Shown here in pieces: positions 1 through 64,000 of a DNA stretch of 64,000 nt. Position 1 is the stretch's first letter, and the number at the start of each line of letters is the position of its first letter. The DNA comes from Treponema sp. (GTDB taxonomy: Bacteria > Spirochaetota > Spirochaetia > Treponematales > Breznakiellaceae), in NCBI GenBank assembly GCA_031256035.1, contig JAIRRJ010000075.1, forward strand, positions 62,001 through 126,000, in the 5' to 3' direction. The translations under genes and the position numbers were made by a program. The notes under the pieces were generated by a model. It did not search any database. It worked only from the letters and a program-made list of their open reading frames with translations, and was not told the DNA's origin.

Positions 1-45
1 TTGCATCCAAAAAAAATAACGCATAATAGCAGCAACAGAAAACAA

Positions 46-1854
46 TTACGGGCCAATGTTTTCATCTGCTCCATCTTCATTGATGATTACAGGCGGCCTT
101 TCTGCTCTGTAAAATATTCTCACAGTTTCGGTTGCGGCGCGGTGTTTAAGTTTTACCACCAGTGCCTGATCCTGTGGATAATATACCCAGCCCGATGAAT
201 CGTAGCGTTCAAACTGGGGGTCCGAGCGAAAATCAATATCGTGAATCTGTATTTTAACAAACGGCCTTACGCCGCGAATTATCACAAAATGGCTCATATC
301 TACAGGGAAGGAAACGGCAATATTAATATTACCGTCCTGAGTTGCCGCACTTACTGAAGGTGAAACAGTCCATGCCCAAAAACCGCTCGCCGAACCGGCA
401 GCCGGAAGACCGGCAGCAGAAAGCAAAGCTGCTCTGGGATAATAATCGCCGGGACGCAGAACGCTGTAAAGTTCCCCCGAAGCGCCGTCGGTGCCGCCAA
501 CGGCACCGGACAAAGCCGACAACACAAGAGAGCGTCCGACCGCAGCCCATTCGGGGTTTTCAGAGGCCTCTGCCCAATTCAAAAGCGATTTTCCCAGCCT
601 TACGCCAAAACGTAAATCAGCAGTGTCATTATACAAAATATATACCAAATCTTTTTCGGCATCGCGGTGAATATTTTCAGACACAAGCGATAGTATATGA
701 TCTGTCAGCCGATCAACCGGATTTACCGCCTGTGGGCGCAGCCGTCTGAAATCAGAGAAAAATTCCAAAAGGCCGGGGCTATGCTCAAAAAGCAGTTCTT
801 CGGGATCAATACCCTGTATAAAGGCAATCGCATTGTTTGCGATGGCTGTATTGTTTCGGGTCAGGAGAAATTCAAGAATATGTTCTTCCGCAAGAAAATC
901 AATATTGACACTGTTAATAAGGCGCGTAACGGCATCCATTTTTGTTTTTTCCGATTCGGTGAACATACGAAAAGCCCTCGCCATTCCGCCGAGATATCCG
1001 GAAGACCTGTAACCGTGCCTAATGCCGCCTGTAAATTCTTCCGGGACTGACGCAACCGCTGTTTTATAATTACCCTGATACAGCGCTTCAGCGCAGAATG
1101 CAACTACATCATCTTCTTCCCGCAGGGCGGAGAGGTTTCGATTCCATAAAATAAAACTCTGCTCCCTCAATTTGTTAAGGGCACTTTCGTAACTCTGCGG
1201 ACTGTGCGCATGGGCGATGACGTAATCGGCGGGATCAAAGACTTTTTGCTTTCCGGTGGCTCGATATAAGGCGGCGGTATTTTCGGCAGAAAGAACCACT
1301 CTGCCGGTTTCCAGTTCCTGACCTGAACGGCTAAACAAAAAACGTGAACCGTTATACAAAATGCCAAGCTGTCCGTTTTCACGGACAACAGAAGACCGCC
1401 GCGGCATTATTGGGATAACCGCTTCCGTTACATCATCCGCAAACTCGGCGCTGATTCGTAGTTCGCCGCCCCGCGCCGAATTAAATGCACTGAAGATAAG
1501 GAAGTTTCCGCCGGGCAGTTCAAACCGCGCTGAATCTTCCGATAAAACCATGTACACAGGACTAACCGCCGCAAAGATGCCGTCTGTGCCGGACAACAAA
1601 AGGCCTTTTTCGTTATCACCCTTGAGGCCAAATTCAAGACCGCCAAAAAAAACTTTAACTCCGCCGGTCAGCGTTTGATCCTGCGCGCTGACATTCTTTT
1701 CCGGAGATTGAAGATAGCGTCCCCTAATAGTCATTTCGCCGGCGGTGAAGGTAAAGTTTCCTTTGTTGGAAAACTGGATAACGACAACAAGGAAAAATAC
1801 CGCACCGTACAAAAGGGTAAAGCCAAATATGCGTGATGCCAATGGTTTTCTCAA
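46..1854 (-). CDS. Large exported or membrane-anchored hypothetical protein
   Basis: A 602-residue protein of unknown function. Residues about 8-27 (LASRIFGFTLLYGAVFFLVV) form one strong hydrophobic segment after a basic start, so the protein is probably exported and anchored by its N-terminus. The rest is soluble and contains no motif I recognise. The C-terminal 100 residues are rich in beta-strand patterns (VSFPVDMSHFVIIRG, WVYYPQDQALVVKL). It is divergent to the TPR gene that starts at 1922, with 67 bp between the two starts, so they probably share a promoter region. I see no catalytic motif. The stop codon is inside the window, so the gene is complete. Confidence 0.75.
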   Translation of the reverse strand: MRKPLASRIFGFTLLYGAVFFLVVVIQFSNKGNFTFTAGEMTIRGRYLQSPEKNVSAQDQTLTGGVKVFFGGLEFGLKGDNEKGLLLSGTDGIFAAVSPVYMVLSEDSARFELPGGNFLIFSAFNSARGGELRISAEFADDVTEAVIPIMPRRSSVVRENGQLGILYNGSRFLFSRSGQELETGRVVLSAENTAALYRATGKQKVFDPADYVIAHAHSPQSYESALNKLREQSFILWNRNLSALREEDDVVAFCAEALYQGNYKTAVASVPEEFTGGIRHGYRSSGYLGGMARAFRMFTESEKTKMDAVTRLINSVNIDFLAEEHILEFLLTRNNTAIANNAIAFIQGIDPEELLFEHSPGLLEFFSDFRRLRPQAVNPVDRLTDHILSLVSENIHRDAEKDLVYILYNDTADLRFGVRLGKSLLNWAEASENPEWAAVGRSLVLSALSGAVGGTDGASGELYSVLRPGDYYPRAALLSAAGLPAAGSASGFWAWTVSPSVSAATQDGNINIAVSFPVDMSHFVIIRGVRPFVKIQIHDIDFRSDPQFERYDSSGWVYYPQDQALVVKLKHRAATETVRIFYRAERPPVIINEDGADENIGP

Positions 1855-1921
1855 AATAAATCGCCTTTTAATACCCGGCTAACTTGCCGGTTTACATAAT
1901 ATTGTATACGATAATAATAAC

Positions 1922-3328
1922 ATGATCACAGGCTCTAATGGAAGCAGCTTCCTGCACAGGGCAGGGTTGAAGGGCTGTATATCCGTTTTTTTATTGTTTT
2001 TTTTGATTCTCGGGGTTGTTCCCGTGACCGCTGCGCAGGAAGCGACCATGGAATCCGTTTTAAACGAAGTTGCTCTCAGGCTCTCGGACAGGGATTTCCC
2101 CGCAGCCCTGGCGCTTTTTAACAGGCTGAAACCCGAAGACGCGCAGAAAAAAGAAATCCTTATCATGCAGGCTTCGATTCTGAATTCCGCAGGCCGGGCT
2201 GCCGATGCAAAAAAAATTGCAAATGAAATAATCTCCGGCGAGCCAAACAACACAGACGCGTTAATGATCCTTGCCGATGCCGCCGCTCTGGAGGGAAAAG
2301 ATCGGGACAGGCGCAACGTTCTTGAAAGGATAATAAAAGCCGATCCCCAGCACACAAGGGCGCTCACTGATCTGGGCAACATCAACCTCGGCTCACGAAG
2401 CCTTAGGGTAGCAGCCGGTTATTTTGACAGGGCTCTTGCCGCCAATTCAAACTACGGAGAGGCTCTGGTAGGGCGCGCGACTGTTTACCGCTATACCAAT
2501 GAACCCAAAAGGGCCGAACAGCTTTTGAACCGTGCAATTGCACAATACCCCCAATGGGCTGAACCTCTGCATGAACGGGCAAGGCTCTACAAGGGCGCCG
2601 GTTTTTACAGTGACGCACTAAATGATCTGGACGCCGCAAAAAAAATCGATCCCGATAATTACTGGATTTCTACCGACAGGGGGATTCTTCTGCTTGACAT
2701 GAACCGCAGGCAGGATGCCCTTGATGAATTGAATCGCGCAATCAAACTTGATCCGAAGATTTTCTTCGCCTACGTGTACAGCGCAGGGCTTAAAAACGAA
2801 GCCGGCGATTATGAAGGCGCGGAAAAAGATTTTGCGCAGCTCGCAAAATTAAGACCCGATTATTATTTTGCGTCCGAGGGACTGGGAATGATCAAAATGA
2901 AAAACAAACAATGGGCGGCGGCCAGGGACGCTTTTCTGGATGCCTACAAACAGGCGCCGCGGGAATACGCCTACGCCCTGCTTGCCACGGTAAATTGGAT
3001 TCGCGCCGGAAAAATAACCGATCCAAAACAATTTTTGGCGCAGGTATTGAGGACTGCTCCCAGAGACTCTCTGGAATTTTCAATGCTCAAGCTTTTCCAT
3101 GATCTTGGAGGCGATATTGACGTTGCCTCTAAAATTGAAAACGAAAAAAATTTAATTGCAAAGGCACAGATGCTTTTTTATCTTGCCTGTTATTATGACA
3201 TAAGGGGAAACAGAATGTTGGCGGATAGATATTATCTTCTTGTACAGGATATGGACATTGCCTCCACTGTGGAATGGCAGTTGAATGAATGGATACTCGC
3301 TGAACGAGGACTGGGTTTAAGAAAATGA
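1922..3328 (+). CDS. Exported TPR-repeat protein
   Basis: A 468-residue protein with a signal peptide (h-region SVFLLFFLILGVVPVTAAQ) followed by roughly ten tetratricopeptide repeats. Typical repeat signatures are present, such as ALTDLGNINLGSRSLRVAAG, ALVGRATVYRYTNEPKRAEQ and DALDELNRAIKLDPKIFFAY. TPR domains are scaffolds for protein-protein contacts, so a periplasmic or envelope-associated adaptor role is likely, but the partner is not shown. Its last four bases overlap the start codon of the TraB-family gene (ATGA at 3325-3328), which suggests translational coupling and a shared function. No strong ribosome binding site precedes the ATG. Confidence 0.85.
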   Translation: MITGSNGSSFLHRAGLKGCISVFLLFFLILGVVPVTAAQEATMESVLNEVALRLSDRDFPAALALFNRLKPEDAQKKEILIMQASILNSAGRAADAKKIANEIISGEPNNTDALMILADAAALEGKDRDRRNVLERIIKADPQHTRALTDLGNINLGSRSLRVAAGYFDRALAANSNYGEALVGRATVYRYTNEPKRAEQLLNRAIAQYPQWAEPLHERARLYKGAGFYSDALNDLDAAKKIDPDNYWISTDRGILLLDMNRRQDALDELNRAIKLDPKIFFAYVYSAGLKNEAGDYEGAEKDFAQLAKLRPDYYFASEGLGMIKMKNKQWAAARDAFLDAYKQAPREYAYALLATVNWIRAGKITDPKQFLAQVLRTAPRDSLEFSMLKLFHDLGGDIDVASKIENEKNLIAKAQMLFYLACYYDIRGNRMLADRYYLLVQDMDIASTVEWQLNEWILAERGLGLRK

Positions 3329-4506
3329 ACGAAAACATCATGACGATCAGTCTGAGCGATAAAGAAATTAAACTGGTAGGGACTGCTCATGTTTCGCGGG
3401 AAAGCATTGAGGAAGTTAAAACCATTATTCATGAAGAAAAGCCGGATATGGTCTGCGTTGAACTTGACGAGGGACGGTATAATGCCATAACGCAAAATGA
3501 CAAGTGGGAAAAACTAAATCTGTCAAAAATCTTTAGAGAGGGTAAAGGCTTTCTGCTGATTGCAAATCTGGTCATGGCAAGTTTTCAGCGCCGCCTTGGC
3601 AATGAGCTGGGGGTCAAACCCGGCGAAGAAATGAAAACTGCCGTAGAGACAGCCGGCGAATTGGGAATTCCCCACAGTCTTTGCGACAGGGAAGTTCAGA
3701 TAACGCTGCGCCGCGCCTGGGCGCGCTGCGGGTTTTGGAGCAAGAGCAAACTTCTGGCTTCGCTTATTGCCAGCGCGTTTACAACTGAAAAACTAAGTTC
3801 AGAAGAAATAGAAAACCTGAAAAAACGCAATGAACTTGACGGCATGATGAATGAACTTGCCGAATACCTTCCCGCCGTCAAGAAGACTCTTATTGATGAA
3901 AGGGATCGTTATCTGGCGGCAAAAATCTGGACATCAACGCAGCCTGGTAAAAAAAGTGTAGCTGTAATCGGGGCGGGACATATGCAGGGAATTATGGTTC
4001 ATCTTGAAAAGCTGGCCGCGGGCGAAACTGAGGACGTGAGCGAACTGGATGTAATTCCTCCGCCTGGTTTTTTTTCAAAAGGAATCCGTTTTATCATACC
4101 TGCCGCATTAATTGCCCTTGTTACCGCAGGATTTTTATTTTCAGGGGTAGAGAAAAGCATCGAAATACTCCTCCACTGGGTGTTGTGGAACGGCTCTCTT
4201 GCGGCTTTAGGCGCAATCATCGCCATGGGTCATCCATTAGCAATTCTTGTTTCTTTTCTGGGCGCGCCGTTTACGTCCCTCACTCCGGTTGTCGGCGTAG
4301 GATTACTTTCCGGCCTTACGCAGGTAACATTTCACAAACCGAGAGTTTCGGACATTGAAAATATCACAGATGACATAAGCGGTATTAAAGGCGTATACCG
4401 CAACAGAATTTCAAGGGCGTTATTGGTATTTTTTCTTTCCAGTCTGGGAAGTTCTATCGGCACTTTTGTTTCTTTTTCTGACATTGCCGGATTGCTGGTC
4501 AAGTAA
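3325..4506 (+). CDS. TraB/PrgY family membrane protein
   Basis: A 393-residue member of the TraB family. The N-terminal domain carries the family signatures LVGTAHVSRESIEEV, VCVELDEGRY and, later, VIGAGHMQGI, which match the GxxH/E/GxGH motifs thought to form a metal-dependent active site related to TIKI/erythromycin-esterase folds. About four hydrophobic segments follow in the C-terminal 140 residues (IRFIIPAALIALVTAGFLF, LAALGAIIAMGHPLAILVSF, ALLVFFLSSLGSSIGTFVSF), so the protein is anchored in the inner membrane. In Enterococcus PrgY acts on pheromone peptides, but in spirochaetes the substrate is unknown. It overlaps the TPR gene by 4 bp, so the two are probably co-expressed. Confidence 0.85.
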   Translation: MNENIMTISLSDKEIKLVGTAHVSRESIEEVKTIIHEEKPDMVCVELDEGRYNAITQNDKWEKLNLSKIFREGKGFLLIANLVMASFQRRLGNELGVKPGEEMKTAVETAGELGIPHSLCDREVQITLRRAWARCGFWSKSKLLASLIASAFTTEKLSSEEIENLKKRNELDGMMNELAEYLPAVKKTLIDERDRYLAAKIWTSTQPGKKSVAVIGAGHMQGIMVHLEKLAAGETEDVSELDVIPPPGFFSKGIRFIIPAALIALVTAGFLFSGVEKSIEILLHWVLWNGSLAALGAIIAMGHPLAILVSFLGAPFTSLTPVVGVGLLSGLTQVTFHKPRVSDIENITDDISGIKGVYRNRISRALLVFFLSSLGSSIGTFVSFSDIAGLLVK

Positions 4507-4510
4507 ACCT

Positions 4511-4535
4511 GCTTTTTGCGAATTATGCGCAAAGC
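4511..4535. terminator. Weak hairpin between convergent genes
   Basis: Arms GCTTT and AAAGC, continued by GCG/CGC with a 2-nt bulge, lie in the 34-bp gap between the convergent traB-like gene and murA. A short T tract is inside the left arm. It could serve as a shared terminator, but the stem is weak. Confidence 0.3.
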
Positions 4536-4540
4536 CCAAA

Positions 4541-5821
4541 CTAGCTGTCTGTTCTGACTATTCGCGCACCGAGCGCGGAAAGTCTGTCTACCAAGTGTTC
4601 ATAGCCCCGCTCAACCTGATATACGTTGCGTATAACGCTTTTGCCCTCAGCGCACATGGCGGCGATAATCATCGCCATTCCGGCGCGTACATCGGGGCTG
4701 ATCAACTCCGAACCATGCAGTTTCGCTGGTCCGGAAATGACGGCGCGGTGCGGATCACATAACACAATTCTCGCGCCCATCGCAATCAATTTATCGACAA
4801 AAAACATCCGCGATTCGTACATTTTCTCGTGAATAAGAACTGTTCCCTTTATCTGAGTCGCGACAACAATCACAATGCTTATAAGATCAGGCGGAAAACC
4901 CGGCCAGGGAGCATCGTCTATTTTGGGAATCATGCCGCCAAAATCGTGGTTTACTTCCATCGGCTGATTTTTGGGAACATGAATAACAGTTCCCTCATGT
5001 GCCCAGACAATGCCCAGTTTGCCGAAGGCGATTTTGGCAGGGCGCAAATCCTCCGGGCGCGCTCCTTCTATATGAAGATCGCCGCCTGTAACAGCCGCAA
5101 GCCCGATGAATGAGCCGACTTCCATAAAGTCAGCGCCAATTTCAAATTCGCAGCCAGAAAGTTTCATCACGCCCGTAATGGTAAGGATGTTCGAGCCAAT
5201 CCCTTCAATCTGCGCGCCCATAAGAACAAGCATCCTGCAAAGGTCTTGCACATGGGGTTCACTCGCGGCATTGGTAAGAATTGTTTTACCTTTGGCAAGG
5301 ACGGCCGCCATGATTGCGTTTTCAGTTCCCGTAACAGACGCTTCATCAAGAAAAATATCCGCTCCGACAAGGTTTTTGGCGGAAAAAACGAAAGCATCGC
5401 CGACTTTAACCTTTGCGCCTAACTCGGTAAGAACAAGAAAATGGGTATCCAGCCGCCTTCTTCCGATAACGTCTCCGCCCGGCGGAGGAAGAATTGCTTT
5501 TCCGGTACGCGCCAGAAGAGGGCCTGCAAAAAGAATGGAAGCCCTTATCCTTTTCGCCTGTTCGCCGGGGATTTCGGAAGACTTAATATCAGCAAGGTGA
5601 AGCCTGTATTCATTCGGCTCTAAGGATTCTACTTCTCCTCCCAAAGCCTTAAACACATCAAGCATCACCCGCACATCTTCGATATCGGGAATGTTACGCA
5701 AAACAACCTGTTCATCGGTCAATAATGCGGCGGCTATGCAGGGAAGGGCTGCGTTTTTATTGCCGCTGACCCTGATTGTCCCATTCAGGGGAACTCCGCC
5801 GTGGATAGAATATTCGCTCAT
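4541..5821 (-). CDS. murA: UDP-N-acetylglucosamine 1-carboxyvinyltransferase, Asp-type active site
   Basis: MurA transfers enolpyruvate from PEP to UDP-GlcNAc, the first committed step of peptidoglycan synthesis, in the cytoplasm. The start is set at the ATG giving MSEYSIHGG (5821), because the longer reading frame would overlap deoC and this is where MurA proteins begin. The product is 426 residues, a normal length. The N-terminal motif [11 protein letters not shown] and the motif [16 protein letters not shown] are typical. The loop that carries Cys115 in E. coli reads [14 protein letters not shown] here, so the catalytic Cys is replaced by Asp at residue 117 (codon 5471-5473). This replacement occurs naturally in Mycobacterium, Chlamydia and Borrelia and makes MurA insensitive to fosfomycin. 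It lies directly downstream of deoC with only one base between them. Confidence 0.95.
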
Positions 5822-5822
5822 A

Positions 5823-6488
5823 TTAATACTGCGCTGCCACTCCACCAGACAAGATTTTTACCGCTGAACTTGTACCGATACGATCCGCGCCGGCAGCGAT
5901 GAACGCCTCAAGGTCTTCGCGGGTTTTTACCCCTCCGGCAGCTTTTATCTTCACCTGTGAGCCGATGTGCTTTTTGAAAAGTTCAACATCCGCAAGCGTT
6001 GCGCCCGCTGTTCCGAAGCCGGTAGAGGTCTTGATATAATCAGCCCCCGCTTCTGTTACAATGCCGCACAGACGTATTTTCTCATCTTCTGTTAGGTAAC
6101 ATGTTTCTATAATTACTTTGAGTATTTTATCACTACAGGTTTTTTTTAACAGTTTTATTTCTGCAAGTACGCGATCAAAATAACCGTTTTTGACATCGCC
6201 GATATTGATAACCATGTCTATCTCAGCGGCGCCGTCTTTAATGGCGTTCTCAGTCTCTAAAACCTTGACTGCTGTAACATTGTAGCCAAGGGGAAAGCCG
6301 ATCACCGTGGCGATGACCGGCTCGTTTCCGTATTGTTCATAAACAGGTTTTACATAAGACGGCGGAATACAAACCGCCGCAGTTTTGAATTTAACCGCCT
6401 CATCGCAGAGGATTTTAATTTCCTCCCACGACGAGACGGTTTTCAAGAGCGTATGATCAATCCTGGAAAATATTTCCCTGTCTGTCAT
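5823..6488 (-). CDS. deoC: Deoxyribose-phosphate aldolase
   Basis: DeoC cleaves 2-deoxyribose 5-phosphate to acetaldehyde and glyceraldehyde 3-phosphate in deoxynucleoside catabolism. The start chosen is the ATG giving [16 protein letters not shown] (221 residues, the usual length); an ATG five codons upstream (6503) is also possible. The class I aldolase motifs are visible: DMVINIG with the conserved Asp, [10 protein letters not shown], the Schiff-base Lys in YIKTSTGF, and the phosphate-binding end [29 protein letters not shown]. It sits between a purine permease and murA on the same strand, so nucleoside salvage genes appear grouped upstream of a cell-wall gene. Confidence 0.95.
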
Positions 6489-6516
6489 GAAACTTCGTTC
6501 CATGTTCGATTTAATT

Positions 6517-6551
6517 GTGCGGCCGCGCCAACAAGTTGGCGATGGCCGCAC
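6517..6551. promoter_or_regulatory. Strong intergenic hairpin upstream of deoC
   Basis: GTGCGGCC (6517-6524) pairs with GGCCGCAC (6544-6551), and inside it GCCAAC pairs with GTTGGC around an AA loop. It lies in the 88-bp gap between the end of the purine permease and deoC. No long T tract follows on the minus strand, so this is a processing or attenuation hairpin, or a weak terminator, rather than a classical intrinsic terminator. Confidence 0.55.
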
Positions 6552-6576
6552 TAATTGTAGAGGTTATCATACTCTC

Positions 6577-7884
6577 TTAATTTATGAAGAACCGCGCCAG
6601 GAATACGACAAAGAGTACCCATGTTACCATGGTAACATCTTTTATTTTTCCGGCTGCTATTTTAAGGACTACAAAAGAGAGAACGCCGTACACTATGCCT
6701 TCGGCAATGCTGTATGCAAAGGGCATCATCACAATTGTCAGGAACGCCGGAATACCTTCGGTTACGTCTGTAAAATCAATGGTCGTTACAGGCTGCATCA
6801 TAAGGAAGCCGACCATGATCAATGCCGGAGAAGTTGCCGCCGCCGGAATTAACAGGAACAATGGCGAAAGGAACAGCGCCAACAGGAACAACATTGCCGT
6901 GGTAAAGCTGGTAAGACCTGTGCGCCCTCCCGCTGCAACGCCAGCCGCACTCTCAACATAACTTGTAACGGTTGAAGTACCCAGAGCCGCGCCGGCAACT
7001 GTTCCAACCGCATCGGCGAGAAGAGCCTGCTTAACGCGGGGGATGTTCCCGTTCTTGTCAATGAGTTTTGCCTGTGTTGTAACGCCGACCAGAGTCCCGA
7101 TTGTGTCAAAAATATCAACAAACAGGAAGGTGAAAAATACTGTGAAGAATTTGAAAGAAAGAATTGTAGAAGGCGAAAAATCAAACTGGAAGAATAACGG
7201 AGCATGAGGCGCACTAAACGGCTTCCAGCCATCGGTTACTGCGGTAACGCCCATCGGGATGCCAATGATCGTGGTAGCAAGGATTCCGATAAGGATGGCT
7301 CCGGGAATCTTAAGAGCATAAAGCACGGCAATGATCAGAAAACCAAGAATCGCCAAAAGCGGATGGTTGGAAGATAAATCGCCAAGCCCAAGCACCGGTA
7401 CTCCGCCGGCGGGAGTTATTACTATCCCCGCGTTGGAAAAACCGATAAGGGCGATGAAAAGCCCGATACCGACAGCCACAGCTTTTTTCAGATTCGCGGG
7501 AATTGCCTTGATGATCGCTTCCCGCACATTGAACAGCGACAGGATGATAAACAGAATACCTTCAAGGAAAACCGCGGTCAGGGCGATCTGCCAGGAATAG
7601 CCCATCCCGAATACGACTGTAAACGTAAAGAACGCATTCAGTCCCATGCCCGGCGCAAGCGCCACTGGCAGATTCGCGGTAAATGCCATGACCAGCGTTG
7701 CGATTGCTGCAGCAATCGCGGTAGCGGTAAAAACCGCCCCCGGCGTCATGCCGTTTCCGATCAAGCCAAGCATCCCCGGATTCACCGCAAGAATGTATGC
7801 CATGGTCAAGAATGTGGTTATGCCCGCAACGATCTCTTTTTGGAACGTTGTTCCGTGTTCCTTAAGCCTGAAAACTTTCTCCAT
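6577..7884 (-). CDS. AzgA-type purine (adenine/guanine/hypoxanthine) permease
   Basis: A 435-residue inner-membrane transporter of the NCS2 superfamily, AzgA/PbuG branch. It begins MEKVFRLKEHGTTFQKEIVA, followed by the diagnostic GITTFLTMAYILAVNPGML and LAPGMGLNAFFTF. About 12 to 14 membrane helices fill the rest. The substrate-loop motif DIFDTIGTLVGV and GTSTVTSYVESAAGVAAGGRTGLT are well conserved. Members of this branch import guanine, hypoxanthine or adenine with protons. The gene precedes deoC on the same strand and follows hydA closely (9 bp), so it may be read through from the hydrogenase operon. I see no purine riboswitch upstream. Confidence 0.9.
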   Translation of the reverse strand: MEKVFRLKEHGTTFQKEIVAGITTFLTMAYILAVNPGMLGLIGNGMTPGAVFTATAIAAAIATLVMAFTANLPVALAPGMGLNAFFTFTVVFGMGYSWQIALTAVFLEGILFIILSLFNVREAIIKAIPANLKKAVAVGIGLFIALIGFSNAGIVITPAGGVPVLGLGDLSSNHPLLAILGFLIIAVLYALKIPGAILIGILATTIIGIPMGVTAVTDGWKPFSAPHAPLFFQFDFSPSTILSFKFFTVFFTFLFVDIFDTIGTLVGVTTQAKLIDKNGNIPRVKQALLADAVGTVAGAALGTSTVTSYVESAAGVAAGGRTGLTSFTTAMLFLLALFLSPLFLLIPAAATSPALIMVGFLMMQPVTTIDFTDVTEGIPAFLTIVMMPFAYSIAEGIVYGVLSFVVLKIAAGKIKDVTMVTWVLFVVFLARFFIN

Positions 7885-7893
7885 AATTCCCTC

Positions 7894-9654
7894 CTACTTG
7901 TTATATAACGGCAGCTCCACATATTTTGTGTGAAGCAGCTCGTGCGCTTTATGACCGCCCGGCTCACCAAGGAATTCCTTGTACACCTGATTGATGCACG
8001 GATTCTGGTGAGAACAGCGGTATTGAGACTTTTCATCATCGGTGTAGATGCCCGCAGTGCGCTGTTTGCGGATTTCATCGGTACAGCCGTAGGGCTGCCC
8101 ACCTCCGGCGATACAGCCGCCGCGGCACGCCATTACCTCTACAAAGTGATACGGCACTTCCTTTCCGGCTTTTTTTGCATCGCGGATTTTGTCCAGCACG
8201 GCGGCGATGTTCCCCATCTGGTGCGCGACAGCGATGCGGATTTTGGTTCCATTGCCGAAATCAACTTCCCCTTCCTTTACGCCTTCAAGGCCGCGGGCGG
8301 GTTTGAAGTTGACATCGGGCAGTTCTTTTTTTGTTACAAGGAAATATGCGCTGCGGACTGCTGCTTCCAGCACGCCGCCCGTTACGCCGAAAATAGTTCC
8401 CGCGCCGGTGTACGGCCCCAGAGGACTGTCCGCCTCTTCATCGTTGAGTTTGAGGATTTCAATGCCCGCCTGTTTGATCATCCGCGCAAGTTCTCTCGTG
8501 GTAATTACAATGTCAACATCATAACCATGACCGGCGCTCTTCATGTCATCGTTGCGATGGCTTTCCCACTTTTTGGCTGTACATGGCATGACTGACACGG
8601 AATACACTTTTGCCGGGTCTACTCCCGCCTTTCCAGCCCAGTAAGCCTTGATCATCGCGCCCATCATCTGCTGCGGGGATTTCGCTGTCGAGAAATGAGG
8701 GATCATATCGGCGTAGTATTTCTCCATGTAATCCACCCACGCCGGGCAGCAGGAAGTAATCAGCGGGATCGTACTGCCTTTTTCGTTCAGGCGTTTTACA
8801 AGTTCCGAACCTTCTTCCATTATGGTAAGGTCTGCCGAGAAGTTGGTGTCAAAGACAGTCTTAAAACCAAGGCGGCGCAAAGCGGCGTAAATCTTTTTCG
8901 TAAACAGCGTGCCCGGCTCAAGACCGAATTCTTCGGCTAACGCTACGCGGACAGCGGGGGCAATCTGAACCACAGGGTGCTTATTCGCATCCTGCAGCGC
9001 GCTCCACACTTTTACCGTATCGTCCCGTTCATAAATGGCGCCCACAGGGCAGTGAGCGGCGCACTGGCCGCACTTGATACAGGGGCTGTCACCCAGAGGA
9101 GCGTCCGCCGCGCTGGCGATCTTTCCTTTGATGCCACGTCCCAGGAATTCCAAAGCCCAGACATTCTGCACTTCCTGGCAAACCTTTACGCAGCGCCCAC
9201 AGCGCACGCATTTTTCCGGGCAAAGGACAATTGCCGGATTGGAATCGTCCACCGGAATATCGTTAACAACTTTCTTGTACGGTGATTGCCTTATGCCGAA
9301 TTCGGCGGCAAGGGTCTGCAATTCGCAGTTGCCGTTGCGGGGACACTGGAGACAGTCATTGGGATGGTTGGAAAGGATCAGTTCCAGAACCGTGCGCCGC
9401 GTAGCAATGATCTCCGCGTCATGGGTGATGATGTCCTTGCCTTCAAGGCCGCCATCCACCGGAGTGGTGCAGGCGCGTACCATTTTGGGACTGCCTGCCA
9501 CGCGGACAATGCAAATACCGCAGCTTGCCCAAGCTGGAAGATCGGGGTTGTAACACAGGGTCGGAATTTTTATGTTTGCTTTTTTCGCCGCTTCAAGGAT
9601 TGTCGTCCCGTCCTCAACCTGAATTGGATTGCCGTTTATTTTAAGGTTAATCAT
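7894..9654 (-). CDS. [FeFe] hydrogenase catalytic subunit (bifurcating type)
   Basis: A 586-residue group A [FeFe] hydrogenase of the HydA/HndD type. The start is the ATG giving MINLKINGN, preceded by AGGAG at a good distance; the longer frame is not supported. Domains in order: an N-terminal [2Fe-2S] ferredoxin (CYNP, SCGIC, ACTTP), a His-Cys3 [4Fe-4S] site (HPNDCLQCPRNGNC), two [4Fe-4S] clusters (CVRCGRCVKVC and CIKCGQCAAHC), then the H-cluster motifs TSCCPAW, MPCTAKKWES and EVMACRGGCIAGGGQP. The third motif has Arg where Pro is usual. The enzyme interconverts protons and H2 in the cytoplasm and would take electrons from reduced ferredoxin plus NADH with the products of the two upstream flavin/FeS genes. 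It is the last gene of the hydrogenase set. Confidence 0.95.
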   Translation of the reverse strand: MINLKINGNPIQVEDGTTILEAAKKANIKIPTLCYNPDLPAWASCGICIVRVAGSPKMVRACTTPVDGGLEGKDIITHDAEIIATRRTVLELILSNHPNDCLQCPRNGNCELQTLAAEFGIRQSPYKKVVNDIPVDDSNPAIVLCPEKCVRCGRCVKVCQEVQNVWALEFLGRGIKGKIASAADAPLGDSPCIKCGQCAAHCPVGAIYERDDTVKVWSALQDANKHPVVQIAPAVRVALAEEFGLEPGTLFTKKIYAALRRLGFKTVFDTNFSADLTIMEEGSELVKRLNEKGSTIPLITSCCPAWVDYMEKYYADMIPHFSTAKSPQQMMGAMIKAYWAGKAGVDPAKVYSVSVMPCTAKKWESHRNDDMKSAGHGYDVDIVITTRELARMIKQAGIEILKLNDEEADSPLGPYTGAGTIFGVTGGVLEAAVRSAYFLVTKKELPDVNFKPARGLEGVKEGEVDFGNGTKIRIAVAHQMGNIAAVLDKIRDAKKAGKEVPYHFVEVMACRGGCIAGGGQPYGCTDEIRKQRTAGIYTDDEKSQYRCSHQNPCINQVYKEFLGEPGGHKAHELLHTKYVELPLYNK

Positions 9655-9665
9655 ATATATCTCCT

Positions 9666-11477
9666 TTAGCCCTTGGTCACCGCGCCGAATTTGCAGGCCT
9701 TCATACACTCGCCGCATTTTGCGCACGAAGCCTGATCGATGATAAGCGGCGGCTTCTTTTTGTCAGGATACTTGGCAGCATCCTGAACGGTGATGCAGTT
9801 AGCGGGACACTTTTTGGCGCAGACACCGCAGCCGATACACTTTGCCGAATCAATGATGAAACGCACGAGCTTCTTGCATTTGCCCGAGCGGCACTTTTTG
9901 TCGTGAATATGTTCCATATATTCATCGCGGTATTTCTTTATCGTGGACAGTGTCGGGTTTGCCGCCGAGCCGCCGAGCATACAGAGGCTTGCCTTTGTCA
10001 TCGCAGTGCCGATTTCTTCCAGTTTGGCAAGGTCTGATTCCTCGCCGTTGCCGCCGGCTATTTTATCCAGAAGTTTGAGTATCTGGGTGGTGCCGATCCG
10101 GCATGGAGAACATTTGCCGCAGCTTTCGTCAACGCAGAAGTCCATGTAGAAACGGGCAACGTCAACAACGCAGTCATCTTCGTCCATGACGATCATGCCG
10201 CCTGACCCCATCATGGAGCCGTTAGCCATTAATGATTCAAAATCGATGGGAATATCAAGGGACGCTTCCGTAAGAATACCGCCGGAAGGACCGCCGGTCT
10301 GCACACCCTTGAACTTCTTCCCGTCCTTGATGCCGCCGCCGATCTCAAAGATGATTTCGCGTAATGTCGTACCCATCGGCACTTCAACCAGCCCTGAGTT
10401 TTTTACCTTGCCGGTAAGGGCGAATACTTTTGTTCCCTTGGATTTTTCCGTTCCCAGTTTCGCGAGCCACGCGCCGCCCTTGGCGGTGATGACAGGAATA
10501 TTGGCAAAGGTTTCCACATTGTTGATGAGGGTGGGCTTTTCCCACAGCCCCTTGTTTGCCGGGAAGGGCGGTTTGGGCATTGGCAGTCCCCGGTTGCCTT
10601 CTACGGATTTAATCAGCGCCGTTTCTTCGCCGCAGACAAAAGCGCCCGCGCCGAGGCGTATTTCAATATCAAAGTCAAAACCGGAGCCGAGGATATTTTT
10701 CCCCAACAGGCCGTATTCACGCGCCTGCTTCAGTCCGATTTTAAGACGTTCAATTGCCAGCGGATATTCGGCGCGGATATATACAAAACCCTGATTCGCG
10801 CCGATAGCCTTTCCGGCAGTGATCATACCTTCGATGATCGAATGAGGATCGCCTTCGATGGTGGAGCGATCCATGTACGCGCCCGGGTCGCCTTCATCGG
10901 CGTTGCAGATAACGTATTTAACGTCACTCTTGGCTTTACGGGTAAAATCCCACTTGAGGTATGTGGGGAAGCCCGCGCCGCCTCGCCCGCGCAGACCGGA
11001 TGCTTTCATCTCTTCGATGAGCTGCTCGGGAGTCCATTCAAAGAGCACCTTTTCAAGACCTGAGTAACCTTCGCGGGCTATATACTCGTCGATGTTTTCA
11101 GGATCGATGGCTCCGCAGTTGCGCAGCACTACGCGCACCTGCTTCTGATAGAACTGAATATCATCCGCACCGGCGGTTTTTTTCTGTTCTTCCTCTTTGT
11201 AGAGGAGACGCTTTACTTTACGTCCCTTGAGAATGTCTTCCGCGATAATCTCTTTGGCATCCTCCGGTTTTACGTCAACATAGAATGAATCTTCGGGCAG
11301 AACCTTGACGATAGGCCCCCGCTCGCAAAACCCGAAACAGCCCGTTTTTACAATCTGCACCTCGGCCTTGACGCCCTGTTTATCCGCTTCCGCAACAAGC
11401 TGATCGTAAATTTCAGCCCCTTTGTTGGATTCGCAGGCAGTACCGCCGCAGGTGAGGATGTATTTCTTATACGCCAT
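9666..11477 (-). CDS. NuoF-like flavoprotein subunit of the bifurcating hydrogenase
   Basis: A 603-residue HydB/HndC-type subunit. It has an N-terminal thioredoxin-like [2Fe-2S] domain (Cys in ILTCGGTACES and VKTGCFGFC), a NuoF-like NADH/FMN domain (GRGGAGFPTYLKW, CNADEGDPGAYMDR), a SLBB region, a [4Fe-4S] site (ESCGKCSPCRIGTTQ) and two C-terminal [4Fe-4S] clusters (CIGCGVCAKKCPANC and CAKCGECMKACKFG). This subunit oxidises NADH and, in the Thermotoga and Acetobacterium complexes, is the site of flavin-based bifurcation. It sits 11 bp upstream of hydA and 18 bp after the small ferredoxin gene, so the stoichiometric subunits are made together. Confidence 0.95.
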   Translation of the reverse strand: MAYKKYILTCGGTACESNKGAEIYDQLVAEADKQGVKAEVQIVKTGCFGFCERGPIVKVLPEDSFYVDVKPEDAKEIIAEDILKGRKVKRLLYKEEEQKKTAGADDIQFYQKQVRVVLRNCGAIDPENIDEYIAREGYSGLEKVLFEWTPEQLIEEMKASGLRGRGGAGFPTYLKWDFTRKAKSDVKYVICNADEGDPGAYMDRSTIEGDPHSIIEGMITAGKAIGANQGFVYIRAEYPLAIERLKIGLKQAREYGLLGKNILGSGFDFDIEIRLGAGAFVCGEETALIKSVEGNRGLPMPKPPFPANKGLWEKPTLINNVETFANIPVITAKGGAWLAKLGTEKSKGTKVFALTGKVKNSGLVEVPMGTTLREIIFEIGGGIKDGKKFKGVQTGGPSGGILTEASLDIPIDFESLMANGSMMGSGGMIVMDEDDCVVDVARFYMDFCVDESCGKCSPCRIGTTQILKLLDKIAGGNGEESDLAKLEEIGTAMTKASLCMLGGSAANPTLSTIKKYRDEYMEHIHDKKCRSGKCKKLVRFIIDSAKCIGCGVCAKKCPANCITVQDAAKYPDKKKPPLIIDQASCAKCGECMKACKFGAVTKG

Positions 11478-11495
11478 CTTTTCCCCCTTTATGCG

Positions 11496-11885
11496 TTAAA
11501 AAATATCCGCGGCGGGACGATCCAGAATGCGGCCATCCAGGAGTTCCCTGCCGATAATATGTTTCTTGATTATTTCCCCGGCGACTGCCGCGTCAACATT
11601 ACCGTAAATAACAGTCGGCATACCGGGAGCGATTACCTCAACCGAAGGCTCCGAGTGGCACATGCCCATGCACCCTGTCTGCCGTACATCAACGCTGTCC
11701 ACGAGTTTGTTCTCGTCCAGCCCGTTAATAAACGCGTCCAGTGTCTGCTTTGCCCCCGCAGCGATCCCGCAGGTTCCCATTCCGACAACAACATGGATCT
11801 TTTTGCCCTCGGTGTCCCGCTTGCGCAGATCATTCTTCTTGGAATCCCGCAGATTTCGCAGGTCATCCAGGCTCATCTTTGCCAT
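11496..11885 (-). CDS. Thioredoxin-like [2Fe-2S] ferredoxin of the hydrogenase operon
   Basis: A 129-residue HndB-like protein. After a basic helical start (SLDDLRNLRDSKKNDLRKR) comes a thioredoxin-fold ferredoxin with Cys residues in VVGMGTCGIAAGA and RQTGCMGMCHSEP, the C-x(~40)-C-x3-C pattern of this family. In the Desulfovibrio HndABCD complex the HndB subunit is an electron carrier. It is followed by the NuoF-like subunit, whose own N-terminus has the same fold, so the operon encodes this domain twice. Confidence 0.9.
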   Translation of the reverse strand: MAKMSLDDLRNLRDSKKNDLRKRDTEGKKIHVVVGMGTCGIAAGAKQTLDAFINGLDENKLVDSVDVRQTGCMGMCHSEPSVEVIAPGMPTVIYGNVDAAVAGEIIKKHIIGRELLDGRILDRPAADIF

Positions 11886-11895
11886 ATATTCCTCC

Positions 11896-12456
11896 TTATT
11901 CCTCTGTGTCTTCGTCTTCTAACGAATGCAGGTACTTGCCAAGCAAGACCAGCGATTCAGTATCTTCAAGGCCCCCAAGAGCTTCAGCAAGTTCCGACTT
12001 ACGCGCCTCGTACTCGTTCACCGTTCCGTCCTCTGATTTCCGGCGGCGGCGGAGAACTATATCCGCCTGACTGTTAAACATCAAAATTGTCCTGAACATC
12101 CCCGGAATATCGCCCGCCGGAGGGGTGTCCATGTTATTGGTGTCAAACCATGCCGTTACAGTTGTTCCCTTCCCTTTTTCGGACTTTATGTCCCATCCGC
12201 CTTCCGACTGCGCCGCAGTCTGAATTAAAAAAGGCAGCCCCAGCCCGACCTTTCGTTTTGGGTGCTTAACCCCGTCTGTAACAAAGGGGTCAATCGCCCG
12301 GTTTAACTCATCATCAGTCATTCCCTTTCCGTTATCTCTAATCAGAAAACGGAACTCCCCGCCCCCATCGCTTACCTCAACCTCTACCAGCTCCGCATTG
12401 GCTTCACAGGCATTCTGGGCAATATCGGTAACCATATCGGCCAGAGTAAAGTGCAT
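11896..12456 (-). CDS. GHKL-type ATPase of the hydrogenase operon
   Basis: A 186-residue protein with a histidine-kinase-like ATPase (HATPase_c) domain and no sensor or phospho-acceptor domain. The N box is DMVTDIAQNACEANA, the G1 box is IRDNGKGMTDDEL and the G2 box is KVGLGLPFLIQTAA followed by EKGKGTTVTAWF. The C-terminal 70 residues are charged and end in EDEDTEE. Such stand-alone ATPases are often found inside HydABC-type operons in Thermotogae and Firmicutes, where their role is unclear. Its SD and start codon lie in a perfect 16-bp palindrome (12453-12487), which suggests that its translation is controlled separately from its neighbours. Confidence 0.85.
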   Translation of the reverse strand: MHFTLADMVTDIAQNACEANAELVEVEVSDGGGEFRFLIRDNGKGMTDDELNRAIDPFVTDGVKHPKRKVGLGLPFLIQTAAQSEGGWDIKSEKGKGTTVTAWFDTNNMDTPPAGDIPGMFRTILMFNSQADIVLRRRRKSEDGTVNEYEARKSELAEALGGLEDTESLVLLGKYLHSLEDEDTEE

Positions 12457-12487
12457 CTAAAAAAAACCTCCGGTTTTTTTTAGATGC
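12453..12487 (-). promoter_or_regulatory. Perfect 16-bp palindrome enclosing SD and start codon
   Basis: The left arm GCATCT-A8-CC (12453-12468) is exactly complementary to the right arm GG-T8-AGATGC (12472-12487), with a 3-nt loop. In the minus-strand mRNA the SD GGAGG spans the loop and its closing pairs, and the AUG of the ATPase gene is paired in the stem. This could gate translation of the ATPase or stabilise the mRNA segment. A U-tract on the 3' side also makes it terminator-like. Confidence 0.7.
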
Positions 12488-12490
12488 TTA

Positions 12491-12515
12491 GGAGTTTCCG
12501 CTGCGCGAAAACTCC
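12491..12515 (-). promoter_or_regulatory. Second hairpin after the NuoE-like gene
   Basis: GGAGTTTCCGC (12491-12501) pairs with GCGAAAACTCC (12505-12515) with one mismatch and a TGC loop. It directly precedes the perfect palindrome in the transcript, so the 70-nt gap between the NuoE-like gene and the ATPase gene is almost entirely two stacked hairpins. An mRNA processing or attenuation site is a reasonable reading. Confidence 0.55.
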
Positions 12516-12526
12516 ATGCGTTTGCT

Positions 12527-13012
12527 CTAAACATTCTGATACTTCGCGATAATACCGGGGATCATATCCTTGGTGAGCTTGCCGAAAGTATCGTTGCCTA
12601 CCGTAAGAACCGGCGCAAGGCCGCAACAGCCGACACAGCGGACAGGGTCAACCGAGAACTGACCGTCCTGAGTAACGCCGTCCGGCTCAAGCCCCAGAAG
12701 GCTGCGGGTTTCATCGATTAGGTCCTGCCCGCCTTTAAGGTAGCAGGCAGTCCCAAGGCAAACTGAGATTTTGTGTTTTCCGGGTTTTACCGTCTTGAAA
12801 AAATGGTAGAAAGTGATAACCCCGTAAATCCGCGCCAGGGGTATCTTTGTAAGCCGCGATAACTGCTCCGCCGCGGGACGGGAAATAAAGCCATAGATTT
12901 CCTGAGTTTTATGGAGGATCATGATGAGGCTCCCGGGTTTAACCTTCCATTCTTCTATAAATGACAACAATTCCTGGGGAAAAGCCTCCCCATCCGTTTT
13001 GGCAGCAGCCAT
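12527..13012 (-). CDS. NuoE-like [2Fe-2S] subunit of the bifurcating hydrogenase
   Basis: A 161-residue HydC/HndA-type subunit and first gene of the hydrogenase operon. It has the NuoE thioredoxin-like fold with four Cys ligands in CLGTACYLKGG and CVGCCGLAPV. The N-terminal helical part (ELLSFIEEWKVKPGSLIMIL, IYGFISRPAAEQLSRLTKI, ARIYGVITFYHFF) is typical. The start ATG at 13012 has an AGGGGG site upstream, and a good promoter lies 40-70 bp further up. The complete set of NuoE, NuoF and HydA types predicts an NAD- and ferredoxin-dependent, electron-bifurcating or confurcating hydrogenase for disposal of fermentation electrons. Confidence 0.93.
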   Translation of the reverse strand: MAAAKTDGEAFPQELLSFIEEWKVKPGSLIMILHKTQEIYGFISRPAAEQLSRLTKIPLARIYGVITFYHFFKTVKPGKHKISVCLGTACYLKGGQDLIDETRSLLGLEPDGVTQDGQFSVDPVRCVGCCGLAPVLTVGNDTFGKLTKDMIPGIIAKYQNV

Positions 13013-13052
13013 GCAAACCCCCTGTTTCGACTGGTTTTTTGTCTACAGGAAA

Positions 13053-13081
13053 ATTGTACCATCCGGGGTATAAATTGACAA
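13053..13081 (-). promoter_or_regulatory. Sigma-70-type promoter of the hydrogenase operon
   Basis: Reading the minus strand, the -35 box TTGTCA (plus-strand 13076-13081) and the -10 box TACAAT (plus-strand 13053-13058) are separated by exactly 17 bp. Transcription would begin near 13046, about 34 nt before the ATG of the NuoE-like gene. Boxes and spacing were read directly; activity is inferred. Confidence 0.65.
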
Positions 13082-13088
13082 GGGCTGG

Positions 13089-13427
13089 TTAGGGCGTATT
13101 CTGCGGCACAAGTTCGCCCGAATTAATGCCCTTTACCACAAAATCGCTCACCCGTGTCTGCCAGCCAGGCCCGGTAGCGCGAAGCCCCACCGCCATTGAC
13201 TGGGGAATACGGAAAGAAATGCTCACCTTTGGGTCTTTGGCTTTCGGACGCCCTTCACGGTTGATATATTCCTTGAACGCGGCAAAACCGCGGGCAATTG
13301 GCTTGCCCGGCTTGAAACCCAATTCTTCAAGCGTATATTCCGGCGCGGATTCGGCTGCTTCTATTGCCGCCTCTACATCGTAATTATTGCGAATTTCTTC
13401 ATAAGTCATGCTAATTATTTTTCCCAT
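13089..13427 (-). CDS. BrnA-like antitoxin (orphan)
   Basis: A 112-residue protein whose C-terminal half matches the BrnA/DUF4415 antitoxin family: VSISFRIPQSMAVGLRATGPGWQTRVSDFV is the ribbon-helix-helix DNA-binding part. Such proteins normally neutralise a BrnT RNase encoded just upstream, but no BrnT-like frame is present between 13428 and the next gene. It is therefore an orphan antitoxin or a regulator. The N-terminal part (MTYEEIRNNYDVEAAIEAAE) is helical and acidic, and longer than in minimal BrnA proteins. Confidence 0.75.
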   Translation of the reverse strand: MGKIISMTYEEIRNNYDVEAAIEAAESAPEYTLEELGFKPGKPIARGFAAFKEYINREGRPKAKDPKVSISFRIPQSMAVGLRATGPGWQTRVSDFVVKGINSGELVPQNTP

Positions 13428-13566
13428 ATTTTTCCACCCACCCTGTTATTGTAGGTCAAAAACAGTAGAACGTAAAGGGGACGTTCCGCTTTACTTTTCA
13501 ATAATGTATGATATTATTTATATTAGTAAAGATTTCACACAGTTATTGAAGAGATGAGGTGAACTT

Positions 13567-15102
13567 ATGAAAAGAATGGTTTTTATTGTTTCGGCGGTAT
13601 TTATAGCTTTGTCCCTTGGTTCATGTTTCACAGGCTGGACAGGAGACGAAGGCTCTATAACCATAAGTATTGGCGGGGGAGATGGCAGAGCGGCGGCATG
13701 GCCTCCCACAAACAAAAACGGCGCACTTCCCCTCCTTGAACACAAGATAACAATATACGGTCCCGCTGGACAGGAATACAGCCGCACCATAAAGGCCGGA
13801 GAGACCAGCACAACCTTTTCTTCGGTAGCTGCAGGCACATGGAAAGTAAACGTAGAAGCTACATGCATGGAAATACCGTTCGGCTCCGGCAATGAAAGCG
13901 TTGATGTAAAAGCGGGCAAGAGTACCCCGGTTTCTGTACCGATGAAGCCGTCTGATACTACTTTTTTTCTTGTCGCTAACGATGAAGAGTGGGGTGAAGC
14001 TGTCAGTGCAATAAATAAAGCGGGCAAATACTGCATCATTCTTACTGAAGATATAAATGTGTTTGGTTCTGCTGATTACACCTTCGGAGAAGACATTAAA
14101 AGCGCAGTTAATCCCATTAAAAACATAACTGTAACCAGTGTGGGGAAAAACAAAACATTGACCCTGCAAGAGGGAGGCAGCTTGCTCCGCATAGGCGCAA
14201 ACCAGACCGTGATAGTGCAGGACGTTAAACTTGCAGGAATGGGAGAAGAGAATCCTAATACTGCCTCGCTCGTTACTGTTACCGGCGGAACCTTCACTAT
14301 GAAGGGCAGCGCATCCGTAACCGGCAACTTTTTCTTCATGAGTGGTGACAACAAAGAAACCATCGCCAGCGGCGGCGGGGTGTACATTGCCGACGGCGGC
14401 AAATTCACTATGAACGACTACGCCTCGGTGTACGAAAACTCTGTCAAAGTCCAAGACAGCTCTGGGAATAACAACGGCAGCTGCGCCAATGGCGGCGGGG
14501 TGTATGTGAGTGGCAACAACAGTACCTTCACTATGAACGGCAACGCCTCGGTGTCCGGCAACTTTGCCCTTGGCAGCGGCAACGTCACCTTCACCTACGG
14601 CGGCGGGGTGCATATTGCCGGCGGCAGCACCTTCACTATGAACGGCAACGCCTCGGTGTCCGGCAATTTTGCCAAGGACGGCAGCAGCAACAACTTCGGC
14701 GGCGGCGTGTATATTGGAGATGGTAGCGCCTTCAACATGTACGGCGGCACAATTGAGAATAACGAAGCCCCCTTCAGCGGCGGCGGAGTATATATAGAAA
14801 CTGGGGAATTCACAATGCACGGCGGCGAAATTTACAATAATACCACAGGCAGCGGCGGCGGTGTGCAGGTGAATGGTCCGACAGCGACTTTCACCATGAA
14901 AGGCGGCACGGTAGTCGGCGAAAATGAATATAGAGGCTTAGCTCCTAACATAGCCATCAATGCCACCAATAACGGAGCGGCGTTGCATGTAAAAAATGGT
15001 ACAGCTACTTACGGTAAGTATAACACCTCCTTCCGTCCAGTAGAAACACCAGGAGCCTACAGCATAAACAAAACCATTACGGGAGCGGGGGTGTCGCAGT
15101 AA
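13567..15102 (+). CDS. Beta-helix repeat lipoprotein
   Basis: A 511-residue surface or periplasmic lipoprotein. The signal peptide ends at the lipobox ALSLGSC. The middle carries six glycine-rich repeats of 20 to 45 residues that all start with GGGV (for example GGGVYIADGGKFTMN and GGGVHIAGGSTFTMN) and continue with NGNASVSGNFA-like segments. These resemble the turns of right-handed beta-helix adhesins and chlamydial Pmp proteins. The N-terminal 130 residues look like an immunoglobulin-type domain (ITIYGPAGQEYSRTIKAGET). The start has a good SD (GAGATGAGG). Adhesion or surface display is likely; the partner is unknown. The repeats create long false antisense frames. Confidence 0.85.
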   Translation: MKRMVFIVSAVFIALSLGSCFTGWTGDEGSITISIGGGDGRAAAWPPTNKNGALPLLEHKITIYGPAGQEYSRTIKAGETSTTFSSVAAGTWKVNVEATCMEIPFGSGNESVDVKAGKSTPVSVPMKPSDTTFFLVANDEEWGEAVSAINKAGKYCIILTEDINVFGSADYTFGEDIKSAVNPIKNITVTSVGKNKTLTLQEGGSLLRIGANQTVIVQDVKLAGMGEENPNTASLVTVTGGTFTMKGSASVTGNFFFMSGDNKETIASGGGVYIADGGKFTMNDYASVYENSVKVQDSSGNNNGSCANGGGVYVSGNNSTFTMNGNASVSGNFALGSGNVTFTYGGGVHIAGGSTFTMNGNASVSGNFAKDGSSNNFGGGVYIGDGSAFNMYGGTIENNEAPFSGGGVYIETGEFTMHGGEIYNNTTGSGGGVQVNGPTATFTMKGGTVVGENEYRGLAPNIAINATNNGAALHVKNGTATYGKYNTSFRPVETPGAYSINKTITGAGVSQ

Positions 15103-15120
15103 TAGGCAGGAATAAAAAGT

Positions 15121-15200
15121 TTCACCACGAACCACACCAACCAGCACGAACCCTGTCTTCGTCGTCTTTTCCTTGTTCGTGAGCGTTCGTGGTAGAAATT
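15121..15200. repeat. Imperfect inverted repeat ending in CACCACGAAC/GTTCGTGG
   Basis: TTCACCACGAAC at 15121-15132 is the inverted partner of GTTCGTGGTAGAA at about 15185-15197. Further internal CACGAA/TTCGTG pairs are present. A related copy lies at 42207-42314. The same gap also holds a CTTTGCG...GCGCCTCCGCG segment related to the one near 42136. The 200-bp gap between the lipoprotein and the HU-like gene is otherwise non-coding. Confidence 0.65.
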
Positions 15201-15304
15201 CTTTCTCCGTGCATTCAGTGGTTATTTATTAAAACTTTGCGAGCTTGGCGGTTTCTGCGCCTCCGCGAGAGATAGACTTCAGGTAATTGCTTCAGGAGGA
15301 ACCA

Positions 15305-16048
15305 ATGAGCCTTGACGAACACGAACCCGTGCTGCACCGCATACACGTTAAACTGCATCCAAGCAATCTGGGCAAAATGGAAGGGAAGTACTTTGCGCGC
15401 ACCGCAAGCGAGGCTTCCCAGAGCATAGAGCAGGTTTGCAAAGCTGATATGGAGCGCGGCGGCGGCACGGGCAGCTATGACGACATGGTCAAATATGTAA
15501 AACGCTTCCTGAATGAAGCCGCCTACCAGCTTACGGACGGTTTCGCCGTTGACTTCGGCTTCTTTTCAGTCCGCCCGCATATCGGCGGAACCTTTGACAG
15601 CAAGTATGAAAAACGCGACCCGCAGAAACACCCCGTCAGCTTTCATTTCCGCGCCCATGCGCCCCTTAAACGCCTTACCAATTACATCGAGGTAGAAGTC
15701 GATGGAATCGCGGACAGCCGCTGCATAGGCCGCCTCTTTGATCAGGAGTCAGGCACAGTGAACGAAAAGCTCACCCCCGGCGGCTTCTATAGCCTGCACG
15801 GAAGCCGGATAAAAGCCGCCGGAGACGACCCGCGTGTGGGCGTGTACTTTATTCAGCAGGGCATCGAAAACGTACAGATACGCGCCAAACGCATCAGCTC
15901 TAACACAACCACAAAGATAATCGGCATTGTCCCCGCCCTGCCCGCCGGAACCTACAAAGCCGCCGTCTTAACCCAGTACGTCAGCGGCACTGTCAGCCTT
16001 AACGAGCCTAAGCTGATCGAGAGCCTCTTTACACTAAAGGTGGACTAA
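15305..16048 (+). CDS. HU-like DNA-binding protein with DUF4469-type Ig domain, copy 1
   Basis: A 247-residue protein. The start is the ATG giving MSLDEHEPVLHRI, which follows AGGAGG at 15296-15301. Residues about 10-125 look like the HU/IHF-type DNA-binding domain found in HU-HIG proteins (YFARTASEASQSIEQVCKAD, YDDMVKYVKRFLNEAAYQL, VRPHIGGTFDSKYEKRDPQ). Residues about 145-247 fit the Ig-like DUF4469 domain (TPGGFYSLHGSRIKAAGDDP, GVYFIQQG, GIVPALPAGTYK). A paralogue of 252 residues is encoded at 51250-52008 with the same layout (YQLCDGFAV, GGVFDG, LHGSKIKLEGNDPSVGLYF). Both genes are followed at once by a tandem palindrome array of 23-bp period. Chromosome or repeat binding is inferred, not shown. 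Confidence 0.85.
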   Translation: MSLDEHEPVLHRIHVKLHPSNLGKMEGKYFARTASEASQSIEQVCKADMERGGGTGSYDDMVKYVKRFLNEAAYQLTDGFAVDFGFFSVRPHIGGTFDSKYEKRDPQKHPVSFHFRAHAPLKRLTNYIEVEVDGIADSRCIGRLFDQESGTVNEKLTPGGFYSLHGSRIKAAGDDPRVGVYFIQQGIENVQIRAKRISSNTTTKIIGIVPALPAGTYKAAVLTQYVSGTVSLNEPKLIESLFTLKVD

Positions 16049-16072
16049 CCGCTCCAGCAAGGACGGAGAGAC

Positions 16073-16165
16073 AAATTTAGCTAAATTCGTACAGGAATCT
16101 AGCCTAAATTTGCTTTGGAATTTAGCCTAAATTTGTGTTGGAATTTAGCTAAATTTGCCTGTACG
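16073..16165. repeat. Tandem AT-rich palindrome array, 23-bp period
   Basis: Four copies of an AATTTAG/CTAAATT palindrome are centred near 16080, 16103, 16126 and 16149, giving a period of about 23 bp. The last three are enclosed by an 8-bp inverted repeat, CGTACAGG (16088-16095) and CCTGTACG (16158-16165). The array starts 25 bp after the stop codon of the HU-like gene. No separate spacers exist, so it is not CRISPR. Confidence 0.9.
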
Positions 16166-16261
16166 CCTAGTAAAGGATGGCAGCCCGGATCAAACCAGCG
16201 GGGCGATCCGGTATTGACTGAGTGTGGGTATGCAGACAGCACTGCTGGGTCAACACAGGGG

Positions 16262-16435
16262 TTATTTAAAAAACTTTATTATTGCCTTGGCGACCAATTC
16301 ATTGATGTCATTATGGCGAGGAACTTGAGTAGAAGTGTTTGTCCGGGGGTTTTCGTAAATGTCGTGGTTTGCCCCATGCCGGACAAAAACTGCTCCTCGT
16401 TTGCCAATTTCTTTCAACAGTTTTTGACGCTTCAC
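16262..16435 (-). CDS. hicA: HicA toxin (mRNA interferase), GTG start
   Basis: A 57-residue protein that begins with GTG at 16435 and ends at 16262. The translation runs VKRQKLLKEIGKRGAVFV, then RHGANHDIYENP with the catalytic His of the double-stranded-RBD-like HicA fold, then VPRHNDINELVAKAIIKFFK. The GTG overlaps the TGA of hicB (GTGA), so the toxin is translationally coupled to its antitoxin. HicA cleaves mRNA and tmRNA when freed from HicB. The gene order hicB then hicA is less common than hicA then hicB. All expected HicA motifs are present, so the module looks intact. Confidence 0.88.
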   Translation of the reverse strand: MKRQKLLKEIGKRGAVFVRHGANHDIYENPRTNTSTQVPRHNDINELVAKAIIKFFK

Positions 16436-16638
16436 GCAGGAACCTTAATCCGCAAAACACCGCTTTTTCGCTTTTGCGCCAGCCGTTTTTCTTCATCTTG
16501 CCGGATTTGGTAGACATCAGCGAGCATTTCTTCCAGTTCGGCAAGATCATGCCCCTGAGTAAGGTGGTCAGAGTAGTCGTTCAAATAGCCCACAAACCAG
16601 CCGTCATCGGCTTCCCAGTAGGTATATGCAATTTCCAT
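16432..16638 (-). CDS. hicB: HicB-like antitoxin
   Basis: A 68-residue protein. The ATG giving MEIAYTYWEADDGWFVGYL was chosen because AGGAG lies 7 bp upstream; the longer frame starting at 16701 lacks a site. The sequence has the partial RNase H-like fold of HicB proteins (WFVGYLNDYSDHLTQGHDLA, LEEMLADVYQIRQDEEKRLA). A C-terminal DNA-binding domain is absent, so this is the short HicB form. It precedes hicA and overlaps it by 4 bp. HicB inhibits HicA and usually represses the operon together with it. Confidence 0.88.
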   Translation of the reverse strand: MEIAYTYWEADDGWFVGYLNDYSDHLTQGHDLAELEEMLADVYQIRQDEEKRLAQKRKSGVLRIKVPA

Positions 16639-16734
16639 ATTACACTCCTCAGATTTAATAATACCATATTCTTCACATTGTACGACACCGGCGCACTGCA
16701 ATTTACTCCCTTTCTTTGGTCAATTTTGTGCGCT

Positions 16735-17193
16735 TTAATGCTTGCTGCCGACTTCTTCCAAAGATTCAGCATCGGCTAAATCTTTGGTTCTGCCGGTGGA
16801 GCGTTTGTTTTTAATTAAATCGGCAGTAGACAAGACATGGACAGGTATACCATCTATGTCAATTGTTTGTGAATTGGCAAACGCTTCTTCAAACTTTAAT
16901 CCGTCTGCCGATGTTAAAATGTCTATCCGCCGGGGAGCCGCGCCGATTTGAAAAACAATGCCGTCCTTTTGTAAATCTTCCGGCAGCAATTCACCTGACG
17001 GCGCGCCGAAGTCTTCAAGGGCCTGCAATACCAGAATGGCGTTTTCAGGATCGGGCATCACCCACAGATCGATATCCATTGTAGAACGGGGATACCCGTG
17101 GACAGCCATGGCATAAGCGCCAACCAGCAGGAATTTAACCTTTCGGTCTGATAATGCGGACAATATGTCTCTGTAATCGCTGTTCAACATCAT
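16735..17193 (-). CDS. Nucleotidyltransferase-fold protein (DUF6036/AbiEii-like)
   Basis: About 152 residues from the ATG giving MMLNSDYRDILSAL; a GTG nine codons upstream (17220) is another possible start. The sequence FLLVGAYAMAVHGYPRSTMDIDLWVMPDPEN has the nucleotidyltransferase G-[GS]-x-A...D-x-D signature (GAYAMAV, DIDLW). HVLSTADLIKNKRSTGRTKDLADAESL follows the usual C-terminal helix of this family. Such proteins occur as stand-alone enzymes or as toxin partners. Its start lies inside the 3' end of the small gene 17135-17323, so the two overlap by about 60 bp. It directly follows hicBA, making this a toxin-antitoxin-like cluster. Activity is unproven. Confidence 0.75.
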   Translation of the reverse strand: MMLNSDYRDILSALSDRKVKFLLVGAYAMAVHGYPRSTMDIDLWVMPDPENAILVLQALEDFGAPSGELLPEDLQKDGIVFQIGAAPRRIDILTSADGLKFEEAFANSQTIDIDGIPVHVLSTADLIKNKRSTGRTKDLADAESLEEVGSKH

Positions 17194-17323
17194 ACTTTTT
17201 ACCAAGAGAAACGGCTTCACATGTCAGTGGCCAGACCAGTGCTATTCGCTCACCCATGGAACCGGGAACATAGCCGCTGTTACCGGAATCGGATTGCCGT
17301 ATAACAGAAATAGTTTTGTCCAT
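17135..17323 (-). CDS. Small protein paired with the nucleotidyltransferase
   Basis: A 62-residue frame starting MDKTISVIRQSDSGNSGYV and containing GERIALVWPLTCEAVSLGKK and DVEQRLQRHIVRI. The mix of a conserved-looking aromatic core and a basic end looks like real protein, and its overlap with the nucleotidyltransferase on the same strand fits a two-gene module. I recall similar 60-residue neighbours of such enzymes but cannot name the family. It could be the antitoxin or accessory partner. Confidence 0.55.
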   Translation of the reverse strand: MDKTISVIRQSDSGNSGYVPGSMGERIALVWPLTCEAVSLGKKYDVEQRLQRHIVRIIRPKG

Positions 17324-17366
17324 AATGAAAGTATAACGGAAGATGTGCCGCAAGTCTATTCGCTCA

Positions 17367-19004
17367 TTATTGCGGGCGCGTAAGCTTGTTCCCCATCTCC
17401 CTCAACAAATACTTCTGTATCTTGCCGCTGGCTGTCAGCGGATAGCTGTCAACAAAGAACACGTACTTAGGTATCTTGAACCGGCTGATTTTGCCGCGGC
17501 AATAGTCAAGGACATCTTCCTCGGTCATTGTTACATCGGGCTGCAAAATGATAAAGGCGCCGACTTCTTCGCCGTATTTTTCGCTGGCGACTCCCGCTAC
17601 CTGCACATCCTTGACGCCTGGCATGGTGTATAAAAAGTCTTCTATCTCTTTCGGGGAGATGTTTTCGCCGCCCCGGATGATCATATCCTTTATGCGTCCC
17701 GTTACTCTGAAATTGCCGTCCGCGTTCTTGACGCCAAGATCGCCTGAATGAAGCCAGCCGTTTTTGTCGATACACTGGGCGGTGGCTTCGGGCATTTTGT
17801 AGTAACCCTTCATGGTGTTATAGCCCCGGCAGCAGAACTCTCCCGTTTCGCCGTCCGCGCATTCTTCGCCGGCCACGGGATCGCGGATTGTAACTTCAAC
17901 GCCGGGCAAGGCGCGGCCTACGGTTTCTACTTTTACGATTAGCCCGTCATCGTAGCGGGTCTGAGTCATCACGGGCGAAGATTCTGTCAGGCCGTAGCAG
18001 ATGGTAACTTCCTTCATGTGCATAAGGTCTATCACCTGACGCATTGCTTCGATTGGGCAGGGAGAACCCGCCATAATCCCGGTGCGCAGGCTTGATAGAT
18101 CGAACATCTTGAACATGGGGTGATTGAGGATTGCGATAAACACTGTCGGCACGCCGTACGAGGCGGTACATTTTTCCTTTTGAATTGTCGCCAGTACAAG
18201 CAGCGGATCAAACCATTCAAGCAGGGCGGCAGTCGCGCCGTGAGTGAGGATTGCCATCATTCCCAGCACAAGGCCGAAACAGTGGAACAGCGGCACGGGG
18301 AGGCATACAATGTCTTTTTCCGTAAAGTTCATGTTTTCGCCGATGCCAAAACCGTTGTTGAGTATGTTGCGGTGAGTGAGCATCACACCCTTGGGGAAAC
18401 CTGTTGTCCCGCTTGTGTACTGCATGTTCACCACATCGTTGGTATCAAGGGAGGCTTCAATTTCGCGTAACTGGGCGGAATCAGTGTGCTGTCCAAGCAG
18501 CAGCAGTTCGTTAAAACTGAACATTCCCCGGTGTTTCTGCTGTCCCACATGGACAAGGTATTTCAGGAAGGGGAACTTTTCGGAATTGATATGCCCCCTC
18601 TGTGAAGTTTTAAGTTCAGGCACAAGTTCGTTTACCATTCCGACATAATCACTGTCGCGCCAGCCGTCAATCAAGCAGAGGCACACCATGTCCGACTGCT
18701 TCAGCACATATTCAAGCTCGTGGGTTTTGTAGCTGGTGTTCACCGTAACAAGCACAACGCCGATGCGCGCACAGGCAAAAAGCACCGTGTTCCAGTCAGG
18801 CACATTGGTAGCCCAGATACCCACATGATCGCCCTTCTTGATACCCATACTGAGCAGGCCTTTCGCGAAATCATCAACCCTTTTGTCAAAATCGGCATAA
18901 GTAAAACGAAGGCTGCGATCAGAGTAAACCAAAAAGTCGTGATCGGGATGGGCGAGTGTTTTCTCTCTTAATACTTCACCTAAAGTCTTCTCAATAAAAT
19001 CCAT
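17367..19004 (-). CDS. AMP-forming acyl-CoA synthetase (FadD-like), copy 1
   Basis: A 545-residue ANL-superfamily ligase that activates a carboxylic acid to acyl-AMP and then to acyl-CoA. The P-loop motif is [18 protein letters not shown], the A5 motif is [10 protein letters not shown], the hinge region is [17 protein letters not shown] with [20 protein letters not shown], and the catalytic Lys lies in [13 protein letters not shown]. The substrate is not certain; medium- or long-chain fatty acids are most likely. The preceding gene, 8 bp upstream, encodes an XRE-cupin regulator, so ligase and regulator form an operon. Two further ligases of this superfamily are at 29577 and 37929, and they are closer to each other than to this one. 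Confidence 0.93.
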
Positions 19005-19012
19005 GTTGATTC

Positions 19013-19615
19013 CTACACCGGAGTGTAAATAACAGCAAGAATCTTCACCGAGCTGTCTGTCGCTGACAATACGCGGTGAGGCACAATGGAATCGTAATAA
19101 ACTGAATCCCCCTGTTTAAGGGTTTCCCTGTCCTTGCCGTATTCAAGGGAAAGATCGCCTTCGAGTACATAGATAAACTCTTCGCCCTCATGCGCGGACT
19201 TTTCCTGCTGCGCGTTACTTTCGATTGTTACTATGAACGGCTCCATGTGCCGCCCGTTTTTGTCAGCAGCAAGCGCGTTAAAACTGAGGCCTTGCCGCCC
19301 GCCCGCTTCTGCGGATGTATCCACGGATGTATCCGACTTTTCCGGCAGCCCGGTTTTGAAACGGGTCGAAGCGGCGGACTCACCTGCCCTGCAAATCACC
19401 GGCCCCAATTGTTCATGATCATCAAGAAGGGTTCCAAGCCTGACGCCAAGCCCTCTCGCTATTTTTATAAGCGGGGCAAGGTCAGGAATATGCCCCTCAT
19501 CTTCGATTTTAGAGATTAACGCGGCTGAAACACCGCTCCGTTCAGCCAGAACTTCCCTGCTGATTGAATAAGTTTTTCGTATTTCGGCGATATGCTCGCC
19601 CGGTGTATGTGCCAT
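19013..19615 (-). CDS. XRE-family regulator with C-terminal cupin domain
   Basis: A 200-residue transcription factor. Residues about 8-65 form the helix-turn-helix ([40 protein letters not shown]). Residues about 120-200 form a cupin barrel ([40 protein letters not shown]). Proteins of this layout sense small ligands and control a neighbouring metabolic gene. It is 8 bp upstream of the acyl-CoA ligase, and an acyl or acyl-CoA effector is a plausible inference. The linker between the domains is long (about 55 residues) and rich in Ser and Thr. Confidence 0.9.
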
Positions 19616-19676
19616 GCGGCTATTCTAGCGGGTTACGGTGTAATGTGCAATAGCAAAGCAGTAACAGAATAATATT

Positions 19677-20252
19677 TCATGGATTGTTGCGCCCCGAAAG
19701 CGCAAGAAAATCGTTTAGAATGGAATCCCAGTCTTTGTGGTTTCTGTCAGATTCGAGAACATTTGCATAAAAATGATTTTTGTCTGAAATGGTGAAAATA
19801 CCAAATACCGAAGAAAGCGGTTCTGTGGTTCCCTCATAGACAGGGAGCCTTTTATCCGATTTTCTTTGTTCTTTTACCGCAAGAAGAAATAAATGTCCGA
19901 GTTCATGAGCCAGCCGTACGCGCAATTCTTTTTCCGGCATATCTGGCTGATAGAATATAACAAAGCGCCTTCCCGGATAGAAAGCTGCCCCGCATTTGGT
20001 TTTTCTTTGATTGTACGAATAGGGAGTATACTTGATAAAGAAAAACGGATTTTGCGTCGTTTCCCGAAAGTAGTTTTCTACTACCCTGGTAATATGCGCC
20101 AGATACTGCCCTTTGATATTCGTTGTAAGCTTCCTGAATACGTAATGAATCTGTTCAACATTATCTCTGGTGATAGTGATCCCTAAAGCTTCATAAGAGG
20201 ATACTATTTTATCAATTTTTTCCGCAGTGATGTCGAATTCGGTATTCGGCAA
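19677..20252 (-). CDS. ImmA/IrrE-type zinc metallopeptidase
   Basis: A 191-residue protein with the metal site RVRLAHELGHLFLLAV (HExxH). The surroundings (KCGAAFYPGRRFVIFYQPDM before it, TEPLSSVFGIF after it) match ImmA/IrrE peptidases, which cleave XRE-type repressors in mobile elements and stress systems. The start is TTG at 20252, immediately after the stop codon of the preceding 84-residue gene, so translation is coupled. The three-gene set XRE regulator, small protein and ImmA suggests a switch in which the peptidase inactivates the XRE repressor, but no mobile element is attached. Confidence 0.8.
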   Translation of the reverse strand: MPNTEFDITAEKIDKIVSSYEALGITITRDNVEQIHYVFRKLTTNIKGQYLAHITRVVENYFRETTQNPFFFIKYTPYSYNQRKTKCGAAFYPGRRFVIFYQPDMPEKELRVRLAHELGHLFLLAVKEQRKSDKRLPVYEGTTEPLSSVFGIFTISDKNHFYANVLESDRNHKDWDSILNDFLALSGRNNP

Positions 20253-20507
20253 TTAAAGCCCCATTCTTTCATATATTTTATTCATTTTCCACTCGCCGGT
20301 TAAGAACATCGAAAGAACAGTGGCATAACGTCCCTCGGTATCAGTACCACCCTCTGAAAAAAAGAGCGTAGGATTTCCCATCGCCTCAACAAGATGACTC
20401 GTTTTTGGAGAAAAATCACCGATGTTAAAACGGGAAAAGGTATCTTCAACCAGTTCTTTTGTATCACAGTATTGAAGTGCGCCGACCAATACTTTGTTAA
20501 TACTCAT
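20253..20507 (-). CDS. Small protein of the XRE/ImmA module
   Basis: An 84-residue protein starting MSINKVLVGALQYCDTKELV. I do not recognise the family. It is soluble, with one Cys and a C-terminal part FLTGEWKMNKIYERMGL. It lies between an XRE regulator and an ImmA-type peptidase on the same strand and its stop codon touches the start of the peptidase gene, so it probably functions with them. An ATG four codons upstream is a possible alternative start. Confidence 0.65.
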   Translation of the reverse strand: MSINKVLVGALQYCDTKELVEDTFSRFNIGDFSPKTSHLVEAMGNPTLFFSEGGTDTEGRYATVLSMFLTGEWKMNKIYERMGL

Positions 20508-20597
20508 TTCAGCCCCCAAAAAATCTGACTCTCACATAAAATATAACGCAGATTCTTTACCTGGTCAATCCTGATTACTAATGCCCTCTTCTACTCG

Positions 20598-20936
20598 TTA
20601 TTCTTTTTGCTGATCTTTGAGAACTCTCGCGAGACCAAGGATTGTTTCAATGTCTTTATCGTTAAGGTCAAGCAATATTTGAATAATCGTGCGGATATTA
20701 TGGTCGAGTAATTTATCCTTTTTTTTACCGTCTTGACCTGTTATCAAATATTCAACAGTTATGCCCAGAGCGCCGGCTATTTTGACAGCTATGTCTACCG
20801 GGGGCATTGAGGCGCGCTGACCGAGATACCCGTCCAAGGTGCCTTTGGGAATACCTGTTTTCGCGCTCAATTCCTTGACAGTTAAACCATGATAATCCAG
20901 CTCGGCGCGTAAATTGTCCTTAAAATCGGTATTCAT
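20598..20936 (-). CDS. XRE-family transcriptional regulator
   Basis: A 112-residue regulator. The ATG giving MNTDFKDNLRAELDYHGL is chosen because the HTH begins there; the longer frame has an implausible N-terminus. The helix-turn-helix is LTVKELSAKTGIPKGTLDGY. The segment AVKIAGALGITVEYLITGQD is the usual end of an XRE domain. The C-terminal third (NIRTIIQILLDLNDKDIETI) is helical and may dimerise. It is the first gene of the three-gene minus-strand module that ends with the ImmA-type peptidase, the expected cleavage enzyme. Confidence 0.85.
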   Translation of the reverse strand: MNTDFKDNLRAELDYHGLTVKELSAKTGIPKGTLDGYLGQRASMPPVDIAVKIAGALGITVEYLITGQDGKKKDKLLDHNIRTIIQILLDLNDKDIETILGLARVLKDQQKE

Positions 20937-21058
20937 AGTTAAGCAAAAATACCGCAATTGCAGTATTTTTAGCTTGATATTTATTATAAACAAAGTATAA
21001 TGATATATAAAATATCTCATTTGAGGTATAAAAATTCCCCAAATAAGGAGATAACACT

Positions 21059-22150
21059 ATGAAAAACAAATGGCAAGCCATCACCCTCATCTTCGCATTT
21101 TCTGCCCTGTTTGACAGGCTGCGACAACGGCTCCAGTCCCGGTTCCGGCAGCGACCCTGAGTTAAGCGGAAAAATTACAATCAGCCCATCTGCCGGTGTA
21201 AAAACAGGCAAGGAGCTTACCGTCAGTTACAGCGGCAGTGAAAAAGTAGATTTTCAGTGGAACAGGGACGGAAAGGCAATAAACCACGCTTATGGAAAAC
21301 TGCATACTCCGGCGCATACGGGAAGCTACACGGTAACCGCGAGCGCTAAGGGCTACAAAAGCAAGACGAGCGCCGCTGTTTCTGTTACCGGTGCTGATAT
21401 TCCCGAATACACGGTAACTTTTGACAGCAACGGAGGAACTGCCGTAGAAGATGAATTGGTAACCCAGGGCGGACATGTGAACAAACCAGATGATCCAACC
21501 AAAACCGGATACGATTGTATCTTTGATGGTTGGTACAAGGCAGGCTTAACAGATGAGTGGGATTTTGACAACAATGTCGTTACCTCCAGCATTACCCTCT
21601 ACGCAAAATGGAAACCCTATGAAATAGGCGATGCCGGCCCAGGCGGCGGTAAAATCTTCTACCGAATTGAGGCAGGTTTTGATCTCTATACTGGCAGCAT
21701 CACCAGTGACAACACCAGTGTACGCGTTCACTATCTTGAAGCTGCTCCTTCTAATGCATTGGGCGGTCCCAGTGGAGCACAAAATACAACGATGAGATGG
21801 GATGGACTAACATATACTATTTTTCCGAATAATGGAACAGGTATCGGTATGGGCAGGAAGAACACTCTGATAATTTATTCTAACTCGCCCATCTATTATC
21901 ATGCTTTCAAAATGCCTGTATAGATTACTCAAATAACGGTCAAAGCGATTGGTTCCTTCCTAGCAGGGACGAATTAGGTCAATTATATGTCAACAGGACT
22001 GCAGTAGGTAATATGGGAACTTCAATCTACTGGTCTTCGTCGCAATTCGATGGCTCAAACGCGTATTACTATAATTTCAGCCCCACTGGTGGTCAGGGCA
22101 CCAACCAAAAGCTCACTCTCTACTCAGTCCGTCCCGTCCGGGCTTTTTAA
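21059..22150 (+). pseudogene. Frameshifted lipoprotein with InlB B-repeat and DUF1566 domain
   Basis: The ATG at 21059 opens a clear signal peptide (MKNKWQAITLIFAFSAL), but the frame then leaves the lipobox. The frame of LTGCDNGSSPGSG begins one base off, around the TTT at 21110-21112. The second frame carries an Ig-like domain and an InlB-type B repeat (YTVTFDSNGGTAVEDELV, FDGWYKAG, SITLYAKW). It ends at 21923. A third frame then encodes the end of a DUF1566 domain (CIDYSNNGQSDWFLPSRDEL, YWSSSQFDGSNAYYYNF, VRPVRAF), ending at 22150. Two separate frameshifts in one gene indicate a pseudogene, or sequencing errors at both places. Repairing both would give one exported lipoprotein of about 360 residues. 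Confidence 0.85.
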
Positions 22151-22170
22151 CCCTTGAACTATTAACTCTA

Positions 22171-22197
22171 GCCGTGCGCTGCCTGACGGCGTACGGC
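22171..22197 (+). terminator. Hairpin after the lipoprotein pseudogene
   Basis: GCCGTGCGC (22171-22179) pairs with GCGTACGGC (22189-22197) with one mismatch and a 9-nt loop, 20 bp after the last stop codon. The following bases (AGATTTCTTGTTTTG) are moderately T-rich. A factor-independent terminator is likely. Confidence 0.5.
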
Positions 22198-22236
22198 AGA
22201 TTTCTTGTTTTGCCGGGACAGAACCTACCCCGAATG

Positions 22237-23220
22237 TCAGTTACCCAGATACGTTAGCGGCAGATAATCGGGATCATCATTAAGTTTGTCTTTCCGCTTT
22301 ATTTTCTTTTTTACCTGTTTTCGACTCTGCGATTTTTGAACCCGTGTTTCCTTTTTCTTTGTTAGCTGCTCATTCTCCTCAATTTGCCCCTTCATGTAAT
22401 CGGTAGGACTCTTTCCGGTAATTTTCTTAAACAGTTTGGTAAAGTAACCTTGATCTTCTAACCCAACCGCCAGGGCAATTTCCTTGACCGACCCAGCCCG
22501 TTTTTCCAGGAGGTTAAGCCCTTCGCGGACACGGAATTCCATAAGGTACTGCTGTGGCGGCATAAAGACATGCTGCATGAAAAGGCGGTACAAACGGCTT
22601 CTGCTCAAGGCTACGTGTGCGGCAATATCGTCCACAGTAATAGAGCGGGAGTAATTCTCATCAATAAATTTAATGGCTTTACGAAAATGAACCGCTCCCG
22701 TCCAGCTGGCCGGCATTTGCGATTTTTCCCATGAAACCGATTTTACCAGATAGGACATAATGCAATACAGCAAACAGGTAGAGTAGATAGTGGCGTATAG
22801 TTCCTGCTCACGGTAACCATTCATAGCACCAAAAATACGGGCGATCTGCTCACATGAAAAATCGTCCAAATGGCGAAGCGGCGTTTTCTGCCGGAGTTGG
22901 GCGGCATTGAGCATAAGCCGCGCGTCCGCTCCGTCAAAAGAAACCGTATACAGCGTCCAGGGTTTTTTCTTGTCGGCGCGGCATTTTATCGTTGTATTGG
23001 GGTAAAGTGCGAAAATGTCACCCATCTGCGCAGGATATTCAGTCCCCGCCAAAGTGTACACCCCCTTGCCCTTTACCACAAAATACAGTGCATAGACATC
23101 AGGCTTTTTAAGGGGAAGGACATATCCGGCGGGACAGTCAAAACCTGCAAGCTCCTGAAGCGAAAGCGAAACCAGCGGCCTAAACTCATTTTTGTGGTAA
23201 AAATGATATGCAAGTTCCAT
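22237..23220 (-). CDS. AraC-family transcriptional regulator
   Basis: A 327-residue regulator. Residues about 1-150 form a cupin-like sensing domain (LYFVVKGKGVYTLAGTEYPA, GDIFALYPNTTI). Residues about 180-280 contain two HTH motifs (SITVDDIAAHVALSRSRLYR and SVKEIALAVGLEDQGYFTKL, ending FKKITGKSPTDYMKG). The C-terminal 45 residues are very basic (KKKETRVQKSQSRKQVKKKI), an unusual tail that may add non-specific DNA affinity. The target is not evident; the gene is not adjacent to an operon on either side. Confidence 0.9.
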   Translation of the reverse strand: MELAYHFYHKNEFRPLVSLSLQELAGFDCPAGYVLPLKKPDVYALYFVVKGKGVYTLAGTEYPAQMGDIFALYPNTTIKCRADKKKPWTLYTVSFDGADARLMLNAAQLRQKTPLRHLDDFSCEQIARIFGAMNGYREQELYATIYSTCLLYCIMSYLVKSVSWEKSQMPASWTGAVHFRKAIKFIDENYSRSITVDDIAAHVALSRSRLYRLFMQHVFMPPQQYLMEFRVREGLNLLEKRAGSVKEIALAVGLEDQGYFTKLFKKITGKSPTDYMKGQIEENEQLTKKKETRVQKSQSRKQVKKKIKRKDKLNDDPDYLPLTYLGN

Positions 23221-23341
23221 AGGATATAATTACCGCATTTGCGCCTAATAGCAAGGCAAAAACGCAACATTAGTCCCAACATTGGCTTCGCCAGACCAAA
23301 GGAAAAAGCAGAAAACGAAATATATTAGGGCCATGAATAAA

Positions 23342-23731
23342 TTATTTTTTTCGTTGCCGGCTGCCTTGTTTATTTCCTGTCTTGTCATCCGTCATTGCCT
23401 TGAGCAAAAGACTGTCCATAATTTTTTCAATTACCTGCTGGTTTTCATCAGACAGCAGTTGAAATTTGGTCATAACCAGTGCCTTTTCCGAAGGCAAAGG
23501 CAGACCCGGTACGGTGAACACCGGCTCTTTGCCGTCAGTGAGCCATTCGGGGTTGACGTTGAATTCCCTGCAAACCGCATTGATAAAGCGGGGACCGGGA
23601 CTGGTTTTTGCGCCGCTCAGAACCATAGAAACATAAGATTGGGCATATTCGATTCTTCGCACAAAATCAATTTGCTTTATCCCCAAACTCGATATGAGAA
23701 ATGCCAAACGGTCAGCAAATGTTTTTTTCAC
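23342..23731 (-). CDS. XRE-family helix-turn-helix protein
   Basis: A 129-residue protein. The HTH is LGIKQIDFVRRIEYAQSYVS followed by MVLSGAKTSPGPRFINAVCR and EFNVNPEWLTDGKEPVF, the typical XRE/Cro ending. The C-terminal 60 residues are helical (SDENQQVIEKIMDSLLLKAM) and end in a basic tail. It is a stand-alone gene divergent to the small plus-strand gene at 23894, so it may regulate the membrane-protein cluster that follows. Confidence 0.82.
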   Translation of the reverse strand: MKKTFADRLAFLISSLGIKQIDFVRRIEYAQSYVSMVLSGAKTSPGPRFINAVCREFNVNPEWLTDGKEPVFTVPGLPLPSEKALVMTKFQLLSDENQQVIEKIMDSLLLKAMTDDKTGNKQGSRQRKK

Positions 23732-23893
23732 GTTACCTTAACTATAAAAAAAGACTTTCTCAGGGTCAATTCCCGCGCTCATGTGGAATCTTTGGTTTTT
23801 GGTGTAACGGCGGGTGTATAATGACAGTTTTCATTAATATTGACATCTATCACCGTGAGATATACAATATCTCTTGTAGATAAGGGGTAAAAA

Positions 23894-24079
23894 GTGAACA
23901 AAAAGGAGGCTTTGGCAAAAATACAGCGGCTGAGTTTTGTTGAAAAATTGGCAATGCTCTCCGAAACTGATACAGCATATTTGGCAGATTGCGTCGAAAA
24001 GGCGGAACAATCAAACTGTAAGTCCGTGTCCGCCGTTGAGAACAAAAAATTGAAACACAACATTGATAAAAAAAGCTGA
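23894..24079 (+). CDS. Small hypothetical protein, GTG start
   Basis: A 61-residue helical protein (NKKEALAKIQRLSFVEKLAM, SETDTAYLADCVEKAEQ) that starts with GTG at 23894 after AAGGGG. I do not recognise it. It is 15 bp upstream of the zinc-ribbon membrane protein gene, which has its own SD (AGGAG), so the two are probably co-transcribed. No signal peptide or membrane segment. Confidence 0.6.
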   Translation: MNKKEALAKIQRLSFVEKLAMLSETDTAYLADCVEKAEQSNCKSVSAVENKKLKHNIDKKS

Positions 24080-24094
24080 CGATAGGAGATTGAT

Positions 24095-25237
24095 ATGTGG
24101 AAATTTAGAATTTTCCTTTTTATTGGCGGCGGTCTGTTTTTTATCCTGGGCGGCTTATATCTAGCGAGCAGTATTATTTTCAGACAGCAGGTGGAGAGTT
24201 TTGTATTTTTTTCGCCCCACGGCGCCGCAATTATTCTTTCGTCCTTTGTTTGTTTTGCAGGATTTATGGGCGTCATTACCGGACTTTCAAACAATACCGA
24301 CGTGCTATATTTTGCGCATAGGCTCGGATTCAGGCTGGCCATGTTTTCTGCTCTTTTCTTTACCGGCGCCGTGTTCTGCAACAGAGCTGTAATCGCCCCT
24401 TATTTTAATATCATCGGTTCATGGGTTGGCGCTTCTTTTGAAGTGGAAAGTTCTATATATATTATCAGCCTGATTGTCTTTGCGGTCTGCATCCAAATTT
24501 TTCATGCCGCGATTAATTTTGCCGACTACGGCGATATTGACGCCCGGGTTATGACCTTCGTTATTACACGGGCTGTCTTTGTACTGGGCGTGCTGCCGTT
24601 TTTGTTTTTTCAGCCCTGGCATGATGTTTCAATTCCCCAAATGCCTGTTGGTTCTTTTGCTACACTTTACGGATTGTATGTCCTGTTATTTTGGTTTATC
24701 AGGAATGGCTGTGATTTCGCGTTTATCTCCAGCGATTTAACTGTTTTACACAATATCGTAAATACGATTGTCTGCATAATAGCGTTTCCGGTTTTTTTTC
24801 TGCTGGCAGGATTAGTCTACAAAATTCTCGGCCCCATTCTGGAGTGGAAATCATTTATGCCAATTACCGCCACTGCCATAATAATGTTAATAGTGCAGTT
24901 TAAACCGAAGTGGGAACCTGAGACCAGTAACATCGGATGGTTCAAATGCCGCTTGTGTGACGAACATATCTTCGGAAGGTATCAGTATTGCAGCGATGAA
25001 TGTATTGAAGAAGCAAAGAGGCCTGTTATGAGGCAATGCAAAACTTGCAAAAAACCATTTATGGTTACCAAACAGGAACAAAAGGACGGCAGCGGAGCCG
25101 TTTATTGCAGCGAAGCATGCCGGCCAAAAATTGTTTATCAACAAGTAACTACATATAGATGCGGTAAATGCGGCGCTTCAATTTCTTCGGCGTATAGTTA
25201 CTGCTCATCCTGTCAAACCCATAACCGTCCGTATTAA
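24095..25237 (+). CDS. Multi-pass membrane protein with C-terminal zinc ribbons
   Basis: A 380-residue protein with about seven or eight membrane helices in residues 1-270 (for example IFLFIGGGLFFILGGLYLAS, AIILSSFVCFAGFMGVITGL and IVNTIVCIIAFPVFFLLAGL). The cytoplasmic tail has three cysteine-rich modules: CRLCDEHIFGRYQYCSDEC, CKTCKKPFMV with YCSEAC, and CGKCGASISSAYSYCSSC. These look like zinc ribbons or treble clefs that bind protein or nucleic acid. I cannot assign a family. It is first of a run of plus-strand genes (24.1-28.7 kb) that includes another membrane protein, the MORN protein and a Tudor-like protein, so a joint envelope function is possible. Confidence 0.75.
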   Translation: MWKFRIFLFIGGGLFFILGGLYLASSIIFRQQVESFVFFSPHGAAIILSSFVCFAGFMGVITGLSNNTDVLYFAHRLGFRLAMFSALFFTGAVFCNRAVIAPYFNIIGSWVGASFEVESSIYIISLIVFAVCIQIFHAAINFADYGDIDARVMTFVITRAVFVLGVLPFLFFQPWHDVSIPQMPVGSFATLYGLYVLLFWFIRNGCDFAFISSDLTVLHNIVNTIVCIIAFPVFFLLAGLVYKILGPILEWKSFMPITATAIIMLIVQFKPKWEPETSNIGWFKCRLCDEHIFGRYQYCSDECIEEAKRPVMRQCKTCKKPFMVTKQEQKDGSGAVYCSEACRPKIVYQQVTTYRCGKCGASISSAYSYCSSCQTHNRPY

Positions 25238-25314
25238 ACAGGACAACAAATAGGTTCTGTAGGGAACCTTATTAATTTTATCGGCAGGCCGGAAGCCTGC
25301 CAAAGGAGATTATT

Positions 25315-26259
25315 ATGGCGTGGCAAGCTGATGACGGAACGATACATTCCACTGAAGGAGCAGCCAAGGCTCACATGGCAAACAGAGACTGGATGGTGAA
25401 AGGTGTTTTTATTCTTTTCTTCATAGTGCCCGTAGTCGTTGCAAAACTTATCGGCTGGATATTCGGGCTGTTTTCCAAACTGGGAATTGTCGGAAAAATT
25501 CTGCAAACGGTAATGATTGCATTTGTATCCCCCATTGTTTTAGCGATAGTGCTGGCAGTTTTGGGAGGAAACAATAATTTACCATCATTTTTATCTTACC
25601 TGTTTTTAACTGGTTCTTTCCTTTTACCCGCCCTTTGGTATTGGTTGTGGCACTATGACACGGTTAAGCTCATGAGCGCCTCTGTGTTTTCCAATGCCAT
25701 CATGCTAAGTTTTGCCATCTGTTTTTACGGTTACATCATAGCCGGCATCATCGCGGCCATCAGCTCAAAAGCCGCTTTAACGTCATTCCTTATAGTTGCG
25801 GTTACCGCTGTTGCCGTTATCGTCTATTTTAAAACGGTCAAACCCTACGCACAGGAAGCCGCACAAACAACAAAACCCAATCCGAAGAGAAAATTTATTA
25901 TGCTCATAGGAACCGGCGTTGTAGTGGTGCTTGCTATAGCCAGTGCAATCACTGAGGCTGTAGACAGCGCCGCAAAAACTGCCAATTTCAGGAAAGAACA
26001 TGCGGCTGTTTTTGAAGCGGCTAAAAATGCCTCAAAGCAGGGTGTAACTGCGGTTATAACGAAACTTAATTATTCTGAAGAGGGAATCCCGATGACTGTG
26101 CAAACTGATAAAGGCATCAGCACTAAATGGCTGAAAACCGGCGACACGCTGACAATAACCGGTGATGCCATTCAAAAATCCACCGCCTGGTTTGTAGTTC
26201 CTGTCGAACATGAAGGGACAAAGGGGTTTATTGAAGTTGACTATATTGGCATCCGGTAA
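25315..26259 (+). CDS. Membrane protein with C-terminal SH3-like domain
   Basis: A 314-residue protein preceded by AGGAG. After a soluble start (MAWQADDGTIHSTEGAAKAH) it has about six membrane helices (GVFILFFIVPVVVAKLIGW, VMIAFVSPIVLAIVLAVL, FLIVAVTAVAVIVYF, FIMLIGTGVVVVLAIASAI). The last 70 residues (AVITKLNYSEEGIPMTVQTD, WFVVPVEHEGTKGFIEVDYI) look like a small beta-barrel of SH3 type. The family is not recognised. It lies between the zinc-ribbon membrane protein and the MORN protein on the same strand. Confidence 0.72.
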   Translation: MAWQADDGTIHSTEGAAKAHMANRDWMVKGVFILFFIVPVVVAKLIGWIFGLFSKLGIVGKILQTVMIAFVSPIVLAIVLAVLGGNNNLPSFLSYLFLTGSFLLPALWYWLWHYDTVKLMSASVFSNAIMLSFAICFYGYIIAGIIAAISSKAALTSFLIVAVTAVAVIVYFKTVKPYAQEAAQTTKPNPKRKFIMLIGTGVVVVLAIASAITEAVDSAAKTANFRKEHAAVFEAAKNASKQGVTAVITKLNYSEEGIPMTVQTDKGISTKWLKTGDTLTITGDAIQKSTAWFVVPVEHEGTKGFIEVDYIGIR

Positions 26260-26375
26260 GGCAACACAGCGGTATCAGCCATCAATTTGCTCAAAGGTGT
26301 CTGATATCGCAGTGAATACTTTCAGCAAATGGGGTTATTGAAATAAACCTTTTTGCATGATATAAGGAGCTTTAT

Positions 26376-28385
26376 ATGGCAGAAAAAAAGAAATTAACAT
26401 GGACTGACGGCACTGTTTATGAAGGCGATGTTGTTAATGAAAAAATGCACGGTAAAGGGAAATTAACATGGACTAACGGCGATGTTTATGAAGGCGACTT
26501 TGTTGATGGAAAACGTACCGGAAAAGGTAAGCTTACATTTGCCAACGGCGATGTTTACGAAGGCAATTACGTTGATGAAAAACGATCCGGAAAAGGCAGG
26601 TTTACATATGCCAACGGCGATGTTTATGAAGGCGATTATGTTGACGGAAAGCAACAGGGAAAGGCAAAATATACATACGCAAACGGTGATGTTTATGAAG
26701 GCGATTATGCTAATTGGAAACAACACGGAAAAGGCAAACTCACATTTGCAAACGGCGCTGTTTACGAAGGCGACTTTGTTGATGGAAAACGTACCGGAAA
26801 AGGTAAATACACATTTGCAGACGGCGCTGTCTATGAAGGCGATTTCATTGACGGCAAACAACACGGAAAAGGCAAACTCACATTTGCAAACGGCGGTGTT
26901 TATGAAGGCGATTTTGCTGACGGCAAACTACACGGAAAAGGTAAACACACCTTTGCAGACGGCGGTGTTTATGAAGGCGATTGGGTTGATGGGGAATCGC
27001 ACGGAAAAGGTAAAAAGATATTCGTAAACGGCGATGTTTACGAAGGTGACTATATTGACGGAAAAAAACACGGAAGGGGTAAATACACATTTACAGGCGG
27101 CGATGTTTGTGAAGGCGATTGGGTTGATGACAAAACGCACGGAAAGGGTAAATACACATTTACAAACGGCGATGTTTATGAAGGCGATTGGGTTGATGGA
27201 AAACAACACGGAAAAGGAAAAATTACTTTTGCAGACAGTGCTGTTTATGAAGGCGGTTATGTTGACGGTAAACGTACCGGCAAAGGAAAAATTACATTTG
27301 CGGACGGTGGTTTTTATGAAGGCGATTTTGTTGACGGCAGATTTCACGGAAAAGGGAAATTAACATTTCCAGAAGGCAATGCCTACGAAGGCGATTTCGT
27401 TGATGACAAAAAACACGGAAAGGGTAAATACACATTTCCAAACGGCGCTGTTTATGAAGGCGATTGGGTTGACGGAAAAAAACACGGAAAAGGAAAAATT
27501 ACATCTGCGGACGGCGCTGTTTATGAAGGCGATTGGGTTGACGGAAAAAAACACGGAAAAGGAAAAACTACATTTCCAGAAGGCGATGTCTACGAAGGCG
27601 ATTTCGTTGATGACAAAAAACACGGAAAGGGTAAATACACATTTCCAAACGGCGCTGTTTATGAAGGCGATTGGATTGACGGAAAAAAACACGGAAAGGG
27701 TAAATATACATTTACAGACGGCGCTGTTTATGAAGGCGATTTTGTTGATAACAAAATACATGGCAAAGGAAAAATTATTTTTGCAGACAGTGCTGTTTAT
27801 GAAGGCGATTGGGTTGATGAAAAACATCACGGAAAAGGGAAATATTTATTTCCAAACGGCGCCGTCTATGAAGGCGATTATCAAAATGGAAAACAACACG
27901 GAAAAGGGAAACTTACATTTGCGGACGGATCTGTCCAGGACGGACGCTGGGAAAATGGCGAATGCGTAGAATGGGACGCTGAGATACTGTATCTCAAAAA
28001 AGCTCAGCAGGGAGACGCTGCGGCGCAGTATACTCTCGGCGATTGCTATTTTGAAGGTAAGGGCGTAGCGCAGGATAAAACAAAAGCTGCCGAATGGTGG
28101 CGCAAGTCAGCGGAACAGGGACTCGCCATAGCGCAGAATGACCTTGGTTATTGCTATAGAGGAGGTTTCGGCGTGAACCAAGATTACGCCAAAGCCTTTG
28201 AATGGCACCAAAAGGCGGCGGAGCAAGGTAACGCCGCCGCACAAAATAATCTGGGTTATGCCTTCCACCATGGTCAGGGCATAAACCAGGATCACGCCAA
28301 AGCCCGTGAATGGTATCAAAAAGCGGCGGAGCAGGGAAACGAAAAGGCAAAGGCACATCTTGAGGAACTCAAGAGCGGAAGCTGA
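26376..28385 (+). CDS. MORN-repeat protein with C-terminal Sel1 repeats
   Basis: A 669-residue cytoplasmic-type protein preceded by AAGGAGC. Residues about 8-525 consist of 22 complete 23-residue MORN repeats of the form GDVYEGDWVDGKKHGKGKYT plus one degenerate copy. Three Sel1-like repeats of 36 residues follow (AAQYTLGDCYFEGKGVAQDK, AIAQNDLGYCYRGGFGVNQD, AAAQNNLGYAFHHGQGINQD). MORN repeats bind membranes or proteins, and Sel1 repeats are protein-protein scaffolds. The DNA is a 69-bp tandem repeat with many identical stretches (for example the units around 27361-27460 and 27571-27660), so the copy number probably varies between strains. The repeats produce false overlapping frames on both strands. 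Confidence 0.93.
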   Translation: MAEKKKLTWTDGTVYEGDVVNEKMHGKGKLTWTNGDVYEGDFVDGKRTGKGKLTFANGDVYEGNYVDEKRSGKGRFTYANGDVYEGDYVDGKQQGKAKYTYANGDVYEGDYANWKQHGKGKLTFANGAVYEGDFVDGKRTGKGKYTFADGAVYEGDFIDGKQHGKGKLTFANGGVYEGDFADGKLHGKGKHTFADGGVYEGDWVDGESHGKGKKIFVNGDVYEGDYIDGKKHGRGKYTFTGGDVCEGDWVDDKTHGKGKYTFTNGDVYEGDWVDGKQHGKGKITFADSAVYEGGYVDGKRTGKGKITFADGGFYEGDFVDGRFHGKGKLTFPEGNAYEGDFVDDKKHGKGKYTFPNGAVYEGDWVDGKKHGKGKITSADGAVYEGDWVDGKKHGKGKTTFPEGDVYEGDFVDDKKHGKGKYTFPNGAVYEGDWIDGKKHGKGKYTFTDGAVYEGDFVDNKIHGKGKIIFADSAVYEGDWVDEKHHGKGKYLFPNGAVYEGDYQNGKQHGKGKLTFADGSVQDGRWENGECVEWDAEILYLKKAQQGDAAAQYTLGDCYFEGKGVAQDKTKAAEWWRKSAEQGLAIAQNDLGYCYRGGFGVNQDYAKAFEWHQKAAEQGNAAAQNNLGYAFHHGQGINQDHAKAREWYQKAAEQGNEKAKAHLEELKSGS

Positions 28386-28419
28386 CCGCTTGTAGTCATT
28401 TACAGGAGGCTAAATCATT

Positions 28420-28737
28420 ATGGCATTTCAGGATTTAAACTGGGCAAGATGGTCAGGAGACGGCAATCTGTACTTTGTAACGCTCCTCGGAGTTTCCGGA
28501 AATACCGTAAGCGTGCGTTACTACGACGGAACCGAAGAAGATGTGGATAAGAAAAATACCTTTAATCTGGTCGAGGCGTTAAATGCCGGGCTTTTCCCTC
28601 ACGGAAACTGGCAGGGGCAAGGCGGTTTTTATCTATGCGAAATTCTTAAGCTTGGAGAGAATTCTGTACTGGTCAAATATGAAGACGGCGTAGAAGAAAA
28701 TATGCCTTATGAATGGCTGGTGTTCCTGCGGAGATGA
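28420..28737 (+). CDS. Small protein with two Tudor/agenet-like modules
   Basis: A 105-residue protein with an SD (AGGAGG). It has two copies of one pattern: GDGNLYFVTLLGVSGNTVSV-RYYDGTEEDV and GQGGFYLCEILKLGENSVLV-KYEDGVEENM. Each resembles a Tudor- or agenet-type beta barrel with a W/Y-rich surface, and the tandem repeat is visible directly. Such folds bind proteins or nucleic acids. It follows the MORN protein by 34 bp, so the two are probably co-transcribed. No signal peptide. Confidence 0.75.
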   Translation: MAFQDLNWARWSGDGNLYFVTLLGVSGNTVSVRYYDGTEEDVDKKNTFNLVEALNAGLFPHGNWQGQGGFYLCEILKLGENSVLVKYEDGVEENMPYEWLVFLRR

Positions 28738-28747
28738 CAATTATGCC

Positions 28748-29476
28748 CTACTTCCAGTTCACCTCATAGACAAGAGGGGTTTCCAGAACCAAAATATCCA
28801 GCAAGGGCAAATTAAATTCCGCTTTTCTGCCGGAAAATGTTCCGCCTTTGACGCTGGTTACGGAGCCGGGAAAGTCGAGGGAAGCGCGAATCCTTGAACC
28901 TGAAATTTCATCGCTTATGGATTTATTGTAAACAGACGCTACAAGGTCAAGATATTCCGCCCTGGTTAATTCTTCTTCCGTTGCAAGGGGCGCCATCAGT
29001 GCGTTTAAGTAATCCACGATTTCAGGTGATAAAAGGCCGATGATTTCAGGGCCTGTTTCACGGCTGATGCTGATTACACAGCGCCCGCCGGCTTGGGCTC
29101 CAGGGAGCCCGCCTTGTTCAAAACTGATAAATTTTCTGCTGTTGCCAATAGCCAGAAATTCGCTTACTTTGGAAATCCTGATCGGACCTTCAATTGCGGC
29201 GGGAGCCGTATTTTGCAATGATACCGAGGCTATGCCGGGCGCTTTGGACATGGACTGGGTGATGGCGGCGCCGTCCAGTATCCTGCCTGCCTGCCCGCCC
29301 GCGTCGGATAGCTTCCTTATCAAATCGGTCATCTTGGGTTCCAGAGATACCCCAACGGACAATGAAGCCGAGCCGTCTGCTGCCAAAGACCCGTTAATCC
29401 GGGCTGCACAGGATAAAAGCGGCAAAAAAACTACAAAAAGACCCCAAATACACATCGGCTTACAAAATTTACTCAT
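28748..29476 (-). CDS. Hypothetical lipoprotein
   Basis: A 242-residue protein with a lipoprotein signal (MCIWGLFVVFLPLLSC, lipobox LLSC) and a polar mature part that begins AARINGSLAADGSASLSV. No known domain was recognised. The mature part alternates hydrophobic and polar residues and contains FPGSVTSVKGGTFSGRKAEF near the end. It is convergent with the Tudor-like gene, with 10 bp between the stop codons. It is typical of the large lipoprotein repertoire of treponemes. Confidence 0.75.
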   Translation of the reverse strand: MSKFCKPMCIWGLFVVFLPLLSCAARINGSLAADGSASLSVGVSLEPKMTDLIRKLSDAGGQAGRILDGAAITQSMSKAPGIASVSLQNTAPAAIEGPIRISKVSEFLAIGNSRKFISFEQGGLPGAQAGGRCVISISRETGPEIIGLLSPEIVDYLNALMAPLATEEELTRAEYLDLVASVYNKSISDEISGSRIRASLDFPGSVTSVKGGTFSGRKAEFNLPLLDILVLETPLVYEVNWK

Positions 29477-29576
29477 ACAATATAAATATCTCTTTTCAAC
29501 AGAAATTACAACAAATCAATAACACAAAAACTGAATATATGTCATAATTAATGGAATATTTTTTTTGGAGGATTTT

Positions 29577-31304
29577 ATGGCTGTTCCGTATACAGAGCCG
29601 TGGCTTTTTTTGAATGAATACCGGGGAAAAGTTTTTAACGGGCAATGGCCTACATTGCCGGAAATGTACAGGATTATCGCTTCCCGCCATCCCGAACGCC
29701 GATGTTTCACCGTTTTTGATCCTGACCGGATCACCCTCAACTATACCGAATCCCTCAAAATTATTGAGGCTGTTGCCCGCTGGCTGCACAGCAAGGGCAT
29801 CCGCCGCGGCGACAGGGTGGCGGTTACCGGAAAAAACGGGTCTGAGTGGGCAGTCGCGTACCTCGCCATACTTTTCGCGGGCGGCGTAGTAGTTCCCATC
29901 GACTATATGCTGAAAAACGAAGAAACCGATTTATTGATAAAAACCGCGGGCGCGCGGATGCTTTTTGTGGATGAGGAAAAGCATGATCGTTATGCGCAAT
30001 CACCTGGCGGGCTTGAGGCAGTGCTGTCCCTGAAAAAGGGAACAGGCAATTACATTTACGATCTTGACGGGTCGCCGGCTCAGCCTGAGGCTGGCATAGA
30101 ACAGGCGGCGGAAGATGATCTTGCGGCGATACTTTTTACTTCGGGAACAATGGGAAACCCCAAGGGGGTTATGCTCACTCACAGGAACCTTGTTTCCGAC
30201 TGCTATCTTGCGCAGGGAACTCCTCTTCTTGTTGAATATACCGATGTGTTCTACGCCATACTCCCCATACACCACGCCTATTGTATGCTGGCGGTGTTTA
30301 TCGAAACTATTTCGCAGGGCGGTGAGATTGTTTTCGGAAGGCGCATGGTAACCACACAGATACTCAAAGAGCTAAAAGACGGGCAGGTTACGATGCTTCT
30401 GGGCGTACCCATGCTTTTCAACAAAGTGCTGGCAGGTATTCTGAGGGGGCTAAAGGCAAAGGGGCCTGTCGTATACGGCATAATTTTGTTTTTGATGGGT
30501 GTTTCCGGGTTTATCAAAAAAGTGTTTAAGAAAAATCCCGGCAAGAAAATGTTCGGCTTTGTTCTGAAGAAGGCAAGTCTTAATACAATAAAAATCTGCA
30601 TATCCGGCGGCGGCCCGCTTGCGCCAAGCATATTCAAAAAGTACAACCAGCTTGGGATTGACTTTGTGCAGGGCTACGGTCTGACAGAAACTTCTCCCAT
30701 CATCGCCCTGAACCCCGTTGAGCATTACAAGGAAACCAGCGTCGGAAGGGAAATGCCCCAGGTTGAATTAAAGATACTCAACCCTGATGAGCGCGGTATC
30801 GGCGAGGTTATCGTCAAAGGGCCAATGGTGATGAAAGGCTACTACAATATGCCTGAAGAAACAGCCGCCGCGTTTACCCCGGACGGTTACTTTAAGACGG
30901 GCGACCTTGGCTATCTGGACAGTGAAAAATACCTGTATCTGACAGGAAGGGCGAAGAACGTAATCGTTACCGAGGGCGGCAAAAATGTTTTCCCCGAAGA
31001 AATCGAAAACGAGTTCCAGCTTTTTGATGAAGTCGAACAGATTTTAATCCACGGCTATCTGGCGAATGTAAAGCTGAAAAGCGAAGGCATTGAAGCTCTG
31101 GTGTATCCCAATCAGGAATTCAAGGATGAAAAGGGAGAAATTCCGTCCAAAGAAGCGATGAAGCTCAGGATAGACAAGATCATTACTGAAGTGAACCAGA
31201 GGTTACAGCCCTACCAGAAAATCACCAAGACTGTCATTCTGGACAAGCCGATGGAGATGACCACAACCAAGAAGATCAAACGTACCGGAATGGCAGGAGA
31301 ATAA
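29577..31304 (+). CDS. AMP-forming acyl-CoA synthetase (FadD/FAA1-like), copy 2
   Basis: A 575-residue ANL ligase. The start is the ATG giving MAVPYTEPWLF, after GGAGG at the right distance; a Met four codons upstream would overlap that SD. Motifs: P-loop [19 protein letters not shown]5 GYGLTETSPIIALNP, hinge DGYFKTGDLGYLDSEKYLYL with TGRAKNVIVTEGGKNVFPEE, and a Lys-rich end MTTTKKIKRTGMA. A 60-residue internal stretch with hydrophobic segments (VYGIILFLMGVSGFIKKVF) is typical of long-chain ligases and suggests membrane association. It activates fatty acids for lipid synthesis or remodelling. It ends one base before the convergent oxidoreductase gene. Confidence 0.93.
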   Translation: MAVPYTEPWLFLNEYRGKVFNGQWPTLPEMYRIIASRHPERRCFTVFDPDRITLNYTESLKIIEAVARWLHSKGIRRGDRVAVTGKNGSEWAVAYLAILFAGGVVVPIDYMLKNEETDLLIKTAGARMLFVDEEKHDRYAQSPGGLEAVLSLKKGTGNYIYDLDGSPAQPEAGIEQAAEDDLAAILFTSGTMGNPKGVMLTHRNLVSDCYLAQGTPLLVEYTDVFYAILPIHHAYCMLAVFIETISQGGEIVFGRRMVTTQILKELKDGQVTMLLGVPMLFNKVLAGILRGLKAKGPVVYGIILFLMGVSGFIKKVFKKNPGKKMFGFVLKKASLNTIKICISGGGPLAPSIFKKYNQLGIDFVQGYGLTETSPIIALNPVEHYKETSVGREMPQVELKILNPDERGIGEVIVKGPMVMKGYYNMPEETAAAFTPDGYFKTGDLGYLDSEKYLYLTGRAKNVIVTEGGKNVFPEEIENEFQLFDEVEQILIHGYLANVKLKSEGIEALVYPNQEFKDEKGEIPSKEAMKLRIDKIITEVNQRLQPYQKITKTVILDKPMEMTTTKKIKRTGMAGE

Positions 31305-32375
31305 CTAAAGCGCGGCTGGGCGTTTACACTTGCTTTTCACTTTGTAGTATCTGCCCGATGCGGAGGCGTCATGTATGCCGTGCATGATGTCCAGCACATG
31401 GAAAGCAAGTTCCGCCGATGCGCGGTGCGGGCGGTTAGCGTCTATCGCTTCCGCCATATCGGTGATTCCCAAACCGCGTGAATTATCAGGGTAACTTTTC
31501 AAGAGCGGTATTTTGTACCATTCCTCATCGTGGAAACGCCTTACAAACACAGGGCCGCCGAAAGTATTGGGATCGGGAACACGGAGCGTCCCCTCTGTTC
31601 CGTAAATTTCTATAAATGGCAATGTATGGGAATAAACGTCAAAACTGGTAACAATCGTGCCGACCGCGCCGCAGGTAAAATCAAGAACGCCTGCAATGTG
31701 GGTGGGAACTTCGACGTTGATTTTTTCGCCGTATTGGTGTTTGTTGGTGATGGTCCGCGTAGGGGTGCTTATCTTCGCGCTGCCTGACACTTTGGAAACA
31801 GCCCCCAAAAGGTTCACCATCGCGGTGAGGTAATACGGCCCCATATCGAACATGGGACCGCCGCCGTCCTTGTAGAAAAACTCGGGTGACGGATGCCAGT
31901 GTTCAGGGCCGCGGCTCATCATGACGGCTGTTGACGCAACGGGAGTGCCTATCCAGCCGTCGTCAAGGAGTTTGCGGCAGGTTTGAATACCGGCGCCGAG
32001 GAAAGTGTCCGGCGCGCCGCCCACCCTCACTCCTTTTTCAGCGGCAGTTTTCAGCAGCTCCACCGCATCTTCACGCTTGGTACACAGCGGCTTTTCGTTA
32101 TAGACATGCTTACCGGCTTTTACTACGGCAAGGGCTGTTTCAAAATGGTTTCTGGGGGGGGTAATATTCAGCACCATATCGACATCGGCGCTGTTTGCCA
32201 TTTCTTCGACTGATTCAAAGGGCTTTAAGCCGTAATTCGCGGCGGCTTTTTCCGCCCGGTCAAGGAGAACGTCAGTTACCGCGGTCAGTTTTACCCGCTT
32301 GCCGAACATACCGGAAAGGTTTTCAAGGTAAATCCCGCTGATATTACCTATTCCCGCAATCCCTATTCGCTGCAT
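31305..32375 (-). CDS. Gfo/Idh/MocA-family NAD(P)-dependent oxidoreductase
   Basis: A 356-residue sugar-type dehydrogenase. The N-terminal Rossmann fold carries GIAGIGNISGIYLENL. The family motif for nucleotide and substrate contact is HVYNEKPLCTKREDA (EKP with Lys). The C-terminal alpha/beta domain contains GPEHWHPSPEFFYKDGGGPM with DMGPYYLTA. Members oxidise or reduce sugars, inositols and related compounds with NAD(P), and the substrate cannot be read from sequence. It is convergent with the acyl-CoA ligase and upstream of the Uma2 gene's 3' end (26 bp gap). Confidence 0.92.
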   Translation of the reverse strand: MQRIGIAGIGNISGIYLENLSGMFGKRVKLTAVTDVLLDRAEKAAANYGLKPFESVEEMANSADVDMVLNITPPRNHFETALAVVKAGKHVYNEKPLCTKREDAVELLKTAAEKGVRVGGAPDTFLGAGIQTCRKLLDDGWIGTPVASTAVMMSRGPEHWHPSPEFFYKDGGGPMFDMGPYYLTAMVNLLGAVSKVSGSAKISTPTRTITNKHQYGEKINVEVPTHIAGVLDFTCGAVGTIVTSFDVYSHTLPFIEIYGTEGTLRVPDPNTFGGPVFVRRFHDEEWYKIPLLKSYPDNSRGLGITDMAEAIDANRPHRASAELAFHVLDIMHGIHDASASGRYYKVKSKCKRPAAL

Positions 32376-32401
32376 ACGCTCCTCCTTAATCTATAAAAGA
32401 A

Positions 32402-32989
32402 TTATACAGCCTCCACGGCAAAAAGTAAATCCAAAGAAATTTCCAGTCCGGGAAATTGGGCTGATTTCAACGCATCGCCGGAATGTAAGATGCGGGACAT
32501 ATACCGGTCACCTTCCAGGCAGTATATTTCAGCGATTTTCTCTTCGGGATCGATAATCCAGTATTCCCGCACTCCCGCCTCGCGGTAAAGGTTCAGTTTG
32601 CGATGCATTTCTATGGCTGTATTTGAAGGGGAAAGAATCTCCACTGCCAAATCCGGCGCGCCCCGGCAGCCCTCTTTTCCCAGCTTTTTCGGATCGCAGA
32701 CAACTACCAAATCAGGCTGGACAACGGTATCATCGCTTTCATCTTCTTCGTAAAACAGCCGGACATCAAAAGGCGCGGCAAACGGACGGCATTTTTTCCC
32801 TTTGAGAAAAATGTAAAATTCACCATGCAGAGTAGAAAGAATGCCTTGATGCTCTGTATTCGGCGCGGCCATTGCGTAGGCAATGCCGTCTATCAGTTCA
32901 AAACGTTCGCCCGGTTTAAGTTCCCATTCTTTGTAATCCTTGTATGTCCATGTTTGAACATCATCATACGCTAATGCCAAATCCGCCAT
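32402..32989 (-). CDS. Uma2-family endonuclease (DUF820)
   Basis: A 195-residue PD-(D/E)XK-superfamily protein. Motif I and II residues are visible in DDTVVQPDLVVVCDPKKLGK (Asp of PDL) and GAPDLAVEILSPSNTAIEMH (E of VEILSPS), followed by KLNLYREAGVREYWIIDPE with the conserved Lys and Arg. Uma2 proteins are common in cyanobacteria and spirochaetes and are thought to be nucleases linked to defence or mobile DNA, but the function is unproven. The start is preceded by AGGAGT. It is a single gene divergent to clpP. Confidence 0.85.
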   Translation of the reverse strand: MADLALAYDDVQTWTYKDYKEWELKPGERFELIDGIAYAMAAPNTEHQGILSTLHGEFYIFLKGKKCRPFAAPFDVRLFYEEDESDDTVVQPDLVVVCDPKKLGKEGCRGAPDLAVEILSPSNTAIEMHRKLNLYREAGVREYWIIDPEEKIAEIYCLEGDRYMSRILHSGDALKSAQFPGLEISLDLLFAVEAV

Positions 32990-33071
32990 AATTACTCCTG
33001 TTTACAGTATATCATGGGACACAGGTTGCTTTCAACGCTGAAATTTTATAGTATGTTGCATGGAGGATGAT

Positions 33072-33674
33072 ATGTATCCCGTACAATTTGAAAATGACGA
33101 TGAAGATCAGGAAAAAGAAAATAAAACATCACCTGTTGATCCCCTTGCGGGCAGGATGCTGAAAACCAGAACAATTTTAATTTCCGGTGAAATAAACAAG
33201 GAACTCGCTGAAAAAACCATACGCCAGTTGCTGCTTATGGAGGACATGGGCGCTGATCCAATCCGTATTTTTATCGATTCTCCGGGCGGAGACGCTGACG
33301 CCGGTTATGCGATTTTCGACATGATACGGTTTGTAAAGCCGGAAGTTTGGACAATAGGTATGGGGCTTGTCGCAAGCGCGGCGGCGATTATTCAGCTTGC
33401 ATCCCCCAAGGAACGCCGTGTTGGGCTGCCCAACAGCCATTACCTGATTCACCAGCCCCTCTCGGGGATACGAGGCGTTGCCACCGATATTGAAATACAC
33501 GCCAAAGAACTGGACAAGCTGAGGGAGAAAATCAACCGCCTCATCGCGGACGAAACCGGCGTTCCGTTTGCACAGGTTGAAAAAGACACCGACCGCGATT
33601 ATTGGATGAGCGCCGCCGAAGCGGTCAGTTACGGCTTAATCAGCAAGGTTATTGTAAATAGGGACGAGATATAG
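33072..33674 (+). CDS. clpP: ClpP-family serine protease paralogue
   Basis: A ClpP-like subunit of about 200 residues from the ATG giving MYPVQFENDD; GGAGG at 33062-33066 supports this start over the ATG at 33060. The catalytic Ser is in GLVASAAAIIQLASP, where ASMG is more usual, and the His is in SHYLIHQPLSG. The Asp region is DTDRDYWMSAAEA. The oxyanion strand DSPGGDADAGYAIFDMI is intact. The acidic N-terminus (NDDEDQEKENK) is longer than in canonical ClpP and may alter binding to a Clp ATPase. Spirochaetes often carry two ClpP forms, and this is likely the second. No Clp ATPase is adjacent. Confidence 0.9.
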   Translation: MYPVQFENDDEDQEKENKTSPVDPLAGRMLKTRTILISGEINKELAEKTIRQLLLMEDMGADPIRIFIDSPGGDADAGYAIFDMIRFVKPEVWTIGMGLVASAAAIIQLASPKERRVGLPNSHYLIHQPLSGIRGVATDIEIHAKELDKLREKINRLIADETGVPFAQVEKDTDRDYWMSAAEAVSYGLISKVIVNRDEI

Positions 33675-33708
33675 CACCCGCAGGGTGTAGCTGAATAAAA
33701 TCAGAACT

Positions 33709-35853
33709 TCACTCCAAATCCTTCGGGAAAGGAATGTCATCGTACCTGCCGCTGTTGTTCCAGTAGGTAAGGCCGCCTTTGCCCGCATCACGGGTACCCT
33801 TTACCTGTAGGCGAACATAGTCAAGGCCGTAGTACCTTCGATCATAAGATACGTTAAGTCTGAAAGCCTGTGCCCAAGGGCGTATTACAACCTGCCCTCT
33901 GGCGATTCGGTCTGTGCGCAGTGTTCCCAGATAGTAAATCCGCCAGGGACGCAATTCCGGCGGAGACTGCGCAAGAAAATCCTGCTCAAAATGACTGGGA
34001 TAATACATGGGGCAAATCACATCCACCCAGGGCGCCAAAAGTTCTACTTCCTGACCTGTGCGCGAGCCTGTGCGATACCAGCCGTTTGCGCCGTAAATAT
34101 CAATGGAAATCGGCGCATTGACATTTGCCCTTGAGTGATACAAAAAAGAAAGAATAGCGCTCTCTATATCCATATTGTTTTCCCGCCAGCGGTATGAAGC
34201 ATCTCCCAGGTTTTCCCCGTCTGTGGGAAAGCGGATATAGTCAAATTGAATTTCATCAAAACCCCGTTCGTGAAGTTCAACGGCAATATTGGCTGTATAT
34301 TCCCATACTTCTTCCGAATGCGGATCAACCCAGTTTTCATCATAAAATGTGCGCAGAATTTCCTTGTCGGGTTTACTTGACGGAATAATAACGGTTTCAT
34401 AGCTTGAACCTTCAGGCACTCCTGTATTTACAGGTTGTTCTTTATCGTAATAACCCCTCCAGGGTTTGTTGTTTCGCCTGTCCCACACCGCGTATTTGCC
34501 GCCTTCCTTTGCAGCTAACACCGGGTCCTTAAAAACAACAATCCGCGCAACAGTGAAGATTCCTCTTGATTTTAAATCTTTCAACAATGCGTCAATATCC
34601 AGAGGCCTGAACACTCTTCCCTTGTCGATGATAGCCTGATTCCTCGGAGTGAAACGGAGGCGGCCATAATCGTCTTTCATGTCGATGACAACCATATTCA
34701 GCTTCCGTTCGGAGATGATGTTCAGATACGGCCTTAGACTGGTACTGTCCATTGCATGATTCACAGGTAAATAAAGCCCCTCTTTATCCTCCGCTCTTTT
34801 TGCAAATTCGGAAAAGTTCCGGTTAATGAGCCAGAGTTCGTTAAAAATTGCAATTTCGCTGTTCCTGCCTTTATCCCGTATCGCAAGACAGTTGGGCTTT
34901 ACCCTTGTTAGTGAGGACTGCAGTATTGTTAAAAGATCATTCCTGAGGCGCATTTGCGCTCTTGCTCCTGTATTTGCAGGATAATTAATTTCCGACACAG
35001 TCCCTTCTGTTAAAAAACGAATACCGCTGTTTCCGGCATCAAGGGAATCCACTGTGCCGAAAGGAGAGGAGTCAGACCAAACGGTATGGTATACTTTGCG
35101 GTTCCAGTCAAGCTGGTAAATACGGCGGCGAAATGTCTGTGACGCATAAATTTCCGTGACGCCTGAGCGTATTACAATCGCAATATCTGAAACCTCATCG
35201 GGATTGCCGGTATTTTCCAGATGTTCAAGGCCGTTAACAGTTTCTGTCCATTTGGAACCGGAGACATCAGGCTGAATATAGTAAATTCCGTAAACGCTGT
35301 GAGACATAAAAACCGTAAGCGTGTCAATGCCGTTGGGAGCCGGCAGATTTGCGGCGGCAACCGTCTTGATGCCGTTTGTCCGGTAAGGAGGAGCGCCTAT
35401 ATTTGACCATGAGCGTCCCTGGTTCCGGCTCAGGTATACACTGTCCTTGGTAGCACAAACCATAATGTCAGGGTTTGCGGGATTCATTTTAACGTCTTTA
35501 ACTTCCTGTATTATCGGGAGAAATGATTTTTTACCGTTCTGAAACAGCTTTATTGATTTTACGGGCAAACCCTGAACGCGCTTTTCCCAGTTTTGAAGAT
35601 CGGCAGATACAAAGATTCCTTCGCTGCCCAGAATCGCCCAAATTCCGCCCGCATGTGTGATTTTTCGCACACCGCCCGCTTCGCGAAAGGAAACAGCTTT
35701 CCCGGTTAAATCAAATCCGGTCAATCCCAAATCGGTGCCGACAAGCCTGAAGTCGTTTTGTACGTTTTGCGCATGCAGAGAATAGGTAACAAAAACCAGC
35801 AGGGAAAAGAAAAGTGAGCGGAATCGTACAGATAAAATGTTAAAAAAAATCAT
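33709..35853 (-). CDS. Exported DUF4015-type putative glycoside hydrolase
   Basis: A 714-residue protein with a signal peptide (SLFFSLLVFVTYSLHAQ). Residues 40-330 look like a beta-propeller with BNR-like elements (VYLSRNQGRSWSNIGAPPYR, WAILGSEGIFVSADLQNW). Residues about 365-700 are the DUF4015 TIM-barrel domain (LNMVVIDMKDDYGRLRFTPR, FDEIQFDYIRFPTDGENLGD, DVICPMYYPSHFE), related to the alpha-amylase-like superfamily. The conserved Asp in FDYIRFP and the upstream MKDD are candidate active-site residues. It probably acts on a periplasmic or surface polysaccharide. A Wzi-like outer-membrane gene lies divergent upstream. Confidence 0.85.
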   Translation of the reverse strand: MIFFNILSVRFRSLFFSLLVFVTYSLHAQNVQNDFRLVGTDLGLTGFDLTGKAVSFREAGGVRKITHAGGIWAILGSEGIFVSADLQNWEKRVQGLPVKSIKLFQNGKKSFLPIIQEVKDVKMNPANPDIMVCATKDSVYLSRNQGRSWSNIGAPPYRTNGIKTVAAANLPAPNGIDTLTVFMSHSVYGIYYIQPDVSGSKWTETVNGLEHLENTGNPDEVSDIAIVIRSGVTEIYASQTFRRRIYQLDWNRKVYHTVWSDSSPFGTVDSLDAGNSGIRFLTEGTVSEINYPANTGARAQMRLRNDLLTILQSSLTRVKPNCLAIRDKGRNSEIAIFNELWLINRNFSEFAKRAEDKEGLYLPVNHAMDSTSLRPYLNIISERKLNMVVIDMKDDYGRLRFTPRNQAIIDKGRVFRPLDIDALLKDLKSRGIFTVARIVVFKDPVLAAKEGGKYAVWDRRNNKPWRGYYDKEQPVNTGVPEGSSYETVIIPSSKPDKEILRTFYDENWVDPHSEEVWEYTANIAVELHERGFDEIQFDYIRFPTDGENLGDASYRWRENNMDIESAILSFLYHSRANVNAPISIDIYGANGWYRTGSRTGQEVELLAPWVDVICPMYYPSHFEQDFLAQSPPELRPWRIYYLGTLRTDRIARGQVVIRPWAQAFRLNVSYDRRYYGLDYVRLQVKGTRDAGKGGLTYWNNSGRYDDIPFPKDLE

Positions 35854-35980
35854 ATTATTTGAACCTGTCTTAAAATAAAGAAAAAAATGGTTTTGTTCAA
35901 CCCCTAAATTCGAATAAAAAGCGTCTACTTGACATCATTACGTAAAAAACATAGATTTAATGATATTTATGGAGATAATT

Positions 35981-37870
35981 ATGCAATCAAAAAGCAAAAT
36001 ATTCTGTGTTTACCTGCTTATTTTTTCTTATATCCCGCTTTCAGCGCAGATTCACATATCAGTTCCTCTGGAAAACCAAGTGTACTACATACTGGAGCAG
36101 GCGGAAATGAAGGGATTGTGCGCTCCCATGTCAGGAATAAAACCATATACCCGCAGTGTTGTAATATCAGCAATAAAAGAAATACTGTTTTCGGACAGCG
36201 CCGATAAACTTAAAAGCGTCGAACGTGAAATTCTGGAGCAGTACCTTAATAATTTTTCCAAACCCAAAACCGGTATTGATTGGCAAAGAGGCGCTTATTA
36301 CGGCGAAACCACGCTTGGCAAGAGCGATGCCCTGCTCTCAATAAATATGGGCGTAATCGCAGACATCGAAGGTTCATCCGGCACATATTCATCCGGTGAT
36401 TATTATTTAGGAACAGAAGTCTGGATGGGCGCCTATGTCAACGGTGATCTAGGAAACAATGTTTCATATGATTTCAGCGCCGAAGGAGGCCTGATTAGAG
36501 CGCCCCGGAATAAACATCCAGGCAGATACAATACTTACTATGAAGGTTTTGTGGATGAATTCGAAGAGAATTCTGAATTTGAAAACAAAAAAATAATTAC
36601 TTACAGCGAACCTTTGACGCATTTTCCTTACACATATAAAAAACGATGGGACAGTTCGGTTTTTTTTCTGAGCATCAGTGAACTGAGTGATCTGGCAGGA
36701 TTTGAAGCCTGGCCGAACGGCATTTCCGGCGGTTATAACCTGATGTCAGAATTAACAGGTTCTTTTTTTGAAAACAAATTAATAATGCGGCTGGGACGGT
36801 TATCGCACGAATGGGGTTCTACGTCTTTCGGCAGTAGTCTTGCCTTCAACCAAATGGCGAGGCCTTTTTTAGGTGTCGAGGCGGAGTTCAATCCTTTCTC
36901 GTGGTTCAGCATAGCAACACTTACCGGGGTTCTTGAGTATTACAACGCAGAAGGAATTTATGAATCTCCCAAAACCAGCCAAAATGCTTTTTCAATCACA
37001 ATGCTGCAATTCAAGTACAAAAATTATTTGTTCCTTGATTTTGTGGATGCGGCAGTATGGCCGAAACGGTTTGAGCTTGGGTATATGGCTCCGATCACCA
37101 ATAATTTCTTTTATCAAAACAACTCCGGCAAATTTGATAACATGGCATTAACCGTCAGCCTCAAGGCTCAGTATCCAGGTCTGGGTAATGTCTGGGTCTC
37201 ACTTTTTGTTGATGAAATGCAGCTAACTTCCGAAATGTTCGAACTTGATCGTACAATGATTGCAGGTCAGGCGGGTATGAGCTTTCCCTTGCCTTTTCTG
37301 TCTTTTTCCTCAATCAAGTTAAGTTACACCATGATCAACCCGTATTGTTATACGCATCACCGGAATTATGTACCATGGTACGGGGATTTGCGAATGGAAA
37401 AAGCATATACCAACAACGGAGTATCTTTGGGTTATTATCTTCCGCCAAACTCTGATGAAATACTCGTCCGGTTCAGCACTATGCCGGCTAAAAATATCAA
37501 TACACACCTGCAATATCAGTTAATCCGCCACGGCGCTGATTTCGGCAGCAGCGCTGTTGACGGGAGCAATTTGTTGTCAGAGCTTGATCCGTATGACAGG
37601 AACACCAATGATGTTTTAAAAAGATTCTTCCTGCAAGACGGCGCGTATCAATGGATGCACATTATCAAAACGGGCGCCGAATGGAAGCTGCCCAAGACAC
37701 CTGTTACTCTTTACGGAGAGGCAGGAACTGTCATTTCTTACTTTACCAACATTGATGACGGAAAGGCAAATGACGGGTCTCCGCATGATTATTCGATAAT
37801 TGATACGCCTGAATATCCAAAATCAAACGGCTTTATTGTAACGCTTGGGTTCAGGGTGTTTTCACGTTAA
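35981..37870 (+). CDS. Wzi-like outer-membrane beta-barrel protein
   Basis: A 629-residue protein whose start (MQSKSKIFCVYLLIFS) is set by GGAG at 35971. After the signal peptide it begins IHISVPLENQVYYILEQAEM, which matches the N-terminus of the capsule-assembly Wzi family. It continues with many alternating amphipathic strands ending in an aromatic residue and a final Phe-containing strand (FIVTLGFRVFSR), as expected for a beta-barrel. Segments such as LIMRLGRLSHEWGSTSFGSS match Wzi-type motifs. In other bacteria Wzi anchors capsule, while in spirochaetes the ligand is unknown. The divergent neighbour is a DUF4015 glycosidase. Confidence 0.8.
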   Translation: MQSKSKIFCVYLLIFSYIPLSAQIHISVPLENQVYYILEQAEMKGLCAPMSGIKPYTRSVVISAIKEILFSDSADKLKSVEREILEQYLNNFSKPKTGIDWQRGAYYGETTLGKSDALLSINMGVIADIEGSSGTYSSGDYYLGTEVWMGAYVNGDLGNNVSYDFSAEGGLIRAPRNKHPGRYNTYYEGFVDEFEENSEFENKKIITYSEPLTHFPYTYKKRWDSSVFFLSISELSDLAGFEAWPNGISGGYNLMSELTGSFFENKLIMRLGRLSHEWGSTSFGSSLAFNQMARPFLGVEAEFNPFSWFSIATLTGVLEYYNAEGIYESPKTSQNAFSITMLQFKYKNYLFLDFVDAAVWPKRFELGYMAPITNNFFYQNNSGKFDNMALTVSLKAQYPGLGNVWVSLFVDEMQLTSEMFELDRTMIAGQAGMSFPLPFLSFSSIKLSYTMINPYCYTHHRNYVPWYGDLRMEKAYTNNGVSLGYYLPPNSDEILVRFSTMPAKNINTHLQYQLIRHGADFGSSAVDGSNLLSELDPYDRNTNDVLKRFFLQDGAYQWMHIIKTGAEWKLPKTPVTLYGEAGTVISYFTNIDDGKANDGSPHDYSIIDTPEYPKSNGFIVTLGFRVFSR

Positions 37871-37891
37871 TTGAGCTTGTTCTAGAACTGT

Positions 37892-37906
37892 CGAACCAAC
37901 GGTTCG
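37892..37906. repeat. Mini-palindrome CGAACC-AAC-GGTTCG, between convergent genes
   Basis: A perfect 6-3-6 palindrome in the 58-bp gap between the Wzi-like gene and the third acyl-CoA ligase. It lies inside a larger imperfect hairpin (TTGTTC...GAACAG, about 37877-37918), which probably acts as a shared terminator. It is one of eight family members in the window. Confidence 0.85.
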
Positions 37907-37928
37907 CGTTTTGGAACAGCCTCAATGG

Positions 37929-39680
37929 TCACGGATTTTCATAGCTCTTGTACATAAATCGCCGTATCTTTTGCTGTGCGTTTTTTTCAAAAGGCTCCCT
38001 GCGCATGGTGAAGCCGCTAATTTTTTTGTAGGCAGGCAGAGAGCGGTTGGTCTCTTCAATTTCCTTTTTGATAAGGTCATTGATAAATGCCTCGTCGTTT
38101 TCTCTGCCCGGATGATCTTCCTTAATCGCGTCTAAGTTGGGAACTGTTACGGCAAAAATGAGTTCGCCGCCGTAGGATGATTCTTTTCTGCCGACAACAA
38201 GGACTTCGCTGATTACACGCGAACTTTGGAAATGGGCTTCCACTTCTTCGGGGTAGACATTCTTGCCGCCGGAACTGACGATAAGATTTTTCTTCCGCCC
38301 CTTGATGTACACGAACCCGAGTTCGTCAATGTACCCCAGATCGCCTGTCAACAGCCAGCCGTCAGGCGTGATGACTTCTTTGGTAGCTTCTTCGTTCTCA
38401 AAGTAGCCAAGCATGACCGAGGGGGATCTGGCAGCTATTTCGCCGATGCCTTCCGGTCCCGGATCGATGATTTTCACTTCCGTATAACTTACCGGAAGCC
38501 CTACCGACACGTTCCGTTTGTGGCGGGGCGTGTTCACGGTGATGAGGGGGGAATTCTCGCTCATGCCGTAACCGTGGACAATGTTAAAACCAAAAGAGTC
38601 AAAAAAGTCCGCTGTCTTTGGGTTTAATGGGCCGCCGCCGGCGACCATGATCCCAAGTGAATGTAAACCGGCTTTTTTGCGGATGAACCGGAAGACTTTG
38701 CGCCCAAATTCCGGGCGGCCTTTTTTTGCTTCCGCCAGGGCAATGACACGTAACAAATTGAGCGGTGCGCGGACGAAAATCGAAATCTTCCTGTAGCCCG
38801 TTTCAATGGCAGCCATTACCTTGTCGTAAAGCAGAGGAACTGCAATAAGGAAGGTAACACCTCCGTCCCTGATGTCGTCCACTACAACTTTGCCGATAAT
38901 TTTTTCGGCAACTATTGTCGGGAGACCCACGAAGAGGGGCGCCATAAACGAACAGGTGGTGGGATAGGTATGATGCAGGGGCAGCACATTCATGAACACG
39001 TCTTTATCGGTTGGCGCAAGTATGCGGATTGCGGCGCTGGCGTTGGCGATAATGTTTTTATGTGAAAGAGTAACGCCCTTTGCAAAACCGGTAGTGCCGG
39101 ATGTAAACACAATGGAAGCCGGATGATTTGGCGGTATGCTGTCAAGCGGAGGCAGAACCTGCCCTCCCGCATTTGCGCCAAAGCTTTCAAACTCTGTCTT
39201 CTGGTTTACGGCATCTTCAGTATCGGCGCTTATGCAAACCGATACTGCCATCGATGCTCCTTTGGATGGCAGCGAAGCGGCAAATTCCTTCTTTCTGCCG
39301 GAATAAAAAAAAGCCTTCGCCCTTGTTATGTTGATTATGTTGAGACATTCCTGCTCTGTAACAAGAAAGTCCACCGGCACAATGGAAATGCCTGCGATTA
39401 CCGTCCCCATCCAGATTACCATCCATTCGGGACGGTTTTCAGACCACAGTACAACGCGGTCGCCCTTGACAAGGCCTGCGGCAAGCAGCCCGCGCGCCAC
39501 TCTGCGGCATTCTTCACCAAACCTGCCGTAAGTCCAGCGGGTGAACTCTTTCTGCCCGCCTGTACGGAACAAAATAAAATCCTTATTTGCATGATCCCGT
39601 GACACCTGATCGATAAGCTGCGCAAAATTGTCGTGCGGGTTATCCGGTATATTTGAGATATAGTCGTTAAATTTCAGCAT
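37929..39680 (-). CDS. AMP-forming acyl-CoA synthetase (FadD/FAA1-like), copy 3
   Basis: A 583-residue ANL ligase closely related in layout to the one at 29577. Motifs: P-loop IVFTSGTTGFAKGVTLSH, A5 YGMSENSPLITVNTPRHK, hinge DGWLLTGDLGYIDELGFVYI with KGRKKNLIVSSGGKNVYPEE, and C-terminal FEKNAQQKIRRFMYKSYE. Residues 310-350 hold the hydrophobic-basic insert of long-chain ligases (NLLRVIALAEAKKGRPEFGR). It probably activates long-chain fatty acids at the membrane. The presence of three ligases within 22 kb suggests use of host or prey fatty acids. The start has no strong SD. Confidence 0.93.
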   Translation of the reverse strand: MLKFNDYISNIPDNPHDNFAQLIDQVSRDHANKDFILFRTGGQKEFTRWTYGRFGEECRRVARGLLAAGLVKGDRVVLWSENRPEWMVIWMGTVIAGISIVPVDFLVTEQECLNIINITRAKAFFYSGRKKEFAASLPSKGASMAVSVCISADTEDAVNQKTEFESFGANAGGQVLPPLDSIPPNHPASIVFTSGTTGFAKGVTLSHKNIIANASAAIRILAPTDKDVFMNVLPLHHTYPTTCSFMAPLFVGLPTIVAEKIIGKVVVDDIRDGGVTFLIAVPLLYDKVMAAIETGYRKISIFVRAPLNLLRVIALAEAKKGRPEFGRKVFRFIRKKAGLHSLGIMVAGGGPLNPKTADFFDSFGFNIVHGYGMSENSPLITVNTPRHKRNVSVGLPVSYTEVKIIDPGPEGIGEIAARSPSVMLGYFENEEATKEVITPDGWLLTGDLGYIDELGFVYIKGRKKNLIVSSGGKNVYPEEVEAHFQSSRVISEVLVVGRKESSYGGELIFAVTVPNLDAIKEDHPGRENDEAFINDLIKKEIEETNRSLPAYKKISGFTMRREPFEKNAQQKIRRFMYKSYENP

Positions 39681-39766
39681 GGTCTACCTTGTCTTTTGAT
39701 AGAGGCAGTATAAAAAACTTTCGAGATTTTGTCAAAATAGATTTTTCTGGCAGCCGTTTTTATTCG

Positions 39767-40777
39767 TCATTCTTCAGGTTTTATAAAAACCTTTTCCAAC
39801 TGCCTCATCCGGTAGGCGGAATAGAGTTCCTTACCGTATTCGGTTACTTCCCAGATTTCATCTTCACCGGAGCTTTCATCCTGATTGATACATTTCACAA
39901 GTTTCAAAAGCGAAAAATCCGCCATGATTTTTTTGATGGTATTGGACGGGGTGGGATAATCCTTGCGGACAGGTTTATCCAAATCGGGATTAAGGACAGT
40001 GCCAAGGAAGCGGGAAACTTCCGCGGTGGTTTTACCGACTGCCAACTCTGGCACCAGCAGTTTGAAAATCCTCAAGTAGCGGAACTGCCGGCTGTTTTCC
40101 CAGTTGTCGCCGGTTGTGTAATAGAAGCTCAGTATGACTTTGTTCAGGGCAAGCACTTTCAGGGCGTTTTTCATCTGCTCCCGCAATTTTGCTACAATGT
40201 CGCCGCCCTCAATTTTTATCTGCCGCCTGAGCTGTTCATTTTCAGTTGAAAGCCGCGACAGTTCATTCGCAACGGACGGCGCAATCGCCTGATCAGATTT
40301 TACCCAGCCGCTCTGCGGATTAAGGTTCATCTGCAGGATCAACAGCCCCTGCAATTTCTGGCAAAGGTCTGTCGAATTAAGCCATGTTTCGCACACGCCG
40401 CCGCGCAGCCTCTTTTTAAGTTCATCCATCTTTTTTATCAGCGCTGTTTCTTTATCTTTTTTGGATGCTTTCCAGCGTGCCTTTTCGTCAATCACAAGTG
40501 AAATCACGGGGATATTTTTCCGGTGCGCGATGTTGTACTCAGTTTCAAGGGGAGAGATTTTCGCGCCGGAGGGAGCGTATTTGTGGGCGGCGACAGCGAT
40601 AAAATAATCACATTCCTCAATAGTTTTTGCAAGTAACTGATCGTGGTTTTTTATTGCCGGATCAAGATATTCCGCCGATACCGGAATATGCCCAAGCTCC
40701 ATGATTATTCGCGGAATTTCCCTGCGTTCGTTTTTTAGGTCGTCTAACGTAGAACCTATAAAGATATGGTACTTCAT
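39767..40777 (-). CDS. DUF4062-domain protein, possible defence effector
   Basis: A 336-residue protein from the ATG giving MKYHIFIGSTLDDLKNERRE. The N-terminal 130 residues match DUF4062, a TIR- and nucleoside-transferase-like fold found at the front of NTPase-type defence proteins (GSTLDDLKNERREIPRIIM, AKTIEECDYFIAVAAHKYAP, SPLETEYNIAHRKNIPVISL). A coiled coil follows (ELSRLSTENEQLRRQIKIEG). The last 100 residues look like a winged-helix domain (FSLLKLVKCINQDESSGEDE). Here the domain is not fused to an NTPase, so it may act as a small sensor or effector. A defence function is inferred. Confidence 0.72.
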   Translation of the reverse strand: MKYHIFIGSTLDDLKNERREIPRIIMELGHIPVSAEYLDPAIKNHDQLLAKTIEECDYFIAVAAHKYAPSGAKISPLETEYNIAHRKNIPVISLVIDEKARWKASKKDKETALIKKMDELKKRLRGGVCETWLNSTDLCQKLQGLLILQMNLNPQSGWVKSDQAIAPSVANELSRLSTENEQLRRQIKIEGGDIVAKLREQMKNALKVLALNKVILSFYYTTGDNWENSRQFRYLRIFKLLVPELAVGKTTAEVSRFLGTVLNPDLDKPVRKDYPTPSNTIKKIMADFSLLKLVKCINQDESSGEDEIWEVTEYGKELYSAYRMRQLEKVFIKPEE

Positions 40778-40847
40778 AGCCTCATTATACAATGAAAACA
40801 GGCAAACGGCAATTGTTTTTTAATGGGTCATCCGGTATTATTTACCT

Positions 40848-41612
40848 ATGATTGGTTTCCTTATCAGAAAAACCATATACGATCTTTGGGACAATATGTT
40901 CAGGATTGTCCTTATCAATGTGGGGTTTCTCATCGTTTCCGCAATTCCGGTCGGTCTGCATTTCCTGTTTAAGCTTCCGCCGGAGATAATGCTCATCCTT
41001 GGAATCATCCTGTGTTCCGTTTATCTGTCCGCCGCCGCCCTTTCGGTAAAAACAATATCTGATTACAGTTCATTCGGCTTCGGTGATTTCTTCGCGGCTT
41101 TTAAGGATGCGTTGCCTGCCGGCCTTGCGATGAGCGTTGTCATAATACTGCTTTTTTTGATGGCGGGAACTGTCATCCCGTTTTATCTGACCATTGATTC
41201 GCCCATCGGGCTGCTGCTGGCGGCGCTTGTTTTTTGGGTAATGATTTTTGCCCTGCTGTCGCTTCAGTTTTATTTTGCTGTGCGCGCGCGGCTGGCTACA
41301 AACCTTTTCAAAATATTCAAGAAGTGTTTTTTAGTTTCTTTGGACAATACCGGCCTTGCGGTTTTTTCGCTCCTGCACAATTTTGCGGCTCTTCTCCTTT
41401 CCGCCGTGTTTGCATTTCTGTTTCCAGGCCCCGGCGGCATCCTCCTGTTCCTTGATGAAGCATTGCGCCTGCGCCTTTTGAAGTACGACTGGCTGGAAGC
41501 CAACCCTGGCTCCGACCGCCGAAAAATTCCCTGGGATGCGCTTTTAATTGAAGAGCGCGAAAAAACAGGAATCCGTTCGCTCAAGAATTTTATTTTTCCG
41601 TGGAAGGATTAG
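40848..41612 (+). CDS. DUF624-like membrane protein
   Basis: A 254-residue inner-membrane protein with about six helices (IVLINVGFLIVSAIPVGLHF, IMLILGIILCSVYLSAAALS, LAMSVVIILLFLMAGTVIPF, LLLAALVFWVMIFALLSLQF and FAALLLSAVFAFLFPGPGG). The early DLWDN and the later PFYLT-type turns resemble DUF624/YesL proteins, which occur near carbohydrate-uptake genes. No transporter genes are next to it, so the role remains open. It is divergent to the DUF4062 gene. Confidence 0.7.
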   Translation: MIGFLIRKTIYDLWDNMFRIVLINVGFLIVSAIPVGLHFLFKLPPEIMLILGIILCSVYLSAAALSVKTISDYSSFGFGDFFAAFKDALPAGLAMSVVIILLFLMAGTVIPFYLTIDSPIGLLLAALVFWVMIFALLSLQFYFAVRARLATNLFKIFKKCFLVSLDNTGLAVFSLLHNFAALLLSAVFAFLFPGPGGILLFLDEALRLRLLKYDWLEANPGSDRRKIPWDALLIEEREKTGIRSLKNFIFPWKD

Positions 41613-41670
41613 AAACAGCGCCATTATTTTCCTTGCCAACCCCCGCACTTTGCGATATATTTGACAGGTA

Positions 41671-41835
41671 ATGGGTGGAATTATGGGGAGGAAAGTCTAT
41701 ACAATCAACGGGCAAATGTACATTATTGATGATGAGACTGGTGAGATCAAAACAGTTCATATCGAAAGCGAACCAATTCCACCTAAAGACCTGAAGGAAC
41801 TCATTAAACTTTTAGCGCAAAACCAGAAAGAATGA
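41671..41835 (+). CDS. Small acidic protein of 54 residues
   Basis: A complete frame from the ATG at 41671 to a TGA at 41833-41835, giving MGGIMGRKVYTINGQMYIID and then DETGEIKTVHIESEPIPPKD and LKELIKLLAQNQKE. An internal ATG (41683) has a better SD (none precedes the first) and may be the true start. The codon use and the ordered beta then helix pattern suggest a real short gene. No family recognised. It precedes a 560-bp repeat-rich non-coding region. Confidence 0.5.
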   Translation: MGGIMGRKVYTINGQMYIIDDETGEIKTVHIESEPIPPKDLKELIKLLAQNQKE

Positions 41836-41853
41836 ACCTCCCCGCGGCAAGCG

Positions 41854-41868
41854 CGTACCAAAGGTACG
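41854..41868. repeat. Mini-palindrome CGTACC-AAA-GGTACG
   Basis: A perfect 6-3-6 palindrome, 19 bp after the stop codon of the 54-residue gene. First of six short palindromes in the non-coding stretch 41836-42397. Confidence 0.9.
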
Positions 41869-41975
41869 AGGGTATTAAACCAGACTTTCAAATAAACATA
41901 TTGACCTTTTTTCTCACCCCGTGATAAAATACCCTAACTATGCAAGCCTTTGACCAAAAAGCAAATTTCCCCATT

Positions 41976-42032
<57 letters not shown>

Positions 42033-42157
42033 TAAATCCCCAATTATAATTAGAATACCACTAAGATCGTGTCAACTACACACTTGTTTATTTTTTCTTT
42101 TTTCTGAAAAAAATAGCATTTTCCCGAAATTCATCACGCAAAGGCGCAAAGATACAT

Positions 42158-42172
42158 CGTACCTTCGGTACG
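42158..42172. repeat. Mini-palindrome CGTACC-TTC-GGTACG
   Basis: A perfect 6-3-6 palindrome next to an ACGCAAAGGCGCAAAG segment (42136-42151), which belongs to the same older repeat type seen near 15236-15270. Confidence 0.9.
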
Positions 42173-42259
42173 CGCTCACAAAGGAAGATTAAAGAATGAA
42201 GAGGATTTCACCACGAACACCACGAACTCTTACTTCGCTATCTTCTTCTTGTTCGTGTG

Positions 42260-42274
42260 CGTACCGAAGGTACG
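42260..42274. repeat. Mini-palindrome CGTACC-GAA-GGTACG
   Basis: A perfect 6-3-6 palindrome inside the right half of the larger inverted repeat 42207-42314. Confidence 0.9.
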
Positions 42275-42283
42275 AGTTGGTGG

Positions 42284-42301
42284 CGTACCGTTTGCGGTAC
42301 G
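42284..42301. repeat. Mini-palindrome CGTACC-GTTTGC-GGTACG
   Basis: Same arms as its neighbours but a 6-nt loop, so it is 18 bp long. It lies 9 bp after the previous copy and 1 bp before the closing arm of the larger inverted repeat. Confidence 0.88.
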
Positions 42302-42335
42302 AGTTCGTGGTAAAAAAATAAATAGGAGTAATCGT

Positions 42336-42381
42336 CTCCGCGTTGCGGAGCCGTTCGATTTAATTCGCCGCTCACGCGGCG
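42336..42381. repeat. Two short GC-rich palindromes before the lipoprotein gene
   Basis: CTCCGC-GTT-GCGGAG (42336-42350) and CGCCGC-TCAC-GCGGCG (42366-42381) have the same 6-bp-arm architecture as the CGWACC family but different arms. They lie 17 to 60 bp upstream of the lipoprotein ATG at 42398, so they could also shape its mRNA leader. Confidence 0.75.
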
Positions 42382-42397
42382 TAAAGTGAGGTTATGT

Positions 42398-43381
42398 ATG
42401 AAAAAGATTGTTTTGCTTTTGACGGTTTTGGCTGTTGCCCTGTTAACCGCCTGCGATGGAGATGACGGCAAAAAGTCCGGCGGTGATGACAAAACCTGCG
42501 CGGAAGCTAAATGTGCCCCGGACTGCGGCAACGAATGTGGTCATAAAGGCTGCAAATGCGACGATGACGACCCCGAAAAACTCCCCAAAAGTCTATGGGA
42601 ACTAAAAATCAAAGATGCTAGCAATCCAGAAGGAGATCCATCAAAAGGCAGTCTTTTTAGTAGTAGCTTTTATCTCGGTATGAGTATTAGTTTCCAACGA
42701 TTTTTGTTTAATTCGACAATGGAGGAGTTGCTACCCTTATTAAAGGCTCAAAACAACACAACTCGAACCGCATTTAATAATTGGAGCGGAACCAGCGGAA
42801 AAAGCGCAACATACAGAAGTAAAATTATCGCGGGGCAAAACGGTATTTTTGAAAATTTACGTGATTATGGTCTTGATGCGGGTTTCTTGGCGGGCTATGG
42901 TACATACGAATTGGGATTCGGCGCGGGTAAAGGCGCATTGGACTCACATTATGAAAACATGGAAAATGCAATTTACGAATTGTTTAGTGACGATGCAAAA
43001 AAAGCCGACTTCCAAAATGCCATGAAAGCATTAAAGTTAGCGAACTATGTGGATAAGCGCCACCATGGCGACAAAGGGGCATCCAAATTAAGTGAATTGA
43101 ATGCGTGTCTTGACGCTATGGGAATTGACCCTACCGACGCCGATAGGTTCATTAAAATTGAGAAATATTTAATAAACAATATGCCGAAAGAAGCGGGCGG
43201 TGTGGATTTCAGGTTTAATATACTGCTACAAATTAAAAACTTCCAGGAATTTAAGGGCTTCACGCAAAGTATTATAGATATTGGCCTTTCGCCAAGTGTC
43301 TCCTCGGTCGACAAGAAGACGCGGTCGCAGATTCAGACCGAAAACGGATTGTTTAACAGCCCGGAATTGTTGGTTACGTAG
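42398..43381 (+). CDS. Hypothetical lipoprotein with Cys-rich linker
   Basis: A 327-residue lipoprotein (start MKKIVLLLTVLAVALLTAC, lipobox LLTAC). The mature N-terminus is very acidic and Cys-rich (CAEAKCAPDCGNECGHKGCK, CDDDDPEKL), which may bind metal or form disulfides. A helical body follows (MEELLPLLKAQNNTTRTAFN, MENAIYELFSDDAKKADFQN, SELNACLDAMGIDPTDADRF). No family recognised. It lies between the repeat-rich region 41836-42397 and the 21-bp hairpin array at 43451-43639. Confidence 0.75.
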   Translation: MKKIVLLLTVLAVALLTACDGDDGKKSGGDDKTCAEAKCAPDCGNECGHKGCKCDDDDPEKLPKSLWELKIKDASNPEGDPSKGSLFSSSFYLGMSISFQRFLFNSTMEELLPLLKAQNNTTRTAFNNWSGTSGKSATYRSKIIAGQNGIFENLRDYGLDAGFLAGYGTYELGFGAGKGALDSHYENMENAIYELFSDDAKKADFQNAMKALKLANYVDKRHHGDKGASKLSELNACLDAMGIDPTDADRFIKIEKYLINNMPKEAGGVDFRFNILLQIKNFQEFKGFTQSIIDIGLSPSVSSVDKKTRSQIQTENGLFNSPELLVT

Positions 43382-43450
43382 TGAAAAAACATGGCTTTTT
43401 TAGCCGGATTGAAGGTAAATTCGGCTAAATTGAACCTAAAAAACGGTAAA

Positions 43451-43639
43451 CGTTTTGGATAAAATCCAAAGCGTTATGGACGAAAACCAAAGCGTTTTGG
43501 ATAAAATCCAAAGCGTTTTGGATTAAAACCAAAGTGTTTTGGATTAAAACCAAAGTGTTTTGGACAAAAACCAAAGCGTTATGGACGAAATCCAAAGCGT
43601 TTTGGACAAAATCCAAAGCGTTTTGAAAAAAATCCAAAG
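43451..43639. repeat. Nine tandem 21-bp hairpin units
   Basis: Nine exact-length 21-bp units, each with a TTTTGGA...TCCAAA or TTTTGG...CCAAA inverted pair; a partial tenth unit follows. Read in one plus-strand frame the unit gives the heptad VLDKIQS (variants VMDENQS, VLDEIQS), which looks like a coiled coil, but GATTAA in units 4 and 5 introduces stop codons and no start codon precedes it. The array ends 26 bp before the ATG of the Lys/Ala-rich protein. Confidence 0.93.
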
Positions 43640-43665
43640 CGCTTGGTAAAAAATAGGGAGGATTT

Positions 43666-44475
43666 ATGGCGAAAAAGAAAGCAGTTACCACAAAAAAGAA
43701 ACCGTCTTCCGTTTGGAAGACGACAACACCAGCAAAGAAGACAACAATCGCTAAAAAGAAAGCTCCGGCAGCAAAAAAGAGAGCCGCGAATGTTCCCGTA
43801 AACCTTGCAAATAACGGCGCGCATCAGCAAAATATCCCCTTATTGCCGCCAAGCCTCATGGAAGACGCAATGACATCCGTCAAATCAAGCATGGAAGATT
43901 TTGTTGACATTGCGAATAACAACCTTACAGCGGCGCAGCGCCGCCGGAAGATTGGCCCCGGCGTGCGCAATTACGGCTTCATCGACAAAGTTTCTGACTT
44001 AGCAGACGCCAACCCGCAGTTCGCCCAGTTTTTCAAAATTGCCGATCTTAAAAATTGCATACGCAACATTGAAATGTGCCGCGACCTTGTCATATTGTTA
44101 CATTCATTTGCAAGAGCCGTAACCAACACCATGCTCATTTACACCGATGACGCATACAGCATGGCGCTGATTTATTACAACATGGTAAAGGAAATGTCAA
44201 AGCGCGGCGATCCCACAGCAATGGAACTTTACCGCGACCTGAAAACCTACTTTAAGAGAGTAAAACACATCACCGCCGAACCCACCGAAAAAGAACTGGA
44301 ACGCGATCTTCACGCATTAATTCACGGTAAATCGAACCAAAGGTTCGCGGACGGAAAAATCGTTGTCGAAAACATCAGCCCTAAAACAACCGCAGGTATG
44401 CGCAAAGTAGTGGACGATGTACGCAAGGGAAGAGCGGCAGTTCGGGAGACAGAATCAATGAGCAGTGAAGAGTGA
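43666..44475 (+). CDS. Lys/Ala-rich-tailed protein, possible DNA-binding
   Basis: A 269-residue protein with SD GGGAGG. Residues 1-45 are extremely basic and Ala/Pro/Thr-rich (MAKKKAVTTKKKPSSVWKTT, AKKKAPAAKKRAA), like a histone H1 or HU tail. The body is helical (LTAAQRRRKIGPGVRNYGFI, DLVILLHSFARAVTNTMLIY, AMELYRDLKTYFKRVKHI). The body resembles a hypothetical family known mainly from Bacteroidetes, whose function is unknown. Codons at 44333-44347 (GKSNQRFADGK region) are supplied by a CGAACC mini-palindrome. The upstream 21-bp hairpin array and the basic tail suggest nucleic-acid binding. Confidence 0.72.
   Translation: MAKKKAVTTKKKPSSVWKTTTPAKKTTIAKKKAPAAKKRAANVPVNLANNGAHQQNIPLLPPSLMEDAMTSVKSSMEDFVDIANNNLTAAQRRRKIGPGVRNYGFIDKVSDLADANPQFAQFFKIADLKNCIRNIEMCRDLVILLHSFARAVTNTMLIYTDDAYSMALIYYNMVKEMSKRGDPTAMELYRDLKTYFKRVKHITAEPTEKELERDLHALIHGKSNQRFADGKIVVENISPKTTAGMRKVVDDVRKGRAAVRETESMSSEE
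44333..44347. repeat. Mini-palindrome CGAACC-AAA-GGTTCG inside a gene
   Basis: A perfect 6-3-6 palindrome in the coding sequence of the Lys/Ala-rich protein. Its length of 15 bp keeps the reading frame, adding about five codons in the loop before the C-terminal region. Confidence 0.88.
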
Positions 44476-44496
44476 GTGGAAAAAAGAAAGATTTGT

Positions 44497-44525
44497 TTGA
44501 CAAGGCGGCAAATATTGTGTAAGAT
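44497..44525 (+). promoter_or_regulatory. Consensus-like promoter at a start codon
   Basis: TTGACA (44497-44502), a 17-bp spacer and TAAGAT (44520-44525). The predicted transcription start, about 7 bp after the -10 box, falls on the ATG of the next small gene (44532), so the mRNA would be leaderless or nearly so. This is among the best promoters seen in the window. Confidence 0.75.
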
Positions 44526-44531
44526 AAGGAT

Positions 44532-44708
44532 ATGGAACAGGTTGTTGCAGAACTGGCGGCATTAAATAAAAAGGCCGATACCATAATAAGCATAATGAAC
44601 AAACCCGAAAACCAATTTATGAGGGTATTGGGGATAGTCGGAACCGTAATTACGGTAATGAGTATTTTAAGTATTGTTGACATAATGCGACAATGGTTAG
44701 GATTTTAG
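44532..44708 (+). CDS. Small single-pass membrane protein, 58 residues
   Basis: The frame runs from ATG 44532 to TAG 44706-44708. It has a helical start (MEQVVAELAALNKKADTIIS), then a membrane helix RVLGIVGTVITVMSILSIVD and a short tail IMRQWLGF. The strong promoter at 44497-44525 ends 6 bp before the ATG. A 29-residue membrane peptide gene with a perfect SD follows 9 bp later. No family recognised; the pattern resembles small membrane toxins, phage holins or membrane-protein regulators. Confidence 0.6.
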   Translation: MEQVVAELAALNKKADTIISIMNKPENQFMRVLGIVGTVITVMSILSIVDIMRQWLGF

Positions 44709-44717
44709 GAGGTTGAT

Positions 44718-44807
44718 ATGTTTTTTCAGTTGACCGTGAGCATTGCGTTATTGTTTGTAGGAATTTCGATGATTATGATAGCTCAAACGTTCAAAAAGAA
44801 AGCATAA
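44718..44807 (+). CDS. 29-residue membrane peptide
   Basis: An ATG at 44718 preceded by TAGGAGGTTGAT, one of the strongest SD sites in the window, opens MFFQLTVSIALLFVGISMIM followed by IAQTFKKKA and a TAA. It is a single membrane helix with a triple-Lys end. The SD overlaps the stop codon of the 58-residue gene, so the two peptides are translated from one message. Size and layout resemble type I toxin peptides, but no antisense RNA gene was shown. Confidence 0.65.
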   Translation: MFFQLTVSIALLFVGISMIMIAQTFKKKA

Positions 44808-44850
44808 GCAGTTTTTCGAGTTTATGGAAATGTTAATCCTTTCTCACTGT

Positions 44851-45678
44851 TCACTGATTAATCCCCAAACATCCCGCGACTGCGCGTTCCGTGCCGGGGA
44901 TTCCTCCGTGAACGGGATTGTTAACGGCTCTGATTTTACCGTCCGGGTAACGCAGGGCAAGTGCGCTTGAGCCGCCGCCGTCAAGATTAATTCCGTCCCA
45001 TGAACCCAGCGAACGCAAAAGCACGGCGGTTTCGTTTTCAGTGCCGCCCGCGCTGTCCCTGCGCCTGCCGTCAATTACAAGCAGGTACAGGCATTTTCCG
45101 TCCGATGAAACTCCGGCGGCGCTTCTGGGATGCCTGTCTTCGCGGTTCAATGTGCGGCTTGCCGGTTCTCCCGCTTTAAGTATTTGATGAAAGCCGCCCA
45201 CGGCATTGTCAATGTTTTCAATGGATTTTATTTCCGCCTGCCTTACGATTGCAGCTTCAGCGCCGCATATCACAAGCGCGTCATAATTCGGATTGGCGGG
45301 GGCTATCAACTCTCCGCCGGAAATAACGATGCCCACGTTCTTTATCGGCCTGCCTTCTTCGGCGGTGGAAACATCGAAGGGGACGGCGTTAATACCGGCG
45401 ATTAAATCGTTGTCCCTGACAAAGCTGGAAACTTTTGCGCTCATGGTATTTTTTCCGGCGCCTCCTCCTCCCTTCACAACGATTTGCATACCGGGCGCGG
45501 AGAGGTCAACGCGCAGCGCCCAAAATTCAAGAGGAGTTTTTTCGATCCTTCCGTGGAGATAGTCAACTCCCGCGGATAACGGATACCATTCCGGCGTTAC
45601 CGCGCTGACATCAGCAAAGATGACAAAATCATCCAGCTCAAGAAAAGAGAGAGTGGCGCAGGAAAATAAAAATAACAA
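44851..45678 (-). CDS. NAGPA-domain phosphodiester glycosidase family lipoprotein
   Basis: A NAGPA (phosphodiester alpha-GlcNAcase) family protein of about 275 residues (WYPLSAGVDYLHGRIEKTPL, WDGINLDGGGSSALALRYPD, GIPGTERAVAGCLGI). Members cleave GlcNAc phosphodiesters or related bonds outside the cytoplasm. The start is problematic. The TTG at 45678 gives a hydrophobic stretch of only 6 residues before the lipobox FSCA, but the same frame is open upstream through FLFFLVLLFL with no standard start codon. An ATG at 45750 in another frame would join it if a T8 tract (plus-strand A8 45685-45692) gained one T. The true N-terminus is therefore uncertain. Confidence 0.8.
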   Translation of the reverse strand: MLFLFSCATLSFLELDDFVIFADVSAVTPEWYPLSAGVDYLHGRIEKTPLEFWALRVDLSAPGMQIVVKGGGGAGKNTMSAKVSSFVRDNDLIAGINAVPFDVSTAEEGRPIKNVGIVISGGELIAPANPNYDALVICGAEAAIVRQAEIKSIENIDNAVGGFHQILKAGEPASRTLNREDRHPRSAAGVSSDGKCLYLLVIDGRRRDSAGGTENETAVLLRSLGSWDGINLDGGGSSALALRYPDGKIRAVNNPVHGGIPGTERAVAGCLGINQ

Positions 45679-45694
45679 AACAAGAAAAAAAAGA

Positions 45695-45746
45695 AAACCT
45701 CCCGAACCGGCGGTTCGTAAAACCCGCTTGAGTTTTTGGGAGGTTT
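45695..45746 (-). terminator. Terminator of rpsU, with mini-palindrome inside
   Basis: On the minus strand, AAACCTCCC pairs with GGGAGGTTT (plus-strand 45738-45746 and 45695-45703), followed by the T-rich run TTTTCTTTTTTTTCTTG. The loop includes a mini-palindrome CGAACC-GGC-GGTTCG (plus-strand 45703-45717), which looks inserted. This terminator separates rpsU from the NAGPA gene. Confidence 0.8.
45703..45717. repeat. Mini-palindrome CGAACC-GGC-GGTTCG in a terminator
   Basis: A perfect 6-3-6 palindrome overlapping the left arm of the rpsU terminator by one base and filling part of its loop. Confidence 0.88.
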
Positions 45747-45763
45747 CATGAAGGTGAAATTTT

Positions 45764-45967
45764 TTAGTATTCAGTCCGGCCCTTCCGGTTTCTTTTCAGC
45801 AGCTTGCGGGCGTTGGCCTTTTTCTTTCTGTTGAGGATGGTGGAGGGCTTTTCATAGTATTCCCGTTTTTTAAATTCGCGAATGATGCCTTCTTTTTCCA
45901 CCATGCGTTTGAAACGCTTGATGGCTTTTTCAAGCAGTTCGTTGTCATCAATCGTAATATGCGCCAA
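45764..45967 (-). CDS. rpsU: 30S ribosomal protein bS21, TTG start
   Basis: A 67-residue bS21, a small basic protein of the 30S platform involved in initiation ([51 protein letters not shown]). The start is set at TTG (45967) because AAAGGAGGTGA directly upstream is a near-perfect complement of the 16S 3' end, which the GTG at 45976 would be part of. The start lies 20 bp inside the end of the M23 peptidase gene, so this SD is also coding sequence. bS21 itself influences SD use in Bacteroidetes, which makes the strong SD on its own gene notable, but no conclusion is drawn. Confidence 0.92.
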
Positions 45968-46910
45968 AGTAATCACCTCCTTTCCTCATGGGCAGATAAT
46001 AACCAATTTTACTTAAAACAGCGTTTTTGTCAAGAATGGGGCGGGCGGCAAAAGCGTCCGGGTCAGCATACTCCCCGTTGATGCGAACCTCCCAGTGCAG
46101 ATGCGGACCGGTCGCAAGCCCGGTAGCGCCTGAAAAACCAAGCAGCTCCCCCGTATCCACAAACGCGCCCTCTTTTACTTCGAGCTTGTCCATGTGATAG
46201 TACAGCGAATAAATGCCGGGCAGATGTTCGATTACTACCGTATTTCCGGTAACGATTCTCATGACGGAGAGAACTACCCTGCCCGACCCGCAGGCGTTCA
46301 CCTTTGTTCCTGTCGGCACGCCGAAATCCACACCAGAATGAATCGAAGTGTCGCTCCTGCCGGTTGAATATTTATAGATCCGCCGGTCGCCGAAAAAACT
46401 TGTCCTCCTTGTCGAAGTAACCGGCATTTTGAAAGAGCCGTCATGATATATAACAGTACCCTTCCTGTTGAGGATTGCCCAAAGTTTGTCGGCTTCGGCG
46501 GTTTTCTGCGGATCAGGCTCCGTCCTGATGCCGGTAAGGACTACGTCAAGCTCTATTGTTTCGGAGACAAATTCCCGCTCTGTGATTGTCAGTGGTATTT
46601 CGTGAACTACGCCTGTTTCATTTTCCAGCCTGATTACCGCGTCTCCCGGAGCGGCAGTCGAAGGAACGGTCAGCACAGCCGCAAGAAAGCCGGGCTTTCC
46701 GTCCGCAGGAGGAACGGTGAAAAATAATGCGGATGCGGACAGTTGTTTCCCGCCGGAGATCAGCGCCGCCTTTCTTACGCCGCCTACTGCGCAGATTGTA
46801 ACCGGTTCTCCCGGGCGCGGGTTTTCAGGAATGACCGCATATTTTTCCTGAGTTGCCGCAAGGTTTACAAGAAAGAAAAAAACACAAAAAGAAAAACACA
46901 TCCGTTTCAT
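45948..46910 (-). CDS. Exported M23-family metallopeptidase
   Basis: A 320-residue protein with a signal peptide ([18 protein letters not shown]), then a 100-residue beta-sandwich and a LytM/M23 domain. Zinc motifs are [14 protein letters not shown] (first His and Asp) and [17 protein letters not shown] (HxH). M23 enzymes cut peptide cross-links in peptidoglycan, usually during growth and division. The C-terminal domain follows the family layout with the motif [20 protein letters not shown]. It overlaps recJ by 4 bp (ATGA), so it is translated with it. Its last 20 bp overlap the rpsU start. Confidence 0.92.
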
Positions 46911-49030
46911 TTGCTGATCCTTAAATCTGTTATCATCATCTGCGGCGTTTCATTGCCGCGGTAATAGTCGCGGGAGAGGGTGAAGACAACATCAACCCTG
47001 CTGTTGACGCCGAACTCCTTGTTATGGACACGTTCGGCGCTTTGCCAGTAAAGTGCAGGCCATTTGTGTTTACCGGCGTCAAGCGTCATTTTGACGTGTT
47101 TTGCTTCCGGCTTGCCGATGAAAGCTACATCTTTAATAATCAGGTTTTCAGCCAGAAAAACAAGCTGTTCGTTTTCCTTGCCGTAAGGTTCAAAGCGGTC
47201 AATCAGTTTGAAAATATCAGGGTTAAGATAATCAAGCGGAAGTTTTGCATCAATCTTGATAATTTCTTCATCTTCTTTTTCTTCAAAGTCGATGGCGCGC
47301 GCTATGTTTTTTAACCGTTCCAAAAATAATTCCCATTTTGTCATTTCAATGCTGAAACCACCCGCAGCCTGATGGCCGCCTGAATCAATAAAAAGATCGG
47401 CGCATTGCTCCAACAGGGCGCAGACATTGTACCCCCTTGCAGAACGAAGTGAACCTGTTGAGATATTTTCTCCGGCGGAAACAACTATCGCCGGAACATT
47501 GAATTGACGGGCGGCGCGCTGGGCAATAAGACCGGTAACGCCCTTGTTAATTTTTTCGCTGAAAGCAAGGGTGAGTTTTTCATCGTACTCGGTAAGACTT
47601 TTATAAGCCGCGGGTTCGATGATGCCCCATGTTTCTTCCTCAAGATCCCTGCGGTCTTCATTCATGGAGACAAGTTCCCCGGCAAGGCGATTCCTCTTTG
47701 CCGGATCATTTTCAAAAAACAGAGCCGCCGCGGTTTCCGCGCTGCCCATCCTCCGCGCCGCGTTAATGACAGGGCAGAGTTTCCATGAAATGTCTTTCGC
47801 ATCGAAACGGCGGCCTGCAAGTTCCAGTTTGTAAAGCAATTCCGAAATACCGGCACGCGGTTTTCCCGCAAGGGACTCTAAGCCTTTGCGAACGAGTATC
47901 CTGTTCTCGTCCAACAGCGGCATTATGTCCGCGATTGTCCCCAGGGCGGCAAGCTGCAAATCGGCGCTGTCCACCGCCGTGTTCTTTTCCCGAAGCTGCG
48001 CATAGGATGAAAATAAATTGACGAAGACATCAAGCTCGGTCAATTCGTTTTCGGAGTATTTGGCAATCTTTGAAAGTTCCTTGATGCGCAGCAGGCTCTG
48101 ACCCGCAGTCTGCGGTATCTCTTTGCCAATCTCAGGAGCGATGTCAAGCATACCGACTTCGACATTGCCGAAAAGTTTCGCAAGCGTCCTCTTGTGAAGG
48201 GGCGCGTCCCACACCAAAATCTGCTGCCCCTCAAGAAAAGATGGCAGCCGCGTTTCGCTTACGGAAATCATCCCCGGCACAATGGTTTCGGAGAGGGTGT
48301 CAACGACCATGAGGTTGCGCATTTTTGCAATTTCGATAGTCCACGCGTCTTTCACCGGCCTCGTGTTCAAGAGGCAAATCTGCTGATCGTAGAGTTCGCT
48401 ATTTTGCGCGAAACGCAGGGCGGAAACAAGTTTGAAGGCGACACCGCAGCCGGAAAGATCGCGAAAGGGGTACGTAGAATTTTTAAGTTTGGGGTTGATG
48501 ATGACGAGGGCTTCGGGCAGTTCATCCTGAGGCTCATGGTGGTCAGTAACGATCACATCGACGGATAATTCGCCCGCGCGCCTGATTTCAGCAAACCGGG
48601 AAATGCCGCAGTCAACGGTGATTATCAATGTGCCGTCTTTGGCGGCAAATTCTTCGACAGCTTTCATTGAAAGCCCGTAAGGATCGTCCCCGGTGGGAAT
48701 GCGCCAAGTCACGTCCATGCCAAGGCTTTCAAGGTATCCGGCAAGCAGCGCAGTTCCGGTAATGCCGTCAACATCGCTGTCTCCGAAAACCAGCGCCTTC
48801 TCGCCTTCTTCCTTTGCCGCGAGAATACGCTCCACCGCGTCATCCATCCCATCCAGCGCGAAAGGATTGCGCAGATGGCGCAGATCGTCTTCAAGAAAAT
48901 AGCGTATTGAATCCCCGGCGCAAAAGCCCCGGCGCGCAAGGACAGAAGCGGTTAAAAGATCGCACCCATACTTTGCGGAAATCTCCTTTACCTGTTCGGG
49001 GGCAATGTCAGTTTTTTCCCATTTTTTCAT
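46907..49030 (-). CDS. recJ: Single-stranded-DNA exonuclease RecJ
   Basis: A 707-residue RecJ. RecJ degrades single-stranded DNA 5' to 3' in recombination and mismatch repair. The DHH superfamily motifs are visible: VFGDSDVDGITGTALL (motif I), ITVDCGIS (motif II), VIVTDHHEPQDELPEALVII (motif III), and LAALGTIADIMPLLDENRIL (motif IV). The DHHA1/OB-type C-terminus includes SGGHQAAGGFSIEM and FEPYGKENEQLVFLAENLII. The length is slightly longer than E. coli RecJ. A second DHH protein is encoded at 53039-53944. It is the first gene of recJ-M23-rpsU. Confidence 0.93.
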   Translation of the reverse strand: MKKWEKTDIAPEQVKEISAKYGCDLLTASVLARRGFCAGDSIRYFLEDDLRHLRNPFALDGMDDAVERILAAKEEGEKALVFGDSDVDGITGTALLAGYLESLGMDVTWRIPTGDDPYGLSMKAVEEFAAKDGTLIITVDCGISRFAEIRRAGELSVDVIVTDHHEPQDELPEALVIINPKLKNSTYPFRDLSGCGVAFKLVSALRFAQNSELYDQQICLLNTRPVKDAWTIEIAKMRNLMVVDTLSETIVPGMISVSETRLPSFLEGQQILVWDAPLHKRTLAKLFGNVEVGMLDIAPEIGKEIPQTAGQSLLRIKELSKIAKYSENELTELDVFVNLFSSYAQLREKNTAVDSADLQLAALGTIADIMPLLDENRILVRKGLESLAGKPRAGISELLYKLELAGRRFDAKDISWKLCPVINAARRMGSAETAAALFFENDPAKRNRLAGELVSMNEDRRDLEEETWGIIEPAAYKSLTEYDEKLTLAFSEKINKGVTGLIAQRAARQFNVPAIVVSAGENISTGSLRSARGYNVCALLEQCADLFIDSGGHQAAGGFSIEMTKWELFLERLKNIARAIDFEEKEDEEIIKIDAKLPLDYLNPDIFKLIDRFEPYGKENEQLVFLAENLIIKDVAFIGKPEAKHVKMTLDAGKHKWPALYWQSAERVHNKEFGVNSRVDVVFTLSRDYYRGNETPQMMITDLRISK

Positions 49031-49113
49031 TGATGTGTCTACGGTAGCCTATTTTGGCGGATTTTACAATGAGAATTCCCGGTATTCAGCCCATTGCGAC
49101 ACTGGCATCATTC

Positions 49114-49347
49114 TTAGGCTACCAATTTGGCAAAATTAATGACTGAAACTTCAGAACCTGTAGAAGTGGCAAACTTGTCAACGAGCTTTTCAAGTTCTGC
49201 TGCAACTGTTCCGGTATACCATGTGTTGCCACATTCTGTACAGACATGGGCAGGAACATGGCGTACCACAATAACACCTTGATCAATATCTTCGGTATAT
49301 GTAACGTTTTTTTCTTCCATTCCAGCTTTGCAAATACCACATTTCAT
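49114..49347 (-). CDS. YgiT-type zinc-finger protein (orphan)
   Basis: A 77-residue protein with two CxxC pairs (MKCGICKAGMEEKNV, PAHVCTECGNTWYTG) and the segment IDQGVIVVRHVPA typical of the YgiT/MqsA N-terminal zinc domain. This is usually the antitoxin of a DUF4258 or MqsR-like toxin encoded nearby. No such partner is visible on either side. The MqsA HTH domain is missing, so it is the short form. It has an SD (GGAGAG) and sits between recJ and the lipoprotein at 49492. Confidence 0.78.
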   Translation of the reverse strand: MKCGICKAGMEEKNVTYTEDIDQGVIVVRHVPAHVCTECGNTWYTGTVAAELEKLVDKFATSTGSEVSVINFAKLVA

Positions 49348-49451
49348 GGTTTACTCTCCTTCCTTTTTTTGCCTCCGGCTTCCCATTGTTCAGATGAAGC
49401 CGCCTGAACCTGTAAAGCATTGTTTCCCAAAAGTCCGCACAAAAGATAAAA

Positions 49452-49485
49452 AGAGCAGGGGACTGCTGTCAGCGATCCCTGCTCT
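49452..49485 (-). terminator. Intrinsic terminator of the propeller lipoprotein gene
   Basis: On the minus strand AGAGCAGGG pairs with CCCTGCTCT, with an inner GCTG/CAGC stem, and is followed by TTTTTATCTTTT. It lies 7 bp after the stop codon at 49492. The plus-strand side has no T tract, so the terminator works in one direction. Confidence 0.85.
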
Positions 49486-49491
49486 CTGGTG

Positions 49492-50496
49492 TTACTGGGT
49501 GGAATATGCCATACCACCACCTCCACCTTCGCCGGTTACAACAATGAACTTCCCATTACCGTATGTTGCCCTGAGAAATCCAAAAATATCCGGCGGATTA
49601 AATGCAGGTGTCCAGTTAATACCGTCCGACGAATATGCAATACAGCTAGAATCTACTATTGCCATCCATTTACCATTGCCGTATGCTATACATTTAAACC
49701 CACTATAGTGAACGCCGGAATAGCCAGAACCCTCTTCTTTTCCAATTATCTGTTTCCAGCTTATGCCATCCGAAGAATATGCTGTAGCGCCACCGCTCGC
49801 AACGAATTTTCCACCGCCGTAAGCTATGCAATCAAGACTATCACCGAAGAGAGACGGTGACACCGTTGTCCAGCTTATGCCGTCTTCAGAGCTTGCTACT
49901 ACAGCGTTTCCGTAAGTGTCGTCTCCGTTTATTTTGCGACCAACAGCTATGAACTTCCCGCCGCCGTATGCTATGTCTTGAAGATAAACACTGGGCGGAT
50001 TTGATACCATTTCCCATGATAGACCATCTGTGGTATAAGCTATCTTGTTTTGTCCTCCGATAGCAACGAATTTCCCGTTCCCGTATGCTATCTTGCTGAT
50101 GTTACTTATACTTGGTGTTTTCGTAGCTACATTCCAGTTTATACCATCGGTTGAAGTCAAATAATCATCACCTGTTACCCATCTTCCATTACCATAAGCA
50201 ATAGCCTCAGGAATACGATAAATAGAACTTATGTAATTATTTATCTTAGTCCAGTTTACGCCGTCTGTGGAATAAGCCATAGCAGAATCATGACCACCAT
50301 GCCCAACAACGATAAACTTCCCATCACCAAATGCTATGTCAAAGTATTTGCCACCAAGTGGCGGATTCGACACTGTCGTCCATTTGGGTCCCATTGGCAG
50401 ACCTTCGTTATCATCGTCTTCATCACACGCAATAACCGTCAGTCCTAAAACAAGCGTCATTGCCAGTATTGTTGATATTATTAAACCCTTTTTCAT
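49492..50496 (-). CDS. Propeller-type repeat lipoprotein
   Basis: A 334-residue lipoprotein. The start is MKKGLIISTILAMTLVLGL, with lipobox TVIAC; a Met 17 codons upstream is rejected because the repeated leader ends there. The mature part has seven or eight repeats with AYSTDGVNWT and GNGKFIVVG/VASGG (for example FDIAFGDGKFIVVGHGGHDS, KIAYGNGKFVAIGGQNKIAY), the pattern of a beta-propeller of the Asp-box/BNR kind. Such proteins bind surface glycans or partners. It is 100 bp downstream of a second lipoprotein that shares the same 33-bp leader, so the two may be co-regulated. Confidence 0.85.
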   Translation of the reverse strand: MKKGLIISTILAMTLVLGLTVIACDEDDDNEGLPMGPKWTTVSNPPLGGKYFDIAFGDGKFIVVGHGGHDSAMAYSTDGVNWTKINNYISSIYRIPEAIAYGNGRWVTGDDYLTSTDGINWNVATKTPSISNISKIAYGNGKFVAIGGQNKIAYTTDGLSWEMVSNPPSVYLQDIAYGGGKFIAVGRKINGDDTYGNAVVASSEDGISWTTVSPSLFGDSLDCIAYGGGKFVASGGATAYSSDGISWKQIIGKEEGSGYSGVHYSGFKCIAYGNGKWMAIVDSSCIAYSSDGINWTPAFNPPDIFGFLRATYGNGKFIVVTGEGGGGGMAYSTQ

Positions 50497-50501
50497 AGAT
50501 A

Positions 50502-50534
50502 ACTCCCTTGCGGCTTTAAGTCCTGCCGACTTAT
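50502..50534 (-). repeat. Duplicated 33-bp leader, copy A
   Basis: A 33-bp segment (ACTCCCTTG...CCGACTTAT on the plus strand) directly upstream of the propeller lipoprotein start. It matches copy B at 51040-51072 in 32 of 33 positions, contains the SD (AAGGGAG on the minus strand) and a GTC...GAC pair within AAGTCGGCAGGACTT. Confidence 0.8.
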
Positions 50535-50598
50535 CAGGGCTGTCCAAAAAGAGTATTACTTCTCGGACCGCCCTTTGTGCTATGCGCTACGATGAAGG

Positions 50599-51033
50599 TT
50601 ATTTCTTTACAAGCCCACCGCCGGCAACAGTTCCAACTTTTTCACCTTGATATGTAATACCGAGCATTTCTTTACCCTCATATTCGGTATAAGCAATAAA
50701 GCCAATGCCATCATTTGGACCTTTGAGCATTGCATATTCTGCAGTAACACCGTTGGGAAGACTCTTCTTTTGTGATTCTATAGAATCTTTAAGCCCTTTC
50801 GGTAAGTCTGATAAATCCGTAGTATAAGTGCCGCTCTCTTTTTTGCCATCATATTCTATCGTAAAATTGCCGCCGGAAAGCGTTAGTTTTACAGGCTTAC
50901 CTGCCCACGGCCCCTCTTTGCCTTCCCAGGTTCCCTCAAAAGGATCACTGTCTTCTTCATCGCAACTGACGAATGCGAACCCGATTGCCAGCGCTATTGC
51001 CAGCATTCCCAAAAAAACAAGTCTCTTTTTCAT
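50599..51033 (-). CDS. Small lipoprotein with lipocalin-like fold
   Basis: A 144-residue lipoprotein. The start is MKKRLVFLGMLAIALAIGF with lipobox AFVSC, followed by an acidic stretch EEDSDPFEGTWEG. The mature part has eight short beta-strands (FEGTWEGKEGPWAGKPVKLT, GGNFTIEYDGKKESGTYTTD, KGPNDGIGFIAYTEYEGKEM) like a lipocalin or fatty-acid-binding barrel, though no ligand residue can be assigned. Its leader is a near copy of the one in front of the downstream propeller lipoprotein. It lies between two accessory elements, and the HU-like gene and its array are immediately upstream. Confidence 0.8.
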   Translation of the reverse strand: MKKRLVFLGMLAIALAIGFAFVSCDEEDSDPFEGTWEGKEGPWAGKPVKLTLSGGNFTIEYDGKKESGTYTTDLSDLPKGLKDSIESQKKSLPNGVTAEYAMLKGPNDGIGFIAYTEYEGKEMLGITYQGEKVGTVAGGGLVKK

Positions 51034-51039
51034 ACACAG

Positions 51040-51072
51040 ACTCCCTTGCAGCTTTAAGTCCTGCCGACTTAT
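51040..51072 (-). repeat. Duplicated 33-bp leader, copy B
   Basis: Partner of the copy at 50502-50534, upstream of the lipocalin-like lipoprotein. The single difference is CGG versus CAG at the position after CTTG. The conservation of a non-coding leader around two unrelated lipoproteins suggests a duplicated or selected regulatory segment. Confidence 0.8.
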
Positions 51073-51126
51073 AAACAAGCCTGCTGTCCAACGGACAGCT
51101 TACAGGCTGTTTTTCCACAAAATCAT

Positions 51127-51247
51127 GCCCCGGCGCTGGGGGCAGATGCCACTAAAGCTTGGTGGCAAACGCCACTAAACCTTGGTGGCAAACGCCACTA
51201 AACCTTGGTGGCGATCGCCACCAAAGCTGGGCGGCGGACGCCCCCAG
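51127..51247. repeat. Tandem GC-rich palindrome array, 23-bp period
   Basis: Five hairpin units. The first has arms GCCCC/GGGGC. The next three have GCCAC/GTGGC, centred at 51157, 51180 and 51203. The last, centred at 51226, has GCCACC/GGCGGC. The period is exactly 23 bp. The change from GCCCC/GGGGC to GCCAC/GTGGC is compensatory, so pairing appears to be selected. The array ends 3 to 10 bp after the stop of the HU-like gene on the minus strand. Confidence 0.92.
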
Positions 51248-51249
51248 GT

Positions 51250-52008
51250 CTACGAAGATTCCAGAGTAAAGTGGCTGGTTATAACACGCACTTCCTTGAC
51301 CGGACGCCCTGACATTCCCGAAAACTGCGTGCGCACCTCTATACGGTTGCTCTGATACCCAGTATCAGGCGCTATCCCCGTTATCTCCGTGGGGTTGTTT
51401 TTGCCGATACGCTTTACCTTGACAGCCTTGGACGGGTCGTCCACTGGTACAAAATACAGCCCGACAGAGGGGTCGTTCCCTTCCAGCTTGATTTTGCTGC
51501 CGTGCAGAGAGAACATATTCCCCGGTATGAAAATCCCGTTCACCGAATCCTCTTCCTGGTCGGTGAAGGTGTCGATATACTCTCCCGAGTCCGACAGCCC
51601 TTCAAGGATTACCTTGATGTCTTTGGTCAGATCTTTGAGCTTCGCGCGTATGCTGAACTTAAAGCCGACTGGGTGCTTTTTGTGGTCGTGCATCTCGTTT
51701 ACGCCGTCAAAGACGCCGCCTATTACGGGATACGTGGTGAAATAGCCGTTCGTTACGGCAAATCCGTCGCAGAGCTGGTAAGCCCATTCCTTGTTGAACT
51801 GCTTCACGTTTTCCAGCAGGTCTTCATACTTGCCGGTGAAGCCCGCGCGCGTCTTCATGATGCCGCAAATATCGCTGACCGTAAGCGTCCTCTCGCTGTT
51901 GGTGCGCGCGATGTACTTGCCTTTCGCATTGGGCAGGTAGCTTTTGAATAACTTCGCACGGATTTTGTGGAAGATAAGCCCTGGTTCGTCATCATCTTTT
52001 TTTGCCAT
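51250..52008 (-). CDS. HU-like DNA-binding protein with DUF4469-type Ig domain, copy 2
   Basis: A 252-residue paralogue of the gene at 15305. Start MAKKDDDEPGLIFHKIRAKL after AGGAG. The HU-like part has IARTNSERTLTVSDICGIMK, YEDLLENVKQFNKEWAYQL and VIGGVFDGVNEMHDHKKHPV. The Ig-like part has IPGNMFSLHGSKIKLEGNDP, SVGLYFVPVDDPS and GIAPDTGYQSNRIEVRTQFS. A Lys/Asp-rich tag is at the start. Both paralogues keep the CDGFAV/TDGFAV and GG-F-D core. The gene is followed within 10 bp by a 23-bp palindrome array, as is its paralogue, although the two arrays share no sequence. Confidence 0.85.
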   Translation of the reverse strand: MAKKDDDEPGLIFHKIRAKLFKSYLPNAKGKYIARTNSERTLTVSDICGIMKTRAGFTGKYEDLLENVKQFNKEWAYQLCDGFAVTNGYFTTYPVIGGVFDGVNEMHDHKKHPVGFKFSIRAKLKDLTKDIKVILEGLSDSGEYIDTFTDQEEDSVNGIFIPGNMFSLHGSKIKLEGNDPSVGLYFVPVDDPSKAVKVKRIGKNNPTEITGIAPDTGYQSNRIEVRTQFSGMSGRPVKEVRVITSHFTLESS

Positions 52009-52128
52009 GATTGTTTTCTCCTTTAGATGAAAAACATCCTTGTGTTGGTATATGAAAAAGCCGCCATAATACGGGGCGTTTTTCCAAAAATGAGAAATGC
52101 TTAACTGTCGGATAGTATTGACCCGTCC

Positions 52129-52189
52129 GCCCGCGATAGCGGGCAGATAATCAATTCCTTGAAAGAGCCAAGCCCCCGTAGGGGGCTTG
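52129..52189. repeat. Two perfect GC-rich hairpins
   Basis: GCCCGC-GATA-GCGGGC (52129-52144) and CAAGCCCCC-GTA-GGGGGCTTG (52169-52189). They lie in the 580-bp non-coding stretch upstream of the HU-like gene, where no gene was found. A third, longer palindrome follows at 52242. Confidence 0.85.
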
Positions 52190-52241
52190 ACACGGTTATT
52201 TAGAGGGTGTGTATAATTGATTGATTGATTGATTGATCACT

Positions 52242-52276
52242 GCTTAAAAAAACTGCCAATGGCAGTTTTTTTAAGC
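52242..52276. terminator. Perfect 16-bp palindrome with A- and T-tracts
   Basis: GCTTAAAAAAACTGCC (52242-52257) pairs exactly with GGCAGTTTTTTTAAGC (52261-52276), with a 3-nt AAT loop. The symmetric A7/T7 tracts allow termination from both sides. Five GATT-type tetranucleotide repeats precede it (about 52216-52236). Confidence 0.75.
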
Positions 52277-52428
52277 TTAGAGAACGATATGCTAAAATGG
52301 CGGTTTTCTGCCCAAAAACAGCAAGTTGCATTGTGAGTGTATTTAATCACAAAATGAGCGGGAGTGTCAAGGGAAATATCTTCACTACTTACGGTAAACA
52401 TGCTCTTCAAGTGGGTATTATTTATCAT

Positions 52429-52558
52429 GGGTGGCGGGGCTGTAGGGCTTGGAAAGTTTTCTTGAGTTCCCCGCCGAGAAGACCTCGAACCTATGGTTCG
52501 CTAAGGGCTTCAAGGCGGACTCATCAAGCACTTTCCAAGTCCCTACTGACCCGCACCC
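52429..52558. ncRNA. Rod-shaped structured RNA candidate
   Basis: Nested complementary blocks span 130 nt: GGGTGGCGGG/CCCGCACCC outermost, then GTAGGG/CCCTAC, CTTGGAAAGT/ACTTTCCAAG and CTTGAGT/ACTC...CAAG. The apex is a CGAACC-TAT-GGTTCG mini-palindrome. The rod with internal loops recalls 6S RNA, but no 6S or SRP sequence signature was recognised, and the strand is undecided. No gene explains this conserved-looking fold. Confidence 0.5.
52486..52500. repeat. Mini-palindrome CGAACC-TAT-GGTTCG at the apex of the rod
   Basis: A perfect 6-3-6 palindrome at the tip of the rod-shaped RNA candidate. It looks inserted at a loop, which is a tolerated place in a structured RNA. Confidence 0.88.
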
Positions 52559-52589
52559 GGGAGATATAGTTGCTAATTGCAGGGCAAGT

Positions 52590-53042
52590 TTACTTATCAA
52601 TAATTTTACTTACTGCTTCCGAATACACAGAATCGATATACTTTTTATTAGAAACCGTTCCGCCGAGCGACATTACCTTTGCCGTAACAGAATTTGCCAT
52701 TGGGATTTCCGGGTCTTCGGATGATTCCATCAAGATCATTTTTAATGATGTTTCCCCGGTAATTTCAACATTGGAAGCAGGTTTTCCGGTTCTGGTTACT
52801 ACAACAGTACCTTTTCTGGTGTTTATTGTTCTGTCTGCCGTACCGCAGCCCTCGCCTGTCAGAATAATCATGTAGCCTTGCGCATTGTCTACCGAATCCC
52901 AGGCAACGGTCATATCTCTGCCTGCAACGGTAATACCAACATTTTCAGGTACGCTGAGTTTCTGTTTTTCATTACATGCTGTAACAATAAACATGGTGAA
53001 AAATAAAAAGCACAAAACAACTGAATGATTGTTTTTCTTCAC
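52590..53042 (-). CDS. Small lipoprotein with fibronectin type III-like domain
   Basis: A 150-residue lipoprotein (MKKNNHSVVLCFLFFTMFIV, lipobox VTAC). The mature part starts with a fibronectin type III-like pattern (PENVGITVAGRDMTVAWDSV, DNAQGYMIILTGEGCGTADR). No further domain is recognised. It overlaps the DHH gene by 4 bp (53039-53042), so it is the next gene of that operon. Such Fn3 lipoproteins are common surface proteins. Confidence 0.78.
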   Translation of the reverse strand: MKKNNHSVVLCFLFFTMFIVTACNEKQKLSVPENVGITVAGRDMTVAWDSVDNAQGYMIILTGEGCGTADRTINTRKGTVVVTRTGKPASNVEITGETSLKMILMESSEDPEIPMANSVTAKVMSLGGTVSNKKYIDSVYSEAVSKIIDK

Positions 53043-53944
53043 CTTACCTTCTCAATGATCTCGGCAATAATCCTGTTCGCGTCTTCACAAGAAGCCTGAC
53101 AAGTGCCGACCTGCCGGTGTCCGCCGCCGCCGTAATGGAGTAAAAGCGAGCCTACATCCGTTGTTGCGCTGCGGTTGATGATGCTGTAGCCGACAGTAAT
53201 TGCGACATTGGCTTTATTGCGGCCATCCACGATCCAGACAGAAATGTTCTGCTCGGGGAAAAGCGTGTATATCAGAAAACGGTTTCCGGCATAAATCGTT
53301 TCAACACCGCGAAGGTCAACGATCAGGGCGTTTCCGTTGGGTTTGGCGTATTTCTTTACCATTTCCTTAAAAAGGTCTGTCTGCTCATGGTACAATTCAA
53401 GGCGCTCTTTTACGTCGGGGAAGGCAAGAATGTCATAAATGGATTTTTCCGAACAATCCTTGGCAAGTTTTTTCATCAGGTCATAGTTGCTGATTGTAAA
53501 ATTCCTGAAACGTCCAAGGCCGGTTCGGGGATCCATGATAAATCCCAAAAGCACCCATCCTCTGGGTTCAAGGATTTCATCGGCGGTAAGGTCTCCCGAA
53601 TCCACCTTATCAACAAAATGGATCATTTCTGCAAAACGCCCCAGCTTGCTGTCGCCTCCGTAGTATTCATATACCACCCGGGCGCAGCTTGGAGCGGACT
53701 TTGATACTCCCTCGAAATACGTTTGTTTGCCCAAACGCTCGGTTTCGCTGGAATGATGATCAAACCAGAGTTTACAACCCTTAATATAGGGAATATTCGC
53801 TAAAATATCGTTATCCGTAGCTTCCACTTGGCCATCCTGAATGTCCTTCGGATGCACAAATTTCCAGTCGTCAATCAGCCCCAAATATACCAACAACGCG
53901 CCGCAGGCCAAGCCGTCAAAGTCAGATCTGGTCAGCAATCTCAT
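53039..53944 (-). CDS. DHH-family phosphoesterase
   Basis: A 301-residue DHH/DHHA1 protein. Motifs are LLTRSDFDGLACGALLVY (motif I), KGCKLWFDHHSSETERLGKQ (DHH) and, near the end, HYGGGGHRQVGTCQASCEDA (DHHA1). Members degrade short oligoribonucleotides, cyclic dinucleotides or polyphosphate with Mn2+. The short length and the missing RecJ core suggest an NrnA- or exopolyphosphatase-like role rather than DNA repair. It is followed by the Fn3 lipoprotein with a 4-bp overlap. Confidence 0.85.
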   Translation of the reverse strand: MRLLTRSDFDGLACGALLVYLGLIDDWKFVHPKDIQDGQVEATDNDILANIPYIKGCKLWFDHHSSETERLGKQTYFEGVSKSAPSCARVVYEYYGGDSKLGRFAEMIHFVDKVDSGDLTADEILEPRGWVLLGFIMDPRTGLGRFRNFTISNYDLMKKLAKDCSEKSIYDILAFPDVKERLELYHEQTDLFKEMVKKYAKPNGNALIVDLRGVETIYAGNRFLIYTLFPEQNISVWIVDGRNKANVAITVGYSIINRSATTDVGSLLLHYGGGGHRQVGTCQASCEDANRIIAEIIEKVR

Positions 53945-54024
53945 TTTCCACCATCCTCTCCGTAATTCCGGTAAATTCGATTATATTCTATATTTATTAT
54001 AATTGAAAGGTGAAAAAACCGCAA

Positions 54025-54840
54025 TTAATTATCAGAAAATACGCCATCGAAGACGCCGTTGAAAACGAAATCAGCTCTGCCGGAAAACCATTCAATAACC
54101 GCATCCGCCCGGTTGCCGAAGGAATTACTGATGCGGTCTCCCATTCCAAGAACAGTGGCGGCTTTTGCGAGAGAAACGGCGTATATTAAAAGGGAATCGC
54201 CGCAGTCAATTACCGCAAGAATTGAGCGGAGTCTGTTTTTTCCCACTGCTGTAATAATACCGGCATTGAGAGGTGTGAGGTTTTCCTGAAGGAAAAAGAT
54301 GCCGTCCTGTACGGTCTGATAATCATAACGGTAGATGTTATCGCCAAAGGTAAGATCTTTTTGCCTTGCGTACAAGGTAAACGCTTCGGGCGGCCGGGAA
54401 AAAACAGGATCGGGAACAGGTTTTTTAGTATCCGGCGCGTCTATCACGCCGGATGTTTCATAAAAAGTCCGCATGGTTTTCCGGCTTGCCGAATAGTACT
54501 GGATGCCGGACAAGCTGCTCAGAGCCAGCATCTGATTGAATAATTGAGCGCGCTGAGCTTCACTCCAACTGCCTGAAAATACCGGCTTCCTGTAAAGATA
54601 GAGAGTTTCCGCGCATACATTCGGGTCAAGAGACAAAGCCCCGGAAACAAACTGCCGCAGCGCGGGATGGCGGGGCATTAACTTTGGCGCTGGTTTTTTC
54701 AACTGTGTTTCGGTAATGGCTTCGCCGTCAGAACGCAGCCGCGCCGCATACGCAGGATCAATCAATTCATCAAGAGACAATGAAAAGACATTCGATGCGG
54801 CACAGGCGATCAGAAGAATTAAACTTAAATTTTTCCTCAT
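54025..54840 (-). CDS. Exported hypothetical protein (DUF6675-like)
   Basis: A 271-residue exported protein with signal peptide SLILLIACAASNVFS. The start of the mature part, LSLDELIDPAYAARLRSDGE, and the middle, YLYRKPVFSGSWSEAQRAQL, match what I recall as DUF6675, a spirochaete family of unknown function. It is 4 bp after jag on the same strand, so it may belong to the envelope-biogenesis operon. No catalytic motif. Confidence 0.7.
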   Translation of the reverse strand: MRKNLSLILLIACAASNVFSLSLDELIDPAYAARLRSDGEAITETQLKKPAPKLMPRHPALRQFVSGALSLDPNVCAETLYLYRKPVFSGSWSEAQRAQLFNQMLALSSLSGIQYYSASRKTMRTFYETSGVIDAPDTKKPVPDPVFSRPPEAFTLYARQKDLTFGDNIYRYDYQTVQDGIFFLQENLTPLNAGIITAVGKNRLRSILAVIDCGDSLLIYAVSLAKAATVLGMGDRISNSFGNRADAVIEWFSGRADFVFNGVFDGVFSDN

Positions 54841-54844
54841 AAAC

Positions 54845-55552
54845 TTACCTTAATCCGCGGAAATAAACACGCACCTGCTTATATAAACCATCACCTTCGC
54901 TTTTGGTTTCAACATCGCTGATGTCGTTAAGCGTTGTATGGATAAGCCACCGGTCAAAGGGATTCATCGGTTCAAGCAGGACTGAGCTGCGGCTTTCACG
55001 TACTTTTTCCGCAACATTATACGCAAGACGCACCAGAGACTCTTCCCGGCGTATGCGGTAATTTTCGGTATCAAGAATCACCCGCACATCTTCCCTGCCA
55101 AGCCTGCCCGCGTAAATGTTCAACAGCAGCTGCAAAGCGTCAAGATTTTTGCCTTTTTTGCCAATCAGGATTGATGAATGTTCGGAATCAATTTTAAGCC
55201 CAAGCTTGTGCTTTTCCCGGAACAAAACCGTAATCTTGCCCGGATACCCCATGCGTTCAATGAGGCCGGCTGTAAATCCTGCCATTTTTTCTTCAAATTC
55301 GTTCTGCGGCACAGGCTCGCCGAAAACTGCCTTGGATTTTTCATGGCTTCCGGCAGAATCCTTTCCACGAACATTCGCCGGCTTAACGGAATTTCCTGTA
55401 TGCACCCTAATCCGCACATAGCCTTTCTTGAACAATCCCTGTTTTTGGGTTTCCAATATCTCCACGTCAAAATTGTCTTTTGCAAGACCAAGTTCTTCCG
55501 CCGCACGGTCGATTGCCTCTTTTTCGGTACGGCCTTCAAATTCGAATTCCAT
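54845..55552 (-). CDS. jag: Jag/KhpB-type KH-R3H RNA-binding protein
   Basis: A 235-residue SpoIIIJ-associated protein. An N-terminal Jag_N domain (MEFEFEGRTEKEAIDRAAEE, QKQGLFKKGYVRIRVHTG) is followed by a KH domain (SSILIGKKGKNLDALQLLLN) and an R3H domain (RREESLVRLAYNVAEKVRES, LEPMNPFDRWLIHTTLND). KhpB proteins bind RNA in cell-envelope growth control. It follows yidC by 223 bp. That gap contains a 14-bp inverted repeat and another large hairpin, so its mRNA leader is unusually structured. Confidence 0.92.
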   Translation of the reverse strand: MEFEFEGRTEKEAIDRAAEELGLAKDNFDVEILETQKQGLFKKGYVRIRVHTGNSVKPANVRGKDSAGSHEKSKAVFGEPVPQNEFEEKMAGFTAGLIERMGYPGKITVLFREKHKLGLKIDSEHSSILIGKKGKNLDALQLLLNIYAGRLGREDVRVILDTENYRIRREESLVRLAYNVAEKVRESRSSVLLEPMNPFDRWLIHTTLNDISDVETKSEGDGLYKQVRVYFRGLR

Positions 55553-55571
55553 ATATATCTCCTATTCGCAA

Positions 55572-55676
55572 GCGGGTTTATTACCCAAAATCGCCTACAG
55601 GGTCAGACCAGAAATCTGTTCCCCTCCAGCGGTTTCAACCTTGCTAAAATATATGTATGTGAGGTAATAAACCCGC
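55572..55676 (-). promoter_or_regulatory. Structured leader upstream of jag
   Basis: GCGGGTTTATTACC (55572-55585) is exactly complementary to GGTAATAAACCCGC (55663-55676). Within the enclosed 77 nt, an AGGG-CAGA...TCTG-CCCT hairpin is also possible. The last arm ends about 20 nt before the jag ATG and 10 nt before its SD, so folding could control jag translation. No known riboswitch was recognised. Confidence 0.55.
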
Positions 55677-55699
55677 ATACAATCCATACATTACAGAAC

Positions 55700-55776
55700 G
55701 ACGATACCCCGCCGAACCGCAAATATCACAACAAAAGCATTGCATCTTCGGTATGCGTTCTGCGGCGGGGTTCGTC
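55700..55776. promoter_or_regulatory. Large hairpin directly after yidC
   Basis: GACGATACCCCGCCG (55700-55714) pairs with CGGCGGGGTTCGTC (55763-55776), 14 bp with a single bulge, and overlaps the yidC stop codon. The loop is about 48 nt with a small inner GCAT/ATGC stem. A T tract follows only in the plus direction. It may end or process the rpmH-yidC transcript. Confidence 0.6.
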
Positions 55777-57589
55777 ATTTTTTCTTTTTACCCGGCGCGA
55801 TAACAGGCTGTGGATATTCCTGTTTGCGTTTCGGTAAAAAGTATTTGTTAATGATCACCTGCTGTACCAGTGTGAGAATGTTGGAAAAAATCCAGTATAT
55901 CAGCAGTCCCGACGGCATGTTGTAAAGAATGAAGAAAAACATTATCGGCATGACGTATAACATCATTTTCATCTGTGTGTTTCCCTGCTGATCGGGCGTC
56001 TGCGTAACTCTGCCGTAAAGAAGCTGCGACCCTACATAAATGAAAGGCAGAAGCCTCAAGGCTGTCCAGCCAAGAAATGGCAGCTTAACGCCTTCGGGGA
56101 AATTCCAAACCGATTCGGGAACGGAAAGATCGGGTATCCAGCCGGGAATAAACATTGCGCCGCGCAGATCAAAATGATTGTTAAAAAGGTTGTACATGGC
56201 GATGAAAAGAGGAATCTGGAGCAGCATGGGAAGGCATCCCGAAAGGGGATTGTAGCCCTCTTTTTTGTAAAATTCCGCCATCTCGGCGTTCATTTTCTGC
56301 GGATTGGCCTTGTGCTTTGCCTGCAATTCCTTGATCTTCGGCGCAAGCGCTTGCATTCGCAAAGTCGCTTCCGAACTCTTTTTTGTCAGCGGGAAGAAAA
56401 CTATTTTTACCAGCAGTGTAAGAAGAATAATCGCAACGCCGTAATTCGGGACTATTCTGTAAAAAATAAGAAGCAGCCACTTCAAAACTTTTTCAAGCGG
56501 AGAGAGAATCCCCCGCGTACTTGCAGCTTCGACAAGGTTCATGTCTTTCAGGCCAAAATCATTTTTGCCGGTGTTGTAAATCGCAAGCGTCTCCTGTGTT
56601 TTCGGCCCCAGATAAAAACGGTATGTATCCGCAATTCTGGACGCGTTTGCGGCAGGGCGGACGATGTAGAGTCTGGAAGCCGAAGGGATTCCCGGTTCCT
56701 GTTTTTCGGAGAAAGTAAGGCTGTATTGGGCAAGGTAGGGAATGGCGATGAAAGTAAAATATTTACCGGAAATCGCAGCCCATGTCGGGCGGGTATCAAT
56801 GATATCATTTACCTTTGCGCTTTTCCTTTTTCCGTTGATAAATGTCATGTACTGCCGGTAATCGTAACGGTTGTCAAGTTTTACAAATTTTGGACCGAGC
56901 TGCGGGCCAAAAGCGAGGGTATAGGCATTGCCGGAAAAATTAAAGCCCGGCACCGAATAGCCGCCGTCCAGGGTTATTGTCAGTTCAAACATATAATCAC
57001 GCGGTTTGAAATCGTACCGTTTTATCAGGCGGAATGTTCCGCCCGCGTTAGCTGAAGCTCCGGAGGGAATCGTAAAATCGCGGTAGAATTCCACCGAATA
57101 ATCAGACAAACGCCTCACATGAAAGAATGAAGTTACCGGCTGCGCGTCCATGCCGCCGAAGGCAACGGAAAAAGCATGAGCCTCATTAACGCCTGAAAGG
57201 ATCATGTCAACAAAATCTTCATTGTCAAAATGTTCCTTGAGTTTCAAAAAAGCCACATCGCCGCCTGAGCTGGTGAGCCTTACGGTCATCAGCTCTGTTT
57301 CAATGGTTACGTACTGTACCTGCTGCGGGCCGGTATCCGCCGTTTCCTCCGGCTTTTCCGGTTCGCCCGGCTGAACAGCCGAACCCTGCGCAGCAGACGA
57401 CTGTTCACCCGGCTGAATAGCCGACGGCGGCAATTCCTGAACCGGAGTGTCCGTTGCAACTACTGCCGCAGGCGGTTGTTGAACAGCAGGCGCAGTCTGT
57501 TTGGAGGGAAAAAAAACTCCCTGCGCCAGATAAAAACCAACCAGCACAACGATAGAAAGTATCACCGCTAAAATCGTATTTTTTTCCAT
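55775..57589 (-). CDS. yidC: Membrane protein insertase YidC
   Basis: A 604-residue YidC that inserts and folds inner-membrane proteins. The N-terminal helix (ILAVILSIVVLVGFYLAQGV) is followed by a large periplasmic beta domain. Five helices lie in the C-terminal third (WLLLIFYRIVPNYGVAIILL, LPMLLQIPLFIAMYNLFNNH, FLGWTALRLLPFIYVGSQLL, MMLYVMPIMFFFILYNMPSG, LIYWIFSNILTLVQQVIINK). The Gram-negative form with a long periplasmic domain is expected in spirochaetes. It ends in a basic GKKKK tail. It lies 24 bp after yidD and 223 bp before jag. Confidence 0.95.
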   Translation of the reverse strand: MEKNTILAVILSIVVLVGFYLAQGVFFPSKQTAPAVQQPPAAVVATDTPVQELPPSAIQPGEQSSAAQGSAVQPGEPEKPEETADTGPQQVQYVTIETELMTVRLTSSGGDVAFLKLKEHFDNEDFVDMILSGVNEAHAFSVAFGGMDAQPVTSFFHVRRLSDYSVEFYRDFTIPSGASANAGGTFRLIKRYDFKPRDYMFELTITLDGGYSVPGFNFSGNAYTLAFGPQLGPKFVKLDNRYDYRQYMTFINGKRKSAKVNDIIDTRPTWAAISGKYFTFIAIPYLAQYSLTFSEKQEPGIPSASRLYIVRPAANASRIADTYRFYLGPKTQETLAIYNTGKNDFGLKDMNLVEAASTRGILSPLEKVLKWLLLIFYRIVPNYGVAIILLTLLVKIVFFPLTKKSSEATLRMQALAPKIKELQAKHKANPQKMNAEMAEFYKKEGYNPLSGCLPMLLQIPLFIAMYNLFNNHFDLRGAMFIPGWIPDLSVPESVWNFPEGVKLPFLGWTALRLLPFIYVGSQLLYGRVTQTPDQQGNTQMKMMLYVMPIMFFFILYNMPSGLLIYWIFSNILTLVQQVIINKYFLPKRKQEYPQPVIAPGKKKK

Positions 57590-57613
57590 ATTCAGTCCTT
57601 CAATAAATTAATG

Positions 57614-57823
57614 TCAAGTAACAGGATCATAGCCGCCGGCATGAAAAGGATGACAACGGAGAAGCCGTCTGACAGCCAAAAGACATCCGCGTAAAATGCC
57701 GTGTTTTTCAACAGCCTCATATGCGTAAGATGAACAGCTTGGATAATACCTGCAAGCCGGCGGAAAATGAGGGGACAGAGCTAATTGATAAAATCGAATG
57801 ACCTTAAGCGCTATATTCTTCAT
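57614..57823 (-). CDS. yidD: Membrane protein insertion efficiency factor YidD
   Basis: A 69-residue YidD ([55 protein letters not shown]). It assists YidC-mediated insertion. The three conserved Cys residues and the GGYDPV ending are present. It overlaps rnpA by 4 bp, so it is translated with it. Confidence 0.93.
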
Positions 57824-58209
57824 TTCAACAAACCGGCTTTTGTAAAAAGGGATTCAAGCTGCTCCATCCTGCCGGAAAGAGCCATTTTCCTGACATTGTC
57901 AGGCGGAGTTTCGGGATACATCAACAGGATCAGGTCATTGCCGCCTGAAAGTTTCGGCTGCATTAACCTGTACGCTTCCCGCGCAAGACGCCTGGCGCGG
58001 TTTCTTTCAACCGCAGTCCCAAACCCGCGGGAAAAAGTAAAACATATCCGGTTGTGGGGCAGATTGTTTTTCAACATAAAAAGTTTCGCACCCCGGCATC
58101 CGAAGCGCCTGCCCTTAAAAACCTCCCGAATCTCATCCCTTCCCTTTAGATGCTCCTGCCGCCTAAAACGGAAAGAGCTTTTTTCTCCCTTTATGGGAAC
58201 CTCATTCAA
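57820..58209 (-). CDS. rnpA: Ribonuclease P protein component
   Basis: A 129-residue RnpA, the protein subunit that helps RNase P remove 5' leaders from tRNA. The conserved signature is [20 protein letters not shown]. The start is a TTG at 58209, one base after the stop of rpmH, with only a weak site, so its translation probably depends on rpmH. The conserved N-terminus ([20 protein letters not shown]) follows a 13-residue extension. Confidence 0.93.
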
Positions 58210-58210
58210 A

Positions 58211-58366
58211 CTAATAAGGCTTTTTCTCGTCAGATGCTGATAACTTAATCCGGCCCTTTGCCCTTCGGCGTTTTAGAACCAGTTGTCCGCCCCGTGTTTT
58301 CATCCGCGCACGAAACCCGAATTTTCGGTTCCGCTTGACTTTACTGGGCTGATAAGTCCGTTTCAT
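58211..58366 (-). CDS. rpmH: 50S ribosomal protein bL34
   Basis: A 51-residue L34 ([51 protein letters not shown]). The start has AGGAG. It follows the usual rpmH-rnpA order. The C-terminal seven residues extend beyond typical L34 proteins of 44 residues and reach almost to the rnpA start. A promoter lies at 58457-58485. Confidence 0.95.
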
Positions 58367-58456
58367 GGGATACTCTCCTATTTATATACAAGGAAGACTG
58401 TTACAAAATATGAAATTTCGGAACAACTGCCTTAGATTTCAACTACCTGATTTCTT

Positions 58457-58485
58457 AATATAGATTATTGAGTAAAAAAGGTCAA
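58457..58485 (-). promoter_or_regulatory. Promoter of the rpmH-rnpA-yidD-yidC cluster
   Basis: On the minus strand TTGACC (plus-strand 58480-58485) and TATATT (plus-strand 58457-58462) are separated by 17 bp. The start of transcription would be near 58450, about 84 nt before the rpmH ATG. Confidence 0.65.
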
Positions 58486-58502
58486 GACGGTATAACTACC
58501 TA

Positions 58503-59294
58503 TTGAACATATATTATACCTCTACCGGCTTTTTAGTTATCCTTCCCCAGAACGACTGCCACGAAATAGTGGACGCTATGCTGGATACAAATTACGGCGA
58601 GGACTTTTGTGTTGCCGATAATTTCAGCCCGGAATTTGTCTCAAGGCTAATGGAAGCCGGTTTTTTGGTTATGTCCGCAAAATATGAGGATTTTGAAGAT
58701 GGCTGTTTTTTGCTTCCCAAGCTGCATCTTGTCCGTTCTGCCTTGTTTTTTGAAAATTTGCACATAAAAAAGTCAATTCGCCGGCTTTTGCCACGGTATG
58801 AACTTCAGCCGAACGCGGAATTTGACCGGATTGTAGACCTTTGTGTGGAAAAACACGGCAGCGACTGGCTCACATCCCCCTTGATCGAATGTATCAGAAA
58901 GATACGGGATACTTCACCTTCGCCGGGCGTGCTTGCCCCGTCAGCCAATGCCTATCCCGCCTCATTCGCCCTTTACCGGAACGGAAAACTTGTTGCCGGG
59001 GAATTCGGCGTTGTCTGCGGCAGGGTCTACACAAGCTATTCCGGCTATTATGACGAAGATAACGCCGGAACTGTGCAGATTATCCTAACCGCCCAATACC
59101 TGGAAAAAAACGGATTTTCATTTTTTGACTTGGGGATGCCTCTGGACTATAAAACAGGCCTGGGAGCCGTGAATATCAGCACACATGAATTTGTGGAGCT
59201 TTTCAGGGGAGCAGTCAGAGAAAACCACGGCGCCGCCGACCGAGGCGCCGTGTCGCAGGATGTTTTTCAGCCTCTCTTTTTTCCGAAAATCTGA
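58503..59294 (+). CDS. Leucyl/phenylalanyl-tRNA-protein transferase-like (Aat fold)
   Basis: A 263-residue protein with the layout of Aat, which adds Leu or Phe from tRNA to N-terminal basic residues. Visible matches are DWLTSPLIECIRKI, YPASFALYRNGKLVAGEFGV, VCGRVYTSYSGYYDEDNAGT and GFSFFDLGMPLDYKTGLGAV (compare the IDCQ and HL-SLGA motifs). The N-terminal FLVILPQNDCHEIVDAMLDT part is less typical. The start is TTG at 58503 with no clear SD. It is divergent to rpmH. It could also be an Aat paralogue with another substrate. Confidence 0.65.
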   Translation: MNIYYTSTGFLVILPQNDCHEIVDAMLDTNYGEDFCVADNFSPEFVSRLMEAGFLVMSAKYEDFEDGCFLLPKLHLVRSALFFENLHIKKSIRRLLPRYELQPNAEFDRIVDLCVEKHGSDWLTSPLIECIRKIRDTSPSPGVLAPSANAYPASFALYRNGKLVAGEFGVVCGRVYTSYSGYYDEDNAGTVQIILTAQYLEKNGFSFFDLGMPLDYKTGLGAVNISTHEFVELFRGAVRENHGAADRGAVSQDVFQPLFFPKI

Positions 59295-59542
59295 TCGAAA
59301 TACCTTTCAACATCCACTTTATTTGTCAGATATTTGATTATGGCGCGGTAAACCAAAAAGGATGCAACGATTGAAGCGATAAAAATGAGAGCAAAGCCCC
59401 AGTACCGGTTCGCCTCCGGCAGCAGCGGCATAATAAATTTTATATACAGAAACGAAAACAACGCAAAACAAAATACGGTAACCAGAACATTGAACAGGGT
59501 TGCGCAAAGAATGAAAAGCAGGGTATTGAGCTTTTTATTCAT
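59267..59542 (-). CDS. Small membrane protein downstream of lspA
   Basis: A 91-residue protein from the ATG giving MNKKLNTLLFILCATLFNVL, with the SD GGAGAAGG. Two membrane helices (LLFILCATLFNVLVTVFCFA, WGFALIFIASIVASFLVYRA) and a charged tail (VDVERYFDQIFGKKRG) are visible. The start overlaps the end of lspA by 8 bp, and its 3' end overlaps the convergent Aat-like gene by 28 bp. The family is unknown. Confidence 0.72.
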   Translation of the reverse strand: MNKKLNTLLFILCATLFNVLVTVFCFALFSFLYIKFIMPLLPEANRYWGFALIFIASIVASFLVYRAIIKYLTNKVDVERYFDQIFGKKRG

Positions 59543-60062
59543 TTGCCTTCTCCTTTTTTGCTTTTTTGGGATTAATGAAAACTGAAACAAACATTACAAG
59601 GCAGCACACCACCACGCATGAATCGGCAACGTTGAAAGTAGGCCAGCGTTCAAAACCCAAAAACCCGTAAAACTTGACGCTGACAAAATCCACTACTCCG
59701 TCGGGACGGAAAATACGGTCAATAATATTTCCGATGCCTCCGCCGACTATTCCGGCTGCAACCCATCGCTGCAGGCGGCTGAATTCATCTGTTCTGAAAT
59801 AATACCAAACCAGAAAACCCAACACCAGAATGGGAAGAACTATGAAAAGCACCGGCTTGACTGCATCGGGGAGGCTGTCTCCCAGACTGAAAGCGATAGC
59901 CTTATTGCGCACATGATGAATCCACAGGAAGTCATTGTCAAAAACAGACTTTATTTCCCGTATTCGAAAGTTCTTTACAATAATGGCTTTTGTGATTTGG
60001 TCCGTCAGAATAATAAACGCCGTTAAAGACAACGGCAGGATTTTTTCTTTCAGGTTTTTCAT
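59535..60062 (-). CDS. lspA: Lipoprotein signal peptidase
   Basis: A 175-residue LspA, the aspartic protease of the inner membrane that cleaves prolipoprotein signal peptides. The two catalytic Asp motifs are GGGIGNIIDRIFRPDGVVDF and FNVADSCVVVCC. Four helices are present. It is essential for processing the many lipoproteins of this window. It follows the NIF3 gene by 20 bp. Confidence 0.95.
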   Translation of the reverse strand: MKNLKEKILPLSLTAFIILTDQITKAIIVKNFRIREIKSVFDNDFLWIHHVRNKAIAFSLGDSLPDAVKPVLFIVLPILVLGFLVWYYFRTDEFSRLQRWVAAGIVGGGIGNIIDRIFRPDGVVDFVSVKFYGFLGFERWPTFNVADSCVVVCCLVMFVSVFINPKKAKKEKANE

Positions 60063-60082
60063 AGTATCCTCCTTAAAAAAAA

Positions 60083-60862
60083 TTATAAACCCGTTGGAAC
60101 ATCAACAAATTCAGCGTTAATGCCAAGTTCGCCAACACAGTGCTGCATAACAGCGCGAAGCCCCCAGACCTCGGTGGAATAGTGGCCGCCGGCGATCATG
60201 TTGATCTTTCCTTCCAGACAGTCATGGTAAACTTGATGCGCGCTTTCACCCGTAACAAATAAATCCACGCCTTCTTCAATGGCATCCCGCACATTTGACG
60301 CACCCCCGCCGGACATTACTGCGGCGCTTGTATTTTCTTTTTTGCCGAAGGGAAAAATCCCCGTTGGCGGCCTGCCCATAAAGTTAATCTTTTTCACCGC
60401 TTCTTCAATTGTAACAGGTTTGGGAAAAGTTCCCTTATACCCGATTTTTCTGCCGCTGTATCCGCCGAAAGGTTCGATATTTTCCAGCCCCAAAAGCTGC
60501 GCAAGAACGGCGTTGTTCCCAAATTTGGGATGCTGATCCAGCGGTAAATGCGCCGCGTAAAGGCAGATGTTGCTGTCAAGCAAAAACTTGATTCTGTGCC
60601 TGAGGTTTCCTGCGATCCGCGCCGACGCACCCCAAAACATACCGTGGTGTACAAAGAGCATCCCCGCACCGGCGGCGGCAGCCTGCTGAAAAGTCTCCAA
60701 TGAAGCATCCACGCCAAAGGCAATTTTCCTGACAGGGGCGCCGTCATTATCAACCTGTATCCCGTTCAGCGAATTGTCATCTTTGGTAAAGCCTTCTATT
60801 TCCAGAAAACTCCTGAAAAAAGCGTCAAGTTTGGCTGTTGTAAATTCCGCGCTCACGGGCAT
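60083..60862 (-). CDS. NIF3-family dinuclear metal protein
   Basis: A 259-residue NIF3/YbgI protein. The metal-binding motifs are GMLFVHHGMFWG and ICLYAAHLPLDQHPKFGNNA, with GGASNVRDAIEEGVDLFVTG and IAGGHYSTEVWGLRAVMQH near the end. The family is widespread and its biochemical role is unproven; it has been annotated as GTP cyclohydrolase I type 2-like. Start MPVSAEFTTAKLDAFFR. It precedes lspA in an operon. Confidence 0.93.
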   Translation of the reverse strand: MPVSAEFTTAKLDAFFRSFLEIEGFTKDDNSLNGIQVDNDGAPVRKIAFGVDASLETFQQAAAAGAGMLFVHHGMFWGASARIAGNLRHRIKFLLDSNICLYAAHLPLDQHPKFGNNAVLAQLLGLENIEPFGGYSGRKIGYKGTFPKPVTIEEAVKKINFMGRPPTGIFPFGKKENTSAAVMSGGGASNVRDAIEEGVDLFVTGESAHQVYHDCLEGKINMIAGGHYSTEVWGLRAVMQHCVGELGINAEFVDVPTGL

Positions 60863-60940
60863 GAGTATATCACAAAGCCGGAGGATGTTCCAGTACTGAC
60901 AAAAAGAAATGAGCGGTATATATTATAGCCAGAGGATAAG

Positions 60941-62404
60941 ATGAAGAAATTGTTGATGTTTTTGCCCTTTCTGGTTATCGGCCTGTATTCAATTCAGTCT
61001 CAGGAAATTCCCGATTCTGTCCGCCGGACGGTTGATTACACCATCCGTTCTTCGGTTGATACCGGAAGCGCCTATGCCCATTACGCCAGTCAGCATCCTT
61101 CTGTTTTTACTTTTGTTAACAATGACGGCTCTGTAACTGTCTGCGTATCCGATGACAGCGCAAAGATGACATATATCTATGAATACTCAGCCGATCTTGC
61201 AGAGCGAAAAACTCATAAGTTTAAAAATGAACTTGATATGTTAGGCGCTTTTACAAAAGACAACGATGGAAGTTATTACTTTTTTTACGGAAGCAAAACA
61301 AACAGTAAAACGGTCAACAATATGGCAATGGTAAAATACGATAAAGACGGGAAAAGTGTCAGGTCATTCAAACTTGTAGCGAACGCTCCGAACAGCTTCA
61401 GCGGAATTCAAACTCCGTTTGATGCCGGCACATGCAGGCTGGAATTATCAGGTTCCATGTTAGCGGTATATTTTGCGCGCGGGATGTTTGATGGACACCA
61501 GGCGTCCTATGGTTTTGTACTGGACAAAAATACTTTCGCAAGAGTAGACAAAGGCGCGGCGACACACCCCGATGTAGGAGCCAATACTCAAATGCCGTAC
61601 GTCAGCCATTCTTTTAACGAGTTTATTCTGCCAGTTGACAACGGTTTTGTTTTTGTAGACCACGGCGATGCTTACCCAAGGGGTTTTACCTTTGCCAAAT
61701 TTCAAAACGGAGTAAACACCAAACGGTTGCATGCGTTTAAGTTCCCGGGGCAGGTTGGACAGAATGCAACTTTTTCAGAAATGGGCGGTCTTGCAAAAAC
61801 ATCCACTGGCTTTATTTTTACAGGCACACACGCGAAAGACGCAAGCACCCCGCGGAATTTATTGGTTCTTACAATAAGGGATGATCTCGGCGCTTATAAT
61901 CCCCCGGTTTATATTACAAATTACACAACTGAAAAATTTCATATAGCGCATCCTAAAATTACCGCAATGGATTCCGGAAAGTATCTTTTGATGTGGGAAC
62001 TGTACGGATTCGGAAGCGGTCAAACCGGTTATCAGGGCACACACATGCTCATCATTGACGAAAGAGGCAACAGACTGTCAGACATCAGGAAGATCGAAGG
62101 AGCGCGCCTGAACATGAATGACGTGTTACGCTACAACAAACAAAACGGAAAAATATATTGGTCAATTACCGACAGCAATAAATCCATTACTGTCTATGCG
62201 TTGGACATCGGTAAACCGGGCGCAGCTGCCATTCAGCAGCCTGCCGCTGCACCAGAACAGCCGCCCCCGGCAGCAAGCACACCTGCGCCTGCTACACCAT
62301 CGACTAACAACACGCCGACGCAGCCAAGCAACCCGTGGCCGGTACCCAAACCGACAACTCCGGCGCCTGCCCCGGATAAGCCAAAGAATACATGGCCGTT
62401 TTAG
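60941..62404 (+). CDS. Exported repeat-like protein with proline-rich tail
   Basis: A 487-residue protein with a signal peptide (LLMFLPFLVIGLYSIQSQ). The body has beta-propeller-like segments (GLAKTSTGFIFTGTHAKDAS, GKYLLMWELYGFGSGQTGYQ, NGKIYWSITDSNKSITVYAL). The last 70 residues are a Pro/Ala/Thr-rich linker (AAPEQPPPAASTPAPATPST). It probably lies outside the inner membrane and may span the envelope with the Pro-rich tail. It ends immediately before leuS, convergent, with adjacent stop codons. Family not recognised. Confidence 0.78.
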   Translation: MKKLLMFLPFLVIGLYSIQSQEIPDSVRRTVDYTIRSSVDTGSAYAHYASQHPSVFTFVNNDGSVTVCVSDDSAKMTYIYEYSADLAERKTHKFKNELDMLGAFTKDNDGSYYFFYGSKTNSKTVNNMAMVKYDKDGKSVRSFKLVANAPNSFSGIQTPFDAGTCRLELSGSMLAVYFARGMFDGHQASYGFVLDKNTFARVDKGAATHPDVGANTQMPYVSHSFNEFILPVDNGFVFVDHGDAYPRGFTFAKFQNGVNTKRLHAFKFPGQVGQNATFSEMGGLAKTSTGFIFTGTHAKDASTPRNLLVLTIRDDLGAYNPPVYITNYTTEKFHIAHPKITAMDSGKYLLMWELYGFGSGQTGYQGTHMLIIDERGNRLSDIRKIEGARLNMNDVLRYNKQNGKIYWSITDSNKSITVYALDIGKPGAAAIQQPAAAPEQPPPAASTPAPATPSTNNTPTQPSNPWPVPKPTTPAPAPDKPKNTWPF

Positions 62405-64000
62405 CTATAGAACAATATTCACCAGCTTATCAGGCACGGTGATCACTTTTACCGGTATTTTTCCTTCGGTCCATTTGAGAACGCCGGGAAGAGCAAAGGC
62501 TGTTTTTTCAAGCTGTTCCTTGCCGGTTCCGGCAGCGGCGGTAAACTTATCGCGGATTTTACCGTTCACCTGTACAACGACGGTTACTTCGTTGTCCACT
62601 GTCAGCCGCTCATCGTAGGAAGGCCATTTGCAGGCGGACACTGATTCCTTGTATCCCAGTTTTTCCCAGAGTTCTTCACCAAGGTGCGGCGCGTATGCGC
62701 TCAGCATGATTACCAGCGGCTCCCACAGTGCGCGTGGGATTTCAGCTAACTTTGCCAGTTCGTTGGAATAGATCATCATGGCGCTGATAGCGGTGTTAAA
62801 GTTGAGAGTAACGGTGTCGTCTGTCACTTTTTTGATTGTGCGATGAAGCAACTTTGTCAGCCGTTCTATATCTTCGGGTGAGAATTTCTCCGTTTTTCCC
62901 CCGCGGCACGCACGGCTACCTAAAGGCAGCCTATCGTCATTGCACTCACCAGATTTTTCCTGTGCCGGAACGTGTTGCATATGTTCGTCAACGTCCCTTG
63001 GCGGGACGCAATTACTGGTTCCCCATATTCTCTCCAAAAACCGGGTTACACCCACCAAGCCGGCAGTAATCCACGGCTTACTCACTTCCAGTGGACCCAT
63101 GAACATTTCGTAGACGCGCATGGAATCCGCGCCGTAATTTTTGATGATGTCGTCGGGGTTAATCACATTGCCGCGGCTCTTGCTCATCTTCTGGTTATCT
63201 TCGCCGAGGATCATCCCCTGGTTAATGAGCCGCTGAAAAGGCTCAACGGTGTTTACAAAACCGAGGTCATAGAGAACTTTGTGCCAGAAGCGGCTGTACA
63301 ACAGATGCAGAACCGCGTGTTCCGCGCCGCCAACATAGAGGTCAACCGGCATCCAGTAGTCGATTTTATCCTTTGCAGCGAAAGCCTTGTCATTTTTTGG
63401 ATCGAGGTAGCGGAGATAGTACCAGCAGGAACCTGCCCATTGGGGCATAGTGTTGGTTTCCCGTTTTGCCTTTCCGCCGCATTTGGGGCATTTGGTATTC
63501 ACCCATTCTTCGATACCTGCTAGCGGGGACTCGCCTGTGCCGGTGGGCGCGTAGGATTGTACCTGCGGCAGTAACAGAGGCAGTTCACTTTCAGATAACG
63601 GAATGATTGCAGAGCCATGCTCTGCTTCGCATTTGTCGCAATGTACCACGGGAATCGGTTCGCCCCAGTAACGCTGTCGGCTGAAAATCCAGTCCCGTAA
63701 TTTGTAGTTTACCGCCTTTTTGCCGATGCCCTTTTCTTCGAGCCATTCCGTTATGTGCTTTTTTGCATCGGCGGTGGGAAGGCCGTTAAACTGACCGGAG
63801 TTTACAGAGTAACCATCGGCAGAAGTACATTCAGCCGGTTCGCCTGAATAGCCGCTTCCTGCATCCGGTTTTTTATCAGCGACCACCTGAGTGATCGGCA
63901 ATCCAAACGCTTTGGCAAATTCCCAGTCGCGTTCATCGTGAGCTGGAACCGCCATGATCGCGCCGGTTCCGTAGGAAATCAGCACATAGTCGGCGATCCA
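62405..64000 (-). CDS. leuS: Leucyl-tRNA synthetase, C-terminal part (start outside window)
   Basis: The final 531 residues of a class I LeuRS; the gene continues beyond position 64000. It charges tRNA-Leu in the cytoplasm. The end of the editing domain (GTGAIMAVPAHDERDWEFAK), the synthetase core (LRDWIFSRQRYWGEPIPVVH) and the signature DNQKMSKSRGN are visible. The anticodon-binding domain includes HRTIKKVTDDTVTLNFNTAI. Residues corresponding to about 62891-63010 (CVPPRDVDEHMQH and on to SRACRGGK) form a 37-residue insertion, which is rich in hairpin DNA and absent from typical LeuRS proteins. Confidence 0.93.
   Translation of the reverse strand, partial: WIADYVLISYGTGAIMAVPAHDERDWEFAKAFGLPITQVVADKKPDAGSGYSGEPAECTSADGYSVNSGQFNGLPTADAKKHITEWLEEKGIGKKAVNYKLRDWIFSRQRYWGEPIPVVHCDKCEAEHGSAIIPLSESELPLLLPQVQSYAPTGTGESPLAGIEEWVNTKCPKCGGKAKRETNTMPQWAGSCWYYLRYLDPKNDKAFAAKDKIDYWMPVDLYVGGAEHAVLHLLYSRFWHKVLYDLGFVNTVEPFQRLINQGMILGEDNQKMSKSRGNVINPDDIIKNYGADSMRVYEMFMGPLEVSKPWITAGLVGVTRFLERIWGTSNCVPPRDVDEHMQHVPAQEKSGECNDDRLPLGSRACRGGKTEKFSPEDIERLTKLLHRTIKKVTDDTVTLNFNTAISAMMIYSNELAKLAEIPRALWEPLVIMLSAYAPHLGEELWEKLGYKESVSACKWPSYDERLTVDNEVTVVVQVNGKIRDKFTAAAGTGKEQLEKTAFALPGVLKWTEGKIPVKVITVPDKLVNIVL
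62891..63010. repeat. Palindromic in-frame insertion in leuS
   Basis: The segment contains CGTCCC-TTGGC-GGGACG (62992-63008) and GGCTACC-TAAA-GGCAGCC (62915-62932, one mismatch), with further short pairs between them. It encodes a stretch with no LeuRS homology between helices of the anticodon-binding domain. This resembles in-frame palindromic elements such as the Rickettsia RPE family. Confidence 0.55.

Follow-up and report, generated by a model that had tools for sequence, protein, structure and literature searches.

A Treponema gene for an HU-DUF4469 protein and its adjoining 23-bp dyad array: a layout with changing sequence that recurs in Bacteroidota

Introduction

Proteins encoded beside a regular array of their sites are known from iteron and centromere systems, such as Rep-iterons, ParR-parC and TubR-tubC. 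Polymorphic toxins combine a constant body with a variable C-terminus and an adjacent cognate immunity gene, and type III toxin-antitoxin systems consist of an RNA repeat array and a ToxN-like nuclease. The HU-Ig clades of Burroughs, Aravind and colleagues (2017) reportedly have roles proposed in chromosome biology and conflicts, and to our knowledge no private array has been described for them. Arrays beside HU-DUF4469 genes were not found described in searches of an open-access library, a mention in the 2017 study being possible. No array mention was found in the accessible part of the only study found to treat such a protein (PMC12724145).

We analysed a window of 64,000 nucleotides from a Treponema sp. 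genome (assembly of 3.12 Mb in 120 contigs), in which a gene for an HU-DUF4469 protein adjoins an array of 23-bp units. The protein has the same two-domain fold in the same order as the solved structure 4fmr (BVU_2165, Bacteroides vulgatus), and its fusion of HU to an Ig-like domain is like that said to define the HU-Ig clades. As in iteron and centromere systems, a protein gene lies beside a regular array of presumed sites. Here, however, no NTPase or replication partner was seen by eye among 66 listed next ORFs, and the locus has a mirror-symmetric 11.5-bp ladder, an HU-Ig protein and many private arrays per chromosome. With polymorphic toxins it shares a constant body, a variable C-terminus and a co-changing element directly downstream, but that element is a DNA array and not a gene, and Pfam finds only HU and Ig-like domains. 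A type III toxin-antitoxin system was rejected because the protein is HU plus Ig and not a ToxN-like nuclease, and because PADLOC gave no match. NCBIfam also gave no match to the HU-Ig proteins, and no PHROG match was significant (best E 0.027). The principle of a protein with adjacent binding sites is already familiar. We rate the class itself as new, as no known kind that we could name combines a fixed ladder, free sequence, privacy and a tip-plus-array module.

Results

The first-pass annotation had described an HU-like gene with an adjoining GC-rich 23-bp array, and a paralogue (pair 1) with the same layout and an unrelated array. Both descriptions were borne out by ORF, Pfam and TRF analysis, and the arms of pair 1 are AT-rich (Table 1). 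The window protein scored 75.7 bits against the HU-like domain PF14848 (cut-off 30) and 56.3 bits against the Ig-like DUF4469 domain PF14734 (cut-off 22.6). Its stop codon is separated from the array by 7 bp, and the array starts at 51135 or 51137 and holds about 4 to 4.6 copies with GC-rich arms. When a 14-base core of the unit was searched in the genome with at most one mismatch, two occurrences fell inside its own array and one, with one mismatch, elsewhere. In pair 1 the ATG is at 15305, and the ORF as called begins at a TTG at 15287. The closest named relatives of the window protein are from Treponema MAGs, presumably of termite gut origin to judge from the isolate names.

Table 1. Positions in the window of the HU-DUF4469 genes, their arrays and associated features
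Feature	Position	Strand	Basis or remark
HU-DUF4469 gene, 252 aa	51250..52008	-	ORF; PF14848 E 4.1e-21, PF14734 E 3.3e-15
HU/IHF-like domain, residues 19-137	51598..51954	-	
Ig-like DUF4469 domain, residues 145-241	51286..51576	-	
C-terminal tip codons, residues 229-252	51253..51324	-	Tip tracks array type in Chryseobacterium and Treponema relatives
Private array of 23-bp units; dyad axes 11.5 bp apart	51135..51242	-	TRF; dyad scan
Paralogue (pair 1), HU-DUF4469 gene	15305..16048	+	ORF; PF14848 and PF14734 matches
Pair 1 private 23-bp array, AT-rich arms AATTTAGCTAAATT	16074..16157	+	TRF; sequence
Lipoprotein-like gene past array, co-directional	50599..51033	-	ORF; signal peptide and Cys by eye
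Lys-rich protein and its 21-bp array	43451-43641 and 43666-44475	+	

The layout of gene and array reaches far beyond the window. The own genome gave 13 matches to PF14848 and 15 to PF14734. Among the 12 full-length genes within L001-L013, an array of 22-23 bp lay downstream in eight and upstream in three (L002, L005, L011), and L012 was the only gene at which TRF found none. PF14734 was present in 10 of 39 genomes of the genus and in 44 of 112 genomes of the family (20 of 45 genera), with up to 25 copies per genome among the family genomes searched. The 29 genus genomes without a match include many incomplete ones but also 9 of the 11 good ones.

Our homologue sample of 159 genes at 158 loci covers a large part, not all, of the family loci. 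The count was made on 151 genes with a stop codon and at least 150 nt downstream, where genes are profile-matching ORFs, some of them contig-end fragments; eight duplicate own-genome loci were left out, and L023, L034 and L036 yielded no gene by profile. In 100 of the 151 homologues, the stop codon was followed within 150 nt by the start of a TRF array, and 79 of these arrays began within 50 nt. The period was 23 bp in 89, 22 in six, 24 in four and 17 in one. For the other 51 genes, up to 600 nt upstream were searched where sequence was available, and a 23-24-bp array was present in ten and a 21-bp array in one. The suggestion that the period is fixed near 23 bp beside the paralogues thus held for 99 of the 100 downstream arrays (22-24 bp), but 41 of the 151 genes had no such TRF array downstream or in the examined upstream stretch, so that the absence of arrays beside other paralogues, named in that annotation as counter-evidence, applies to a minority. 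Some of these 41 show single or decayed dyads by eye. Among control ORFs of at least 150 aa at the same loci, an array was present in 1 of 147 once arrays lying up to 700 nt from an HU-DUF4469 gene were excluded; with these included, 27 of 154 had one, in most cases one of those arrays viewed from the neighbour gene.

Named Treponema loci, which overlap the family set, had an array in 43 of 59 cases (200-nt limit). Bacteroidota have the layout too. In two Chryseobacterium type strains, 16 of the 23 PF14734 genes (11-12 per strain) have a TRF array, and one strain of Parabacteroides distasonis has an array at all four genes. Single Prevotellaceae and Bacteroidales loci also have an array, and Marinilabiliaceae JC017 has an upstream array of 22 copies. 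TRF arrays were not found at Bacteroidota loci L235/L268, L237, L241, L243 and L249 or on the phage-collection contig L251, and the viral contigs searched yielded no relative. Eleven of 103 parsed arrays lie upstream of the gene. Copies per array range from about 2 to 36 between loci. Very long 23-bp arrays of 27-36 copies stand beside HU-DUF4469 genes at L026 (1935-2756), L124, L084 and L132.

Mirror axes were scored from six pairs at 3-8 bp from the axis. The stretch 51111-51250 of the window has eight dyad axes at which five or more of the six pairs form (mean 1.36 and maximum 6 in 500 shuffles), and six successive ones among them are exactly 11.5 bp apart. The pair 1 array is weaker, with six axes (shuffled mean 1.26, maximum 6) at less regular spacing. 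In the 150 nt past the 100 array-bearing genes there were 493 axes with at least five pairs, compared with 130 after shuffling, and 694 axis pairs whose distance was a multiple of 11.5 bp, to a limit of 57.5 bp, compared with 3.1. The number of such axis pairs was 2 within genes (4.2 shuffled), 24 at 600-750 nt downstream (3.1 shuffled), to which long arrays may contribute, and 15 past the 51 genes without a TRF array (1.2 shuffled). The same spectrum at 34 Bacteroidota loci gave 134 axes against 36 shuffled, with 11.5, 34.5, 23 and 46 bp as top spacings.

Periodicity alone yields part of this spacing, and therefore columns were also shuffled within units so that the period was kept. An axis with at least 5/6 pairs was found in 56 of 103 array consensuses (12.5% for column-shuffled units) and a 6/6 axis in 21 (0.7%). 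A freer dyad score gave 41 of 103 arrays at p 0.05 or less, and 47 consensuses lack a 5/6 dyad. In 42 arrays picked for their dyad, agreement between units was 0.86-0.97 in the arms (3-8 bp from the axis) and fell to as little as 0.69-0.78 in the centre and at the outer edges. The 11.5-bp axes and the agreement of the arms indicate an array built as a ladder, with half-sites that alternate in orientation at steps of about 11.5 bp.

The arms had also been said to change in a compensatory way between units, as evidence of selection on a hairpin. This was not supported. In the window array a perfect 6/6 dyad is reached at a single axis, the GCCCC/GGGGC pairing crosses a unit boundary, and the end units, compared by eye, differ without restoring a pair. 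Arrays with a dyad p up to 0.1 and no indels had no covariation within the array (pairing in 38 of 109 informative cells, against a mean of 38.1 after shuffling), although with only nine informative columns this test is weak. Arms change together only between related arrays. Selection on pairing is supported indirectly, by the dyads in the DNA consensuses and by exchanged arms in related arrays. Mismatches in the sense strand also gave no sign of selection on an RNA hairpin. In 37 arrays, downstream ones had 49 G-T and 41 A-C mismatches (p=0.46), and upstream ones had 7 and 21, in the opposite direction. The mismatch, unit-agreement and covariation tests excluded arrays whose dyads were weak or that had indels.

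Because the mismatches lack a G-U bias, DNA is favoured over RNA and an RNA structure was ranked lower, although the array is probably transcribed. An array acting as a 3' UTR hairpin ladder, bound by the protein or stabilising the mRNA, would fit the start of 79 of 100 arrays within 50 nt of the stop codon. It would also fit the position of the window array between the stop codon and terminator-like hairpins, a position that Chryseobacterium arrays share by eye. The latter led us to raise the weight of the RNA reading and to lower that of our preferred one slightly. Besides the absence of G-U excess, the loops of 0-1 nt in some dyads, the 11 upstream arrays and the absence of any Rfam match in the window at gathering score argue against it, and we regard an RNA element as distinctly improbable.

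Terminator-like sites lie on the gene strand at 51126-51144, where the array has its distal end, and further out at 51083-51099; on both strands of this stretch there were five, compared with 1.7 in shuffles. An intrinsic terminator was rejected as the identity of the array: termination is possible at the far end or beyond, but the ladder would be left unexplained. At Chryseobacterium loci such as L274, L277, L286 and L289, a conserved stretch at about +150 to +280 carries a terminator-like hairpin (CTCCGG...CCGGAGTTTT) and GGCTTCGGCTCCGCTCAGCCA, and it comes after arrays of different types.

The layout and period are conserved among paralogues and in two phyla while the sequence is not, as the first-pass annotation proposed; its further claim that pairing is conserved by selection has the indirect support of the array dyads. 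Pairs of proteins more than 80% identical share a mean of 12.8 of 23 unit positions at the best rotation, and the most distant pairs share 10.5. Sixteen shared positions were reached by 5 of the 29 pairs above 80% (period-23 arrays only; 22- and 24-bp units were left out). Unrelated arrays occur at 86-92% protein identity in L020/L022, L095/L125, L063/L118 and L038/L039, among others (L095 and L039 are partial proteins). L128 and L152 are apparently one locus in two genomes, with the gene 86% and the downstream DNA 90% identical and the arrays different. By eye, the first units of the L128 array are of the TTGATCGCG kind and the last ones of the TATAACGCG kind, which is the L152 arm type, and one intermediate unit has one arm of each type, which suggests that arms are replaced stepwise. 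Several Chryseobacterium copies have one array type in common, so that privacy there is between types and not copies.

The C-terminal tip of the protein is coupled to the array. In L038/L039 and L125/L095 the genes are 88-100% identical in nucleotides until about 120 nt before the stop codon and then diverge together with the array. Protein windows of Treponema relatives were compared in pairs at least 55% identical, 83 with similar and 336 with dissimilar arrays. The difference in identity (similar minus dissimilar arrays) was -0.03 to 0.04 over most of the HU domain, 0.02 to 0.09 in the HU arm region, about 0.03-0.10 in the Ig domain and 0.14-0.15 in the last windows. The HU domain as sole reader was rejected on the ground that identity over most of it is independent of array similarity. 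When all pairs were taken together, the partial correlation between array similarity and any protein segment was weak (at most 0.056), and the tip-array signal is visible only among close relatives.

In Chryseobacterium, 23 genes were clustered on the 112 nt after the stop codon alone and 22 proteins were compared; the window comparison and the DNA alignment pairs excluded L295 (109 aa). Identity in same-cluster minus different-cluster pairs was -0.05 to 0.13 in windows before column 216 and 0.33, 0.29 and 0.24 in the last three (0 of 1000 permutations each). Three N-terminal windows had a small association (0.06, 0.13 and 0.06; p 0.005 or less). Of the 191 alignments of gene DNA between clusters, 92 ended 60-100 nt before the stop codon, 56 within the last 59 nt and one earlier, and 42 passed it (ending within 30 nt after it in 32, later in ten). 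Within clusters, the alignment continued at least 90 nt beyond the stop codon in 39 of 40 pairs. Similarity returned between clusters at about +150 to +180 in 74 of the 191 pairs (median length 96 nt), in a stretch that by eye contains a terminator-like hairpin. In these pairs the type-specific block is therefore framed by shared DNA on both sides. In three of the four P. distasonis proteins (L250, L310, L311), a common tail GGG(G)DSESPDEI lies beyond the tip region.

Third codon positions of the Chryseobacterium tip diverge too, with identities of 0.29-0.50 between types and 0.66-0.85 within. Tip and array are therefore one linked DNA block, and their coupling does not have to reflect recognition. 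Such a block would result if a functional module were exchanged, and linkage alone could produce it as well: tandem repeats would arise at a recombination-prone 3' end, gene conversion would keep the gene bodies alike as far as the heterologous border, and tip and array would co-vary as neighbours. The divergence at synonymous sites and the gradual climb of the association towards the 3' end in Treponema fit linkage alone. On the other hand, selection on the array itself is required to account for a 23-bp period and a dyad geometry that are fixed in two phyla, and for dyads that are retained while arms are replaced; linkage as the whole explanation seems improbable. These comparisons make it plausible that each paralogue recognises the array beside it, the first candidate for the reading part being the C-terminal Ig tip.

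No constant neighbour gene was found among the 66 listed next ORFs of relatives, which were called mechanically and of which some may be spurious. The next ORF was co-directional in 46 of the 66, often with a signal-peptide start by eye. Regularly spaced sites beside the gene of a DNA-binding protein recall parC and tubC, and the array might be the centromere-like site of a partition or anchoring system. However, an NTPase was not seen by eye as a constant neighbour among these ORFs, and one chromosome carries many different arrays; we consider such a site very improbable.

The lack of constant neighbours also suits a mobile or homing unit, in which a gene plus array of roughly 1 kb is copied around and the array is a landing or copying site without a regulatory role. 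There are up to 25 copies per genome, yet none was found in 29 of 39 genus genomes. Same-type Chryseobacterium copies share gene and array, and among those listed the flanks are largely different. In P. distasonis (NZ_OY725812.1), an HU-DUF4469 gene and array (L312, 2397-3395) are flanked by two ABC-transporter genes of the other strand, and in two other Parabacteroides genomes (G126, G128) the counterparts of these transporter genes directly adjoin. L312 may be an insertion, but the ABC permease set against the one beside L312 is only 42% identical, so that the empty site is not exact. For the window, no empty site was found: 14 sister loci past the DHH gene (about 118 kb) lack the window's other neighbouring genes, and they held no 22-24-bp array and one 21-bp array. 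Transposase, integrase or terminal repeat were not seen by eye as a constant partner among the next ORFs, and wholly different arrays between some 90%-identical proteins would be odd for a shared landing site. A mobile unit is unlikely, though the least so of the alternatives considered.

Discussion

Our data are consistent with the gene and its array forming a self-addressed nucleoprotein element, in which the tip of the protein would read its own array and the complex would act locally on its locus. We put forward this explanation tentatively, as its chance falls a little short of even. An HU-type DNA-bending protein with an Ig-like second domain would bind as dimers to the adjoining array, on 6-bp half-sites that alternate in orientation and follow each other at about 11.5 bp, and a ladder would form along one side of DNA that is bent or slightly underwound. 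The body of the protein would set the geometry, and the variable Ig C-terminal tip, perhaps with the HU arm, would read the letters of the half-site. Tip and array would thus be an exchangeable private module, which would let many paralogues coexist without cross-talk. The local complex may control its own gene and the following gene on the same strand, as arranged in about two thirds of the listed cases.

This local regulatory outcome is the least certain part. We lean towards it because the next ORF is often co-directional and because the Treponema denticola homologue TDE_2259 and the BspA gene TDE_2258 both decrease in a trtA mutant (PMC12724145). Their joint fall fits a common transcription unit, with adjacency inferred from the locus numbers.

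Several results tell against such a self-addressed element. By TRF, a 22-24-bp array is missing from both sides of 41 of 151 genes, and 47 of 103 consensuses have no 5/6 dyad. Third positions of the tip diverge too, and the three N-terminal windows and the Treponema HU arm are also associated with the array. In addition, 42 of 191 between-cluster alignments pass the stop codon, the array may be transcribed, and the neighbour gene is not constant.

A wider proposal is that these loci belong to one class of self-addressed elements that spans phyla, where some 24 final codons and the ladder are swapped as a module and Ig tip and 6-bp half-site make up a readable, evolvable code; a second, unrelated protein family of the same genome would have built private ladders of this kind with a 21-bp period. 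We consider this possible, at clearly less than an even chance. If true, the code would keep up to 25 paralogues per cell from cross-talk. If the protein reads its own array, HU-type proteins would gain sequence specificity through a second domain, a first handle on DUF4469 proteins would be at hand, and the 103 parsed arrays point to a natural library of more than 100 cognate pairs of DNA-reading loop and target, from which, given the fairly constant body, a protein-DNA recognition code could be learned directly.

A Lys-rich protein of 269 aa in the window, unrelated to the HU-DUF4469 family, also has private palindromic arrays, with a period of 21 bp. It had no Pfam, NCBIfam or PADLOC match and a weak match to PHROG 15829 (E 2.6e-4). 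Matches to it were found at nine places in the own genome, four in G035 and one in G010. Six of the 14 fetched loci (L296, L298, L299, L302, L303, L306) have 21-bp arrays of at least 3.8 copies with different sequences, four upstream and two downstream.

Other repeats were seen in the window and near its relatives. A 69-bp tandem repeat of about 22 copies (26406-27928) has in-frame consensus units like DGDVYEGDFVDGKKHGKGKFTFA, which by eye we take to resemble MORN repeats. Seven-base tandem repeats occur at window 41976-42032 (GATTGCC x8), L001 1-102 (TCAACAG x14.6) and L010 587-654 (CAGTGAG x9.7), the latter two near own-genome HU-DUF4469 genes. A common leader with two GC-rich palindromes (CTCCGCGTTGCGGAG, CCGCTCACGCGG) is present at about 42330-42390 of the window, downstream in L013 and at 821-1060 of L028. 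It precedes lipoprotein-like genes, and in L028 it stands in tandem (60 bp, four copies) ahead of the HU-DUF4469 gene.
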